DNA from: Planctomycetota bacterium | GTDB lineage: Bacteria > Planctomycetota > Planctomycetia > Pirellulales > Pirellulaceae | Direction of reading: 5' to 3' | NCBI GenBank assembly: GCA_029979005.1 | Contig: JAPOIJ010000015.1 | Location: 1-50,105, forward strand | Length of the DNA: 50,105 nucleotides | Shown here: one piece after another, positions 1 to 50,105 of the stretch | Position numbering within the stretch: the stretch's first letter is position 1 | Layout of the letters: each line of letters starts with the position of its first letter | Notes under the pieces: model-generated | What the model was told of the DNA's origin: nothing | Databases searched by the model: none | Seen by the model: the letters and a program-made list of their open reading frames with translations, nothing else | Made by a program: the position numbers and the translations under genes

Positions 1-262
1 ACACAGGTCTTTCAGCCAGGGCGATGGTAACTCCAGTCTACATTTGGCATTTGTGGGACTCCTTCAGTTTGGTGTTGCGCCTGTTTGAATGTTGATCGCG
101 GACCGTTCGCGTCAGACCGCAGTCCTCCAAATTTCTTCACCCCGTTTCGGGTAAGTTATTTGAAAACAGATCAATTTTGATCTGCCTGCAGACTCGTTTA
201 TACTCGGAAGTCCATGATTTGCCAGTAAAGTTTCGTCTGCTGTTTTTGTTTTAGGATCGGGA

Positions 263-1816
263 ATGAAATTATATGACCTCGGTGCGAGTTGTCTCATTGG
301 AGCGATTACGCTGATTTTTGCCGTGTGTGGTTCGTTACCAACGCTTGCTTCTGAACCGGCTGAGCGGAATATCGTTTTCTTTATTACCGATGATGAAGGT
401 CCAACGCTTGGCTGTTATGGTGATCCTTTGGCTGTAACTCCCTGCATTGATCAGTTGGCCAAGGATGGTGTTGTGTTTAACCGCGCCTATGCGACGACTG
501 CAAGTTGCAGTGCAAGTCGATCCGTTGTGATGTCTGGACTCCATAACCATAAGAATGGACAATACGGCCACCAGCACCACTTTCATAAGTTTGATTCCTA
601 TCACAATGTTGTGTCACTGGCCTTGCCGCGGGTTTTGGCGAATGCCGGATATCGAACGGGGCACATTGGAAAATACCATGTCGGCCCGGAAGCTGTTTAT
701 CGGTTTGAAACCTATTTGCGTGGCAATCCGAGAAGTGCTGTTGAGATGGCAGAAAAGTGTCGTGACTTTATTTCAGACCGCTCTGATGATCGGCCATTTT
801 TCTTGTATTTTGGAACCTCGGATCCACACCGCGGTGGCGGGGTCGATAAGACGTCCAAGTTAAAGCTCAAGCCTGATCTTTTCGGAAATAAACCGGAACG
901 AGGGTCTTATCCCGGTGTCGAGGAAGTTTTTTACGATCCTGACAAGGTTACGGTACCTCCATTTCTGAGTGATACAGACGAAACTCGTTCTGAAATTGCT
1001 CAGTACTACCAATCCTGTGCTCGAATCGATCAAGGCTTAGGGAGGCTCGTTGAAATATTAAAAGAGGCCGGTGTCTATGATAAGACGCTGATTGTGTTTA
1101 CCGCTGATCACGGTATGGCGTTTGCCGGTGCTAAAACAACCGTTTACCAACCCGGGTTGCGTGTCCCGTTTGTGGTTCGGAACCCGTATGAAAAGCAACG
1201 CGGATTTGTATCCGAAGCGATGATCAGCCACATTGACATTGCTCCAACCTTGCTTGATTTTGCCGGGGGACTCGACCCTGATTTGAACGGCCCTAAAGAC
1301 TGGATAGATCCGGACGAATACTGGAAGGAAAAAGAGCTGTTTGCCAAAGACAATCGGAGCGGTGGCAATAAATTCCGAAGCTATCAAGGGAAGTCTTGGT
1401 TAGGTTGTCTTGCGGAACCGGGAATTGATCATTGGGATTCAATATTCGCCTCTCATACATTTCATGAAATTCAAATGTACTATCCGATGCGAGTCATCCA
1501 GGACGATCGCTACAAGTTGATCTGGAATGTTGCTTACAAGTTAGATTACCCTTTTGCCTCAGATCTTTGGGCGGCTTCAAGCTGGCAGGCACAGTTCCTT
1601 AAAGGTGAGGACGCTCCGTACGGATTAAAGACGGTAGGGCAGTACATCCACCGGCCAGAATTTGAATTGTTTGATATGAAAAACGACCCAAATGAAGCTT
1701 ATAATCTCGCCGGAAAACCAGAGTTTGCTGAGTTGCTGAAGACTTATCAGGGAAAGCTGAAAGCGAAACAGCGGAAGCTTGAGGATCCCTGGATTCTCAA
1801 ATGGAAATATGAGTAA
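263..1816 (+). CDS. Secreted sulfatase, N-sulfoglucosamine sulfohydrolase (SGSH)-like
   Basis: Predicted periplasmic sulfatase of the alkaline-phosphatase fold that would remove sulfate from a sulfated glycan. The 517-residue product starts with a signal peptide (about residues 1-30). Metal-binding Asp43-Asp44 follow, then the formylglycine motif C-S-A-S-R with Cys82 as the residue to be oxidised by the formylglycine-generating enzyme. The stretch after it (G-L-x-x-H-x-N-G-x-Y-G, then H-H-F-x-x-F-D) and the later H-E-x-x-M-x-Y-P-M-R motif are, from memory, the pattern of heparan N-sulfatase (human SGSH; S1_8-like) rather than of common arylsulfatases. The ATG is preceded by AGGA at 6 nt spacing. 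It converges on the acyltransferase gene 28 bp downstream. The family is well supported; heparan-type N-sulfate as substrate is inference, and an algal or animal glycan is equally possible. Confidence 0.88.
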   Translation: MKLYDLGASCLIGAITLIFAVCGSLPTLASEPAERNIVFFITDDEGPTLGCYGDPLAVTPCIDQLAKDGVVFNRAYATTASCSASRSVVMSGLHNHKNGQYGHQHHFHKFDSYHNVVSLALPRVLANAGYRTGHIGKYHVGPEAVYRFETYLRGNPRSAVEMAEKCRDFISDRSDDRPFFLYFGTSDPHRGGGVDKTSKLKLKPDLFGNKPERGSYPGVEEVFYDPDKVTVPPFLSDTDETRSEIAQYYQSCARIDQGLGRLVEILKEAGVYDKTLIVFTADHGMAFAGAKTTVYQPGLRVPFVVRNPYEKQRGFVSEAMISHIDIAPTLLDFAGGLDPDLNGPKDWIDPDEYWKEKELFAKDNRSGGNKFRSYQGKSWLGCLAEPGIDHWDSIFASHTFHEIQMYYPMRVIQDDRYKLIWNVAYKLDYPFASDLWAASSWQAQFLKGEDAPYGLKTVGQYIHRPEFELFDMKNDPNEAYNLAGKPEFAELLKTYQGKLKAKQRKLEDPWILKWKYE

Positions 1817-1844
1817 GACAGTTCGTTATTCGGGGTTGGCCGTG

Positions 1845-3083
1845 TCAGTCTTGGCCGTAGATTTTTCCTTCGTACATCCGAGACTCATGTTGCAGTTCTT
1901 CTAGGCTCTCGCCGAGTTGTTTTCGAATTGCCGTCATGAGTGGGTCAGATTTTGCTCCACGCTCACGTTTGGGAGAGACTTCGATTGCTTCGCCGACGTC
2001 GAGGATGACTTTTGTTTTGCCATGTATCCGGCATTTGCCAGTGAGGTCTTCTTCGAATTTCTCGAGCGTGTCGATTAGTCGATCGATCGATGGCAGATCA
2101 ACAATGTAGTTCTCTGGGTAGCAGTCAATTTGTTGAGCAAGATAAGTCTGGCTTAGTTGCTGCCAGCGTCGATCTTTTTCTGCCTGATCAATTTCATCCC
2201 GGCTCAACTCGGGGAATATTTTCATTCGTAAATTCTTTACTCTCGATTGAATCCCACCGCTTAATGGCTCGGTTGCACCAAGCCATTCTTTTTCCAACGG
2301 AAACATCAGGTGATCGACCATATTGTTTTGTCGTTCTTTCAGAGTCTTTCCCGGCATGGACTGAACATTGAATTCCAGTTCTTTCAGTGTCAGCATTGCG
2401 TTCCCGAGTTTTATAATTCGCTCCATGAGGGGCACCGTCGGGTCAGGCATCCACGTGAGTTTGCGTTCTAAATCCGTAAGTACCTCGTTGGCAGTTCTTT
2501 CGATGTCTCCCTGGTAAAGGTATTTAATTGCAATGGGATGGACGACAACTTTTTGATCAGTTTTGGCTCGTTTTTTTGCCGCTGTTCTGGCGATGAAACC
2601 GGGGCCTTCCATCAGCGCCATCAATCGGTCGTTCGTCCTGCTGGTAGCTCCCGCCGGAAATATCAGCAGAGGGCGTTTGGCTTCGACTAAAACTTTGACG
2701 GCATAGTCTACCGCAGCCCGATCGAGTCCTTCTCGATTGACACTGAAGGCGCCCATGAGCCGAACCATAAACGTTTTGAATGCCGACTGGTTAAACAAGT
2801 GCCAGCTTGCCATGGTGTACATCGAAATAGGGGCCTCTCGGCAGAGAAAGTACATGGCCACCGGATCGGTCGTGCGCGGGTGGTTGGGGGTTAGCATGAT
2901 TCCATGCCCTGCATTTACCGAGGCGCGAAGTCGATCAACATTACGGCATTCGTGGTCGATAATGCCGTGCTCTTTTCGAATTAATCGCTGAAACTGCCCA
3001 AACCGGGTAAGCAGTCGTTGAGGCCAGTGCCAGGTAATGGGCGGGGTAAATTGGTACGGCTTTTCAACTAGTATTTCATGCAT
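1845..3083 (-). CDS. PlsC-type lysophospholipid/glycerolipid acyltransferase
   Basis: Predicted membrane-associated acyltransferase that would transfer an acyl chain to a lysophospholipid or another lipid acceptor. The family's catalytic H-x4-D box is visible as N67-H68-P-R-T-T-D73, and the substrate-binding block appears as F142-P-A-G-A-T-S-R, a variant of the usual F-P-E-G-T-x-S. At 412 residues it is longer than typical PlsC (about 240), with roughly 170 extra charged, alpha-helical residues at the C-terminus that I do not recognise. The Glu of the F-P-E-G block is replaced by Ala144, which may mean a different acceptor. It lies downstream of the HD-GYP gene in the same direction with a 191 bp gap, so co-transcription is possible but not shown. 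Family assignment is firm; substrate is unknown. Confidence 0.8.
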   Translation of the reverse strand: MHEILVEKPYQFTPPITWHWPQRLLTRFGQFQRLIRKEHGIIDHECRNVDRLRASVNAGHGIMLTPNHPRTTDPVAMYFLCREAPISMYTMASWHLFNQSAFKTFMVRLMGAFSVNREGLDRAAVDYAVKVLVEAKRPLLIFPAGATSRTNDRLMALMEGPGFIARTAAKKRAKTDQKVVVHPIAIKYLYQGDIERTANEVLTDLERKLTWMPDPTVPLMERIIKLGNAMLTLKELEFNVQSMPGKTLKERQNNMVDHLMFPLEKEWLGATEPLSGGIQSRVKNLRMKIFPELSRDEIDQAEKDRRWQQLSQTYLAQQIDCYPENYIVDLPSIDRLIDTLEKFEEDLTGKCRIHGKTKVILDVGEAIEVSPKRERGAKSDPLMTAIRKQLGESLEELQHESRMYEGKIYGQD

Positions 3084-3274
3084 GAGCTATGTATCCGCTG
3101 GAACTGGGCAAAGCAGGGGGCTCTTTCGCGTAGATTTTCCCTTACACAGATGCGAAAGCAAGTACAGGGAAATAAACTCAATGGATTTGAGGAAATGCAA
3201 TGCAGGTTATTAGCGGTAGAGGTTTGAGCTGCACGCCAGTTTGCCCTTTGTGAATAGTGGAGGCAGGCAATGCC

Positions 3275-4714
3275 CTAAACCATCGCCTGGCTTTCAGCAT
3301 TTTGATCGGTTAGCGATTTAATCAAATCTTCCGGGGTAGCAAATTGTTTGCGTTTAGTCCGGTTTTCAGTTTCTATCTGGCATTCGGAGATTTTCCTAAA
3401 TTCATCCTCGTGCCGGAGGAATGCGTCGACGATTTCAGGGTCGAATTGAGAGCCAGACCCAGAGATGATGATCGCCCGGCTTTCGAAGTGACCAAAAGAG
3501 GTCTTGTACGGACGCTTTGAAGTGAGTGCGTCGTAAACATCAGCGACGGCTACGATGCGGGCAGACAAGGGGGTCTCTTCTTCTTTGAGTCCATGCGGAT
3601 AGCCACTGCCATCCCATCGTTCGTGGTGGAAAAAGGCAACTTGTTTAGCTGTGTGCATAAACGAATTGTTTCCGAGTCTCATCTGAATTGCTTCGAGGCA
3701 CTCCCCGCCGATAACGGTATGTAACTCGATAACAGCCCGCTCTTCCATTGTGAGCGGACCTGGTTTGAGGAGGATGGAGTCTGGAACACCTACTTTGCCA
3801 ATGTCGTGAAGTGAAGAGGCGAGTCCGAGGTTTCGGACCCATTCGTCATCGAGTTCCTCTCGCCTTGAGGCCACATCTTTTGCGATGATTGTGACGTAGG
3901 AGCGGATTCGTTCCAGATGTTCGCCGGTGTCGTTGTCTCTTGATTCTGCCAACTTCGCTAAACCGAAAATAACTGCATTTTTTGTACGCAGTAACTCAGA
4001 TTCACGTTGAGTCACTTTGCTTTCAAGAACCTCCGTGATCGATTCCGTTTTTTGGTAGGAACGATTTAAGATGGACATGATCAGGCTGATGGAGACTAGG
4101 CCTAGTAACAGAATTGCGGTGAACACGAGTTGCTGTGTGTTTGCAATTAAGTCGGTTAGGCCAGTCATCGAATGCTTGGCGGGTTGACCGAGCATCAAGA
4201 TGGCGTTCAGCTTCGGCAGGAATTCAACACTTACGAAATGCTCCCGACCGGCAATGTCAGCTCGGCCATCGAAATGTCGGTGGCGATTGTTGGGGGCAAC
4301 CGACCGCAGGAGATCGACTTGAGCTTCCAACGATTTGGAGAGCATGTTTAATTTGATGTTTTCGGGGTCGAAGTTTTCCGGGATCGCAGCTTCGGGGGCA
4401 CTGCACAGAATCTGTGCGGATTGCGGATTGATTACCGCGATAAAACCACCGTTAGGCACGGTGATGGTTTCAATTTTTTTACTCAGTCTCTCAAGTTCGG
4501 AATCCGGGTCAAACTTTTTTGGAGAGCCGGGGGGGTTAAGAGAGCGGGTGACTTGCTGAGCAAGAGTCCGGTTGTCATTGCAAGTTCGTTGGCCAATGGT
4601 CTCTTCGGTTTGTGTGTGGAACCAAGACGAAAGCATCATTACTGCAAAAAGCAGTAGAGCGAGTTGTACCGATGAAATGAGGATGACGATTAACCATCCG
4701 GGTTTGTTTTTCAT
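3275..4714 (-). CDS. Membrane-anchored HD-GYP domain protein (putative c-di-GMP phosphodiesterase)
   Basis: Probable signal-responsive phosphodiesterase. An N-terminal membrane helix (about residues 8-30) and a second one (about 194-215) bracket an extracytoplasmic sensor domain of some 160 residues. A short coiled coil (about 222-245) leads into the HD-GYP domain (about 245-440). The domain carries H303-D304-I-G-K, the H363-H364-E-R-W-D-G-S-G-Y-P block with G371-Y372-P373, and A-D-V-Y-D-A-L-T, all hallmarks of catalytically intact HD-GYP proteins that hydrolyse cyclic di-GMP. There is no receiver domain, so input must come through the periplasmic region, which resembles a single-Cache/CHASE-like sensor in layout only. 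It is divergent from uvrA. Function follows from family knowledge; the ligand is unknown. Confidence 0.85.
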   Translation of the reverse strand: MKNKPGWLIVILISSVQLALLLFAVMMLSSWFHTQTEETIGQRTCNDNRTLAQQVTRSLNPPGSPKKFDPDSELERLSKKIETITVPNGGFIAVINPQSAQILCSAPEAAIPENFDPENIKLNMLSKSLEAQVDLLRSVAPNNRHRHFDGRADIAGREHFVSVEFLPKLNAILMLGQPAKHSMTGLTDLIANTQQLVFTAILLLGLVSISLIMSILNRSYQKTESITEVLESKVTQRESELLRTKNAVIFGLAKLAESRDNDTGEHLERIRSYVTIIAKDVASRREELDDEWVRNLGLASSLHDIGKVGVPDSILLKPGPLTMEERAVIELHTVIGGECLEAIQMRLGNNSFMHTAKQVAFFHHERWDGSGYPHGLKEEETPLSARIVAVADVYDALTSKRPYKTSFGHFESRAIIISGSGSQFDPEIVDAFLRHEDEFRKISECQIETENRTKRKQFATPEDLIKSLTDQNAESQAMV

Positions 4715-5201
4715 TGGAATCTGTGAAACGGGTGAGAGCGGGAAGGTGGGGACTGATATTTGGATATTAGGTTAGCCTTAAATAACTTTTGTGTTGAAAA
4801 CTTAATTTATGGAGTTTTCAAGTGTGTGAATTCGCGCAATTGTTGGATTATTCCCCTGTATCTGGATTATTGTCCTAACCCCCGGATTGTGCTGGGGTAG
4901 TCGTAAGGGTCGTCTGGGTTAGAGCGGTTAATGGAAGGGTAGCTGGTCGCAACTTTCGGCGGGAGTGATGGATCCAATTGTTTCGTCAAAGTGTGATTGG
5001 CCGTCGAGTGAGAACCGGTTTCGTTTCGTTTTGCCGAAGGGTTCAAGGAAGTTTTGCAAAGCATATTGGCGATGGTTTGTCAATGTCAAAGCGCTTAAAT
5101 CTTCGTCGCCGAAACCTTCAGTTGACGGTTGGGGAATTAGCGGGAAGAAGATAGAATTGGCTGCTCAAAATTAATGCTCCTCGGATTCAGATCGTCCTCA
5201 T
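4715..5201. other. Divergent intergenic region between HD-GYP gene and uvrA, with a short direct repeat
   Basis: This 487 bp gap must hold the promoters of both divergent genes. I see no convincing gene: the short open frames in it have poor codon patterns and no recognisable protein. A 9-bp direct repeat TGGATTATT occurs at 4844-4852 and 4863-4871 (19 bp start to start, about two helical turns), which could be a binding site for a dimeric regulator. No clear -35/-10 pair could be assigned by eye. Confidence 0.4.
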
Positions 5202-8200
5202 ATGCCCGCTTCGGATATTGTTGTCAAAGGCGCTCGTGAACATAATCTTCGCGACGTCAGTCTTGTTCTTCCTCGCAATCAATTGATTTGTTTAACCGGT
5301 GTTAGTGGAAGCGGAAAAAGTTCGTTTGCATTCGACACAGTGTTCGCCGAAGGGCAGCGAAGATACGTCGAAAGCCTTTCTAGTTTTGCCCGGCAATTTC
5401 TCGGTCAAATGCCTAAGCCGGATGTCGATCTGATTTCCGGTTTGAGTCCGTCTATCTCGATTTCACAGAAATCTTCTGGGAACAACCCACGGAGTACGGT
5501 TGGAACCATTACTGAAATCTATGACTTCCTCAGGATTTTGTACGCGCGGGTTGGAGAAGGGTTTTGCCCAAAATGCGATAAGCCAATTTCAGCCCAGACG
5601 CGTGATCAAATCATTGGGAGTATTCTGCAGTTCAAATCCGGTACAGAGTATTTTGTGCTAGCGCCAGTGGTGCGTGGGCAAAAGGGTGAGCACCGCGATC
5701 TTTTTATTGACTTATTAAAAAGAGGGTTTGTTCGAGCTCGAGTCGACGGCGAAGTTGTTTCATTGGGCTCGGAGATTAATCTTGATCGATCAAAGCGACA
5801 CCATATCGAAGTTGTGATTGACCGATTGACCGCAAAGGCAGGGATTCGCTCGCGTCTTGCGGAATCGGTTGAGTCGGCACTGAAAATCGGCAAGGGAACG
5901 CTGATTATTGCTCAGGATAAGGAATTTGGTGATGCTCCAGTGAACCCAGACCTCCAAGACGGTCAGGAAACAGGTGGTGGGAATTCGCGAAAATCACGCG
6001 CTAAAAAGACTCAGTCGGTAGAAGGAGATAGAGTTTATTCGGCTGATTACGCCTGTGCTGCCTGCGGGGTTAGTTTCGCACCTCCGACTCCGCAGATGTT
6101 CAGTTTCAACAGTCCTCAGGGAATGTGCCCGAGTTGTGACGGCCTTGGTGAGGTGTTTACCTTTGAACGCGATTTATTGGTGTCCAATCCCCAAAAGTCG
6201 TTTCAGCAGGGGTGTTTCGATCTTCTCGGGAAGTGGAAAGAGTTGGGGCGTTGGAAGTGCCACATTTATCAGGGGGTAGCCGATACGGTCGAGCGAGAGC
6301 AGGGGCTGGAGACAGGGCATCTTCTAGAAACTGCCTGGGAAGATCTAACCGAAGAGCAACAGGATATTTGGTTGTACGGCACGGGGGATTTGAACATCAC
6401 TTACACCTGGCGAGGTGGAAGTTCGCCGATGAAGTACGGCGGCAAGTTTGCAGGTATCGTCGCCGAACTTGATGAGAAGTACCGAAACACTAACGGTGCG
6501 GCAAAGATTCGAAAACTTGAAGAGTACATGGCGGAGGTCCACTGTATCGAATGCGAAGGTGACCGACTCAACGAGCAGGCACGCCATTTTCGATTGGAGA
6601 CTCAGAATTCCAGATTCTCGAAACAACCGAGTTTGTCGTTACCTCAGGTTTGTGATTTGTCGATTGCCGATGCTCATGACTTTTTCTCAGGATTAGTATT
6701 GGATGAAACACGGCAGTTTGTCGCAACCGAGCCGCTGAAAGAAATCCGTAATCGACTTGGGTTTCTACTTAATGTCGGTTTGGAATATTTGATGTTGAAT
6801 CGAACGGCTCCGACGCTTTCCGGTGGAGAGAGTCAGCGGATTCGATTGGCTGGGCAAATCGGTGCCGGACTCGTGGGTGTGCTTTATATTCTTGATGAGC
6901 CGTCGATCGGACTTCATCCGCGGGACAATGACCGTCTGGTCAACACCCTTCAGCATTTGAGAGATCTTGGGAATACCGTAGTTGTCGTTGAGCACGATGA
7001 AGACACGATGCGTGCTGCGGACTATCTGATTGACTTTGGCCCCGGTCCCGGCGTGCGGGGAGGCGAGGTTGTAGTCGAGGGCCATCCTTCAGAGATTCTG
7101 AAAAATAAGGAAAGCCTGACTGCACGTTATTTGTCAGGTGATCTGGAAATCAAAATTCCAGAAGCTCGTCGAGCGTTTGATTCTGAACGGGTCTTTCGTG
7201 TCAAAGGTGCTCGTCATAATAACCTTAAGAATGTTGATGTAGAAATTCCGTTAGGAAAATTTGTCTGTGTTACCGGGGTGAGTGGTAGTGGTAAGAGTTC
7301 ACTGGTCAACGACATTGTGAAGGAAGAGTTGAGAGAGCTACTTAACGGCGGAATCAGTGAAGCGGGGGAGTTTGACGAACTTGAGGGCGTCGAGCTGATG
7401 GATAAGATGATTGCGATTGACCAGTCCCCCATCGGGAGAACGCCGCGTTCTAACCCTGGGACGTACATTAAATTGTTTGATGAAATCCGCAAGCTTTACA
7501 CGCAATTGCCTGAATCAAAAACCCGAGGTTATGCTCCTGGCAGGTTTAGCTTTAATGTAAAAGGGGGGCGCTGCGAGGCTTGTGAAGGGAATGGTTCAAA
7601 TAAGCTCGAAATGGATTTTCTGGCAGACGTCTGGGTGACGTGCCCGGTTTGCATGGGGCAGCGATTCAATCGGGAAACTTTGCAGGTTAAGTTCCGCGAG
7701 AAATCGATTGCAGACGTCTTGAATATGGATATTCAAGAAGCGATGGGCTTCTTTAAAAATATTCCGAAGGTGCTCACGAAGTTAGAGACTCTGCATGCTG
7801 TGGGGCTCGATTATTTGAAGATTGGCCAACCATCACCAACCCTTTCCGGTGGGGAGGCGCAACGAATCAAGCTTGCGAGAGAGTTGGTGAAGCGCAGCAC
7901 TGGCAAAACGCTTTATCTTTTGGACGAGCCGACGACGGGATTGCATTTTGCTGACATTTCCTTGCTGTTGAAAGTGTTGCAGAACTTTGTTGACGCAGGA
8001 AATACCGTGTTAGTGGTTGAGCATAACCTTGATGTGATCAAGACTGCCGATTGGATTATTGATATTGGACCTGAGGGTGGCTCTGGCGGTGGACGCGTGG
8101 TTTGTGCTGGGACTCCAGAAGACGTGGCGGCGTGTCCGGAATCTTATACCGGCAAGGCGTTGAAGAAAGCGCTGGCTCCCCGTCCCGTGATTGCGAAACC

Positions 8201-11200
8201 GGCGAAGTCGAAATCGAAGACACCTGTTCAGGCATCGGAAATTAAGGTGCGGGGGGCGCAGCAGCATAGTCTTCGCACAGTAGATGTTGATATCGCCCGC
8301 GATCAGATGACCGTGTTCTGCGGTCCCAGTGGAAGCGGTAAGAGTTCGCTTGCCATGGATACAATTTATGCAGAGGGACAGCGGCGTTATGTCGAGAGTC
8401 TAAGTTCTTATGCAAGGCAGTTTGTTAATCAGCTAGAAAAGCCAAGGGTCGAACAGATAGAAGGGCTTTCGCCTGCGATTGCGATTGAGCAAAAAAATCT
8501 TGGCTCCACACCGCGAAGTACCGTGGGGACGGTAACCGAGGTTTATGATTATCTTCGGATTTTGCAAGCGAGACTAGGAACGCCGTATTGTCCGGGATGT
8601 GATGTGCCGATCGGTACTCAGACCAGCGATGACATCGTTGACAAATTACTTCAGTACAGCGAGGGAACGCGGTTGTTGCTGATGGCGCCCATTTCGCTCG
8701 ATACTAACCAGACCTACGAGCAGTTGTGGGATGAGATTCGTTCCAATGGATTTGTGCGGGTGCGAGTTGATCAGGTGACCTACGGAATTGATGAAGTTCC
8801 GTTGCTTAACCGCCGGTCGCGGCACAATGTTGAAATCGTTGTCGATCGAATCTCAATCAAGAAAGCGTCTCGCGGACGGATCGCCGAAAGTGTTGAGGCA
8901 GCCTTGGCCATTGGAAAAGGCGTTTTAACGATCGCTGAGCCGGTTGATAAGGTTTCTGAGCAACATTGGAAAACCGTCAAGCATAGCCAGCATTTATCCT
9001 GTGGCTGTTGCGGTCGCAGTTTTGATGCGTTAACTCCGCATAATTTTTCTTTCAATAGCCAGCTTGGTTGGTGTCAGGATTGTGAGGGAATTGGTACACA
9101 GACGGGAGCAGATCCGGCGGCGATTATGAATGATGCCGAATTGTCTCTGCGGCAAGGTGCCATTTCACTTTGGCCAAATATAAATTCTGCAGTCTCTCAA
9201 AAAATGCTTGAGTCCTGGACGACGGGGACTGGAATTCCGATAGACGTTCCTTTTAATCAGTTAGAAGCTCGCCATCGAAGAATGGTGTTTTATGGCACCG
9301 ATGATCGCTGGTTTGATGTGGTGAATGGTGAGGGCGAAACGTTGTTCGCGTTCCAGTACAAAGGAGTCTATCCGACGATGGAGGAAGCCTCTCGATTGTC
9401 GGCTAACTTGCGTCAGCGGATGCAGTCGTTGATTGGAGAGGTAGAATGTGGTGGATGTGGTGGTAGTCGCCTGCGAGATGATGCTGCGGCGGTTCGTTTC
9501 CGGGATATTACGATCGATGGTATCTGCCGGATGCCGATGGGTTTGCTTGCGAAAACGATCAAAAAGTGGAAGCTCGATCCTCGCGAGAAGAAAATTGCCG
9601 GTGAGTTGATCCGTGAGATTGCTGCAAGAGTTGATTTTCTGAATGACGTTGGTCTGGAGTATTTGACACTCAATCGAACTGCGGCATCGCTTTCCAATGG
9701 AGAAGCTCAGCGAATTCGCTTGGCGAGCCAGCTAGGAAGTGGTTTGTGCGGAGTTCTTTATGTGCTGGATGAGCCGACAATCGGCCTTCATCCTCGTGAC
9801 AATAAGCGATTGCTCAAGGCACTGCACCGTCTTCGTGACCTCGGCAATACGATGATTGTTGTCGAGCATGACAAGGAAGTGATTGAAAACAGCGATGCGA
9901 TTTGTGATTTCGGCCCGAAAGCGGGAAGTGGTGGCGGGCAAATTGTTGCTTCGGGGACTCCGGCGGCGCTGGCTAAAAAGCGTGGGTCGGTAACGGGGCC
10001 GTATCTTAGTGGTAAGAAGGCCATTCCGATTCCAAGTAATCGCCGCCCTGCCCTTTCGCTCGATCTTGAAGAGCAGATTAAAGCGAAAACAGCGAAAAAG
10101 AAGGTAAAGAAAAAAGCCGTTACCAAGAAGAAAACAGCTAAGGCAGCTGCTAAGAAATCCGAGACGTTGGCAAGGACACTCGATGTCGTCGGGGCTCGGC
10201 ATAACAACTTAAAAGATATCGAAGTTAAGTTTCCACTGGAAACGCTGACCGTTGTAACGGGGCCGAGCGGCTGTGGGAAAAGTTCGCTTGTAAACGACAT
10301 ACTGTTTAAGGCGCTTTCCCGCCGTCTTCACCGATCTACGCAAACGCCGGGCGCCCACAAAGGGATTCGCGGAATAGAGAATGTCAATAAAGTGATTCGC
10401 GTTGACCAGACGCCGCTGGGTAACTCTCCATCTTCGAATCCAGCGACCTATACCGGGGCGTTTGATTCGATTCGCGATTTGTATGCTCATCTTCCTGACT
10501 CAAAAATCCGAGGCTACACCGCTCGGAGATTTAGCTTTAACGTCCCCGGGGGCCGCTGTGAAGAATGCACTGGGAACGGGCATATTTGTATCGAAATGCA
10601 TTTTCTGCCGGATGTCTGGGTGCCCTGCGAAACCTGCCAGGGACGCCGCTACAATGAAGAAACTCTTGCGGTTAAGTACAACGGGAAGAACATCGATGAT
10701 GTGCTGAAAATGAGTTGTGCTGAAGCGGCGAAGCTGTTCCACAATATTCCCAAGATTCGTCGGATTTTGCAGACCTTGTGTGATGTTGGACTCGATTATC
10801 TTACTTTGGGGCAAAGCGCACCAACGCTCTCCGGGGGTGAGGCTCAACGCGTCAAGTTGTCTGCTGAATTAGCCCGGCCGGATACCGGTCGCACGATGTA
10901 TTTGCTGGACGAGCCAACCACTGGATTGCACTTTGAGGACTTGCAGAAACTGCTCGATGTGGTGCAGCGTTTGATCGATATTGGTAATACTGTGGTTCTG
11001 ATCGAACACAACTTGGATATGATCAAAGCTGCGGATTGGGTTGTCGATTTAGGCCCCGAGGCGGGAGCCGGCGGAGGTAATATTGTCATTCAGGGAACAC
11101 CTGAGATGGTCGTGGAGTACGCTCAGCGGGCACGGGAAAAGGCTGGCAAATCGGGGAAGAGCAACGCCTCAATGCCAAGGAGTTGGACGGGAGAGGCTCT

Positions 11201-12239
11201 CGAGCCTGTTCTGGCATCTGATCCCTACAAAAAACGCAAAGTTTATGATCCCTCAACGGATGATCGGTGGAAGAAAGGGGATATGGATATCGAAGACGTC
11301 GGTGCCAATGCCCAGATGCCGTGGGAGTCCGATGGGCGGCAATGGCATACCAAGGATCGCGTTGGAAGAGCTGGAGAGCCCGTGAAATGGGACGGCGAAG
11401 TTCTTGCACGTGTGGTTGACTATATTCAGCAACACGAGGGCTTTGGCGAAACTAACTGGAACGACAGATCAACGGTTTCGATTCTGGGAACTAAGAAGAG
11501 TCAAGGTTCATTTTTGGAAGCATCGACCGGGGATCCCTGGTTTTTAAAGATGAAATTCCGCGCCAGACCGAAGACCTTTAGACGGGAAGATCTGGTAGAC
11601 CAGATACCCTTGCTGAGGCCCAACGACATGGAAGATGTGCCGGTTTATGGGAATGCCCCGCGAGTAAAAATTGCGACAGGAAAAGCATCGTGGCAGGAGA
11701 TCGAAATCAAAGTTCATACACTTGCTGAAATCGATATCCCCGGTTTTTGGAGTTTTCTGGATGAGGCAATTGCGAGCTTTCGAAATCGAGCAGAAGCAAA
11801 GCCAATCGACGTGAAAGCTGAAACTCCGTGGGCAAAACTGGGTGAAAAATGGCATTTAATGCGGAAGGGATTTGCCGGCGGCACCGAGATTTCCTGGGAA
11901 CCGGAGGTGCTCGAAACACTTCACCAAGTAATTCAAACGGCGGTTCCTGACGGAAAATTTGTTTGGGGAAATGAGCAGGTCGTCGAAATCTTTCTCCCGA
12001 GTCAAGAGAGGCCCTGGGCGAGCATCGAGACAAAGAAAAATGATGCCGTTAAATTGCAATTGTCCAGTCCCGTCGATGCCGGCGGGATCAAATCGATTTC
12101 CGTTTTTGAAGAAGAACCGGTCGTGAGAACTGAGGATGGATTCGATTTGGTGGAAATGAGTTTCTCTCAAATTGAACAGGTAAGTAGTGAAGAGTTGAAG
12201 AGTTTCCTGGTCGAGCATGCAGCGTCGATCCCTCACTAG
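5202..12239 (+). CDS. uvrA: Tandem double UvrA (excinuclease ABC subunit A) fusion with unknown C-terminal extension
   Basis: DNA-damage recognition ATPase of nucleotide excision repair, here as one 2345-residue chain holding two complete UvrA units. Walker A motifs lie at about residues 33, 692, 1041 and 1687 (four ATPase domains). Each unit has both UvrA zinc modules (C-x2-C pairs in the Y-A-C-A-A-C and G-G-R-C-E-A-C contexts and their copies). Signatures are L-S-G-G-E in three domains but L-S-N-G-E (Asn1499) in the third. Lys-rich linkers occur at about 992-1012 (between units) and 1625-1652 (inside unit two). UvrA similarity ends near 2005; the remaining 340 residues are unrelated and look like two diverged copies of one domain (about 2044-2195 and 2214-2345). 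Two-unit UvrA proteins are known from planctomycetes. The single ATG at 5202 has no clear Shine-Dalgarno. UvrB/UvrC are not in the window. Confidence 0.95.
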   Translation: MPASDIVVKGAREHNLRDVSLVLPRNQLICLTGVSGSGKSSFAFDTVFAEGQRRYVESLSSFARQFLGQMPKPDVDLISGLSPSISISQKSSGNNPRSTVGTITEIYDFLRILYARVGEGFCPKCDKPISAQTRDQIIGSILQFKSGTEYFVLAPVVRGQKGEHRDLFIDLLKRGFVRARVDGEVVSLGSEINLDRSKRHHIEVVIDRLTAKAGIRSRLAESVESALKIGKGTLIIAQDKEFGDAPVNPDLQDGQETGGGNSRKSRAKKTQSVEGDRVYSADYACAACGVSFAPPTPQMFSFNSPQGMCPSCDGLGEVFTFERDLLVSNPQKSFQQGCFDLLGKWKELGRWKCHIYQGVADTVEREQGLETGHLLETAWEDLTEEQQDIWLYGTGDLNITYTWRGGSSPMKYGGKFAGIVAELDEKYRNTNGAAKIRKLEEYMAEVHCIECEGDRLNEQARHFRLETQNSRFSKQPSLSLPQVCDLSIADAHDFFSGLVLDETRQFVATEPLKEIRNRLGFLLNVGLEYLMLNRTAPTLSGGESQRIRLAGQIGAGLVGVLYILDEPSIGLHPRDNDRLVNTLQHLRDLGNTVVVVEHDEDTMRAADYLIDFGPGPGVRGGEVVVEGHPSEILKNKESLTARYLSGDLEIKIPEARRAFDSERVFRVKGARHNNLKNVDVEIPLGKFVCVTGVSGSGKSSLVNDIVKEELRELLNGGISEAGEFDELEGVELMDKMIAIDQSPIGRTPRSNPGTYIKLFDEIRKLYTQLPESKTRGYAPGRFSFNVKGGRCEACEGNGSNKLEMDFLADVWVTCPVCMGQRFNRETLQVKFREKSIADVLNMDIQEAMGFFKNIPKVLTKLETLHAVGLDYLKIGQPSPTLSGGEAQRIKLARELVKRSTGKTLYLLDEPTTGLHFADISLLLKVLQNFVDAGNTVLVVEHNLDVIKTADWIIDIGPEGGSGGGRVVCAGTPEDVAACPESYTGKALKKALAPRPVIAKPAKSKSKTPVQASEIKVRGAQQHSLRTVDVDIARDQMTVFCGPSGSGKSSLAMDTIYAEGQRRYVESLSSYARQFVNQLEKPRVEQIEGLSPAIAIEQKNLGSTPRSTVGTVTEVYDYLRILQARLGTPYCPGCDVPIGTQTSDDIVDKLLQYSEGTRLLLMAPISLDTNQTYEQLWDEIRSNGFVRVRVDQVTYGIDEVPLLNRRSRHNVEIVVDRISIKKASRGRIAESVEAALAIGKGVLTIAEPVDKVSEQHWKTVKHSQHLSCGCCGRSFDALTPHNFSFNSQLGWCQDCEGIGTQTGADPAAIMNDAELSLRQGAISLWPNINSAVSQKMLESWTTGTGIPIDVPFNQLEARHRRMVFYGTDDRWFDVVNGEGETLFAFQYKGVYPTMEEASRLSANLRQRMQSLIGEVECGGCGGSRLRDDAAAVRFRDITIDGICRMPMGLLAKTIKKWKLDPREKKIAGELIREIAARVDFLNDVGLEYLTLNRTAASLSNGEAQRIRLASQLGSGLCGVLYVLDEPTIGLHPRDNKRLLKALHRLRDLGNTMIVVEHDKEVIENSDAICDFGPKAGSGGGQIVASGTPAALAKKRGSVTGPYLSGKKAIPIPSNRRPALSLDLEEQIKAKTAKKKVKKKAVTKKKTAKAAAKKSETLARTLDVVGARHNNLKDIEVKFPLETLTVVTGPSGCGKSSLVNDILFKALSRRLHRSTQTPGAHKGIRGIENVNKVIRVDQTPLGNSPSSNPATYTGAFDSIRDLYAHLPDSKIRGYTARRFSFNVPGGRCEECTGNGHICIEMHFLPDVWVPCETCQGRRYNEETLAVKYNGKNIDDVLKMSCAEAAKLFHNIPKIRRILQTLCDVGLDYLTLGQSAPTLSGGEAQRVKLSAELARPDTGRTMYLLDEPTTGLHFEDLQKLLDVVQRLIDIGNTVVLIEHNLDMIKAADWVVDLGPEAGAGGGNIVIQGTPEMVVEYAQRAREKAGKSGKSNASMPRSWTGEALEPVLASDPYKKRKVYDPSTDDRWKKGDMDIEDVGANAQMPWESDGRQWHTKDRVGRAGEPVKWDGEVLARVVDYIQQHEGFGETNWNDRSTVSILGTKKSQGSFLEASTGDPWFLKMKFRARPKTFRREDLVDQIPLLRPNDMEDVPVYGNAPRVKIATGKASWQEIEIKVHTLAEIDIPGFWSFLDEAIASFRNRAEAKPIDVKAETPWAKLGEKWHLMRKGFAGGTEISWEPEVLETLHQVIQTAVPDGKFVWGNEQVVEIFLPSQERPWASIETKKNDAVKLQLSSPVDAGGIKSISVFEEEPVVRTEDGFDLVEMSFSQIEQVSSEELKSFLVEHAASIPH

Positions 12240-12311
12240 GGATTTGAGCTTTGCTTTTGACTTTGTATTTCAATTGAAGTTGGTTGTTTGCGTCTTTCAG
12301 AATGATGATCC

Positions 12312-12971
12312 ATGAGTAATTCCATTGTAGCGCAGGTTCCTAAGAACCTCCTTTTTCAATACCGTGTCGCCTGTAAGAGGTTTCCCGGAAAACCAGGTGG
12401 GAAGATTGAGCTCACCGAAGCTTTTCGGATTCCTAACTTCGGAGCTTTTGAGGGGCAGGTTGACTTCGCTGATATGCGAGTTGGCTGGAGTGAAGAGGGA
12501 CTGTTTTTGCGTTTAGAAGTAAATAAAAAAGAGCAGTCGCTTTGGTGCCGCGAAACTCAGTTGCTTGATAGCGATGGTCTCCAGGTCTGGATTGATACAC
12601 GGGATGTGCACAACGTTCATCGCGCGTCCAAGTTTTGCCACTGGTTTGTTTTGCTGCCAAGCGGTGGAGGAATAAGAAACGAAAGTCCCATGGCTTCAAT
12701 GCTGAAGATTAATCGAAGTCGAGATGATTCACCGACAATTAACCGTTTTAAAATTGACGTAAAATCGAAAATTACAAAACAGGGTTACTGTTTAACTGCG
12801 TTTATTCCCGGCAAAGCACTCCACGGTTGGAATACGGATGATCATCAGTTTATTGGTTTTAATTACGCAGTAAACGATCGCGAACTAGGTTGGCAGACGC
12901 TGGCCATGGGTCCTGAGTTACCTATTATGGAAGATCCCAGTCTGTGGCAAACGCTGCACCTGATCGATTGA
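12312..12971 (+). CDS. Small CBM9/DOMON-like beta-sandwich protein
   Basis: A 219-residue protein whose sequence suggests the carbohydrate-binding family 9 / DOMON-like beta-sandwich: an N-terminal F-x-I-P-N-F block, a central V-G-W-S-E-E-G-L-F-L-R-L-E-V strand pair, and D-S-D-G-L-Q-V-W-I-D-T-R-D, which matches the usual D-x-x-E-x-x-x-D-x-R element of CBM9-like domains. It begins directly with the domain and has no signal peptide, unlike most CBM9-like domains, so it would stay in the cytoplasm. It starts 72 bp after uvrA in the same direction and could be read through from it, and it converges on the PQQ-propeller gene. No catalytic motif is seen; a binding role is inferred only from fold similarity. 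Confidence 0.6.
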   Translation: MSNSIVAQVPKNLLFQYRVACKRFPGKPGGKIELTEAFRIPNFGAFEGQVDFADMRVGWSEEGLFLRLEVNKKEQSLWCRETQLLDSDGLQVWIDTRDVHNVHRASKFCHWFVLLPSGGGIRNESPMASMLKINRSRDDSPTINRFKIDVKSKITKQGYCLTAFIPGKALHGWNTDDHQFIGFNYAVNDRELGWQTLAMGPELPIMEDPSLWQTLHLID

Positions 12972-13008
12972 CATTATTCTGTCCAAACTTGAGCTTGCGA
13001 AGTGTCAC

Positions 13009-14382
13009 TTAGTCTTCGAAACAGAACAAGTTGTTTTCACCACGAATGAAAATCTGATTTCCAGCGAGAGCGGGTGTGGCGTCAACTGCCTCGCCGAGAT
13101 CGTTGGTCGCGGCAACGCTTAGTTCGTTCCCGTGATTGAGAACAATTGTCTTGCCGCTTCTGCCGGTGATAAAGACGTGCCCGTTGGCGGCCACCATCGA
13201 TGAGTAAATTGAGCGAATTCCATCCAGGCGTGAGGTTTCAATGATGGTCTTACCGGTTTTTGCATCGATCGCCGTTAGGACGGCGGAGCTTGATTTGGAG
13301 CCGTAAAGGGTGCCTTCGTAAAGCACGCCAGTTGGAACATAGGGGCCGATGTCACGGGTATTCCAAAGGATTTTATCGGTATCGGTAATGTCTCCTCGGC
13401 TGTCCAGCGGTATTGCATAACAGGCCGAGTTTCGGAAACCGGTCATGCAAATCGCGAAGTCATCGAGGATAATGGGGGTTGGGATTGGGTTGCCGGTTTG
13501 GCCGCCGCACTCCCAAAGAAGTGATCCATCGGCAAGATCGTAACTTTTCACTTTCGTCGCATTTGCGATGACTTGCACACCACCTGCATGTTCGACAATC
13601 CGCGGAGTGGCCCAGCCGGTAGGTTCCACACGGTCTTTTTTCCAGATTGTCTTGCCAGTTGTTGCATCCATGGTTTCGATAAAGGAATCTCCCTCGTGAT
13701 CCCAGATGACGCAAAGTTTGTTCTTGAAAAGAGCGGGAGACGCGCCTTCGCCGAAAGAGTTTCGCGTTGACATTTTTCCAAAGTCGCGTTTCCAAACGAG
13801 CTTGCCATTCATGTCAACGCAGAACAGGCCAAAGGAACCGAACGAAGCATAAATGTGTTTTCCGTCGGTGACGGGAGAGGCCGAACAGAAGGTGTTGGTG
13901 CTATGTTTGCCTTCGTGAGGAACTGCTTCAGTTAGCTTCGTTTTCCATTGAACCGTTCCATCGTTTCGGTTGAGGCAGAGCAGGTAGAATTCGTTAATCG
14001 TCGTTGGCGGTGTGCCGCGTCCAAATCGACCGCGGGACCGTCCTCCGCCCGGTCGGCCTTGTGGCTGTGTTTCCGGAGGCGGTGTTGCTTTTTCACCGGA
14101 AGGCGTCTTGCCAGTGTCAACCGCGGTCATGAGATAGACTTTGTCCTGCCAGACAATTGGACTTGAGCTGCCTTTTCCGGGGATCGGTGTTTTCCACTTT
14201 AAATTTTCACTGTCACCACTCCACTCAATTGGTGGCTTGGCTGTTGTTGAGACACCGTTCCCGGTGGGGCCGCGAAATTGTTGCCAATTGGATTCGGCGT
14301 CTTGAGCGAAGGCGCCGCAGTTTAAAGAGACGAAGCAGAGGACGCAGAGTGTAAAGGAGAACAGTCGTGGAAAGATCGTCAT
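13009..14382 (-). CDS. Secreted PQQ-like beta-propeller protein
   Basis: Predicted periplasmic beta-propeller of the PQQ-repeat/BamB-like type, common in planctomycetes. I place the start at the ATG at 14382, giving 457 residues with a clear signal peptide (M-T-I-F-P-R-L-F-S-F-T-L then A-F-A-Q), preceded by GGAA about 7 nt away; an in-frame start at 14511 would add 43 residues lacking signal-peptide character. The mature part opens with W-Q-Q-F-R-G-P-T-G-N-G-V-S, the standard planctomycete opening, followed by repeated blades with G-x-x-x-W-K/I-W-K (for example G-K-T-I-W-K-K-D). A Gly/Arg-rich insertion with P-P-P-E-T-Q-P-Q-G-R-P-G lies early in the protein. It may scaffold proteins or bind PQQ; no dehydrogenase catalytic residues were identified. 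It is divergent from the Mo-oxidoreductase operon. Confidence 0.85.
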   Translation of the reverse strand: MTIFPRLFSFTLCVLCFVSLNCGAFAQDAESNWQQFRGPTGNGVSTTAKPPIEWSGDSENLKWKTPIPGKGSSSPIVWQDKVYLMTAVDTGKTPSGEKATPPPETQPQGRPGGGRSRGRFGRGTPPTTINEFYLLCLNRNDGTVQWKTKLTEAVPHEGKHSTNTFCSASPVTDGKHIYASFGSFGLFCVDMNGKLVWKRDFGKMSTRNSFGEGASPALFKNKLCVIWDHEGDSFIETMDATTGKTIWKKDRVEPTGWATPRIVEHAGGVQVIANATKVKSYDLADGSLLWECGGQTGNPIPTPIILDDFAICMTGFRNSACYAIPLDSRGDITDTDKILWNTRDIGPYVPTGVLYEGTLYGSKSSSAVLTAIDAKTGKTIIETSRLDGIRSIYSSMVAANGHVFITGRSGKTIVLNHGNELSVAATNDLGEAVDATPALAGNQIFIRGENNLFCFED

Positions 14383-14780
14383 GTTATGTTTCCGATTGCA
14401 AGGGGTGGTCAACAAATTTCGCGAACGAAATCTTTTCGAAGTTTTAGCAAACTGAATTGAGGGACGCAAAAGGGGTAGGCGTTCGAATAGAGGGTAGGTT
14501 TTTGATTTCATCGGCGGTTCTACACACGCTTAAATCAAATGTTAATGACTTATTATTTTGCTTTTACCTGAATTTTTTTTTGATCATCTGAATTCAATTG
14601 CCGGCTCCCGTTTTGACCGTGGTCCTACATTTAAACCGACGTTTTTGTCAAGTTTTTAAGTTCGGTGAAATGGGAGACATTAATTGAATTTGCGCGGGAC
14701 TCCGATTGATTTTAGCCGATGGTTTTTCTAACCTTTGAACTAATTAACAACCTACATAATCGTAAATGCAGCGACTTTAA
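14383..14780. other. Divergent intergenic region upstream of the Mo-oxidoreductase operon
   Basis: This 398 bp A/T-rich gap separates the PQQ-propeller gene from the ferredoxin gene. It includes a run of nine T around 14573 and a repeated CTGAATT (either side of the T run). I found no gene, no strong hairpin, and no convincing promoter hexamers by eye. Both divergent promoters are presumably here. Confidence 0.35.
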
Positions 14781-15605
14781 ATGACTGACGATAAAAAAGA
14801 TCGCCGAGAATTTCTCGGTGTAGCCGGCGTGGCGGCGGCCACGGGTATTCTATCGGCAAAAGCTGGAGCGCAAGAGCCGGCGGCGACTGAAGGTGTTGCT
14901 GACCCGAGTTCCTATTTTCAACCTAAATCGTATTGGGAGGAACGCATCAAAGCGCCCGATGACGGTAAGAAATATGGTTGGTTTATTGACACGCGTCGCT
15001 GCTTTGGCTGCCATGGTTGCGAGGTTTCATGCAAGGCAGAAAACGATGTTCCTCTGGGTAACTACATTCGTCAGACGTTTTTTCAAGATGTTGGAGAGTA
15101 TCCAAAGGTCGCGAGAATGTTCTTGCCAATGGCGTGCCAGCATTGCGAAGACGCGCCTTGTATCAAGGCTTGTCCATGCGGTGCGCTCCACAAGCGAGAG
15201 GGAGGAAGCGTCGTCATTGATTATGAGAAATGCTGCGGACATGCGACCTGTGTCGAGGTCTGTCCCTATGGAGCGATTTACATTGACCCTGCTGCAAATC
15301 AAGCGGTCAAGTGCCATAATTGCTATCATCGAATCGATGAAGAAATGGAACCCGCTTGCGCTTCGACTTGCCCATCCGATGCGATTCACTTTGGTGATCT
15401 AAATGATCCAAATTCCAAAGTCTCGCTGGCAATGAAGGAGGCGGGTGAGAATGATGTTGAATTGGTGCAATTGCGTGGGGAGAAGGAGACCAAGCCGCGA
15501 ATGTGGTTTGCTGGTCCTGCTGCGGCGCGGATCGAGCCACGCGTGCCACGTGAAGGCGAGTCGTACAACAACGATGCTTATAATATCTATAACTGGAAAG
15601 ACTAA
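14781..15605 (+). CDS. Tat-exported four-cluster ferredoxin subunit of a DMSO-reductase-family enzyme (PsrB/DmsB-like)
   Basis: Electron-transfer subunit that would shuttle electrons between the molybdenum subunit encoded next and a partner. The N-terminus holds a twin-arginine signal (R8-R9-E-F-L, then an Ala/Gly-rich segment ending A-G-A-Q-E). Cysteine groups for four iron-sulfur clusters are visible: C74-x2-C77-x2-C80-x3-C84, C119-x2-C122-x4-C127-x3-C131, a third group at 151-161, and C178-x2-C181 with C193-x3-C197. In the third group the usual second Cys is His154 (C151-C152-G-H154-A-T-C157-x3-C161). The 274-residue length is near that of PsrB/NrfC-type proteins with a signal. It is 136 bp upstream of the catalytic subunit, same strand. 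Family placement is firm; the physiological substrate is not known. Confidence 0.88.
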   Translation: MTDDKKDRREFLGVAGVAAATGILSAKAGAQEPAATEGVADPSSYFQPKSYWEERIKAPDDGKKYGWFIDTRRCFGCHGCEVSCKAENDVPLGNYIRQTFFQDVGEYPKVARMFLPMACQHCEDAPCIKACPCGALHKREGGSVVIDYEKCCGHATCVEVCPYGAIYIDPAANQAVKCHNCYHRIDEEMEPACASTCPSDAIHFGDLNDPNSKVSLAMKEAGENDVELVQLRGEKETKPRMWFAGPAAARIEPRVPREGESYNNDAYNIYNWKD

Positions 15606-15741
15606 ATTCAATTGATTTTGTGTCGCGTGACTGGCAGTCGATCCAGTTTCCTGGTTTTGGGAATGCGTGCACGATTGCAAGTTGCTCTTAAGACCGCCTG
15701 ATTTTATTAGGCTAAGTACCAAAATAAAAAGATAAAGAATA

Positions 15742-18606
15742 ATGACTAGTGATTCTTCCCGCGATTCAGTGCAGACTCGACGTAGGTTTTTACAGTTGGG
15801 AGCAGCAACCGTTTCGGCTTCCGTTTTATCGGGCTGCACGCAAGAGAAGACCATCCAGGATCCGCAACCTATGCCGTCCACCGGGGCGACTCAGGAACAA
15901 GCTGGAAGCAACGCACCACCGCAAGGAATTGACCTTGAAAAGTGGAAAAGGTTAAAAGGGGAGGCCTACCCCGAGGGTACAGAAAATACTCCGGGAGTTT
16001 GTCCGCTGCCCGGCCCTAACGCAAAACGGCAGTGGCCCGATCCCAATAAATACAAAGATACAAAAAAGGTCCCTGGCATGTGCCAGTTGTGCAGCACGAT
16101 CTGTGGGATCGTTGGGCACGTGAAAGATGGACGCATTATCAAACTGGAGGGGAACCCGAATGATCCTAACAGTCGCGGACGACTGTGTGCCCGTGGACAT
16201 GCCGGGTTAAATCACCAGTACCACCCCGAGCGATTACTCTATCCCATCAAGCGGGTTGGGAAGCGCGGCGAAGGGAAATGGAAGCGATTGACCTGGGATG
16301 AGGCGCTTAACGAAATTTCAACCAAGCTTAAGCCTATTCGGGATTCCGGGAACCCTGAGAGGTTTGCGTTCCATCAGGGACGTCAGCGATCCAAGGACGC
16401 ACTCAAACGTTTCTTGGATGCGTTTGGAACAAAAACACAGCTATCCCATCGCAGTTTATGCAGTGGTAACCGGCGCGCGGCGAATCTAGCGTACTTGTGG
16501 GAGTCAGACTGGGATTTAAACGACGTCGAAAATTCTAAATACATCTTGAATTTTGGTTCTAATGCCTTTGAAGCGCATCAGGGGCACATTCCGTTTGCGA
16601 ACCGCATTCAAAACGGCCGGTTTAAAAATGGTGCAAAGATGGTGACCTTCGATGTCCGTCTTTCCAACACGGCGGGTGCTAGTGACGAATGGTTCGCTCC
16701 GTTTCCGGGAACAGATGGTGCTGTTGCTTTGGCAATGTGTCAGACCATTCTCGAGGAGGGCGTTTATGATGAGAGCTTTATTAATAGCTGGACAACGAGC
16801 AGCATTGATGAATTAAAATCGCACCTCAAGGATTCAACGCCGGAATGGGCTGAGGCCATTTCAGGTATCCCGGCAGCAGATATCAAAAGAATCGCTTTAG
16901 AGTTTGCGGCAGCCGCACCGGCGGCAACCACGATGTGCAATCGTGGTTCATCTGCTCATCTGAACGGGTTTTATAACGATCGCGCAATCGGCCTCCTCAA
17001 TGGCTTGGTCGGAAGTGTTGGCAAAAAAGGTGGGTGGTGTTGGTCGCCATGGGGTGGCCTGGATCCGATTGTAAAAACCCCAGCGATGCCACCGTCAGCG
17101 AAAACCTGGAGCGTTCTTGAAGATCCACCCGAGTATCCGCTGGCCAATGTTTGGAGACGAATGCGTGTCGGTGAAATTATTTACCTCTACCTTCTGCAAG
17201 AGCGAACAAAAATTGATGCGTACATGACCTATAATCTTGACGCGCCAATGACCTGGCCGGAGGAGAGTCTGACGAAAGATGTCATGTGTGACGAGGAGCT
17301 AATTCCTTATCACATTTGCATCAATCCGTTTTACAATGAGACGGCTCATTATGCCGACATCGTGCTCCCGTGGACGACTTATATGGAGCGTTGGGATTTA
17401 GATGCCCGTGCCAGTTATAACCTGCGACCCTACGTTGGAATCCGGACACCGATGGTCGAACCTTTGGGCGAGGCAAAAGACGTTCGCTGGATCTTCCCCG
17501 AGATTGCCAAAAGAATAGGTGGCGGTATGGAAGACTGGTATCAAGAATCTGAACAGGAATATATGGAGCAGTGGGCTTCTACAGTGCCAGTGAATCCAGA
17601 AACCGGGAAATCTGGTTTGACGCGATTGTTGGACGAGGGATGCTGGGAGAACACGGAGATTGAGCCGTTTTACGAACCCCATTTGCGACCACTCTCGGAT
17701 GAAGACTTGGCGGGAAGTGAAACCAATCCAGAAACAGGAGTGATCACGAAAGACGGAACCGGCATCGGGATTATGATGGACGGTAAACCGGTTCGTGGGT
17801 TTAAAACACCGAGTCGTAAGTTTGAAATTCGAAGTGTCTTTTTGAGCCAAACGGGCTTGAATAAAGACACCTCCGAACTCATTAAACTGTCGAGCATGTC
17901 AAAGACAAAGCCCCGCCCCGAACAGCATAAGAAATTTGATGTTGTCATCGACGAGATGCCGATCTGGATGCAACCGGAGGAGCATCGTGATTTGAACGAA
18001 GACCACTTGATCATGACATCGTTTAAATGGAATGTTCACAATCATGGCCGAACCATGAACTTGAAGTGGCTCGCTGAGATTGTTCACAGCAATCCGGCAT
18101 GGTTGAACCCTAAAACGGCCGCGAAGTTTGGTTTGAAGGATGGTGACTGGATTGAGCTGACGGGCTATTTCTCAAAAATGCTAGAAAAATCAAATCCAAA
18201 CCTGATGAGTGATCACTATGAGAAAGATTCTGAAGGTCGCTTGATTGCCGGAACAATGCGAGTGCCAATTGTGACGATGCCCGGAATTCATCCAAGTGCA
18301 ATCGCCATGAGTAATAGCTGCGGGCATTGGCAATATACGAACGTAGCCCAAGCTAGAAAGGCGCCGAGCGATAATGGCGCGGCCGATGGTTCGGTGTCTC
18401 AGGGAAGCGATTCTACGACCTATCGGGATCCGGATTGGGAGCGAAACATGTGGTGGGAAGATAAATCGAATGGTGATCCCACAATGTGGAAGCAGAATAC
18501 CGGAAACGGCTGGAATCAAAATCGAATCATGCCGATTGCCCCGGATCCGATTACTGGCCAACAAGCGTTTCATTCAACAGTGGTAAGCATCAAGAAGTTG
18601 GTGTGA
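15742..18606 (+). CDS. Tat-exported molybdopterin oxidoreductase catalytic subunit (PsrA/PhsA-like), probable lipoprotein
   Basis: Large molybdopterin-guanine-dinucleotide enzyme of the DMSO reductase family, predicted to act in the periplasm. The N-terminus has a twin-arginine motif (R13-R14-R15-F-L) followed by a lipobox-like L-S-G-C32, so it may be a Tat lipoprotein. A [4Fe-4S] site C114-x2-C117-x3-C121-x27-C149 precedes the first Mo-cofactor contacts. The likely Mo ligand is Cys240 in R-S-L-C-S-G-N-R-R, as in the Cys-ligated PsrA/PhsA group. The C-terminal part includes the usual cofactor-binding beta-barrel (H-N-H-G-R-T-M-N region and the L-x-D-G-D-W-I-E-L block). At 954 residues it is longer than PsrA (about 760). 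The preceding gene supplies the ferredoxin; no NrfD/PsrC-like membrane subunit lies nearby. Substrate could be a sulfur or other oxyanion; this cannot be told from sequence. Confidence 0.87.
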   Translation: MTSDSSRDSVQTRRRFLQLGAATVSASVLSGCTQEKTIQDPQPMPSTGATQEQAGSNAPPQGIDLEKWKRLKGEAYPEGTENTPGVCPLPGPNAKRQWPDPNKYKDTKKVPGMCQLCSTICGIVGHVKDGRIIKLEGNPNDPNSRGRLCARGHAGLNHQYHPERLLYPIKRVGKRGEGKWKRLTWDEALNEISTKLKPIRDSGNPERFAFHQGRQRSKDALKRFLDAFGTKTQLSHRSLCSGNRRAANLAYLWESDWDLNDVENSKYILNFGSNAFEAHQGHIPFANRIQNGRFKNGAKMVTFDVRLSNTAGASDEWFAPFPGTDGAVALAMCQTILEEGVYDESFINSWTTSSIDELKSHLKDSTPEWAEAISGIPAADIKRIALEFAAAAPAATTMCNRGSSAHLNGFYNDRAIGLLNGLVGSVGKKGGWCWSPWGGLDPIVKTPAMPPSAKTWSVLEDPPEYPLANVWRRMRVGEIIYLYLLQERTKIDAYMTYNLDAPMTWPEESLTKDVMCDEELIPYHICINPFYNETAHYADIVLPWTTYMERWDLDARASYNLRPYVGIRTPMVEPLGEAKDVRWIFPEIAKRIGGGMEDWYQESEQEYMEQWASTVPVNPETGKSGLTRLLDEGCWENTEIEPFYEPHLRPLSDEDLAGSETNPETGVITKDGTGIGIMMDGKPVRGFKTPSRKFEIRSVFLSQTGLNKDTSELIKLSSMSKTKPRPEQHKKFDVVIDEMPIWMQPEEHRDLNEDHLIMTSFKWNVHNHGRTMNLKWLAEIVHSNPAWLNPKTAAKFGLKDGDWIELTGYFSKMLEKSNPNLMSDHYEKDSEGRLIAGTMRVPIVTMPGIHPSAIAMSNSCGHWQYTNVAQARKAPSDNGAADGSVSQGSDSTTYRDPDWERNMWWEDKSNGDPTMWKQNTGNGWNQNRIMPIAPDPITGQQAFHSTVVSIKKLV

Positions 18607-18642
18607 GCTGAGTTGGTGGAATAAGCGCGATAGCAAAACTTC

Positions 18643-18667
18643 GGATTGCTCCTGCCGGGGAGCAACC
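18643..18667. other. Hairpin downstream of the Mo-oxidoreductase gene
   Basis: A 7-bp stem TTGCTCC/GGAGCAA (18646-18652 with 18659-18665) closes a 6-nt loop TGCCGG, and two further G-C pairs can form past a one-base bulge. It starts about 40 bp after the stop codon. No T run follows, so if it ends transcription it is not a classical intrinsic terminator. Confidence 0.4.
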
Positions 18668-18697
18668 AAGTTGCATTGAAGAAGACTGATTCTGTCG

Positions 18698-18723
18698 ATC
18701 TTAGGTTAGACATAGGCTAAGAT
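18698..18723. promoter_or_regulatory. Inverted repeat upstream of fhs (possible operator)
   Basis: A perfect 7-bp inverted repeat, ATCTTAG and CTAAGAT, with a 12-bp spacer lies about 82 bp before the fhs start codon. The 19-bp centre-to-centre arm spacing would suit a dimeric regulator. This is a pattern seen by eye; no regulator is identified. Confidence 0.3.
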
Positions 18724-18804
18724 GACGGGTGCGCCGGTCGTCGATGATTGATCATTACGATGGATGTTTCTCCCACGCCCAACCTTTTCACTGGAATCTA
18801 AGTT

Positions 18805-20475
18805 ATGCCCAACGATATTGAAATTGCCCGACAATGTCAGCTTAAGCCGATCGGCAATATTGCTGGGCAGCTTGGAATTGACGTTGCGGAGATCGAGCCG
18901 TACGGACACTTCAAAGCGAAACTGCCGTTGAGTTTAATTGACGCAGACCGGGCTCAGCAAAGTAAATTAATTTTGGTGACGGCAATTTCTCCCACTCCAG
19001 CGGGCGAGGGGAAGACGACCATGTCGATTGGTCTGTCGCAGGGCCTTAACCGAATTGGAAAGCAAACGACCGTGGTTTTGCGAGAGCCTTCGCTTGGCCC
19101 GGTCTTTGGAATTAAGGGGGGAGCAACCGGAGGTGGTTGGTCACAGGTTTTGCCTATGGAGGACATTAACCTGCACTTTACGGGTGATTTTGCAGCAATT
19201 GAGAAAGCGCACAATCTACTTGCCGCGTTAGTTGATAATAATTTACAAAGCAAAAAACGATCGCTTGGAATCGACCCGAGAACCGTGGTTTGGAAACGGG
19301 TATTCGATATGAATGACCGAGCTCTCCGAGATATCGTGATTGGATTGGGCGGAACGGGGAATGGGGTTCCGCGCGAAACGGGATTCGATATCACTGCTGC
19401 ATCCGAAATTATGGCGATTCTCTGTTTGAGTACCAGTTTGAGCGATTTAAAGGCGCGGCTAGGGAATATTTTTATCGGCTTTACACGCGATCGAACCCCG
19501 GTTTACGCGAGGGATCTAAACGCAAATGGCGCGATGGCGGCGTTGATGAAGGACGCGATCAAGCCGAATTTGGTTCAGACGATCGAAGGGACGCCTGCAA
19601 TTATTCACGGAGGACCGTTCGCTAATATCGCTCAGGGAACCAATTCGGTTTTGGCCACGAAAATGGGCATGACGCTCTCTGATTACGTTGTTACCGAAGC
19701 TGGTTTTGGGTCAGATCTTGGAGCTGAGAAATTTTTTGATATCAAGTGTGCGGGGTCAGGATTGTCACCCGACGGAATGGTCTTGGTGGCTACGATTCGG
19801 GCGCTGAAATACCATGGTGGAGCTGATCTAAAAACACTGGCCGAGCCGAATGTTGATGCGGTTGATCGTGGATTGATCAATTTAGAGAAGCATTTGGAAA
19901 ATACGAAATTATTCAAGATCCCCGCGGTTGTGGCAATTAACCGGTTTACGACCGATACCGATGAGGAGATCGAGGCCGTGCGGGCGCGATGCGAGGAGCT
20001 AGGGTTCGAGGCTGTGATTGCCAATGTCTGGGCAGAGGGAGGGGCCGGTGCTGAGGATCTAGCAGCAACGCTGGTTTCAACCATGGAATCTCAGCCGGGA
20101 GAATTTGCACCGCTTTACGATTGGGAGCAGCCTGTCACTGAAAAGATAGAGAAAATTTGTCGGGAGATTTATGGCGCTTCGTCGGTAGACTATTCCTCTC
20201 GTGCTAGAAAAGACTTGCGGACAATTAAAAAGCTTGAGCTTGAAAATTTGCCAATTTGTATGGCAAAAACACAAAAGTCGCTTTCTGATGATCCAGCGAA
20301 AATCGGAAGGCCAAGTGAATTTGAAATCACGGTCCGAGAAATTGAAATTGCGGCCGGGGCGGGTTTTCTGATTCCAATTACCGGTGACATGATGAGGATG
20401 CCCGGGCTTCCGTCTGTCCCATCCTCTGAAAATATTGATATCGATTCAGACGGCGAGATATCCGGATTGTTTTAA
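18805..20475 (+). CDS. fhs: Formate--tetrahydrofolate ligase
   Basis: Cytoplasmic enzyme making 10-formyl-tetrahydrofolate from formate, THF and ATP, feeding one-carbon metabolism. The 556-residue length matches the family. The P-loop-like motif P65-A-G-E-G-K70-T-T is present, followed by the strongly conserved R-E-P-S-L-G-P-V-F-G-I-K-G-G-A-T-G-G-G block and F-A-N-I-A-Q-G-x-N-S. The C-terminal M-R-M-P-G-L-P motif is intact. The ATG at 18805 has a weak GGA 8-9 nt upstream. The nearest downstream gene is the DUF2237 protein 76 bp away; an inverted repeat upstream (18698-18723) may regulate it. Assignment is very secure. Confidence 0.97.
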   Translation: MPNDIEIARQCQLKPIGNIAGQLGIDVAEIEPYGHFKAKLPLSLIDADRAQQSKLILVTAISPTPAGEGKTTMSIGLSQGLNRIGKQTTVVLREPSLGPVFGIKGGATGGGWSQVLPMEDINLHFTGDFAAIEKAHNLLAALVDNNLQSKKRSLGIDPRTVVWKRVFDMNDRALRDIVIGLGGTGNGVPRETGFDITAASEIMAILCLSTSLSDLKARLGNIFIGFTRDRTPVYARDLNANGAMAALMKDAIKPNLVQTIEGTPAIIHGGPFANIAQGTNSVLATKMGMTLSDYVVTEAGFGSDLGAEKFFDIKCAGSGLSPDGMVLVATIRALKYHGGADLKTLAEPNVDAVDRGLINLEKHLENTKLFKIPAVVAINRFTTDTDEEIEAVRARCEELGFEAVIANVWAEGGAGAEDLAATLVSTMESQPGEFAPLYDWEQPVTEKIEKICREIYGASSVDYSSRARKDLRTIKKLELENLPICMAKTQKSLSDDPAKIGRPSEFEITVREIEIAAGAGFLIPITGDMMRMPGLPSVPSSENIDIDSDGEISGLF

Positions 20476-20551
20476 CAGTGATTTTTCCATGTGAGTTACT
20501 AGCGGTGCTATATTGCTAAAGCTCTTATTCCAATAGCCATGCGAGCCTTGA

Positions 20552-20920
20552 ATGCAGTTGCCTAAGAATGTCCTCGGTACCGAGTTGAGATCATGTTGTA
20601 CTGCGCCTATGACCGGTTTTTACCGTGACGGATACTGTCGCACCGGGATCAGCGATAAGGGGCTGCATATCATTTGCTGTGTGATGACGGAGGAGTTTCT
20701 GGCGTTCAGCCAGCAAGTTGGCAACGATCTTTCAACTCCTATTCCCGAATATGGTTTTCCCGGCTTGCAACCCGGGGACCAGTGGTGTCTGTGTATGTTG
20801 CGTTGGAAAGAAGCACTCGAAAATGGGTGCGCTCCACAGGTTGTCCTCGAGGCGACCCATATGTCGGCAATTGAATTTGTTTCGATGGAAGATCTGAACG
20901 AGCATGCCTACGAGGGATAG
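20552..20920 (+). CDS. DUF2237 family protein
   Basis: A 122-residue soluble protein matching the DUF2237 family as I recall it: N-V-L-G-x-x-L-x-x-C-C, then P-x-T-G-F-Y-R-D-G-x-C-x-T, then V-C/C-V-x-x-x-E-F-L-x-F-S-x-x-x-G-N-D-L-S-T-P, and the ending G-D-x-W-C-L-C-x-x-R-W-x-E-A. Conserved cysteines (the C-C pair near residues 15-16, the later single ones, and W-C-L-C) suggest a metal or redox role, but the function of this family is not established. It sits 76 bp downstream of fhs in the same direction. No signal peptide or membrane segment. Confidence 0.85.
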   Translation: MQLPKNVLGTELRSCCTAPMTGFYRDGYCRTGISDKGLHIICCVMTEEFLAFSQQVGNDLSTPIPEYGFPGLQPGDQWCLCMLRWKEALENGCAPQVVLEATHMSAIEFVSMEDLNEHAYEG

Positions 20921-21082
20921 TGTTTAGGACAGGATTCTGGGGAAGAAAGTCATCCTAATCGTTTCAGGTGCAAGTTTTTTAGGAAAAAAACCGTCTTGGA
21001 CCATCGCTTTTTTACAAGCATAGAAATTGCCAGTTAAGAATAATTGAGCCTATCTTACGACACAGCAATGTTGGAGACGGGC

Positions 21083-24000
21083 ATGTCTACGAAAACGGAA
21101 CTGGATTTAACAACCCTTGCGGATCAGGCCATTGATTTGGCGGCCGAGATCCTGAACGCTTCTCGCGACAATGAAACTTCCGAGGAGCGTAAGCGGTCCG
21201 CGATGATGGCCCGGATGATGCGCGATGAGCCGGGCAAAAAATTTACGATCGCCATGGCTGATCAGGTCTTGCGAATCCGACGTCCAGCGAGAGCTGCTGA
21301 TCGGATGAATCGTTTGGTAAAAGACTACGGCGTTCCTGCCTATTTCTCGGGAATAGACCAGTCTGCACTGAGAGTTGGGAATGAACTGGCAAGCTGGTTT
21401 CCCAATCTATTAATGCCTCTGGTTACTAAGAAAGTCCGGAACGATTCTGAGCATGTCATCATTTCGGCTGAAGATAAGGAGTTTTCCAAGTACCTTCAAA
21501 CTCGAAGGCAGCAGGACATTCGAGTTAATTTTAATCAGCTTGGCGAAGCTGTTTTAGGAGACAAGGAAGCTGACCGGCGACTCAGAGATAATACCAAACG
21601 GTTGTTGGACCCGGGCGTAGATTATATTTCGATTAAGCTCTCTGCAATCGTGAGTCAGATCAGTCTGACGGGCTATGCGAACACGATCGAATTGATAAAA
21701 CCGCGTTTGCGATCAATTTATCGGGCCGCGATCGAGGGCGGGACGCCAGCAGCACCGAAATTTGTAAATTTGGATATGGAGGAGTATCGGGATCTTCACC
21801 TGACCGTAGATGTATTTAAATCGGTTCTTGGAGAACCTGAGTTTGATCAGTTCGAAGCGGGGATCGTTTTGCAGGCTTATCTGCCAGACTCCTTTTGTGT
21901 GTTGCAGGACTTGACGCGTTGGGCTCAAGATCGCCGTGAGCGCACCGGAACGGGAATCAAGATTCGAATTGTCAAAGGCGCTAATTTGGCGATGGAGCAA
22001 GTAGAGGCATCGCTTGAAGATTGGCCTCAGGCACCCTATCAGAGCAAGCTCGAGGTAGACGCAAATTATAAACGAATGCTCGAGTACGCATGCCGTCCCG
22101 AAAATGCCGCGGCGGTTCGGATCGGCGTCGGGAGTCATAATTTATTTGATATCGCATTTGCAATGTTGTTACGTAAGCATTTTGGTGTTGAAGAGCGAAT
22201 CGAATTCGAAATGCTCGAGGGAATGGCGAATGCTCAATCGAAAGAAGTGCAGGAAAGAACCGGGGGAATGTTAGTTTATTCTCCAGTCGTTTTAGATGCA
22301 GAGTTTGAGGCTGCAATTGCCTATCTCGTTCGTCGACTTGATGAAAATACCGCTCCCGGCAGTTTTCTTGGTGCGCTGTTTGCCTTGCGGGAGGGAAGTT
22401 CGGAGTGGAAGCGACAGTGTGATGCATTTCGACAATCGGTCCTTCTGTCGGGTGAGGCAGAGTTGTCATCAGTTCCAAACCGAGTTCAAGATCGGTTGAG
22501 TGAAACGCCAATTCCCATGAGCGAAACGGATGCATTTCACAATGTTGCGGATACTGATTTTTCCTTGCCTAAAAATCGGCAATGGGCGACAGACATTTTG
22601 ACGAAGTGGAAAAATCACGAGGTGGCTCCGATTCCGATTCAAATAGGTGGGGAGTTTCATCGTGAGTTGTTGACGGGACACGGTAAAGATCCATCGCGGC
22701 CTGGTCATGAGGCGTATCGATTTTGCCAAGCCGATCAGGATGCGATTGAGGCGGCGTTGAAGACAGCGGTCCAGTCACAACCAGAGTGGGAAGCATTGGG
22801 GATAGAAGCGCGGGCGTCTGTTCTTAGAAATGCCGGTAGCGTGATGGCGGCGAATCGAGCCGATACGATTGGCGCGATGTTGCTGGATGCGGGAAAGAAT
22901 ATTACCGAAGCTGATGTTGAGGTCAGTGAGGCAATTGATTTTGCCAACTACTATGCAAAGAGTATGCAGGCCGCTGGATGGAGCGATGGCACGGTTGGGC
23001 GAGCTTGCGGAGTCGTTGTGGTAACGCCACCCTGGAATTTTCCATTCGCTATTCCTGCCGGAGGAGTGCTGGCCGCCTTGGCAGCTGGGAATTCGGTAAT
23101 TCTAAAGCCTGCTCGTGAGTCCGTATTGGTGGCGTGGATGTTGGTGCAACAGTTGTGGGAGGCCGGTGTTCCTAAAACGGTGCTGCAGTTTGCGCCGACG
23201 GTAGATGGGAAGACGGGGAAGTATCTAGTGTCCGATTCCCGTGTCAACGCAGTCATTCTGACGGGAAGTATTTTTACAGCGAATCTGTTTCAGGAGTGGC
23301 GGCCTGAACTGCGGCTTTACGCCGAGACTAGTGGTAAGAACAGTTTGATCATTACGGCTGCAGCTGATTTGGATCTTGCGGTCAAGGATCTTGTCCGTGG
23401 CGCGTTTGGTCACGCGGGGCAAAAGTGCTCGGCGACGAGTTTGGCACTGGTGGAAAGAGAAGTTTACGAGAACCCGAAATTCATCCAGCAACTCAAAGAT
23501 GCGGCTGAGAGTCTGACGGTAGGTGGTTCCTGGAATGCCTCCGCGACGGTCACACCGGTTATTCGTAATCCGGACGAGTACCTTGAAAAGGGGCTCACCC
23601 AGTTGGAGCCGGGGGAGACTTGGCTGGTCGAGCCGAAAATGATCGACGAGAATCCCTGTCATTGGAGTCCGGGAATTCGAATGGGTGTTAAGCCGGGGAG
23701 TTGGTATCACTCGACAGAATGTTTCGGACCCGTGCTTGGGGTGATGTGTGTCGAGGATTTCGAAGAGGCTATGGAAGTGCAAAACAGTAGTGCATTTGGA
23801 TTAACTGGAGGCCTCCATTCACTGGATCCGAATGAAATTGCTCAATGGCGTGAGCGTGTCGAAGTGGGCAACGCTTATATTAACCGCACAACAACGGGGG
23901 CAATTGTCCGACGACAGCCCTTTGGCGGGTGGAAAGATTCTTGTGTGGGGCCGGGACCCAAAGCGGGCGGGCCAAATTATGTGTCGACGTTTTTTGATTG

Positions 24001-24607
24001 GACTGAAGAACACTTGCCAGAATTGAGATCGCGGCCAGTTGCCGAAACGCGATCTGTTTTGAGTCGACTGAAGTCGATGTTGGGTACGCCCCATGTAGCA
24101 CGATTGGAAGCTGCAGCGGAGAGTTATGCCTATTGGTGGGACAATGAATTTTCGATTGAGCATGACCCTTCGCAAATTCATGGTGAAACGAATCATTTTC
24201 GTTACCGCCCCCGCCCTTGGCACATGCTTCGGTTTTCTGAGGCCTGGAGCGGAGACAATGCAATTGGCTCCTCATTGATCGCACTGGCCTGTCATACGGT
24301 GGGGACGCAATTGTTGTTGAGTGCAGCGGCACCGGATCAAGCATTGGAAAAATTTGCCAAATCAGTCAGGGCAAAACTCGTGATTGAAACAAGTGAGGAA
24401 CTGGTGGAACGCCTTCGGGAGATGGAGGGTGGAACGTTGAGGTTTTATGGGGGCTGTGATCGTTCTCAATTTTCTCCGTCTTCGATCGGTAACTTGCCAA
24501 TTCTCAATTCGTCATCATTAGCCAATGGACGAATTGAATTGTTAAACTACCTAAAAGAACAATCGATTTCGGAGACGGTTCACCGGTACGGTAATCTATT
24601 CGAATAG
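21083..24607 (+). CDS. putA: Bifunctional proline dehydrogenase / delta-1-pyrroline-5-carboxylate dehydrogenase (PutA)
   Basis: Catalyses both steps of proline oxidation to glutamate: FAD-dependent proline dehydrogenase (about residues 60-460) and NAD-dependent P5C dehydrogenase (about 490-960). The first domain contains the D-x-E-E-Y-R-D and R-I-V-K-G-A-N blocks and the C-terminal R-R-L-D-E-N-T motif. The aldehyde dehydrogenase half contains P-P-W-N-F-P-F, catalytic Glu748 in A-E-T-S-G-K-N and nucleophile Cys782 in G-Q-K-C-S-A. About 190 further residues resemble the C-terminal region found in long PutA proteins. No ribbon-helix-helix DNA-binding domain is present, so it is bifunctional. I chose the ATG at 21083 because GGAG lies 6 nt upstream; in-frame TTG 21044 and ATG 21068 lack this. 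It converges on the AMP nucleosidase gene. Confidence 0.95.
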   Translation: MSTKTELDLTTLADQAIDLAAEILNASRDNETSEERKRSAMMARMMRDEPGKKFTIAMADQVLRIRRPARAADRMNRLVKDYGVPAYFSGIDQSALRVGNELASWFPNLLMPLVTKKVRNDSEHVIISAEDKEFSKYLQTRRQQDIRVNFNQLGEAVLGDKEADRRLRDNTKRLLDPGVDYISIKLSAIVSQISLTGYANTIELIKPRLRSIYRAAIEGGTPAAPKFVNLDMEEYRDLHLTVDVFKSVLGEPEFDQFEAGIVLQAYLPDSFCVLQDLTRWAQDRRERTGTGIKIRIVKGANLAMEQVEASLEDWPQAPYQSKLEVDANYKRMLEYACRPENAAAVRIGVGSHNLFDIAFAMLLRKHFGVEERIEFEMLEGMANAQSKEVQERTGGMLVYSPVVLDAEFEAAIAYLVRRLDENTAPGSFLGALFALREGSSEWKRQCDAFRQSVLLSGEAELSSVPNRVQDRLSETPIPMSETDAFHNVADTDFSLPKNRQWATDILTKWKNHEVAPIPIQIGGEFHRELLTGHGKDPSRPGHEAYRFCQADQDAIEAALKTAVQSQPEWEALGIEARASVLRNAGSVMAANRADTIGAMLLDAGKNITEADVEVSEAIDFANYYAKSMQAAGWSDGTVGRACGVVVVTPPWNFPFAIPAGGVLAALAAGNSVILKPARESVLVAWMLVQQLWEAGVPKTVLQFAPTVDGKTGKYLVSDSRVNAVILTGSIFTANLFQEWRPELRLYAETSGKNSLIITAAADLDLAVKDLVRGAFGHAGQKCSATSLALVEREVYENPKFIQQLKDAAESLTVGGSWNASATVTPVIRNPDEYLEKGLTQLEPGETWLVEPKMIDENPCHWSPGIRMGVKPGSWYHSTECFGPVLGVMCVEDFEEAMEVQNSSAFGLTGGLHSLDPNEIAQWRERVEVGNAYINRTTTGAIVRRQPFGGWKDSCVGPGPKAGGPNYVSTFFDWTEEHLPELRSRPVAETRSVLSRLKSMLGTPHVARLEAAAESYAYWWDNEFSIEHDPSQIHGETNHFRYRPRPWHMLRFSEAWSGDNAIGSSLIALACHTVGTQLLLSAAAPDQALEKFAKSVRAKLVIETSEELVERLREMEGGTLRFYGGCDRSQFSPSSIGNLPILNSSSLANGRIELLNYLKEQSISETVHRYGNLFE

Positions 24608-24620
24608 CCAGATAAAAAAT

Positions 24621-24670
24621 TGAGAGGGGTATCTCACCGAATTTGCTGTCGTGAAATAAGGGCAAATTCG
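24621..24670. terminator. Two hairpins in the convergent putA/amn gap (possible bidirectional terminator)
   Basis: The 73-bp gap between two convergent genes holds a small hairpin (TGAGA/TCTCA, loop GGGGTA, 24621-24636) and directly after it a perfect 9-bp inverted repeat CGAATTTGC/GCAAATTCG (24638-24646 with 24662-24670, loop 15 nt). Neither is followed by a long T run. Their placement suggests they end transcription from both sides, but this is inferred. Confidence 0.45.
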
Positions 24671-24680
24671 AAACACGGGG

Positions 24681-25469
24681 TTAGTAATGGAAATGTCGGA
24701 TTTGTTCGCCTCGCACGCTAATGTCCGTCATCGCTTCGATGCCAATTTCGATGTGTTGGTCGACCCAGGTGTTGGTTACCTCCCGATCGGAAGCCCGAGT
24801 CTTGACACCTTCCGGCGTGGTGGGAACGTCGGAGACTAAAAGTAAGGCGCCTCGCGAAATGGAGTTATAGTGTCCGACGATGAACAAAGTTGCGGTTTCC
24901 ATATCGATTCCAATACAGGTTAGTTTTTGGAGTCGCTTGCGAAACTCTTGATCGTGTTCCCAGAGGCGGCGATTGGTGGTGTAGATCACCCCTGTACGGT
25001 ACTCAAGGTTGCGGCTTACTAAACTCTCGGAAACAAATTTGTGCAGTTTGAAAGACGGGAGTGCTGGAACTTCAGGGGGCAGGTAGTCGCCACTGGTTCC
25101 TTCCCCTCTGACTGCAGCGATCGGCAGAATGAAGTGGCCAATTTCTGAGGATGCTTTTAAGCCCCCGCATTTCCCAAGGAACAGCACCGCATTTGGATTG
25201 CGCGCTGAGAGAAGATCCATAATGGTTGCCGCGTTGGCGGAACCAATTCCAAAATTAATAATTGAAAGGCCTGACGAATTGGTTGCGGCCTGCATCGGGC
25301 GTCCCTCTCCATAGATTTTGCAACCAAATCGGTCTGCAAATTGAGTGACGTAATAGTCAAAATTTGTCAGCAAAATATTGTCGCCAAATTGATCAATCGG
25401 CATTCCTGTATATCTTGGAAGCCAGTCTTTCGCAATTTCGAGGCGGTCAATATTCAGGTTGGTATCCAT
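24681..25469 (-). CDS. amn: AMP nucleosidase, short form
   Basis: Predicted to hydrolyse AMP to adenine and ribose 5-phosphate. It belongs to the nucleoside phosphorylase superfamily: G-I-G-S-A-N in the first half, G-K-C-G-G-L-K, the Y-T-T-N-R-R-L-W-E-H-D block typical of AMP nucleosidases, and G-I-D-M-E-T-A-T-L-F with the purine/ribose-binding Met-Glu. It holds only the catalytic domain (262 residues), without the N-terminal regulatory domain of the 484-residue E. coli enzyme; such short forms are common outside Proteobacteria. The ATG at 25469 has GGAG 6 nt upstream, which favours it over the ATG at 25481. It converges on putA. A related nucleoside phosphorylase activity cannot be ruled out. 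Confidence 0.87.
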   Translation of the reverse strand: MDTNLNIDRLEIAKDWLPRYTGMPIDQFGDNILLTNFDYYVTQFADRFGCKIYGEGRPMQAATNSSGLSIINFGIGSANAATIMDLLSARNPNAVLFLGKCGGLKASSEIGHFILPIAAVRGEGTSGDYLPPEVPALPSFKLHKFVSESLVSRNLEYRTGVIYTTNRRLWEHDQEFRKRLQKLTCIGIDMETATLFIVGHYNSISRGALLLVSDVPTTPEGVKTRASDREVTNTWVDQHIEIGIEAMTDISVRGEQIRHFHY

Positions 25470-25807
25470 CATTAGCTCCATTGCGGGGGGCGACGCACTA
25501 AGATCCTTGGAAATAGAGTTCTGGATAGAATTGTCGAGCTTAATTTAGGTCGAGTAGTTCGCCCAGCTTATGACTTAAACATAGAAGAATCGGCTGCGGT
25601 TTCAATCGATGTAGGAAAAATGCAAAGGGTTGGTGTAGTTTGGATGCCGCTGAGTTGCTTGGGGGGTGCAATGGTATTCCTTCGGATTTATGGGGCAGTG
25701 GTAAGCTGACTAGTTTCGAAGTGAAAAAAATTCCTTTAAACTGGCATCTTTGATGTTAATTCCGTGAAAACCGGATCCGTGAGTATTGTTCTAGTTTGGG
25801 AAAAATC
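25470..25807. other. Divergent intergenic region between amn and the OPT transporter gene
   Basis: A 338-bp gap without a recognisable gene. It must hold both promoters. The sequence is A/T-rich near the transporter; a small palindrome CCGGATCCG occurs near 25771-25779. No riboswitch-like fold or clear promoter hexamers were recognised by eye. Confidence 0.35.
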
Positions 25808-27691
25808 ATGAGCGGTGATTCTGTGGAAATGCGGCAGGGTGAACTGATCCGTCGCGGTGCCTACCCCGAAATGACGTGGCAAGCCATTATTGTGGGCTGG
25901 ATCTTGGGAGCGTTAATCGCGGTTTCGATCAGTTACGCTGCTTTGAAGCTTGGCTTTTCCATTGAAGGCTCTGAGTTGGCTGCCATTCTGGGTTGGGGTG
26001 TCTTGCGAGGGTTGATGCGGCGGACGAGCATTCTGGAAAACAATATTAACCAGACGGTTGCTTCGGCCGTGAATGGCGCTTCCTCGGGGATTATGTTTTC
26101 GGTGCCAGCCCTGTTTATCTTGAGTAAGAAGCCCGAGCTTTCAGGTGTCGCCGATTTCAATGTCCCTCTCATGTTGTTTGCCTGTATTGCCGGAGCATTC
26201 ATTGGCTTGGCGTTTGTAATTCCGCTTCGAAAACAGATGATTGATTTTCAACGTCTGCCCTACCCCGGTGGAATCGCCGTTGCGACGATTTTGAAATCGC
26301 CCGGAGCAGGTATCACCAAGGCGATGTATCTGTTCGGAGGTGCAATCGTTTCTGGTTTATTTTTCTATGTTGTTAAGAAAGTTCTGCATTACGAAGATGT
26401 TGGAGTCGGTGCATTACTTGGCTTGCCACCCCGCTACAGTTTGGTTTTCTATTGTTCGCTCATGACCATTGGAGTTGGGTTTTTATCAGGCAAAGGTGGT
26501 TTTTGGTTTGGAGCTGGCGGGTTCATCTGCTATTGGTTGCTCTCGCCCATCATCAGCACGTTTGGTTCGCCAGATGTGCAGGGGATGGTCGAAATGCCCG
26601 GGGTCATGCGAAAGTTTGTTTATAAGCCAACTGGTATCGGAATGCTGATTGGGGCAGCCATGGGTGGCATCATTATGGCCTTCCCTTTGATCCGTAGTGC
26701 GATCAGTTCGATGAATCGAGCGAGTAAAAGTGATTCGGCAAGCCGAGATGAGATGCCAATTAAATTGCTGGCCACTGCAGTTGTGATGGGGGCAGCTTGT
26801 TTGGTCTTTCTGGCTTACAAATCGGCTCCCGGAATGTCACTTGCCACTGCCCTGCTGATGGCGATCCTGGGAACGGTTTGGATTTGGATTGCAGGCGTGA
26901 TTGTTGCCGAGTGCGTGGGGCGAACAAATTGGTCTCCGCTTTCGGGGATGACATTGATTGCGGTCACCATTTTGATCGTCATTGCCGTGAATATGGGATT
27001 AGGCAAAACGGAAACGATCGTCAGTTGCATGGTCGTGGGTGCAGCGATCTGTCTGGCTATTTCTCAGGCAAGCGACATGATGCTGGATTTGAAGTCCGGT
27101 TACCTTGTTGGTGCAGTGCCACGCCGTCAACAGATGGCTCAATTTGTCGGAGCGTGGCTTGGCCCATGTATCGTAATTGGATTGATGTTCCTATTGGAAA
27201 ATGCTGGTCGTCCACCCGAGGCTGTCGATCCGCAGGTCGCGGCAGTTGTTGAAACCAGTCAAGAAAATGCAGGTTCCGGTGATGCCAAAACATTTGACAT
27301 TGAAAAGAAAGATTACGGCATCGGTAGCGACGCCCTGCCGGCAGCTCAAGCGAGTGCTTTGGCAAGTGTGATTGAAGGGCTAGTTGATGGGAATGTTCCG
27401 TCCTATCGGTACACGGCCGCCGGTGGTTTAGGGTTTTTACTGGCGATCAGCGGGCTCGGTGGAATTGGCGTTATGGTGGCACTTGGTTTTTATATGCCGT
27501 TTAATATCGTTCTAACGTACACCATTGGCTGCGTACTGCGGATCGTCTGTAATAAGACGGCGGGGAATCGGTGGGCGGAGGAATTTGGAATTCCAATCGC
27601 GGCTGGACTTATTATCGGAGAAGCGTTGGTAGACGTAGGATTCACGTTGCCGAAGGTGATCGAAGGTTTGTACCAAACGATGATGATGTGA
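25808..27691 (+). CDS. OPT-family oligopeptide/siderophore-type transporter
   Basis: Polytopic inner-membrane transporter with about 14-16 hydrophobic segments. The N-terminal region has W-x-x-x-I-x-G-W-x-L-G and the E-N-N-I-N-Q-T-V-A-S-A motif typical of OPT proteins (usual form N-N-x-x-Q-T-x-A-S/T-A-G), and later the R-L-P-Y-P-G-G-I-A motif. The family imports small peptides, siderophores or metal complexes, probably with protons. I take the ATG at 25808 (627 residues, GGGA upstream); an in-frame TTG 12 bp before it is the alternative. A soluble loop of about 70 residues rich in Asp/Glu/Ala separates the last helices (around residues 470-530). The next gene, 84 bp downstream, encodes a small membrane protein that may act with it. 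Confidence 0.88.
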   Translation: MSGDSVEMRQGELIRRGAYPEMTWQAIIVGWILGALIAVSISYAALKLGFSIEGSELAAILGWGVLRGLMRRTSILENNINQTVASAVNGASSGIMFSVPALFILSKKPELSGVADFNVPLMLFACIAGAFIGLAFVIPLRKQMIDFQRLPYPGGIAVATILKSPGAGITKAMYLFGGAIVSGLFFYVVKKVLHYEDVGVGALLGLPPRYSLVFYCSLMTIGVGFLSGKGGFWFGAGGFICYWLLSPIISTFGSPDVQGMVEMPGVMRKFVYKPTGIGMLIGAAMGGIIMAFPLIRSAISSMNRASKSDSASRDEMPIKLLATAVVMGAACLVFLAYKSAPGMSLATALLMAILGTVWIWIAGVIVAECVGRTNWSPLSGMTLIAVTILIVIAVNMGLGKTETIVSCMVVGAAICLAISQASDMMLDLKSGYLVGAVPRRQQMAQFVGAWLGPCIVIGLMFLLENAGRPPEAVDPQVAAVVETSQENAGSGDAKTFDIEKKDYGIGSDALPAAQASALASVIEGLVDGNVPSYRYTAAGGLGFLLAISGLGGIGVMVALGFYMPFNIVLTYTIGCVLRIVCNKTAGNRWAEEFGIPIAAGLIIGEALVDVGFTLPKVIEGLYQTMMM

Positions 27692-27775
27692 TTTGATGTT
27701 TTGAACTAAAGAGATGTTTTTGTAATTCAATGATCGGTGCCATCCGCGGCAACCATGAAAAGATAGAGTCAAGCT

Positions 27776-28420
27776 ATGAAGACAATGGGTCAAGTTTTAT
27801 TGTGGGTTGGATTCCTGTCCGGATCTTTAGCGACTGTTTTTTATGCCCCGGCAGAAGGGGTTGGTTACATGAAAGCGATGACCCCGGAAAAGGCATTGGA
27901 TGACCATGGTTTTGAATTACCTGATATGCAGGGTGTTGTGATTCCAGAAGAAGGTTGGCATTTAATTCCCTGGGTATGGTACGGGTTTTCCGTTGCTGTC
28001 TGTGTTGTCGGGATTGTCGTTCTCAGGAAAGCTTCAAATCCAGAACAGCAGTTGGAGCAGGCGTCGGGTTTAAGTTTGGTTGAATTGGGTGGTCGGTTGA
28101 CGCAGTTAGTTCGCAACTTGGAGAATCTGATTCAGTCGATTGACGAGCTTGCGCCCAGTCAGATTGCTGCCCAGATTGATGAGCAACTCGCGGACGATTT
28201 TCGAGAGTTTGCCGAAGGTCGCAATTTGATTACAACGGAATACGGGTTAAATGTTTTCGCTGATGTGATGACGCAATTCGCCTCCGGTGAACGGTCGGTT
28301 AATCGAGCATGGAGTGCGGCAGCGGACGGCTATGTTGATGAAGCGGAAACTTGCTTGAGGCGAGGAAGAGATCTGCTGCTGGAAGCTCATCGCTTGCTGA
28401 ATGAAGCAGCGAAAGGTTAA
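27776..28420 (+). CDS. Unknown two-helix membrane protein next to OPT transporter
   Basis: I do not recognise this 214-residue protein. It has a hydrophobic N-terminal helix (about residues 5-25), a short extracytoplasmic stretch of about 35 residues with many Gly/Pro, a second helix (about 62-83), then a cytoplasmic helical region of some 130 residues rich in Leu, Glu, Gln and Ala, likely a coiled coil or helical bundle. It starts 84 bp after the OPT transporter gene on the same strand, so they are probably co-transcribed and it may be an accessory of that transporter. It converges, with only 3 bp between stop codons, on the coiled-coil/GT-B-like gene. Confidence 0.75.
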   Translation: MKTMGQVLLWVGFLSGSLATVFYAPAEGVGYMKAMTPEKALDDHGFELPDMQGVVIPEEGWHLIPWVWYGFSVAVCVVGIVVLRKASNPEQQLEQASGLSLVELGGRLTQLVRNLENLIQSIDELAPSQIAAQIDEQLADDFREFAEGRNLITTEYGLNVFADVMTQFASGERSVNRAWSAAADGYVDEAETCLRRGRDLLLEAHRLLNEAAKG

Positions 28421-28423
28421 GCG

Positions 28424-29944
28424 TTATGCGGCTCGCTGTTGCGACGTCTGTTTGCAAATGGATGCCGCAAATTGTTCAATTTGTTGTTTGAGATCGTTAA
28501 GTTTTACCGCTTGTTCCGCGTACTTGGCTCGACTGGATTTGAGTTCGGCGTTCGCCTCTTGGAACATCGTACTTAACGATTCGATGTGCTCATTTTTCCG
28601 TCGGATGATTTCAGCTTTTTTCAATAGAAGTTCGTCCATTTGATCGACCAGGTCATCGATGAACTTGTCTTTGTTTTCGAGATCCTTTTTCTTTCTGGCA
28701 ATGATGGTTTGGATTTGCCGCGATTGTTTTTCAATATGTTGGTGCTTCTTGTGTAATTCATTAGGAAGTTGGTTTAAGCGAGCAATGGCTTGATTCAATT
28801 CTTGCTGCAGGCGAGTGACTTGCGTGTTTTGAAAAACTGGATTGTTGGGGTACAGGCAATGAGTGTCCCAGTCGGTCTCAGCAGTTTGGATTTCACGTGA
28901 ATTAGTTTTGAGGATTTGAGCCGGGAAATGCAGGGGCTCGTTTGAAGCTCGTGCTTTCACACCAATTTCAACCATAGCCTCAATCAATTGATGCATTCGC
29001 TGCCTTGCCGAACCTCGGTGTTCGAGATGGTCGCGAAGGGCAGTTTGTTGGTAAAAAAGTTTTGGTGGCGGGGGATTTTCAAGCTCTTTTAAAACGTCGT
29101 TGATATGAAGCGGAGCTGATATTGTCCACGCGGAATTGACGTAAGATGGAGTATTGTTGAAATCAAGGATTGCGGTAGGTCTGTTTTTTGTGACGCTGTC
29201 GAGGTAGAGCGTTGACGGTGTCGTGATGACGGCATCAGATAGTTCAACCATGTCGGAGAGAGTATGCGGGCGGTCCGATTGGTCGCGACGACGCGGAAGA
29301 TTTAATTCTTCGTGGAGCCCATCGGTTAGCCGCCAGTTAACTTCGACAGACCTGCCATTGATTATTCCATTTTTCTCAAGTCTTTTGCGGAGCGCCTCGA
29401 TTGATTGAACGACTTGGTTTCTCTGGGAGGCATTGAACGCAGGTGTGTTCGCGGTCGCAATTAATAGACGAAAAGGTCCCTCTTTTTGGATGGGTAAATA
29501 CTCGCTATCGAATACCGAGTCGAACCGCGGAAGTCCGGTGACTTCACATTTCCCGCTATTCCCCCACGACTCAAGATGCCGAGCTTGTGAGTTTCCAATG
29601 CAGGCGAGTTTGTGGCCGATCATCGGCTGGAAAATTGAACCGTCTGCAATAGTTGGGTTTTGCCAGGTGTTCCTGTATTCGAGGATGCCGTCAGCAAGGA
29701 TCAAAATTGGAATTTGAGTGGATTCGTAAATTCGTCGCAGAGCTGATATTTCATCCCAGCGATAATGCATGTGGGTGATAACAATTCCGGTATCGTTCGG
29801 AGGCTCCCAAGTATGGATGGCAGTGTCGACGAGCTCGCATTCCACGGGACAATCTGACATCCAACTGGAATAGTTGGTGTTCTGGTTGGCATACGGGTTT
29901 AGGATGTAGGCTTTGGGGGTGGACACTAAAATTGAATTGAGCAA
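28424..29944 (-). CDS. GT-B-like protein with long C-terminal coiled coil
   Basis: A 506-residue cytoplasmic protein. Residues about 8-340 have the alternating strand/helix pattern of GT-B glycosyl/glycerophosphotransferases: a first Rossmann-like half (I-V-I-T-H-M-H, I-P-I-L-I-L-A-D-G), the G-H-K-L-A-C-I-G-N-S-Q-A-R linker with V-T-G-L-P-R-F-D, and a second half ending in L-S-D-A-V-I-T-T-P-S-T-L-Y-L-D-S-V, like the sugar/nucleotide-binding end of CDP-glycerol or capsule-type transferases. Residues about 380-500 are a strongly charged coiled coil (Lys/Glu/Gln heptads). The family is not certain and no donor can be named. The first codon is a TTG; the next in-frame starts are GTG at 29926 and ATG at 29860, so the true N-terminus is uncertain. 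It converges on the OPT partner gene and is divergent from yacG. Confidence 0.7.
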   Translation of the reverse strand: MLNSILVSTPKAYILNPYANQNTNYSSWMSDCPVECELVDTAIHTWEPPNDTGIVITHMHYRWDEISALRRIYESTQIPILILADGILEYRNTWQNPTIADGSIFQPMIGHKLACIGNSQARHLESWGNSGKCEVTGLPRFDSVFDSEYLPIQKEGPFRLLIATANTPAFNASQRNQVVQSIEALRKRLEKNGIINGRSVEVNWRLTDGLHEELNLPRRRDQSDRPHTLSDMVELSDAVITTPSTLYLDSVTKNRPTAILDFNNTPSYVNSAWTISAPLHINDVLKELENPPPPKLFYQQTALRDHLEHRGSARQRMHQLIEAMVEIGVKARASNEPLHFPAQILKTNSREIQTAETDWDTHCLYPNNPVFQNTQVTRLQQELNQAIARLNQLPNELHKKHQHIEKQSRQIQTIIARKKKDLENKDKFIDDLVDQMDELLLKKAEIIRRKNEHIESLSTMFQEANAELKSSRAKYAEQAVKLNDLKQQIEQFAASICKQTSQQRAA

Positions 29945-30132
29945 GGGAATGGGGGAAATGGTTTGGCTGTTTCGCCTTCAGAACCCATAAAAAATAACAC
30001 CTCACCTTGTAATTACCCAGATTGATTCAGTGCTTGCTAGCGTTTGGGCGGTTGAATTTCGACCGTGAAACAGTCAAATTAGTGGCGTTGGGAATCGTGC
30101 TCGCACGGCGTCCGGCGATATGGGAAAGCTTG

Positions 30133-30142
30133 TTTTGCAAAA
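30133..30142. promoter_or_regulatory. Short palindrome upstream of yacG
   Basis: TTTTGCAAAA, a perfect 10-bp palindrome, ends 18 bp before the yacG start codon in the divergent gap. It may be a small operator or chance in A/T-rich sequence. Confidence 0.2.
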
Positions 30143-30160
30143 TTCTAAAATATTAGGCCG

Positions 30161-30484
30161 ATGAATTACGAACCCTCCAATGAATTTGAGAGCAGCGGAT
30201 CGATGACTCCTCACAGTTCCGGCTCAAATTCTTCGAATCCAAAAAAAGCTTCGGCATCCCCTCGCGCTGCTTCCGGCTCGAACGCGGCATCGGACGAGAG
30301 AACCCAGTGCCAATGTTCGTACTGCGGAACGAAATTCTTCCGAGAAGAATCAAAATCCATGCCGTTCTGCAGTAATCGTTGTAAACAAATTGATTTAGGG
30401 ATGTGGCTCAATGAGTCATATCGTCTGCCTTACGAAGGAGAGTCTTCGCTAAAGCAATATGAAACGTTGGAGGAAGACGAGTAG
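30161..30484 (+). CDS. yacG: YacG-type zinc-binding DNA gyrase inhibitor with extended N-terminus
   Basis: The C-terminal half is a YacG domain: C52-x2-C55-x14-C70-x3-C74 (zinc ribbon) followed by I-D-L-G-x-W-L, which in E. coli YacG binds gyrase B and inhibits gyrase. The 107-residue length exceeds the usual 55-65 because of a Ser/Asn/Gly/Pro-rich N-terminal extension of about 45 residues and a 20-residue acidic tail. The CxC context C50-Q-C52 adds a fifth cysteine. It is transcribed away from the coiled-coil GT-B-like gene. Domain call is secure; gyrase inhibition here is from family knowledge. Confidence 0.85.
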   Translation: MNYEPSNEFESSGSMTPHSSGSNSSNPKKASASPRAASGSNAASDERTQCQCSYCGTKFFREESKSMPFCSNRCKQIDLGMWLNESYRLPYEGESSLKQYETLEEDE

Positions 30485-30631
30485 ATTGATCGTTGATTGG
30501 TCTTAGTCTTTCAATGGCAATGAATGTAGCGTAGCTTCGATTGGAAAAAGTCGAAAATTATTCACGAGTCAAGAGAGTCTATGTTGTTATTCAAGCCTCA
30601 ATGAGAATAGAATTCCCTACATTCTGCGACG

Positions 30632-30667
30632 GGCAACAGCATTGGCAACAGGATTGGCAAGAGTTTT
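30632..30667 (+). repeat. Three tandem 12-bp imperfect repeats
   Basis: Three adjacent 12-bp units, GGCAACAGCATT, GGCAACAGGATT and GGCAAGAGTTTT, lie 60-95 bp upstream of the start codon at 30727. Units one and two differ at one base; unit three keeps GGCAA. The position is consistent with a regulator-binding array in the promoter of the membrane-protein gene. Confidence 0.7.
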
Positions 30668-30726
30668 GTTTCGGCGAAGGCTGGTCGTGTCGGTAGATTG
30701 AAATTAAACACCAGGAACGTGCATCA

Positions 30727-32010
30727 ATGACTGAACAGCCTGTAATCGTGCAGAAAATATCTTGGATCAATTTGTGTCCATGGGTTTTAATTTTCAAAAC
30801 TTTTTCAATCGCTGCGGGAACCGGTGTTTTAGCTTTCGCCCTCGTGGGTGTTTTGTTATCCCCGTTGGGCTGGATTATCAGCGAGAACCTCTTTCTTGAA
30901 GACGCCAGTAATCGGAGTGTGCAGTTAACTGAGATTGTTGAAAATAACCGAAGTCCCTATCGCAGCGTTTTTGCTCCAGCAAGCGGTGCAGACTCGGTTG
31001 CTGTTCAAATTTCAGGGGTGGCGTTGCAGGGGCCGCAACTAGTCTTTCGCCAAATCGAAAGACCCTTCGAATTTATTTTTAGTTCAGACGTTAGTTTAAG
31101 AGAGCTCGCCTATTTTGTGTTCGGGGGGATTTGGACCGTTATAGTTTGGTCGTTTGCCGGTCTTGCGATTGTCAGGATCAGCCTCTTGAGATTGACCCGG
31201 AATGAACGAATTGGGATTGATGATGGGTTTGGGTTTGCAGCTGGCAATTGGAAGACCGCGGTAGGGGCGGTCGGGATACCCATATTCGCTGTCCTGCTGC
31301 TTTGCATCCCCGGAGCGATGATAGGGTTGTTGATGAACTTTGAATTCGGTGCTTTCTTGGCGGCGATTCTGTGGGTGTTTGTGTTACTCTTTGGCGGTTT
31401 GGCTGCATTGTTGCTGTTAGGGTTAATGTTCGGCTGGCCGCTGATGGTGGCTAGTGTCGGGTGTGAGGGTCAGAACGCGTTTGATGCGATGACGCGTGGA
31501 TATGCGTACACCTTTCAGCGTCCGTTTCATTACGCTTTTTATGCTCTGGTTGCCATTTTGATCGGCAGTTTTGCGTGGGTCGTTATTGGGGGCTTAACGC
31601 AGGGCGTGATAGATATGTCCAGTTGGTCGTCATCCTGGGGAGCCAATGTCTCCCAACCGGATCGCTTTGATCAAATCGCTACCGGGGTTGATGGGAATGG
31701 GGATGAGTTAACGGGTTGGGGGCACACAGGGCATTCGGTACTTCACTTTTTCAATTCGATCCTCAAAACATTAGCGGCGGCATTTCTCTATAGTCTTTTT
31801 TGGTGCATGGCATCTGCGATTTATTTGGTACTTCGTTTTAATGTGGACGAAACGGAGATGGATGAGATTTTCCTTGTGGATGAAAAACGAACTTATCAGT
31901 TACCGCCGCTAAAGACTGATTCAAATGGAATTCCACAGATTCAAAAAACAGCGTCCGTGGAGAGTGTTGACTCGTCACCGGAGGAAGCGGCTACTCCTGA
32001 AAATGAATAG
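30727..32010 (+). CDS. Unknown polytopic membrane protein
   Basis: I do not recognise the family of this 427-residue protein. Hydrophobic segments occur at about residues 20-45, 120-145, 172-200, 205-240, 260-290 and 335-362, so it probably spans the membrane six times. A periplasmic stretch of about 75 residues follows the first helix. A conserved-looking stretch G-Y-A-Y-T-F-Q-R-P-F-H-Y-A-F-Y-A precedes helix five. The acidic C-terminal tail (D-E-T-E-M-D-E onward, Pro/Ser/Glu-rich) is likely cytoplasmic. Such proteins are frequent among hypothetical planctomycete proteins. It precedes the nucleoside transporter by 166 bp, same direction; a functional link is not shown. Three 12-bp repeats lie upstream. 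Confidence 0.75.
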   Translation: MTEQPVIVQKISWINLCPWVLIFKTFSIAAGTGVLAFALVGVLLSPLGWIISENLFLEDASNRSVQLTEIVENNRSPYRSVFAPASGADSVAVQISGVALQGPQLVFRQIERPFEFIFSSDVSLRELAYFVFGGIWTVIVWSFAGLAIVRISLLRLTRNERIGIDDGFGFAAGNWKTAVGAVGIPIFAVLLLCIPGAMIGLLMNFEFGAFLAAILWVFVLLFGGLAALLLLGLMFGWPLMVASVGCEGQNAFDAMTRGYAYTFQRPFHYAFYALVAILIGSFAWVVIGGLTQGVIDMSSWSSSWGANVSQPDRFDQIATGVDGNGDELTGWGHTGHSVLHFFNSILKTLAAAFLYSLFWCMASAIYLVLRFNVDETEMDEIFLVDEKRTYQLPPLKTDSNGIPQIQKTASVESVDSSPEEAATPENE

Positions 32011-32055
32011 CGCCCTGTTTGCCGGCTGGTTATTAAGTCATTACATTGACTCGAT

Positions 32056-32075
32056 TCAATCGTTGTTTCGATTGA
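32056..32075. other. Hairpin between membrane-protein and nucleoside-transporter genes
   Basis: A perfect 7-bp stem TCAATCG/CGATTGA with 6-nt loop TTGTTT lies 46 bp after the stop of the membrane-protein gene. No T run follows, so termination is uncertain. Confidence 0.35.
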
Positions 32076-32176
32076 GGGCGTGGCCAGTCACGCTGGCTGA
32101 ACTTGGGGAGCTGTCAGGCGGTTGATTTGTCTAGGACGCGATCGATAACCAGTTGAAGCGGTAATTGAGGCGAAAA

Positions 32177-33706
32177 ATGGAAACACTAAATTGGATTAGC
32201 TTGGCCGGTATTTTTGTCATGGTCGCGCTTGCTTGGACGGTTAGTTCCCATCGCACACGTGTTAATTGGCGGTTGGTCGCGATTGGGATTTTATTGCAGG
32301 CTGCGCTGGCTGCGGTTTTGTTTGAGTCTCAAAATTGGACGTTCACGGAAAACTATCGAAACTTTACCGAATTGCAGCAAGCCGTTGATTCCGGTGAGAT
32401 ATCGGTTGAGGCGGTGGATCAGTATCTCTCAGCTGATGATTCGGCTACGTACGGAGCACTGAGTACTGAGATTCAGGCAGGAACAAAAACGTTGGCGGAG
32501 GTAAACGGTTCTCTTGGTGAGATGGCCATTGCGAAATATCCAAGTGGAATTTTATTCGCCGGGGTGAACGCATTTTTTGCTGCCATCAATGATTATGTTA
32601 AGGAAGGTGCTTCCTTTGTATTTCGAGCCAATGCGATTCCTGAGGGTAATCCGACCGATCCAATGGTCCTGCTTGGGACCTTTGCATTTGGCGTTCTGCC
32701 GACTGTGATTTTCTTTGCCTCGCTAATGTCGATCTTGTATTACCTAGGCTTGATGCAATTGCTCATTCGGGGGATGGCCTGGGTGATGCAGAAAACGTTG
32801 GGTACGTCCGGTCCAGAGAGTATGGCGGCTGCAGCTAATGTTTTGGTAGGGCACACGGAAGCGCCACTGGTGATTCGGCCTTATGTCGAAAAAATGACAC
32901 GTAGTGAATTAAATGCATTGATGGTGGGCGGCTTTGCCACAATCAGCGGTTCGCTGATGGCCATTTTCGTGTTTTATGGAATTAGCGCGGGGCATCTGCT
33001 AACTGCATCAATTATTTCCGCTCCAGCTGCTCTGGTCATTGCAAAAGTCCTCCAGCCTGAAACTGAAACGCCTGCGGAAGTTGCCTCTGTTTCGATGGCG
33101 CCCGAGCAGGTTGCGACGAATGTTATCGAAGCTGCAGCGATTGGAGCCAGTGACGGTGTCAAGTTAGCAATCAATATCACAGGAATGTTGATTGCGTTTT
33201 TAGCTCTCCTCGCGTTGCTGAATGCAATTGTCATGGGGCTGGGCGAATTGACTCAGTACTTTATAAATCTCGGACGTTCTGGTGACGATGTCGATCTTCA
33301 GTGGTCGATGAATAATCTTTTTTCAATGTTGTTTTATCCACTGGCTTGGATAATGGGAATCGAATCCGGTGACTGTGCAATTGCCGGTGAGTTACTTGGA
33401 AAAAAGGTGGTTGTTAACGAATTCATTGCCTATGCAGAAATGGGCGAGATTATGGATGGAAAAGTTCTCGATGCATCGGGGAATGTAGTCACGATGACTG
33501 ATCGAACCAGAGTGATTTTGACCTACGCCTTGTGTGGATTCTCAAACTTCGGTGCGATTGGAATTCAGATCGGCGGAATTGGCCCACTCGCCCCTGAGCG
33601 GAGGAGTGATCTTGCTCAGTTGGGATTGCGGGCGATGTTTGGTGGAATGCTTGCGGCTTGCATGACCGCTTGCATGGCCGGTGTCATGTACGGATGGTTG
33701 AGTTAA
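32177..33706 (+). CDS. Concentrative nucleoside transporter (CNT/NupC family)
   Basis: Inner-membrane symporter predicted to import nucleosides with sodium or protons. Family motifs are visible: G-H-T-E-A-P-L-V-I-R-P-Y (normally G-Q-T-E), N-E-F-I-A-Y, and T-Y-A-L-C-G-F-S-N-F-G-A-I-G-I-Q-I-G-G. The Gln of the nucleobase-contacting G-Q-T-E motif is His here. At 509 residues it is about 80-100 longer than bacterial NupC: a soluble, acidic, helical stretch of about 70 residues (roughly 58-125) is inserted after the second helix. I chose the ATG at 32177, which has GAGG 6 nt upstream, over an in-frame TTG 12 bp earlier. It converges on the cytidine deaminase and pyrimidine phosphorylase genes, which would process the imported nucleosides. 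Confidence 0.92.
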   Translation: METLNWISLAGIFVMVALAWTVSSHRTRVNWRLVAIGILLQAALAAVLFESQNWTFTENYRNFTELQQAVDSGEISVEAVDQYLSADDSATYGALSTEIQAGTKTLAEVNGSLGEMAIAKYPSGILFAGVNAFFAAINDYVKEGASFVFRANAIPEGNPTDPMVLLGTFAFGVLPTVIFFASLMSILYYLGLMQLLIRGMAWVMQKTLGTSGPESMAAAANVLVGHTEAPLVIRPYVEKMTRSELNALMVGGFATISGSLMAIFVFYGISAGHLLTASIISAPAALVIAKVLQPETETPAEVASVSMAPEQVATNVIEAAAIGASDGVKLAINITGMLIAFLALLALLNAIVMGLGELTQYFINLGRSGDDVDLQWSMNNLFSMLFYPLAWIMGIESGDCAIAGELLGKKVVVNEFIAYAEMGEIMDGKVLDASGNVVTMTDRTRVILTYALCGFSNFGAIGIQIGGIGPLAPERRSDLAQLGLRAMFGGMLAACMTACMAGVMYGWLS

Positions 33707-33722
33707 ACAAATGTTGGAGAGC

Positions 33723-34112
33723 TTAGAATTTGAAGTTCTCTGGGATTAATTCTTCGATGACCCAGTTTTTTACATGCTCGGGATTGTTGGCGTCGACGGC
33801 GATTACCTCGATCTGTTTACCGAATTCCACAATGAATTGGCGGCAGGCTCCACACGGAGTGGCGAACGGGTTGGCTGCAACTGCTATTGCCTGAAATTCT
33901 TGGTGGCCTTCAGAGACCGCTTTGCAAATGGCGGTTCGTTCGGCGCAGATGCAAAGACCATAGGAAGTATTCTCTACATTGCAGCCGGTGTAAATCGAGC
34001 CGTCAACTGTTAAGAGAGCCGCGCCAACGAGGAAGTTGGAGTATGGGGCATAGGCTATCTGCCGGGATTCGATAGCAAGTGAAATCAACTCTTTTTGAAT
34101 TTCTGGCGTCAT
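33723..34112 (-). CDS. cdd: Cytidine deaminase
   Basis: Converts cytidine and deoxycytidine to uridine and deoxyuridine. The catalytic zinc motif C56-A57-E58 and P-C87-G-A-C90 pair are intact, and the N-terminal A-Y-A-P-Y-S-N-F-x-V-G-A-A block is typical of the tetrameric, about 130-residue class. I take the ATG at 34112 (129 residues) rather than the TTG at 34133. Its stop lies 16 bp from that of the nucleoside transporter (convergent), and it follows the pyrimidine phosphorylase gene on the minus strand with a gap of 37 bp, probably as one operon. Confidence 0.95.
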   Translation of the reverse strand: MTPEIQKELISLAIESRQIAYAPYSNFLVGAALLTVDGSIYTGCNVENTSYGLCICAERTAICKAVSEGHQEFQAIAVAANPFATPCGACRQFIVEFGKQIEVIAVDANNPEHVKNWVIEELIPENFKF

Positions 34113-34149
34113 GACTGTGTCTCGATGAAACAAAAATAAGGGAACTTTA

Positions 34150-35427
34150 TCAAATCGTTTCCACGATTAATTCTGGCGAAGCGATTGGTTCGTGCGTAAG
34201 TGTGATTGATGATTCAATCAGTGCCGCAGCGTGTTCGACAGTAGGTGCGTCGCAGTAGATATTGGCAATCGGTTTACCAGGTTCGACTCGGTCTCCGATT
34301 TGGACGAGAAACTCGATGCCGATAGAGTGGTCGATAGGATCGCCAATTTGCTTTCTGCCGCCGCCCATTTCGATAATGGCTAATCCAAGTTGATGGGCGT
34401 GGACTTTTTGAACAAACCCCGATTCATTCAGAGTGAGTGGGGTTTTTTTGGCCACGTAACGTTCGGAGTGCAAGTTTCCGCCGTGGCTTTCGACCATTGC
34501 TGCGAGTTTTTCGAATGCTTCACCGGACTCAATGAGCTGGTTGAGTTTTTGTTCTGAATCTTCAAGGTTGGAGTGGACCCCGGCTTGCACGAGTAGGCGA
34601 CTGGCCAAGGCGAAGACAACTTGGGTCACGTCCGAGGGCCCGGCACCCCGAAGTACGTCGGTTGCTTCGTTAATTTCAACTGCGTTTCCAATCATGTTTC
34701 CCAGCGGCTGGTTCATGTCTGTGATTAAGGCGGAAGTTTTGACTCCCATTTCATTTCCAACATGAACCATTAGTTCGGCAAGTTCTCGGGCTTGCTGGAT
34801 CGTTTTCATGAATGCACCTGTTCCCCATTTAATATCTAAGATGAGAGAATCGAGGCCTTCGGCAAATTTTTTACTAAGAATACTGGCGGTTATTAAGGGA
34901 GGAGAGGGGACGGTGCCGGTGACATCCCGCAGGGCGTATAAACGTTTGTCTGCAGGGGCTAGGTTCTTAGATGCACTTGCAATCGAGCAACCATTTTTAT
35001 TGACAATGGAGCGAAACTCATCGATTTTGAGTTCTGTTCGATAGCCAGTAATGGATTCCATTTTGTCGAGCGTGCCCCCGGTTACGCCAAGACCACGCCC
35101 CGATATCTTGGGTACCTTAACACCACAGCAGGCCAGCAGCGGCGCCAGAGCAATCGAGACTTTATCGCCAATCCCACCGGTCGAGTGTTTGTCCACAATT
35201 GTGTGGCCAGGCGGCCACTCGAGCCTTTCGCCTGAATCAACCATGCACTTCGTAAAAACAGCTGTTTCATGAGTTGTCATTCCCTGAAAATAGACTGCCA
35301 TGGCAAAAGCAGACATTTGGTAATCAGGCACGCTATGGTCTGAATATCCTGCCACTAGCCGGCTGATGTCTTCGTCATCTAAGATTTTGCCGTCGCGTTT
35401 GGCCGCAATGATCTGGGCAACATTCAT
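34150..35427 (-). CDS. deoA: Thymidine / pyrimidine-nucleoside phosphorylase
   Basis: Phosphorolyses pyrimidine (deoxy)nucleosides to the free base and (deoxy)ribose 1-phosphate. The signature K-H-S-T-G-G-I-G-D-K and S-G-R-G-L-G-x-T-G-G-T-L-D-K are intact, as are A-L-R-D-V-T-G-T-V and D-I-K-x-G-x-G-A-F. Length (425 residues from ATG 35427) fits the family; a TTG 15 bp upstream is an alternative start. It is first in a minus-strand pair with cdd and opposes the CNT transporter, forming a nucleoside uptake and breakdown set. Whether it is thymidine-specific (DeoA) or a broad Pdp enzyme cannot be told by eye. Confidence 0.94.
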   Translation of the reverse strand: MNVAQIIAAKRDGKILDDEDISRLVAGYSDHSVPDYQMSAFAMAVYFQGMTTHETAVFTKCMVDSGERLEWPPGHTIVDKHSTGGIGDKVSIALAPLLACCGVKVPKISGRGLGVTGGTLDKMESITGYRTELKIDEFRSIVNKNGCSIASASKNLAPADKRLYALRDVTGTVPSPPLITASILSKKFAEGLDSLILDIKWGTGAFMKTIQQARELAELMVHVGNEMGVKTSALITDMNQPLGNMIGNAVEINEATDVLRGAGPSDVTQVVFALASRLLVQAGVHSNLEDSEQKLNQLIESGEAFEKLAAMVESHGGNLHSERYVAKKTPLTLNESGFVQKVHAHQLGLAIIEMGGGRKQIGDPIDHSIGIEFLVQIGDRVEPGKPIANIYCDAPTVEHAAALIESSITLTHEPIASPELIVETI

Positions 35428-35725
35428 TGGTCTATCTTTCAATCGATTAACAACCTGTTTAGAAACCTAGCTGTTGAATCGAAAAAGGTCTAGATGTTTC
35501 TTGGAAGGGTGGTTCGTTCCCGTTGGCTGGGAGGGAATTAGCTACGCTAATTTTGTCGTAATTATTGGGTTTTAGACTCGAGTTGGGGACTGCCCGGTGG
35601 TAACGTGGCAAAAATTCTTCACAGCTGTATAGATAGGACTCGTTCATATTGAATAAGGTCTTTACTATAGAGGCGTTAAAAATTTATTGAGAACCTCAGT
35701 CTGTCTTTTGTGAGCCAAAATTGCC

Positions 35726-36706
35726 ATGGTGAAAGTACTTTTAACAACAACATCTTATCAAGACACGCCGGGTCCACATCATGCGTTGCTAGAGAGTGTC
35801 GGTGTTGAAGTTCAGCGAGAACGCGGTCCGTTATCAGAATCACAAATGCTGGAACTTGCTGGCGAGTTTGATGCATTTCTATGCGGGGACGACGCGATTA
35901 CCCGTAAGGTTCTCGATCGCTCGTTACCTAAGCTCAAGATCATTTCCAAATATGGAATTGGGGTCGACAAAATTGATGTTGAAAGTTGTACCGAATTTGG
36001 GATTCCATTGACGTTTTGTCCGGGGGTGAATCATACGACCGTTGCGGAGCATACGTTCGGTTTATTGCTCGGCGTGTATCGCCATATGCTCGAGCAAGCC
36101 AATGCCGTACGCTCTGGGCGTTGGAAACGAATGACGGGTCACGAGATCATGGGCAAGACGATTGGTGTGATTGGGTTGGGGCGGATTGGAAAAGAGGTTG
36201 TAAAGCGGGCGAGAGCCTTTGAAATGGACGTCGTTGGATTGGATTTGTATTGGCCGGATGAATTTGCCGAAAAATATGAGGTTCGGAGGGCAACTGAATT
36301 TCAAGAGATATTTGAAGGGTGTGATATTATTTCCTTGCACACAAACCTTACCGATGCGACCCGCAATCTAATCCGCGAGGAGACGCTCGCTTTAATGAAA
36401 CCTGGAGTTGTGTTGGTGAATTGTGCCCGAGGTGAACTGGTCAATTCCATCGATATGGCTCAGGCTTTGGAAAATGGAACTGTGGGTGGCTATGCGACCG
36501 ATGTGCTTGATCAAGAGCCGCCGGCAGAGGATCATCCTTTGTTGAAGGCAAAGAATTGTCTCATCACGCCTCACATTGGTTCACGAACTTTTGAATCGGT
36601 TGAACGTCAGGCGATGATGGCAACTGAGAATCTGATACGATGTTTGCAGGGCAAGGCTCCGCTGGCTCAAGTCAATGAGGTTCCTGCCCCTGCTCCTCTT
36701 CTTTGA
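35726..36706 (+). CDS. D-isomer-specific 2-hydroxyacid dehydrogenase (SerA/PGDH-like)
   Basis: NAD(P)-dependent dehydrogenase that would interconvert a 2-hydroxy acid and its 2-keto acid. The Rossmann motif G150-L-G152-R-I-G155 and the catalytic set Arg235 (N-C-A-R-G-E), Glu264 (D-Q-E-P-P) and His283 (P-H-I-G-S) are all present. The 326-residue protein lacks the C-terminal ACT/regulatory domains of SerA. It is the first of three co-directional dehydrogenase genes (gaps 104 and 89 bp). Similar to phosphoglycerate dehydrogenase in sequence, but the context of an Ldh-family enzyme and an SDR suggests a catabolic hydroxy acid or sulfonate rather than serine synthesis. This is inference. Confidence 0.9.
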   Translation: MVKVLLTTTSYQDTPGPHHALLESVGVEVQRERGPLSESQMLELAGEFDAFLCGDDAITRKVLDRSLPKLKIISKYGIGVDKIDVESCTEFGIPLTFCPGVNHTTVAEHTFGLLLGVYRHMLEQANAVRSGRWKRMTGHEIMGKTIGVIGLGRIGKEVVKRARAFEMDVVGLDLYWPDEFAEKYEVRRATEFQEIFEGCDIISLHTNLTDATRNLIREETLALMKPGVVLVNCARGELVNSIDMAQALENGTVGGYATDVLDQEPPAEDHPLLKAKNCLITPHIGSRTFESVERQAMMATENLIRCLQGKAPLAQVNEVPAPAPLL

Positions 36707-36810
36707 TCCCCCTGAGGCATGGATTGCGCGAGGGCTGTTGAGAATAAATACAATTAAGTTGGGCTTGGTAACTCATTTACCGCCGCCGATTTACAAATAA
36801 GAGAAAATTT

Positions 36811-37905
36811 ATGTCTGAGAATTTTTACGTCGTTCCAATTTCGAAGCACAATGATTTAATTGCTGCTGCTTACGCCCATCGCGGATTTGATCAGGAGGAG
36901 TGCGAGGCGGCAGCGAAGTTTTCTGCCTATGCCAGTTGGCATGGTATTCGAACTCATAATGCCATCAAAGCACTTCATCTTGATGATCATTTCGGATCGA
37001 AATCGGAGGGTTGTGTGCCCGGCGCAAGGATTGAGAAACGGGAAACTGGGTTTGCCGCTTCTCAGATTTGGAATGCCAATAAAAAACTAGGACAGGCAAC
37101 TGCTTACGCGGCGATGGACGAAGCGATTGCCATGGCTGATAGGTATGGGATTGGCCAGGTTTCGGTTGATAATGCTTTTCACTACCTTTGGGGCGGAGGT
37201 TACGTGATGGAAGCCGCGGAGAAGGGGTACATTGCGTACACCAATTGCACGGCGGCTTTGGCTGAAGTCGTTCCGTTTATGGGAAAGTATCCGACACTGG
37301 GTACCAATCCACATTCGTGGGGGTTTCCGACAAGCGATGCGGTGGGTTTTCCCGTCGTCATTGATTGGGCCACTTCGGTTGTTGCGATGGGGCGCGTTCA
37401 GCAGTTTCAACGTGAAGGAACTGCTTTGCCGCCGGATGCTGCTGTTGATTCTGAAGGCGCAATGACGACGGATCCCAATCAAGTAGCAGCCTTGACGACA
37501 TTTGGAAAACACAAGGGTTACGGCTTGTCGGTCATCAATGAGATCATGGGTGCTTTTATCGGAGGATCGTTACCAACCATCCGGTCAAGATGGGGAAGCG
37601 TGGAGAATGAAAAACATACACCGGCGTTTTATTTCCAGGTCATCCATCCCGATGCAGTCAGTGGTAATGCATTTTCTCAGGGAAGGAGCCAGGCTGAGAA
37701 TGTAAAGTCGGTTTTAGAAGATATTGTTGGTCATGGGAACGAGCAGTGCTTGCTTCCGGGAGAGCTTGAGGCGAGAGCGGCTGCAAGATCAAAACAAAAT
37801 GACGGTCTGTTGTTTACGGAAGCCGAACTTGCAGCGTTTAATCAGGTTGCCAGCGAATGTAATCAACTGGGGTGGGATATTGAATCGTTAGTGGTCGCGA
37901 AATAA
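36811..37905 (+). CDS. Ldh-family (malate/L-lactate/sulfolactate-type) NAD(P)-dependent oxidoreductase
   Basis: A 364-residue member of the Ldh/YlbC/ComC family, which is unrelated to classical malate dehydrogenases and includes enzymes for malate, ureidoglycolate, 2,3-diketo-L-gulonate and (R)-sulfolactate. Family features seen: the helical N-terminus with S/G-H-G-I-R-x-H (here W-H-G-I-R-T-H), V-x-N-S/A-x-H-Y/F blocks, P-L/T-x-G-T-N-P, and G-x-H-K-G-Y-G-L at about residue 230-235. It is flanked by two other dehydrogenases in the same direction. The substrate cannot be read from the sequence. Confidence 0.88.
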   Translation: MSENFYVVPISKHNDLIAAAYAHRGFDQEECEAAAKFSAYASWHGIRTHNAIKALHLDDHFGSKSEGCVPGARIEKRETGFAASQIWNANKKLGQATAYAAMDEAIAMADRYGIGQVSVDNAFHYLWGGGYVMEAAEKGYIAYTNCTAALAEVVPFMGKYPTLGTNPHSWGFPTSDAVGFPVVIDWATSVVAMGRVQQFQREGTALPPDAAVDSEGAMTTDPNQVAALTTFGKHKGYGLSVINEIMGAFIGGSLPTIRSRWGSVENEKHTPAFYFQVIHPDAVSGNAFSQGRSQAENVKSVLEDIVGHGNEQCLLPGELEARAAARSKQNDGLLFTEAELAAFNQVASECNQLGWDIESLVVAK

Positions 37906-37994
37906 TTCGCAGGCGCTGAGGGAAAGTTCTGTGTTGCAGCTTTGAGCGTGGAATTTCAAAGCATAAACAATCAAATCAAACGAGAAATAAGAAG

Positions 37995-38777
37995 ATGTCG
38001 AAAACCTATTTGGAGTCACTGTTTTCATTGTCCGGGAAAACTGCTGTTGTTATCGGTGGAACGGGCGAGTTGTGCGGTGCAATGGCGGAGGGCTTGGCTT
38101 CTGCTGGTGCTAAGGTAGTTCTCGTTGGCCGCTCGGAAGAAAAAGCCAAGGCACGGATTGAAAAAATTGAGGCGGTCGGCGGGTCAGCGGTTTTTGAGTC
38201 ATGTGAAGTTGATTCAAAGTCAGCCTTGGAGAGTCTGCTGGAACGCGTTTTGAAACAATTTGGATCGATCGATATTCTCGTCAACGGTGCGGGCACCAAT
38301 AGTGCGACGCCATTTCTTGAGATTCCAGAAGATGAATATGACCGAATATTTCGAATAAACATGAAGGGTGTATTTCTTGCTTGCCAAGTTTTTGGACGAT
38401 ATTTTGTTGAACGTAATGAAGGCGGTTCAATTATTAACGTTGGTTCGATGTCCGGAGTCATTCCGCTTTCGCGGGTTTTCACTTACTCCGCGACCAAAGC
38501 CGCTGTGCACAATATTTCTAAAAACCTAGCTCGTGAATGGGCCCCGCTCAATATTCGAGTTAATACTCTTGTGCCCGGTTTCTTTCCCGCTGAACAGAAT
38601 AAAAAAGTATTAACCCCTGAGCGAGTTGAGCAGATCATGGGGCACACGCCAATGAATCGATTTGGCGATGCCGCAGAATTAGTTGGAGCAACGTTGTTGC
38701 TTGCTGGTGACGCTGGTTCATTCATCACCGGTACGGAAATGGTTATCGATGGTGGCTATGCCGCCATGACGATTTAA
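37995..38777 (+). CDS. Short-chain dehydrogenase/reductase (mannonate-oxidoreductase-like)
   Basis: A 260-residue classical SDR: coenzyme motif G-G-T-G-E-L-C-G in place of T-G-x-x-x-G-x-G, N-G-A-G after the fourth strand, catalytic Ser in V-G-S-M-S-G and Y-S-A-T-K, and the C-terminal I-D-G-G-Y. The G-G-T-G[11 protein letters not shown] start is what I recall for SDR-type D-mannonate oxidoreductases (fructuronate reductases), so uronate metabolism is one possibility. The basic residue pattern after strand two (V-G-R-S-E-E-K) suggests NADP. Last of the three-gene dehydrogenase cluster; it converges on the second sulfatase. Confidence 0.88.
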
Positions 38778-38838
38778 GGAAAGTAAATTGAGACCCGATG
38801 ACGTTCTTGGTAAAGAGGTTTTGATCGACCTACTTGTC

Positions 38839-40410
38839 CTAGCGTTTACCGGACTTGTTTTTGTCAGATCCCTGTTGTTTTTTCTTGTTTGATTTTTTGG
38901 CTCTCGCCTCGATTGCTGCCTGCTCTTCGGCAGGACTAAAGTCTGGGTTGAGCTTCACTGGAATCGCTGCTTTGACTTTGGTCTGCCACGATTGCAGGTC
39001 GTTCATCAGTTCGGAAACAATTTGTGGGTTTTGTTCCGCTACATTGTTAGCCTCGCCGATGTCGTTCGACAGGTTATATAGTTCAAGATTGCCCGTTTCG
39101 AAAAACTGCATCAATTTCCAAGGCCCGCGTCGGACAATACTGCAGGGACGCGAACGGAAAAGTGTGTCCTGCTGTTCGGTAGAATAGCCTTGACCGTAAG
39201 AGTCAAGGTAGGCCGGGAAATGCCAGTACAACGACCGAGGAATGCCATTGGTGTCAAAGTTGTTCGTTTTTTGCTCGAAAAGAGGGATAAGGCTATTGCC
39301 GTCGAGCACCTGTGATTCAGGAGTGGTTGCCCCCGCAATTTCACAAAGTGTGGGGTAGAGGTCGACACCGGAAATGGGTTCACTTGACTCCGTTCCGGGG
39401 GCGACCCGGCCTGGCCAATTGACAAAAAATGGAACACGGATTCCACCTTCGTAATAGGTTCCTTTGTAACCCTTGAGCGGTGCCATGTCGGTGGCAGGAC
39501 CGTACCCACCGTTGTCTGAATAAAACAGAATGACCGTGTTGTCCCGAATCTTTAGCCGCTCAAGCGTGCTGATGATTTTTCCAACTCCATCGTCAACTGC
39601 CTGAATCATCGTCGCCATTTTGACATTGTTGTGAAGTTCGCCCGGCGGTTTGCCTTCGTATTTTTGAACGAGCTCTTTCTTCGGTTGAATAGGCGTGTGG
39701 ACGGCAAAGTGAGTGAGGTAGACCATCCAGGGCTTGCTTTGATTATCTTCAATGAATTGGCAGGTTTCGTCCGTGAGGCGATCTGTCAGGTACTCATCCT
39801 TAGCTGCCCCTTTAAGACTAGGGATGTCGTTGTGCGGCGGGTAGTAGCCTCGTGGGGGACTGCCGCTGTGCGTACCACCCACATTAACATTGAATCCGTA
39901 TGGAATAGGATCGTCACTGAGGTGCCATTTGCCAATTGATGCTGTCGTGTAACCCGACTTTTGAAGTTGATGTGCCCATGTTTGGATCGCGGGGTCGAGC
40001 GTGTCGACGCCGGGAATATGTTCCAGTCGCCGATGTATTGATTTACCACGAGGGCGAGTGCCGACGTTGTAAATACTGTGCCTCGGTGTGTATTGGCCGG
40101 ACAACAGACAGGCGCGGGCTGGCGCACAATTTGCAGCACAGGAGTAGGCGTTGGAGAATATCATTCCCGACTTCGCGAGTTTGTCGAGGTGAGGTGTTTC
40201 ATAGAAATCAGAGCCCATGTAACTGGTGTCTCGCCACCCGAAGTCGTCCAGGAAGATCATCAAAATGTTAGGTTGATTTTCCTTCAGTTTTGGCGTCTCA
40301 CCGAAAGTCAGATTCGGAAAGCTCAAAATTGAGAAACAGATTAGCGAAACAACAACGGCACGGAGTGCATTAAATAACACGTGAGACCTCTGGGGTTTAC
40401 AGCGAAGCAT
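38839..40410 (-). CDS. Secreted arylsulfatase-A-type sulfatase
   Basis: Second sulfatase of the window, 523 residues, with an N-terminal signal peptide (hydrophobic about 17-35, likely cut after F-G-E region). Metal-binding Asp55-Asp56 (F-L-D-D-F-G) and the formylglycine motif C95-A-P-A-R are present, followed by the second family signature G-K-W-H-L. C-terminal residues are Lys/Gln-rich (about the last 20), an unusual basic tail. The catalytic pair D-N (F-Y-S-D-N-G-G) is also intact. It resembles the arylsulfatase A/N-acetylgalactosamine-6-sulfatase group; substrate is unknown. Its neighbour across the convergent gap is the dehydrogenase cluster, which would fit breakdown of sulfated uronic-acid-containing polysaccharides (inference). 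Confidence 0.92.
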   Translation of the reverse strand: MLRCKPQRSHVLFNALRAVVVSLICFSILSFPNLTFGETPKLKENQPNILMIFLDDFGWRDTSYMGSDFYETPHLDKLAKSGMIFSNAYSCAANCAPARACLLSGQYTPRHSIYNVGTRPRGKSIHRRLEHIPGVDTLDPAIQTWAHQLQKSGYTTASIGKWHLSDDPIPYGFNVNVGGTHSGSPPRGYYPPHNDIPSLKGAAKDEYLTDRLTDETCQFIEDNQSKPWMVYLTHFAVHTPIQPKKELVQKYEGKPPGELHNNVKMATMIQAVDDGVGKIISTLERLKIRDNTVILFYSDNGGYGPATDMAPLKGYKGTYYEGGIRVPFFVNWPGRVAPGTESSEPISGVDLYPTLCEIAGATTPESQVLDGNSLIPLFEQKTNNFDTNGIPRSLYWHFPAYLDSYGQGYSTEQQDTLFRSRPCSIVRRGPWKLMQFFETGNLELYNLSNDIGEANNVAEQNPQIVSELMNDLQSWQTKVKAAIPVKLNPDFSPAEEQAAIEARAKKSNKKKQQGSDKNKSGKR

Positions 40411-40482
40411 TACGAAATGTTACTTGGAGACAGCAAGCAACTAAGGAGAATTTTAGTGAAGTTTCTGGCGAAGTGCCAGAAC

Positions 40483-40926
40483 TTATGAGGAAGATCCCTG
40501 CGTTGCCAATGAGAAATTTTCTAGATCAGCAGAAGCAAGCAAATTCCGGATGTCTTCCAGTGCTTGCTCGGAATAGGGCACTAGCGGCAGCACTCCCCAT
40601 ATCGGTGCGGGCCAAGCTGGATCGGATTGAAAACGCACAATATGGTGAATGTGTAGTTGGGGTGTCACGTTGCCAAGTGCGGCAACGTTTAGTTTTTCGC
40701 CATTGAAGAGTTCCATGATAGCCGCGCCGAACGTCCTTGATTCTCTCCATAGCTGCTCGTGTTCAGATGGGGATAAATCGATCGTGTCAGATGTGTTCGG
40801 GATTTCCGGAATCAAGACGAACCAAGGGTAATTGGAATCATTGATGAGTAAGACGCGGCACAGTTGGAAGTTTCCAATGTGCAAACCATCGCGTTGAAGA
40901 TCGGAGTGGAGTTCGAATTCGCTCAT
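40483..40926 (-). CDS. HIT-family hydrolase
   Basis: A 147-residue histidine-triad protein. The family motif is P-Q-L-H-I-H-H-I-V-R, the Q-hydrophobic-H-hydrophobic-H variant of the usual H-x-H-x-H seen in a proteobacterial/planctomycete HIT subgroup, with a third His directly after the second. Other family blocks are C-R-V-L-L-I-N-D-x-N-Y-P-W and L-N-V-A-A-L-G-N-V. HIT proteins hydrolyse nucleoside phosphoramidates or dinucleoside polyphosphates. It lies between sulfatase and lipoprotein genes on the same strand. Confidence 0.87.
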   Translation of the reverse strand: MSEFELHSDLQRDGLHIGNFQLCRVLLINDSNYPWFVLIPEIPNTSDTIDLSPSEHEQLWRESRTFGAAIMELFNGEKLNVAALGNVTPQLHIHHIVRFQSDPAWPAPIWGVLPLVPYSEQALEDIRNLLASADLENFSLATQGSSS

Positions 40927-40961
40927 GCTGATTTGATTTCAAGCGTTTGAGAACGCAAGGA

Positions 40962-41486
40962 TTATTTTAGCGACGGGTCAATGGTTGATAATTCAAAGTT
41001 CTTTTCAACGTTTGCTTTTAAACCTGAGAACTCAAAATAGAGATCGCTGTGGATGTTATAGTTTTCCGGGATGAGTTCTTCTGACTCGTTGAATGCAGAG
41101 AATTTCGCGATCGATTCCGGTAAAAGCGCGAGCGGCCAAGGGGATGTAGGCTTTTCGTTGGTTGAATTGGATTTAGTGATGAGGATGTTGTATTTCGCAG
41201 CAATGATATCCGAACTGCTGTCGGAATAGGTAAGTTGGAAAAATCCGTCCTCATTAGTAACGCCATAGGCGAGGTTCAAGACTTCGTTGTTGTCATTTCT
41301 GAGATTCACGGGGATGAAGACGATTGCGGCGGCAGGGACCGGTTCGCCGTCAAGCGTGATCGTGCCGGTGACATTTGCTGTGCTCGTAGCGGTGGGATTT
41401 GAGTTTTGGCAGCCAGCAGTTGCGACCAGCCATAAAGCCAGAAATGCAAGAAGGAGTGGGTTGGCTTTTTTCGAATAACTCAACAT
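40962..41486 (-). CDS. Small lipoprotein with carboxypeptidase-regulatory-like beta-sandwich
   Basis: A 174-residue predicted lipoprotein: hydrophobic signal followed by lipobox T-A-G-C (Cys26). The mature region begins with V-T-G-T-I-T-L-D-G-E-P-V-P-A-A-A-I-V-F, the typical first strands of the carboxypeptidase-regulatory/CNA-B-like fold abundant in planctomycetes, and an N-E-D-G-F-F-Q-L-T-Y strand pair. Its start codon lies inside the end of cstA (7-bp overlap) and its Shine-Dalgarno GGAGG, 7 nt upstream, is formed by the last codons of cstA, so translation is probably coupled. Function is not known. Confidence 0.82.
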   Translation of the reverse strand: MLSYSKKANPLLLAFLALWLVATAGCQNSNPTATSTANVTGTITLDGEPVPAAAIVFIPVNLRNDNNEVLNLAYGVTNEDGFFQLTYSDSSSDIIAAKYNILITKSNSTNEKPTSPWPLALLPESIAKFSAFNESEELIPENYNIHSDLYFEFSGLKANVEKNFELSTIDPSLK

Positions 41487-43366
41487 GATCGACCTCCGGA
41501 GTCGCTCAAACGCGTATCTTGTTCTGAGAGGGAGGGAAGGGGTGATTCAAGCATTCCCTTTGCTTTAGGCCAGATAAGCAATGCTTCAATCACCATCCAT
41601 ACTTGTAGAGTCAGTGTGATCGTTCCAATAATTGCGACGAGGTATTTATTGCTACTCCACCACCACCCGCTCTGTGCATTGAAGAGCTGCCAGAGTAATG
41701 CCCAGGCTGGAAGTATGATCATGAAGATCATTGGGATCAGCACAAACCAAATTGGTTTGTTGCGTCGCCAAAGATAGAATGTCGTGACCATAAAGGCGAG
41801 GCCTGCAAGAAGTTGGTTGGTTGCGCCAAATAGAGGCCAAAGTAATAGGCCGCCCGAGCCCATGCCAGCTGGGCCTTTCAGCATCGCGATCATTCCGCCA
41901 AGAGTAACGGCGGTTAAGGTTGCAACGTAGATGTTTTTCAATGGTGCAACTCTCAGTGTGTCGCCTAGTTCTTGGATCACATAGCGTTGGAGTCTGGTAG
42001 CAGAATCTAGAGTTGTGGCTGCAAAACAGGCAACAAGAACCGCAATAATGCCAATTCCAAGTTTTAGTGGAATGCCCACCGTACTCAAAAAGTTTGCACC
42101 TCCCTCAACAAATGCTCCAATCTTGCTGGTGAGTGAGAACGACGCCCAAGATTTTTCTTCGCCGAGTTGGTAGGTTTTTCGCCATGCTTCCCGGTGCACC
42201 AGTGGCTCGCCCGTTTTTTCATCGAGAACCGGTTGGTAGCTGATTTGTTGGATGCCATTTAAAGCGCCAGTGGTTTCTTTGGTGAATTTCCCCATCCCTA
42301 CTCCTGCACAGCAGGCAAGTATGACGACAACGGCCAAGGCTCCTTCCAAAAGCATGGCTCCGTATCCAATCGACAGGGCATCTCTTTCATTGGCAAGTTG
42401 TTTGCTGCTTGTTCCGCTACTGACTAAACAGTGGAATCCACTAATAGCCCCGCAGGCGATAGTGATGAAAAGGAACGGCCAGATTGGTGGTGTGTTTTTG
42501 GGTAACTCCTGTGTGATCGCAGGTGTTGAAGCCAGCAGGTCAGCCTTTCCCGTGAGGCTGGCAATGAACAGTCCGACGATCAGAAGGAAAAGAGCAACAA
42601 ATAATTGGTGACTATTTATGTAATCACGCGGCTGGAGCAACCACGAGACCGGAAGCACGGAAGCGATCGCACAGTAAATTAAAAGAATAATTGTCCATCC
42701 TACAACGGGGTTGACTGGCATATTGGCTGGAAGTGTGATGGGAAAGTGATAGGCTCCCACATAGATTGCCAAATAGATTAGTACCAGTGAAATTGCCGAC
42801 ATCGATAATAATTGATGGGATCCTCTTCTCATTGCGATGCCGAATACAATTGCGATTGGTAACGAGACCCAGACTGCCAAAACAGATTCGGGGTATGCCT
42901 TGAAGATGATGGCGATGACCAGACCAAAGATTGCCAGGACAACCGTCAATGCAAAAAAGAGAGCAAAAAGAAATAGAAGTTTTGTTCTTGGAGAAATGAG
43001 TCGGCCGGCAATTTCACCAACAGTTTGACCGCGATTACGGAGGCTGACAACCAAGGCTCCGAAGTCATGTACGGCTCCGATGAAAATACTGCCGAAAACG
43101 ACCCAAACTAGTGCGGGTAACCATCCCCAGAAAACGGCTATGGCTGGCCCGACGATTGGTCCAGTACCAGCGATGCTGGTGAAATGATGCCCAAACACAA
43201 TCGCGCGTTTCGACGGAACGAAGTCGACGCCATCTTCCATGACGCAGCTGGGAACAGACGCGTCAGGGTTTAGATTGAATATTTTATTCGCAATCCAACG
43301 CCCATAGGTGTTGTAGGCAATAATGAACCCAGCGAATGATCCGATGGCGATTAGGAAAGTAAACAT
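41480..43366 (-). CDS. cstA: CstA-family carbon-starvation / peptide or pyruvate transporter
   Basis: Polytopic inner-membrane protein of the CstA family, whose members take up pyruvate or peptides. Signature parts present: H-H-F-T-S-I-A-G-T-G-P-I-V-G-P-A, W-G-W-L-P-A-L-x-W-V-V-F-G, G-A-V-H-D-F, and G-x-T-V-G-E-I-A, with about 16 hydrophobic segments. I take the ATG at 43366 (628 residues), supported by AGGA 5 nt upstream; a TTG 60 bp earlier is the alternative. The usual small partner YbdD (DUF466) is not next to it; instead a lipoprotein gene overlaps its 3' end by 7 bp. It is divergent from trxB. Confidence 0.92.
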   Translation of the reverse strand: MFTFLIAIGSFAGFIIAYNTYGRWIANKIFNLNPDASVPSCVMEDGVDFVPSKRAIVFGHHFTSIAGTGPIVGPAIAVFWGWLPALVWVVFGSIFIGAVHDFGALVVSLRNRGQTVGEIAGRLISPRTKLLFLFALFFALTVVLAIFGLVIAIIFKAYPESVLAVWVSLPIAIVFGIAMRRGSHQLLSMSAISLVLIYLAIYVGAYHFPITLPANMPVNPVVGWTIILLIYCAIASVLPVSWLLQPRDYINSHQLFVALFLLIVGLFIASLTGKADLLASTPAITQELPKNTPPIWPFLFITIACGAISGFHCLVSSGTSSKQLANERDALSIGYGAMLLEGALAVVVILACCAGVGMGKFTKETTGALNGIQQISYQPVLDEKTGEPLVHREAWRKTYQLGEEKSWASFSLTSKIGAFVEGGANFLSTVGIPLKLGIGIIAVLVACFAATTLDSATRLQRYVIQELGDTLRVAPLKNIYVATLTAVTLGGMIAMLKGPAGMGSGGLLLWPLFGATNQLLAGLAFMVTTFYLWRRNKPIWFVLIPMIFMIILPAWALLWQLFNAQSGWWWSSNKYLVAIIGTITLTLQVWMVIEALLIWPKAKGMLESPLPSLSEQDTRLSDSGGRSC

Positions 43367-43699
43367 GCTGTTCCTGCGGTAGGGGCAATGGGATTCTGAT
43401 TTTAGCACAATGGAGGCGATCGCCAACTGAGGACGGCGGCGGCATCATTCCATAGATTTGGCTGAAATGGAGGGAGGATTGATGTTTTCGGATTTCTTCC
43501 TGTTACGGCAGATGCGAAGAGGGGGCCGGAGTGGCTTAAAGTTGGTCTTCGGCCATCAAACTTTCACTTAGCTACTGCCATCGGGCGTGATTTAACCCTA
43601 TAATTTCGCTTTCAAATCTAATCATATCAAACACAAAAGGCCTTGTTGTCATTAGGGTAATGACTCAAGACAAGTGGGCTGTTTTCGGGAGGAAATACA
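43367..43699. other. Divergent intergenic region between cstA and trxB
   Basis: A 333-bp gap with no recognisable gene. The part near cstA is G-rich on the plus strand, the part near trxB is A/T-rich. A perfect 7-bp inverted repeat lies close to trxB and is listed separately. Promoters of both genes are expected here. Confidence 0.35.
43648..43664. promoter_or_regulatory. Inverted repeat just upstream of trxB
   Basis: GTCATTA-GGG-TAATGAC, a perfect 7-bp inverted repeat with a 3-bp centre, ends 35 bp before the trxB start codon. It could be an operator overlapping the promoter, or a small hairpin in the leader. Seen directly in the sequence; role unknown. Confidence 0.4.
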
Positions 43700-44788
43700 T
43701 TGGCTGAAAAAGTCGTAATTATTGGGAGTGGTCCTGCTGGTTGGTCGGCGGCAATTTACGCGGCGCGAGCAAGTCTTTCACCCCTAGTTTTTGAAGGCAC
43801 CTTCAAGCCGGAGATGATTCCGCTTGGTCAGTTGGCGTACACGACGGAAGTCGAAAATTATCCTGGTTTTCCGTTTGGCAACATCCGCGGATTTGTTGAA
43901 AGTGCGGTGTCGAAAGACAGGCACTGGAACCTTCCACCGATTCCCGAGCATTCCAAGAATCCTAATAACCGCAATTCACTCGACGACATCGCTCCGCACT
44001 ATGCCGTGCAAGGCATTGAATTGATGGAGTTAATGAAACAGCAGGCGCTTAATTTTGATACGCGTGTTGTGGAGGATGATATCGTAGAAATCGATCTTTC
44101 CTCAAAGCCATATAAAGTGATCCCGGCCAAGGGAGAGCCAGTCGAAACGCATACGATTATTATCGCGACCGGTGCTCGAGCCAATTATCTTGGTCTCGAT
44201 TCGGAAGAAGAATACAAGAATAAGGGCGTTAGTGCTTGTGCGGTTTGTGATGGTGCACTTCCCACGTTTCATGCGAAACCGCTTGCAGTCGTAGGTGCTG
44301 GTGATTCCGCAGTCGAGGAAGCGACTTATCTGGCGAATCTCAAATCTGCTGTGAAGGTCTATATGATCGTTCGGCGAGATGAGATGCGGGCTTCCAAGAT
44401 TATGCAAGAGCGGGCCTTAAACCATCCAAAGATTGAAGTGATTTGGAATACCGTTGTAGATGAGGTTCTGGGAGACGGAAATCTAGTCACTGGTCTGAGG
44501 TTGAAGAGTACTCAGGATGGATCCACTAGCGAATTGGCGGTAGGCGGAATGTTCGTGGCTATTGGGCATACGCCAAACACCAGTTTTCTTGGGGATAAGT
44601 TGGAGATGAATGAAAAGGGCTATATTCAATGGTCCAAGCCATTTCGCACCAATACCAGTGTTGACGGGGTTTTCGCTGCGGGAGATGTCGCTGATGACTA
44701 TTATAGACAGGCGATTACATCTGCCGGGACGGGGTGCATGGCAGCGTTGGATGTTGAACGCTGGTTGGCGGAGAATGGAATCGACTAA
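43700..44788 (+). CDS. trxB: Thioredoxin reductase with insertion
   Basis: NADPH:thioredoxin oxidoreductase, a cytoplasmic flavoenzyme keeping thioredoxin reduced. The FAD motif G9-S-G-P-A-G, the [10 protein letters not shown] block, redox pair C180-A-V-C183-D-G, NADPH motif G-A-G-D-S-A and V-R-R-D-E-M-R, and the terminal [11 protein letters not shown] block are all present. It is 362 residues rather than about 320: residues about 66-103 insert a charged, Pro/Asn-rich loop into the first FAD-domain half. The start is TTG, well supported by GGAGG 7 nt upstream. It is followed 125 bp later by the Nramp-like gene. Confidence 0.93.
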
Positions 44789-44913
44789 TTTTTCGTTTGG
44801 TTTTGACGAGGTGAGTTGGGTGGAAGTGAATTGCGAGTGAGGTTCGTTTTTTTGATTCCGCGTTGTCGATAGGCTTTCGTTTCAATTTAAATTGCAGTGT
44901 AAGGTGAATTTTT

Positions 44914-46638
44914 ATGACCACTGAAAAAGCATTTCGAGATCGTGAAGTACTTTCCGAGGCTCACTCCCGAGGAACGGTCGCAACGTTGGGCGCATTTTTT
45001 AGGTTGTCCGGTCCGGGGTGGTTGCAAAGTGCAATTACACTTGGAGGTGGATCGCTTGGTGGTGCGCTTTATCTCGGCGTGATCGGCGGAAGCAGTATGC
45101 TGTGGCTGCAGTTAGTGGCAATTGTCATCGGCGTGATCATGTTGTCGGCAATTAGCTATGTCACCTTATCGACGGGGAGGCGTCCCTACGGGGCAATTAA
45201 CGAGTTTGTTAATCCAGTTCTTGGGGCGAGTTGGATTACCGCGACGATTCTCGCAAATATGATTTTCATTTTGCCTCAGTTTTCACTCTGCTTTGATGTG
45301 TTAGACAAAAATTTCGGGATGGTGGGCGACGACCCTACGATAACCTCCAAGATAGTTGTTTCGGCAGTGATCGGCCTCTTGGCATTCGGAATTGTGGTGC
45401 TCAGTTTTAAGCCCGGTTTTGCTTCGAGACTGTTTGATGCTTTGTTGAAGCTGATCGTCGGTGCGATTGTGATTTGTTTTGTTTTGGCAGTTGTTTTTCT
45501 GGCACGCAACGGAAAGATCAACGGTTGGGAAGTCTTGCAGGGGTTTATTCCCGATTTTAGTCAGTGGTGGAATCCTTCACCGGGCCTGGCGGATAAGGTC
45601 AGCGGTCTAGATGAGTCTGCAAAAAGTTTCTGGAATCAGGCGCTTGTTGAACGTCAACAAAGTGTGATGATCAGCACCACGGCAACGGCGGTTGGGATCA
45701 ACATGACTTTTCTGTTGCCCTATTCCATGTTGGCTCGTGGTTGGGATAAGCCTTTTCGAGGTCTGGCGAGATGGGACCTAATGACGGGGATGGCGATTCC
45801 GTTTATTGTCGTAACCAGTTGTATTGTCTTGGCATCTGCAAACGCGTTTCATGCCAAAATTGATTCTGAATTTCAGAGTGATGACTGGAATGTTGTGCAG
45901 CAGAGTCGGTTATTTAGCGGCACGGAATCGATGATAGCGAAGCGGATGCTGGAGGCTGATCCTAATTCGCTTACGCCGCCCTCAAGTGATGGCGAGGAAG
46001 TTGACACCAAGCAATGGCAATCCCAACAAGTCGCAAAATACATTGCGAAAATGAATTTGGACGAGCGAATTGTTGCTTCTGCACTCGTTAAACCAAATAC
46101 AGAGGCATTGGCAAAAACTCTACAACCGGTCTTAGGGAATTGGTCAAATGCGGTTTTTGGTTTGGGCGTTTTGGGGATGGGTTTCTCCACCATTATCATT
46201 TTGATGTTAATCAACGGTTATGCAGTTGCTGAAATCTTTAATCGTTACCAGAGTAACCGGCTTCGTATCTTCGGAGCGGGAGCGGCCTGCGTCGTCGGTT
46301 TCTGCTGGTTCTGGATTTGGACCGGGGATTCCAAGACTTATCTTGTAATCGTTGCATCCAGTTTCGCCGCAATCTTGTTACCGATTGCCTACTTTACCTT
46401 CATGGCTTTAATGAACAATCGTGATTTGTTAGGGGACGAAAAACCCACCGGCATCCGAATGTCAATTTGGAATGTTCTGATGGGTGTTGGAGTAATTGGA
46501 GCGCTATTGCAATCGGTGGCGTCGATTTCTACAAAAATTGATAGCCCCGATGGTCCTTACGTTATTGGCGGCGTGGTGACTTTTGTAATTCTTGCGGTGG
46601 TTGGTTTCTCGGCGAGACCGAGGCGAGACACCAACTAA
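44914..46638 (+). CDS. Nramp-like transporter lacking canonical metal-binding motifs
   Basis: Polytopic membrane protein of the APC/Nramp fold, 574 residues, about 11-12 helices. The first helix reads G-P-G-W-L-Q-S-A-I-T-L-G-G-G-S (about 33-47), where true Nramp proteins have G-P-x-x-x-x-x-x-x-x-D-P-G-N, and helix six reads N-M-T-F-L-L-P-Y-S-M (M264) in place of M-P-H. So the Asp, Asn and Met that bind the metal in Nramp are absent or changed. An extra soluble region of about 95 residues (about 315-405) lies before the last helices. Related proteins are often annotated as metal transporters, but the ligand cannot be assumed. Start supported by AAGGTG upstream. Confidence 0.75.
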   Translation: MTTEKAFRDREVLSEAHSRGTVATLGAFFRLSGPGWLQSAITLGGGSLGGALYLGVIGGSSMLWLQLVAIVIGVIMLSAISYVTLSTGRRPYGAINEFVNPVLGASWITATILANMIFILPQFSLCFDVLDKNFGMVGDDPTITSKIVVSAVIGLLAFGIVVLSFKPGFASRLFDALLKLIVGAIVICFVLAVVFLARNGKINGWEVLQGFIPDFSQWWNPSPGLADKVSGLDESAKSFWNQALVERQQSVMISTTATAVGINMTFLLPYSMLARGWDKPFRGLARWDLMTGMAIPFIVVTSCIVLASANAFHAKIDSEFQSDDWNVVQQSRLFSGTESMIAKRMLEADPNSLTPPSSDGEEVDTKQWQSQQVAKYIAKMNLDERIVASALVKPNTEALAKTLQPVLGNWSNAVFGLGVLGMGFSTIIILMLINGYAVAEIFNRYQSNRLRIFGAGAACVVGFCWFWIWTGDSKTYLVIVASSFAAILLPIAYFTFMALMNNRDLLGDEKPTGIRMSIWNVLMGVGVIGALLQSVASISTKIDSPDGPYVIGGVVTFVILAVVGFSARPRRDTN

Positions 46639-46769
46639 GTGGAAATGCGGTACCGTTGAGGTGTATCCGGCTGAGAAGTTCGGTGGTTTCCGTTAATCAG
46701 ATCAATGCTGATACGCGGTCGGAAGATTCCTGAGTTTATTATTTAGTAAATTAAGACAGAGACGAGTTA

Positions 46770-48170
46770 ATGGAAAAGATTTCAGTCAAGGATGCTAGAG
46801 ATGAGTCGTCGATTGGGAGTACATGTCAACTGCAAGGTTGGGTAAGAACTCGCCGCGACTCAAAGGCTGGATTTAGTTTTATCGAAATTAACGATGGCTC
46901 TTCTCAGGGAAACATTCAAATTATTGCAGAAGCCGCCTTGGAGAATTACGAATCAGAAGTGCGGCAGCTGACCGCTGGTTGCAGTATTTCCGTCGAGGGC
47001 GAAATAAAAGAATCCGGCGGTCGCGGTCAAAAGACAGAAATGCTAGCCCAGAAAATCTGTGTATACGGTTGGGCGGATCCAGAGACTTATCCACTGCAGA
47101 AAAAACGGCATTCGATGGAGAAGCTAAGGGAGTGGGCTCACCTGCGACCCCGGACTAATACATTCGGTGCCGTGGCGCGGGTAAGAAACTGTATCTGTAA
47201 TTCGATTCATCAGTTCTATCAGGAGCAAGGGTTCTTATACATCAACACGCCTGTTATCACGGCAAGTGATTGCGAAGGAGCAGGGGAGATGTTTCAAGTA
47301 ACCACAATGAAACTTGATGAAATCGCAAAACAGAAAATTGAAAATCTTAATTACCGTTTTGATTTCTTTGATAAACCTTCTTATCTGACCGTCAGCGGGC
47401 AGTTGGAAGCGGAAACTTACGCGTGTGCATTAGGCAAGGTCTATACTTTCGGGCCAACTTTTCGTGCAGAGAATTCAAATACTTCACGGCATCTTGCCGA
47501 ATTTTGGATGATCGAACCTGAAGTGGCCTTTGCTGATCTGAACGACAACATGGATCTAGCTGAGAAGTTCTTGAAGAGGATTTTCGCTGATGCACTTAGT
47601 AAGTGTTCCGAAGATTTAGAGTTCTTCAATGAACGAATTGATGAAACGAAATCGCTGATCGAGAGACTGTCGACAATTGTCGAATCAGAGTTTGTTCGAT
47701 TGCCGTATACCGAAGCGGTTGAAATCCTATTAAAGGCCGATGTTAAATTTGATTATGCCGTTGAATGGGGAATTGATCTGCAGTCTGAACACGAACGATA
47801 TTTGACGGAAAAGCATTTTGAAAAACCGGTGATCCTGTTTGATTATCCCAAGACGATCAAGCCTTTTTATATGTATTGCAATGATGATGACAAAACGGTC
47901 CGCGCTATGGATGTGCTGGTTCCCGGAGTCGGCGAGATCATTGGTGGAAGCCAGAGAGAGCATCGTTTGGATATTTTAGAATCGAGAATGAAAGATCAAG
48001 ATCTCGATATCAATGATTACTGGTGGTACACCGATTTGCGAAAATACGGAACCGTTCCTCATGCTGGCTTCGGGCTTGGGTTGGAGCGAGCAGTCCAGTT
48101 CGTGACCAGTATGTCCAACATTCGAGACGTAATCCCGTTCCCTCGAACTCCCGGAAACGCTGAATTCTAA
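46770..48170 (+). CDS. asnS: Asparaginyl-tRNA synthetase
   Basis: Class II synthetase charging tRNA-Asn. It has an N-terminal OB-fold anticodon-binding domain (about residues 15-100, L-Q-G-W-V-R-T-R-R) and the class II core: G-A-G-E-M-F-Q-V-T, motif 2 G-P-T-F-R-A-E-N-S-x-T-S-R-H-L-A-E-F and motif 3 G-F-G-L-G-L-E-R. The E-N-S-N-T-S-R-H form is specific for AsnRS rather than AspRS. Length 466 matches the family. It starts 131 bp after the Nramp-like gene. Confidence 0.97.
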
Positions 48171-48362
48171 AAATTCATTTTGGATGTTCCGCGTATTTAC
48201 TTTGGTTTTGATGCAATCGATTGTAGTCGGCAACTGGTGCGCAGATAGCTCCGGCTTAGGTTGCCTATCTTTTGAAGGTTTCCCCATCGGTTTGTTGAGG
48301 CAAATCTGCGAGGAAAAAATTGATGTCGATTTTTTCTTTGTTAAACTAGATGATATGTCTTC

Positions 48363-48380
48363 GAAGGCAGGTCTGCCTTC
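48363..48380. other. Perfect inverted repeat in the protease leader
   Basis: GAAGGCAG followed directly by GT and CTGCCTTC: 8-bp arms with a 2-bp centre, 43 bp upstream of the protease start codon and immediately before the CCCCTA repeat. Could be a binding site or a hairpin with a 4-nt loop. Confidence 0.45.
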
Positions 48381-48383
48381 TCT

Positions 48384-48405
48384 CCCCTACCCCTACCCCT
48401 ACCCT
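48384..48405 (-). repeat. (CCCCTA)3-CCCT repeat; G-quadruplex motif on minus strand
   Basis: Three exact CCCCTA units and a trailing CCCT. Read on the minus strand this gives four runs of at least three G separated by two-base TA loops, a textbook intramolecular G-quadruplex pattern. It sits 18 bp upstream of the protease start codon, so the G-rich strand is the template strand. Confidence 0.85.
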
Positions 48406-48422
48406 TTTTAAATGGAGTTGCC

Positions 48423-49523
48423 ATGAAGCTTTTGAATCGTTCTCTTTTACTGCTTACTGCAGTCGCCCTTCTTGTTTTTTCCAACACTGCATTCGGTCAA
48501 CGTGGATTAGACAGAGCTTTGGAGGCTCAAAGAGCTCACAATCCAAATTTTTTTCAAGTAGAAGGCGTGGTCGCGACTGGTGTTTCCGTTGATAGAGCCG
48601 GTAACGCGGTGATTAAGGTCTATACCGAGAACGCTGGCACGAAGGTCCCCGCATTCGCCAACGGCGTAGCGGTCAAGAAATTTGTCTCGGGCCCGATAAC
48701 GGCTTGGGATAGACCAGTGGATCAAATGAAAAAGCCTGGTCGAGGTAACGGCGGTGGTGGTGGAGACACTGGTGGAACCAACCCCCAGACTCGTTTGACG
48801 CGACCAGTTGCGATTGGAGCTTCGATTGGAACTTATCGGCCAAGTGCTGCTAACGCCTGTTTCGCAGGAACCTTAGGTTGTCGACTCAAAGGCAGTAACG
48901 GGCAGCGATATATTTTAAGTAACAACCATGTAATTGCTGAGGAAAATGCTGGATCAGTTGGAAACGATTTGATTATCCAACCCGGCACGTTGGATAACGG
49001 TTGTGTTTTGGAATTGGACGATGTAATCGGTGCATTATCTGGTTTTGTACCAATTAAATTTAATGGGCAGCCAAACTTCATTGACGCTGCGGTAGCAACA
49101 ACCACAGTCGCAGATACTGGTTTCGCATCTCCCACAGAGGCTTATGGTGCACCATCCTCTAATACTCAATCTGCTTTCGTCGGCATGCCGGTCCAGAAGT
49201 TTGGTCGTACAACGAGCTTAACACTTGGTGAAGTGGATGCGATCAATGTCACAGTTAATGTCGGCTACACAGCTGGTACGGCTCTGTTTGATAATCAAAT
49301 CATCATCATCGGGAAGCGGCAACGCGGACGGAAAGTTGTAGATGCTACATTCAGCGAAGGTGGTGATTCGGGATCTTTGATCGTTACTCAAGGTGGTAAC
49401 AATCCGGTTGGATTGCTGTTTGCCGGTAATTCATCAGTGACGATCGCCAATCCGATCGATGAGGTTTTGACGACCCTGTCTGTTTTGAATGGCACCGTGC
49501 TGACAGTTGATGACGGGAATTAA
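48423..49523 (+). CDS. Secreted trypsin-fold serine protease (S1-like)
   Basis: A 366-residue exported protein with signal peptide (about 1-25, cut near A-F-G-Q). Residues about 40-97 form a small alpha/beta domain (V46-E-G-V-V-A-T-G-V-S start), followed by a Gly-rich linker (about 106-120) and a chymotrypsin-fold protease with His169 (S-N-N-H-V-I-A), Asp221 (F-I-D-A-A-V-A) and Ser316 (G-G-D-S-G-S-L-I). The pattern resembles the NAL1-type or bacterial trypsin-like group rather than HtrA (no PDZ domain). Its stop codon overlaps the start of the next gene by one base (TAATG). A G-quadruplex motif and an inverted repeat lie just upstream; Shine-Dalgarno GGAG is 7 nt before the ATG. Confidence 0.88.
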   Translation: MKLLNRSLLLLTAVALLVFSNTAFGQRGLDRALEAQRAHNPNFFQVEGVVATGVSVDRAGNAVIKVYTENAGTKVPAFANGVAVKKFVSGPITAWDRPVDQMKKPGRGNGGGGGDTGGTNPQTRLTRPVAIGASIGTYRPSAANACFAGTLGCRLKGSNGQRYILSNNHVIAEENAGSVGNDLIIQPGTLDNGCVLELDDVIGALSGFVPIKFNGQPNFIDAAVATTTVADTGFASPTEAYGAPSSNTQSAFVGMPVQKFGRTTSLTLGEVDAINVTVNVGYTAGTALFDNQIIIIGKRQRGRKVVDATFSEGGDSGSLIVTQGGNNPVGLLFAGNSSVTIANPIDEVLTTLSVLNGTVLTVDDGN

Positions 49524-49744
49524 TGTCGGCTAAAGAAAAAATAGAACCGTCTGATTTGAGAGAATTCAAACGGAAACTCATGTCTGTACGTGGGGTTCAA
49601 GCGGTTGGTGAATCCGTGTCCGAGGGTTCGTTTTGCTTAAAAGTCTTTTTTGACAATGAGCAGTCGATAAAAGATGCTGTGTTGCCCGGATTAGATTCGG
49701 TACCCATTGTTTGCATGGTATCTGGTTCTATTGAAGCCCAATAA
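49523..49744 (+). CDS. Small protein homologous to the protease N-terminal domain
   Basis: A 73-residue protein without a signal peptide, translationally coupled to the protease gene (TAATG overlap). Residues 22-72 align by eye with protease residues 46-94: V22/V46, G24/G48, V25/V49, A27/A51, G29/G53, S31/S55, V32/V56, G35/G60, K40/K65, V41/V66, N45/N70, P55/P76 and the final V-S-G-x-I-x-A (66-72 with 88-94). It therefore seems to be a free-standing copy of the protease's small alpha/beta domain. It could act as inhibitor or chaperone of the protease or regulator of its synthesis, but nothing in the sequence decides this. A strong terminator follows. Confidence 0.75.
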   Translation: MSAKEKIEPSDLREFKRKLMSVRGVQAVGESVSEGSFCLKVFFDNEQSIKDAVLPGLDSVPIVCMVSGSIEAQ

Positions 49745-49764
49745 ATCACCAGATTATCTGGATG

Positions 49765-49794
49765 AAGCCACGTCGATTTCGACGTGGCTTTTTT
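49765..49794 (+). terminator. Intrinsic terminator after the protease operon
   Basis: An 11-bp perfect stem AAGCCACGTCG/CGACGTGGCTT with loop ATTT, followed by a run of T (49789-49794). It lies 21 bp after the stop of the small gene and is the clearest intrinsic terminator in the window, closing the protease plus small-protein operon. Confidence 0.9.
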
Positions 49795-49971
49795 ATTGAA
49801 TCAAAATCGCGATTGTGGTTTTATCGTTTTTTCATTGAGGGTTTTACCAGTGACCATTTTCCATACAGTTTCAGACTGAGTAGGAGTCAGCGTCGTCGCG
49901 CGGTAAATTTGAATGGAAGAGTGTCAAACGTTAGGATTGAGGCGTTCATTTATTATTGGGTTAGAGTCTAA

Positions 49972-50105
49972 ATGCTGAACTTATCTAAGTTGTTTTCGAT
50001 CGTTGGCGTGACGTGCATTGTTTTGCAGGTTAACTCGATCGGAGATGAAATTGATTTTGATAAACAGATTAAACCGATTTTGGATTCTCGGTGTGCTGAG
50101 TGTCA
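49972..50105 (+). CDS. Planctomycete cytochrome c (PSCyt1) protein, N-terminal fragment
   Basis: Start of a gene cut by the window edge. The 44 visible residues give a signal peptide (M-L-N-L-S-K-L-F then a hydrophobic stretch) followed by I-D-F-D-K-Q-I-K-P-I-L-D-S-R-C-A-E-C, whose last codon begins CA and would complete a C-x-x-C-H heme site. F-x-x-x-I-x-P-I-L-x-x-x-C-x-x-C-H is the opening of the planctomycete-specific cytochrome c (PSCyt1) domain, usually followed by PSCyt2/PSD1 domains in proteins of 700-1100 residues. The rest is outside the window. Confidence 0.88.
   Translation, partial: MLNLSKLFSIVGVTCIVLQVNSIGDEIDFDKQIKPILDSRCAEC

Follow-up and report, generated by a model that had tools for sequence, protein, structure and literature searches.

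The window (the whole stretch of 50,105 nucleotides that was analysed, from a planctomycete whose nearest named match, over five loci, is a Mariniblastus assembly, the name used below for its genus) carries two adjoining forward-strand genes, one encoding a predicted trypsin-like protease and the other a protein of 73 residues. Upstream of the protease gene lies an ORF (46770–48170) that resembles, and that we take to be, an asparaginyl-tRNA synthetase gene (asnS). The features of the pair are as follows.

48423..49523, + strand: trypsin-like serine protease of the NAL1 type, 366 aa, probably exported (ORF; Nal1_C PF25819; profile A7 against rice NAL1)
48423..48497, + strand: putative signal peptide, protease residues 1–25 (hydrophobic segment; heuristic scan of orthologues; presumed cleavage site)
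48537..48704, + strand: in-protease NAL1_N-like domain, approximately residues 39–94 (HMMs built from other genera; hhalign)
48705..48800, + strand: linker from this domain to the catalytic part, partly Gly-rich (sequence; boundaries from profile matches)
48801..49484, + strand: catalytic domain (E = 1.2e-80 with profile A7, which has 16 rows, the window protease among them)
48927..48929, + strand: candidate catalytic His169 (SNNHV), invariant in 16/16 rows
49083..49085, + strand: candidate catalytic Asp221 (FIDAA), invariant in 16/16 rows; presumed role
49368..49370, + strand: candidate catalytic Ser316 (GGDSGS), invariant in 16/16 rows
49521..49525, + strand: TAATG, one-base stop/start overlap of the protease gene and the small gene (sequence)
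49523..49744, + strand: free-domain protein of 73 aa without a visible signal peptide (ORF; profile homology; purifying selection; model)
49634..49636, + strand: Cys38 of the small protein, a strand-2 cysteine characteristic of free domains (Cys count, free against in-protease)
49764..49791, + strand: intrinsic terminator-like hairpin after the pair (12 pairs, 7 of them G-C, T-rich tail)

The original prediction described two ORFs (48423–49523 and 49523–49744) overlapping by one base, a strong terminator behind them and a signal peptide in the protease only. The two ORFs, their overlap and a terminator-like hairpin were found at the places given above, and an N-terminal hydrophobic segment is present in the protease and lacking in the small protein. 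The overlap suggests translational coupling. It is shared by all four near orthologues (L030–L033; G and L numbers denote the genomes and loci of the compared set), while the junction elsewhere includes an 8-base gap in L034 and a TGATG overlap in G090.

The window protease matches the Pfam family Nal1_C (PF25819) with 25.3 bits (E = 1e-5; cut-off 26.1). In the genome search with the same model the score was 26.6 bits for the protease together with its frame neighbours, and none of the 14 control genomes matched. Profile A7 also matches chains of rice NAL1 (NARROW LEAF 1) in solved structures, 7y77 and 8has among them, with a best E of 2.6e-12 over 84 positions. The residues follow the trypsin-like order His, Asp, Ser in the motifs SNNHV, DAA and GDSGS, and we assume the catalytic roles of His169 and Ser316 from the trypsin fold.

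The small protein was modelled with a pLDDT of 80 as a helix–strand–strand–helix–strand arrangement (helices 9–20 and 46–51; strands 25–33, 36–43 and 62–66). The predicted structures of the two related segments, whose comparison had been proposed originally, can be compared in part: the N-terminal part of the protease model contains helices and then three strands at places that match the small-protein model, but the model of the protease is of low quality and little use (mean pLDDT 33; 38–77 by block over the accessory domain, from a 6-row alignment). A Foldseek search returned no significant match, the best being zinc-transporter C-terminal domains (E = 0.084). A pro region of the alpha-lytic type had no Pfam match and was absent from the best 50 of the 805 non-significant Foldseek matches, and profile A3 found nothing among solved chains at E < 0.1.

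The relationship between the two proteins is beyond the reach of pairwise comparison, with BLASTP of the small protein against the protease reporting nothing at E ≤ 100, and is evident from profiles. Alignment of seven small proteins with five in-protease domains by hhalign gave a probability of 94% (E = 1.1e-7, 35% identity over 52 columns). In a stricter test, HMMs were made exclusively from rows of other genera (30 in-protease and 28 free domains), although these members had been gathered by profiles whose seeds came from the window's genus, which makes the test strict as to the rows and not as to how the rows were found. The in-protease HMM gave E = 3.6e-9 for the window protease and a per-domain E of 1.2e-4 for the small protein; the free-domain HMM matched the small protein with E = 4.1e-10 and the domain in the window protease with E = 1.1e-5. 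Only these two of the 378 ORFs of the window fell below E = 0.1; the next-best ORF reached 0.36 with the in-protease HMM and 0.82 with the free HMM per domain (whole-sequence values 0.26 and 0.46). In a set of 2106 ORFs, a model made solely of in-protease domains picked out 32 of the 35 free domains at E < 0.01 and no further ORF. The domain HMMs had been extended iteratively, starting from seeds with members of the window's genus, and members added by the later searches were out of sample at that point. Chance similarity of the two domains is thus ruled out by the other-genera profiles. The likeness first reported for protease residues 46–94 is therefore real by profile comparison, and its span is wider, about residues 39–94 of the protease against about 16–72 of the small protein.

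Assignment to a named family is indirect. Neither window protein matches NAL1_N (PF25608) at E ≤ 10. Among 23 genomes that carry the pair or relatives of it, four (G204, G344, G334 and G323) have an in-protease domain that scores above the cut-off of this model, and the free domains of G204 (E = 6.5e-5) and G344 (E = 6.6e-4) remain under it. Weaker PF25608 matches mean little, because five of 14 control genomes also match at E ≤ 10, one of them over the cut-off. As judged by sequence, the window domains join the Pfam NAL1_N family only transitively. Pfam assigned NAL1_N to one of 30 free-protein members (E = 1.1e-5) and otherwise gave weak, scattered matches, as did NCBIfam (scattered; best E = 0.0024). 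The I9 propeptide fold had no match in Pfam scans of the window proteins or of the free-protein members.

In a domain tree with 35 members of each form (61 alignment columns, many forks unresolved), free and in-protease domains are strongly sorted. The labels change between free and in-protease eight times, compared with a mean of 23.9 on shuffling and with none of 500 shuffles as low, a contrast that is raised by near copies in the tree. The in-protease domains of Mariniblastus, that of the window included, lie in a starred set of ten in-protease domains. The free domain of the window is nearest to other free domains and, beyond its own genus, is in no starred group; the two window domains do not group together. 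Recent duplication of the protease's own domain is rejected by this sorting, so that of the proposed free copy of the protease's own N-terminal domain the homology stands and the copying does not. A cysteine in strand 2 is found in 27 of 35 free domains and in three of 38 in-protease domains, counting near copies, seven of the 35 being near kin from the window's genus. Because of the tree sorting and the cysteine contrast, the free protein has the look of an ancient paralogue, with a separate lineage, and not of a fresh copy. An AU test neither supports nor rejects a single origin of all free forms (p = 0.139); those of G204 and G344, whose genes lie upstream of the protease, are placed with in-protease domains in the tree as drawn and may have arisen separately.

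Purifying selection acts on the small gene (dN/dS 0.11–0.25 in ten pairwise comparisons of five orthologues). It is constrained, but less so than the protease, for which dN/dS was 0.005–0.047 in nine of the ten comparisons, the tenth value (0.25) resting on a dS of 0.02. Between the window and L031–L033, dN is 0.108–0.197 for the small protein and 0.025–0.040 for the protease, and amino-acid change is about four to five times faster in the small protein. Such a rate is what might be expected if the free protein were a functionless remnant of a duplicated domain, linked to the protease by chance. That explanation is hardly credible: the dN/dS values speak against it, as do the recurrence of the pair across phyla and the sorting of free domains apart from in-protease ones, and recurrence together with purifying selection already contradicts it. 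Distances between free domains correlate with those between catalytic domains (r = 0.689 over 27 pairs; r = 0.615 over 21 pairs after thinning of near copies; 0/5000 permutations in each case). At the level of sequence this correlation reads as joint inheritance and not as contact, since shared ancestry alone suffices for it.

The gene pair recurs in many genera and in three phyla. Among 99 genomes (the window's own and its relatives), the protease is matched in 18 at E ≤ 0.001 and the small protein in nine at E ≤ 0.1; two of the latter matches, in G054 and G018, are to unrelated frames and probably arose by chance. The small gene lies directly downstream of the protease in all seven genomes of the genus with a full-length match (G000, G007, G016, G019, G022, G026 and G027). 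Broader domain models add a free domain beside the protease in G047, G078, G054, G085, G055, G090 and G036, in the last of which it adjoins a protease fragment only. The pair is thus present in 14 of the 18 genomes with protease matches, the window included. The four without it are G018, G001, G076 and G097, and in G097 the short protease match (E = 1.7e-4) contains a stop and is probably due to chance. Within the genus the pair is found in seven of 28 genomes, several of these genomes being incomplete, and is therefore accessory there.

Two of the pairless genomes hold damaged loci. In G018 the interval between the presumed asnS and the gene that follows the pair elsewhere holds only a protease remnant (L018 1128–1948), in which a signal-like start is fused to part of the middle of the catalytic domain; blastn found no accessory domain, protease end or small gene in L018. 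In G076 the protease gene is in two pieces (L084 4078–6881) around another ORF (5283–6383), which from its look we take to be transposase-like.

Across the phylum, the protease profile gives 42 matches in 38 of 392 genomes. At 30 protease loci (the 12 matches left out of inspection being mostly the weakest), a free domain lies within 1.5 kb at 15, the window included, and no partner was detected within that distance at the other 15. The domain profile, which is blind to location, matches 30 of the 392 genomes. Seventeen of its matches are in short frames without a protease, and 12 of these adjoin a protease (the window again included); the other five have no protease in the fetched stretch, which for one of them ends with the contig. 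These five are at L074 4556–4963, L075 4352–4687 (near a contig end), L080 3939–4364, L076 4364–4618 and L077 4266–4478, and the proteins of L074, L075 and L080 resemble lipoproteins by eye. In most pairs the small gene follows the protease gene. It precedes it in G204, G344 and G036, while the two genes are divergent in G182 (with a presumed protease start) and in Rhizobium lusitanum, and convergent in G085. The surroundings of the pair differ in G026 and G027, where the fetched flanks have no match to asnS or to the downstream gene.

Outside the phylum, 11 plasmid records match the protease, and two of the five that were examined hold the pair. On a plasmid of Rubrobacter radiotolerans a 78-aa gene follows the protease and contains the free domain (E = 6.5e-10); on a plasmid of R. 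lusitanum a divergent small gene lies beside it (E = 3.9e-7). A similar small gene stands 8 bases after the protease on a Rhizobium leguminosarum plasmid, with an E of only 1.5, and the Clostridiaceae and Natronococcus plasmid records have no free domain below E = 0.5. The protease type is also present on an archaeal plasmid. A search for the same pair in other planctomycetes had been proposed, and the pair is there, at half of the phylum loci examined, as well as in Rubrobacter and R. lusitanum. Some homologous proteases do have an adjoining small gene, and the original prediction therefore came through this one of its two refutation tests, the other being the structural comparison. Mobile origin was sought by searching plasmid and phage collections with a single free domain, from G344, in tblastn, with nothing at E ≤ 0.01, and by a scan of viral contigs with profile A1, with no match; these negatives are weak, because pairs on two plasmids turned up later through the protease. 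A role in anti-phage defence was rejected, as four proteins gave no PADLOC match at E ≤ 0.01.

Export was scored across 27 pairs, whose domain E-values are fitted to members of the HMMs themselves, with a hydrophobicity heuristic (12-mer mean threshold of 2.0, set after the values were known). By this measure nine of the proteases appear exported, 16 do not and two are unsure (L005 and L071). No export segment was seen in 24 of the partners, and three are lipoprotein-like, all of them among the nine with an exported protease and none among the 16 with an unexported one, which are small numbers. A partner without a signal beside an exported protease is found in the window, in the other Mariniblastus pairs and in G284 and G330. 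A cytoplasmic partner of an exported protease, as originally proposed, is therefore not supported as a general rule, given the 16 of 27 proteases that look unexported and the three lipoprotein-like partners. The same figures bear on two alternatives. The free domain might be a chaperone for folding or export of the protease precursor; action on a precursor would fit the stop/start overlap and the missing signal peptide in Mariniblastus, but the unexported proteases and the lipoprotein-like partners, as scored by the heuristic, make this role unlikely. It is very unlikely that the free protein is instead a substrate of the protease or a signal released by it, and not a regulator: its gene is adjoining and coupled, and cysteine is rare in the in-protease domains, which would suit such a role, but its kinship with a domain of the protease suggests docking, and an export segment is missing from 24 of the 27 partners.

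The in-protease domain is located behind the catalytic domain in G482, G360 and, weakly, G101. Proteases of this layout are at L083 2839–4176, L098 1369–3081 and L101 1366–2487, the domain being weak in L101. L083 also has a carboxypeptidase-regulatory-like domain between the catalytic and NAL1_N-like domains. This position in some relatives would count against the in-protease domain being a cleaved inhibitory propeptide. A domain found at either end of the protease is what would be expected of a binding module and not of a prodomain, and the free domain could accordingly be a stoichiometric subunit or adaptor that pairs with the in-protease domain and builds an oligomer or brings substrates. 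The best fold matches, although not significant, are transporter C-terminal domains, and those of zinc transporters are dimerising. We consider this subunit role doubtful, as the window protease is exported and its partner is not, so that a lasting complex would be split. Two of the 27 pairs have no detected accessory domain in the protease (L021 and L079) and three have only a weak one (L022, L023 and L025); the free protein therefore need not mimic an in-protease domain.

We tentatively favour a different reading, in which the pair consists of a protease and a dedicated trans-acting partner, the free domain docking on the catalytic domain and keeping the protease inactive. The domain homology, the recurrence of the pair, the stop/start overlap, purifying selection and joint inheritance are established from sequence, and docking and inhibition are inferred. 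Also in favour of this reading are the differing surroundings of the pair in G026 and G027, the restriction of lipoprotein-like partners to exported proteases and the precedents of Spi, the staphostatins and SUB1-ProM. The original prediction had suggested an inhibitor or chaperone, or a decoy. The small protein is most likely a trans-acting regulator and is probably a docking inhibitor. The free domain would bind the surface of the catalytic domain that the in-protease domain uses and, once bound, would hold the protease inactive in the manner of propeptide-like inhibitors, with which it shares kinship to the accessory N-terminal domain of its partner and an adjacent gene. In Mariniblastus it could shield the cytoplasm from protease molecules folding ahead of export, lipoprotein partners could shield the envelope, and where both proteins are cytoplasmic the free domain might set protease activity in the cell. 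Against inhibition stand the position of the domain in some relatives, the domainless proteases, the unpaired loci and domains, the signal-less partner, the accessory nature of the pair and the lack of a significant Foldseek match.

The original prediction knew of no described system of this shape, and there it was mistaken. The C10 cysteine protease SpeB of Streptococcus is described as having an adjacent, co-transcribed gene for the small propeptide-related inhibitor Spi (PMC2873492), and SUB1-ProM is presented as a stand-alone subtilisin propeptide-like inhibitor with a locus adjacent to subtilisin-like genes (PMC6993865). A protease accompanied by free kin of its own accessory domain is thus already known in other protease classes. 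Like Spi, the window small protein is related to the accessory domain of the adjacent protease; unlike that system, the protease is of another class, Spi is described as an inhibitor whereas the role of the window protein is deduced from sequence, and the window domain is accessory and not known as a cleaved propeptide. The window protein is likewise a stand-alone relative of a protease accessory domain as in SUB1-ProM and the I9 inhibitors, but those combine a subtilisin-type protease with the I9 propeptide fold, which Pfam does not find here. Staphopain and staphostatin likewise form an operon of a secreted protease and a small inhibitor, to which protection of the producing cell is ascribed (PMC8443034). 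They differ in that staphostatin is described as lipocalin-like and not as kin to its protease (PMC2873492), while the window small protein is kin to its own. The signal-less Mariniblastus partner beside an exported protease resembles such producer-protecting operons (Spi/speB and the staphostatins).

Titles and abstract openings retrieved in the literature search, which covered few subscription papers, contain no bacterial NAL1-type protease with a free NAL1_N-like partner, no account of the control of bacterial NAL1-type proteases and no free NAL1_N partner of plant NAL1. This is not proof of absence, because the search was only partly directed at NAL1 and left subscription papers mostly uncovered. 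We know of no report of free accessory-domain kin for NAL1-type proteases. In crop plants NAL1 is treated as a yield gene, as seen in titles and abstract openings; rice chains are matched by the bacterial protease profile, whereas the window domains are not matched by PF25608. A possible, if somewhat unlikely, extension of the favoured reading is a previously undescribed two-part switch, in which in-protease and long-diverged free NAL1_N-like forms, the latter mostly with the conserved cysteine, would compete for one docking site, the free partner setting activity in trans; plant NAL1 may retain only the in-protease half. A conserved free partner would offer a direct, testable handle on the control of bacterial NAL1-type proteases and would add one more independent protease family with stand-alone kin of its own accessory domain.

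Two further observations concern the plasmid-borne relatives. The R. lusitanum pair (L119 82–2640) adjoins genes annotated as a radical SAM protein and a putative peptide modification protein with an HEXXH motif. On Tsukamurella, Streptomyces and Rhizobium plasmids, NAL1-like catalytic regions (five matches) lie under an annotated DNA/RNA non-specific endonuclease, which suggests fusions of the two.
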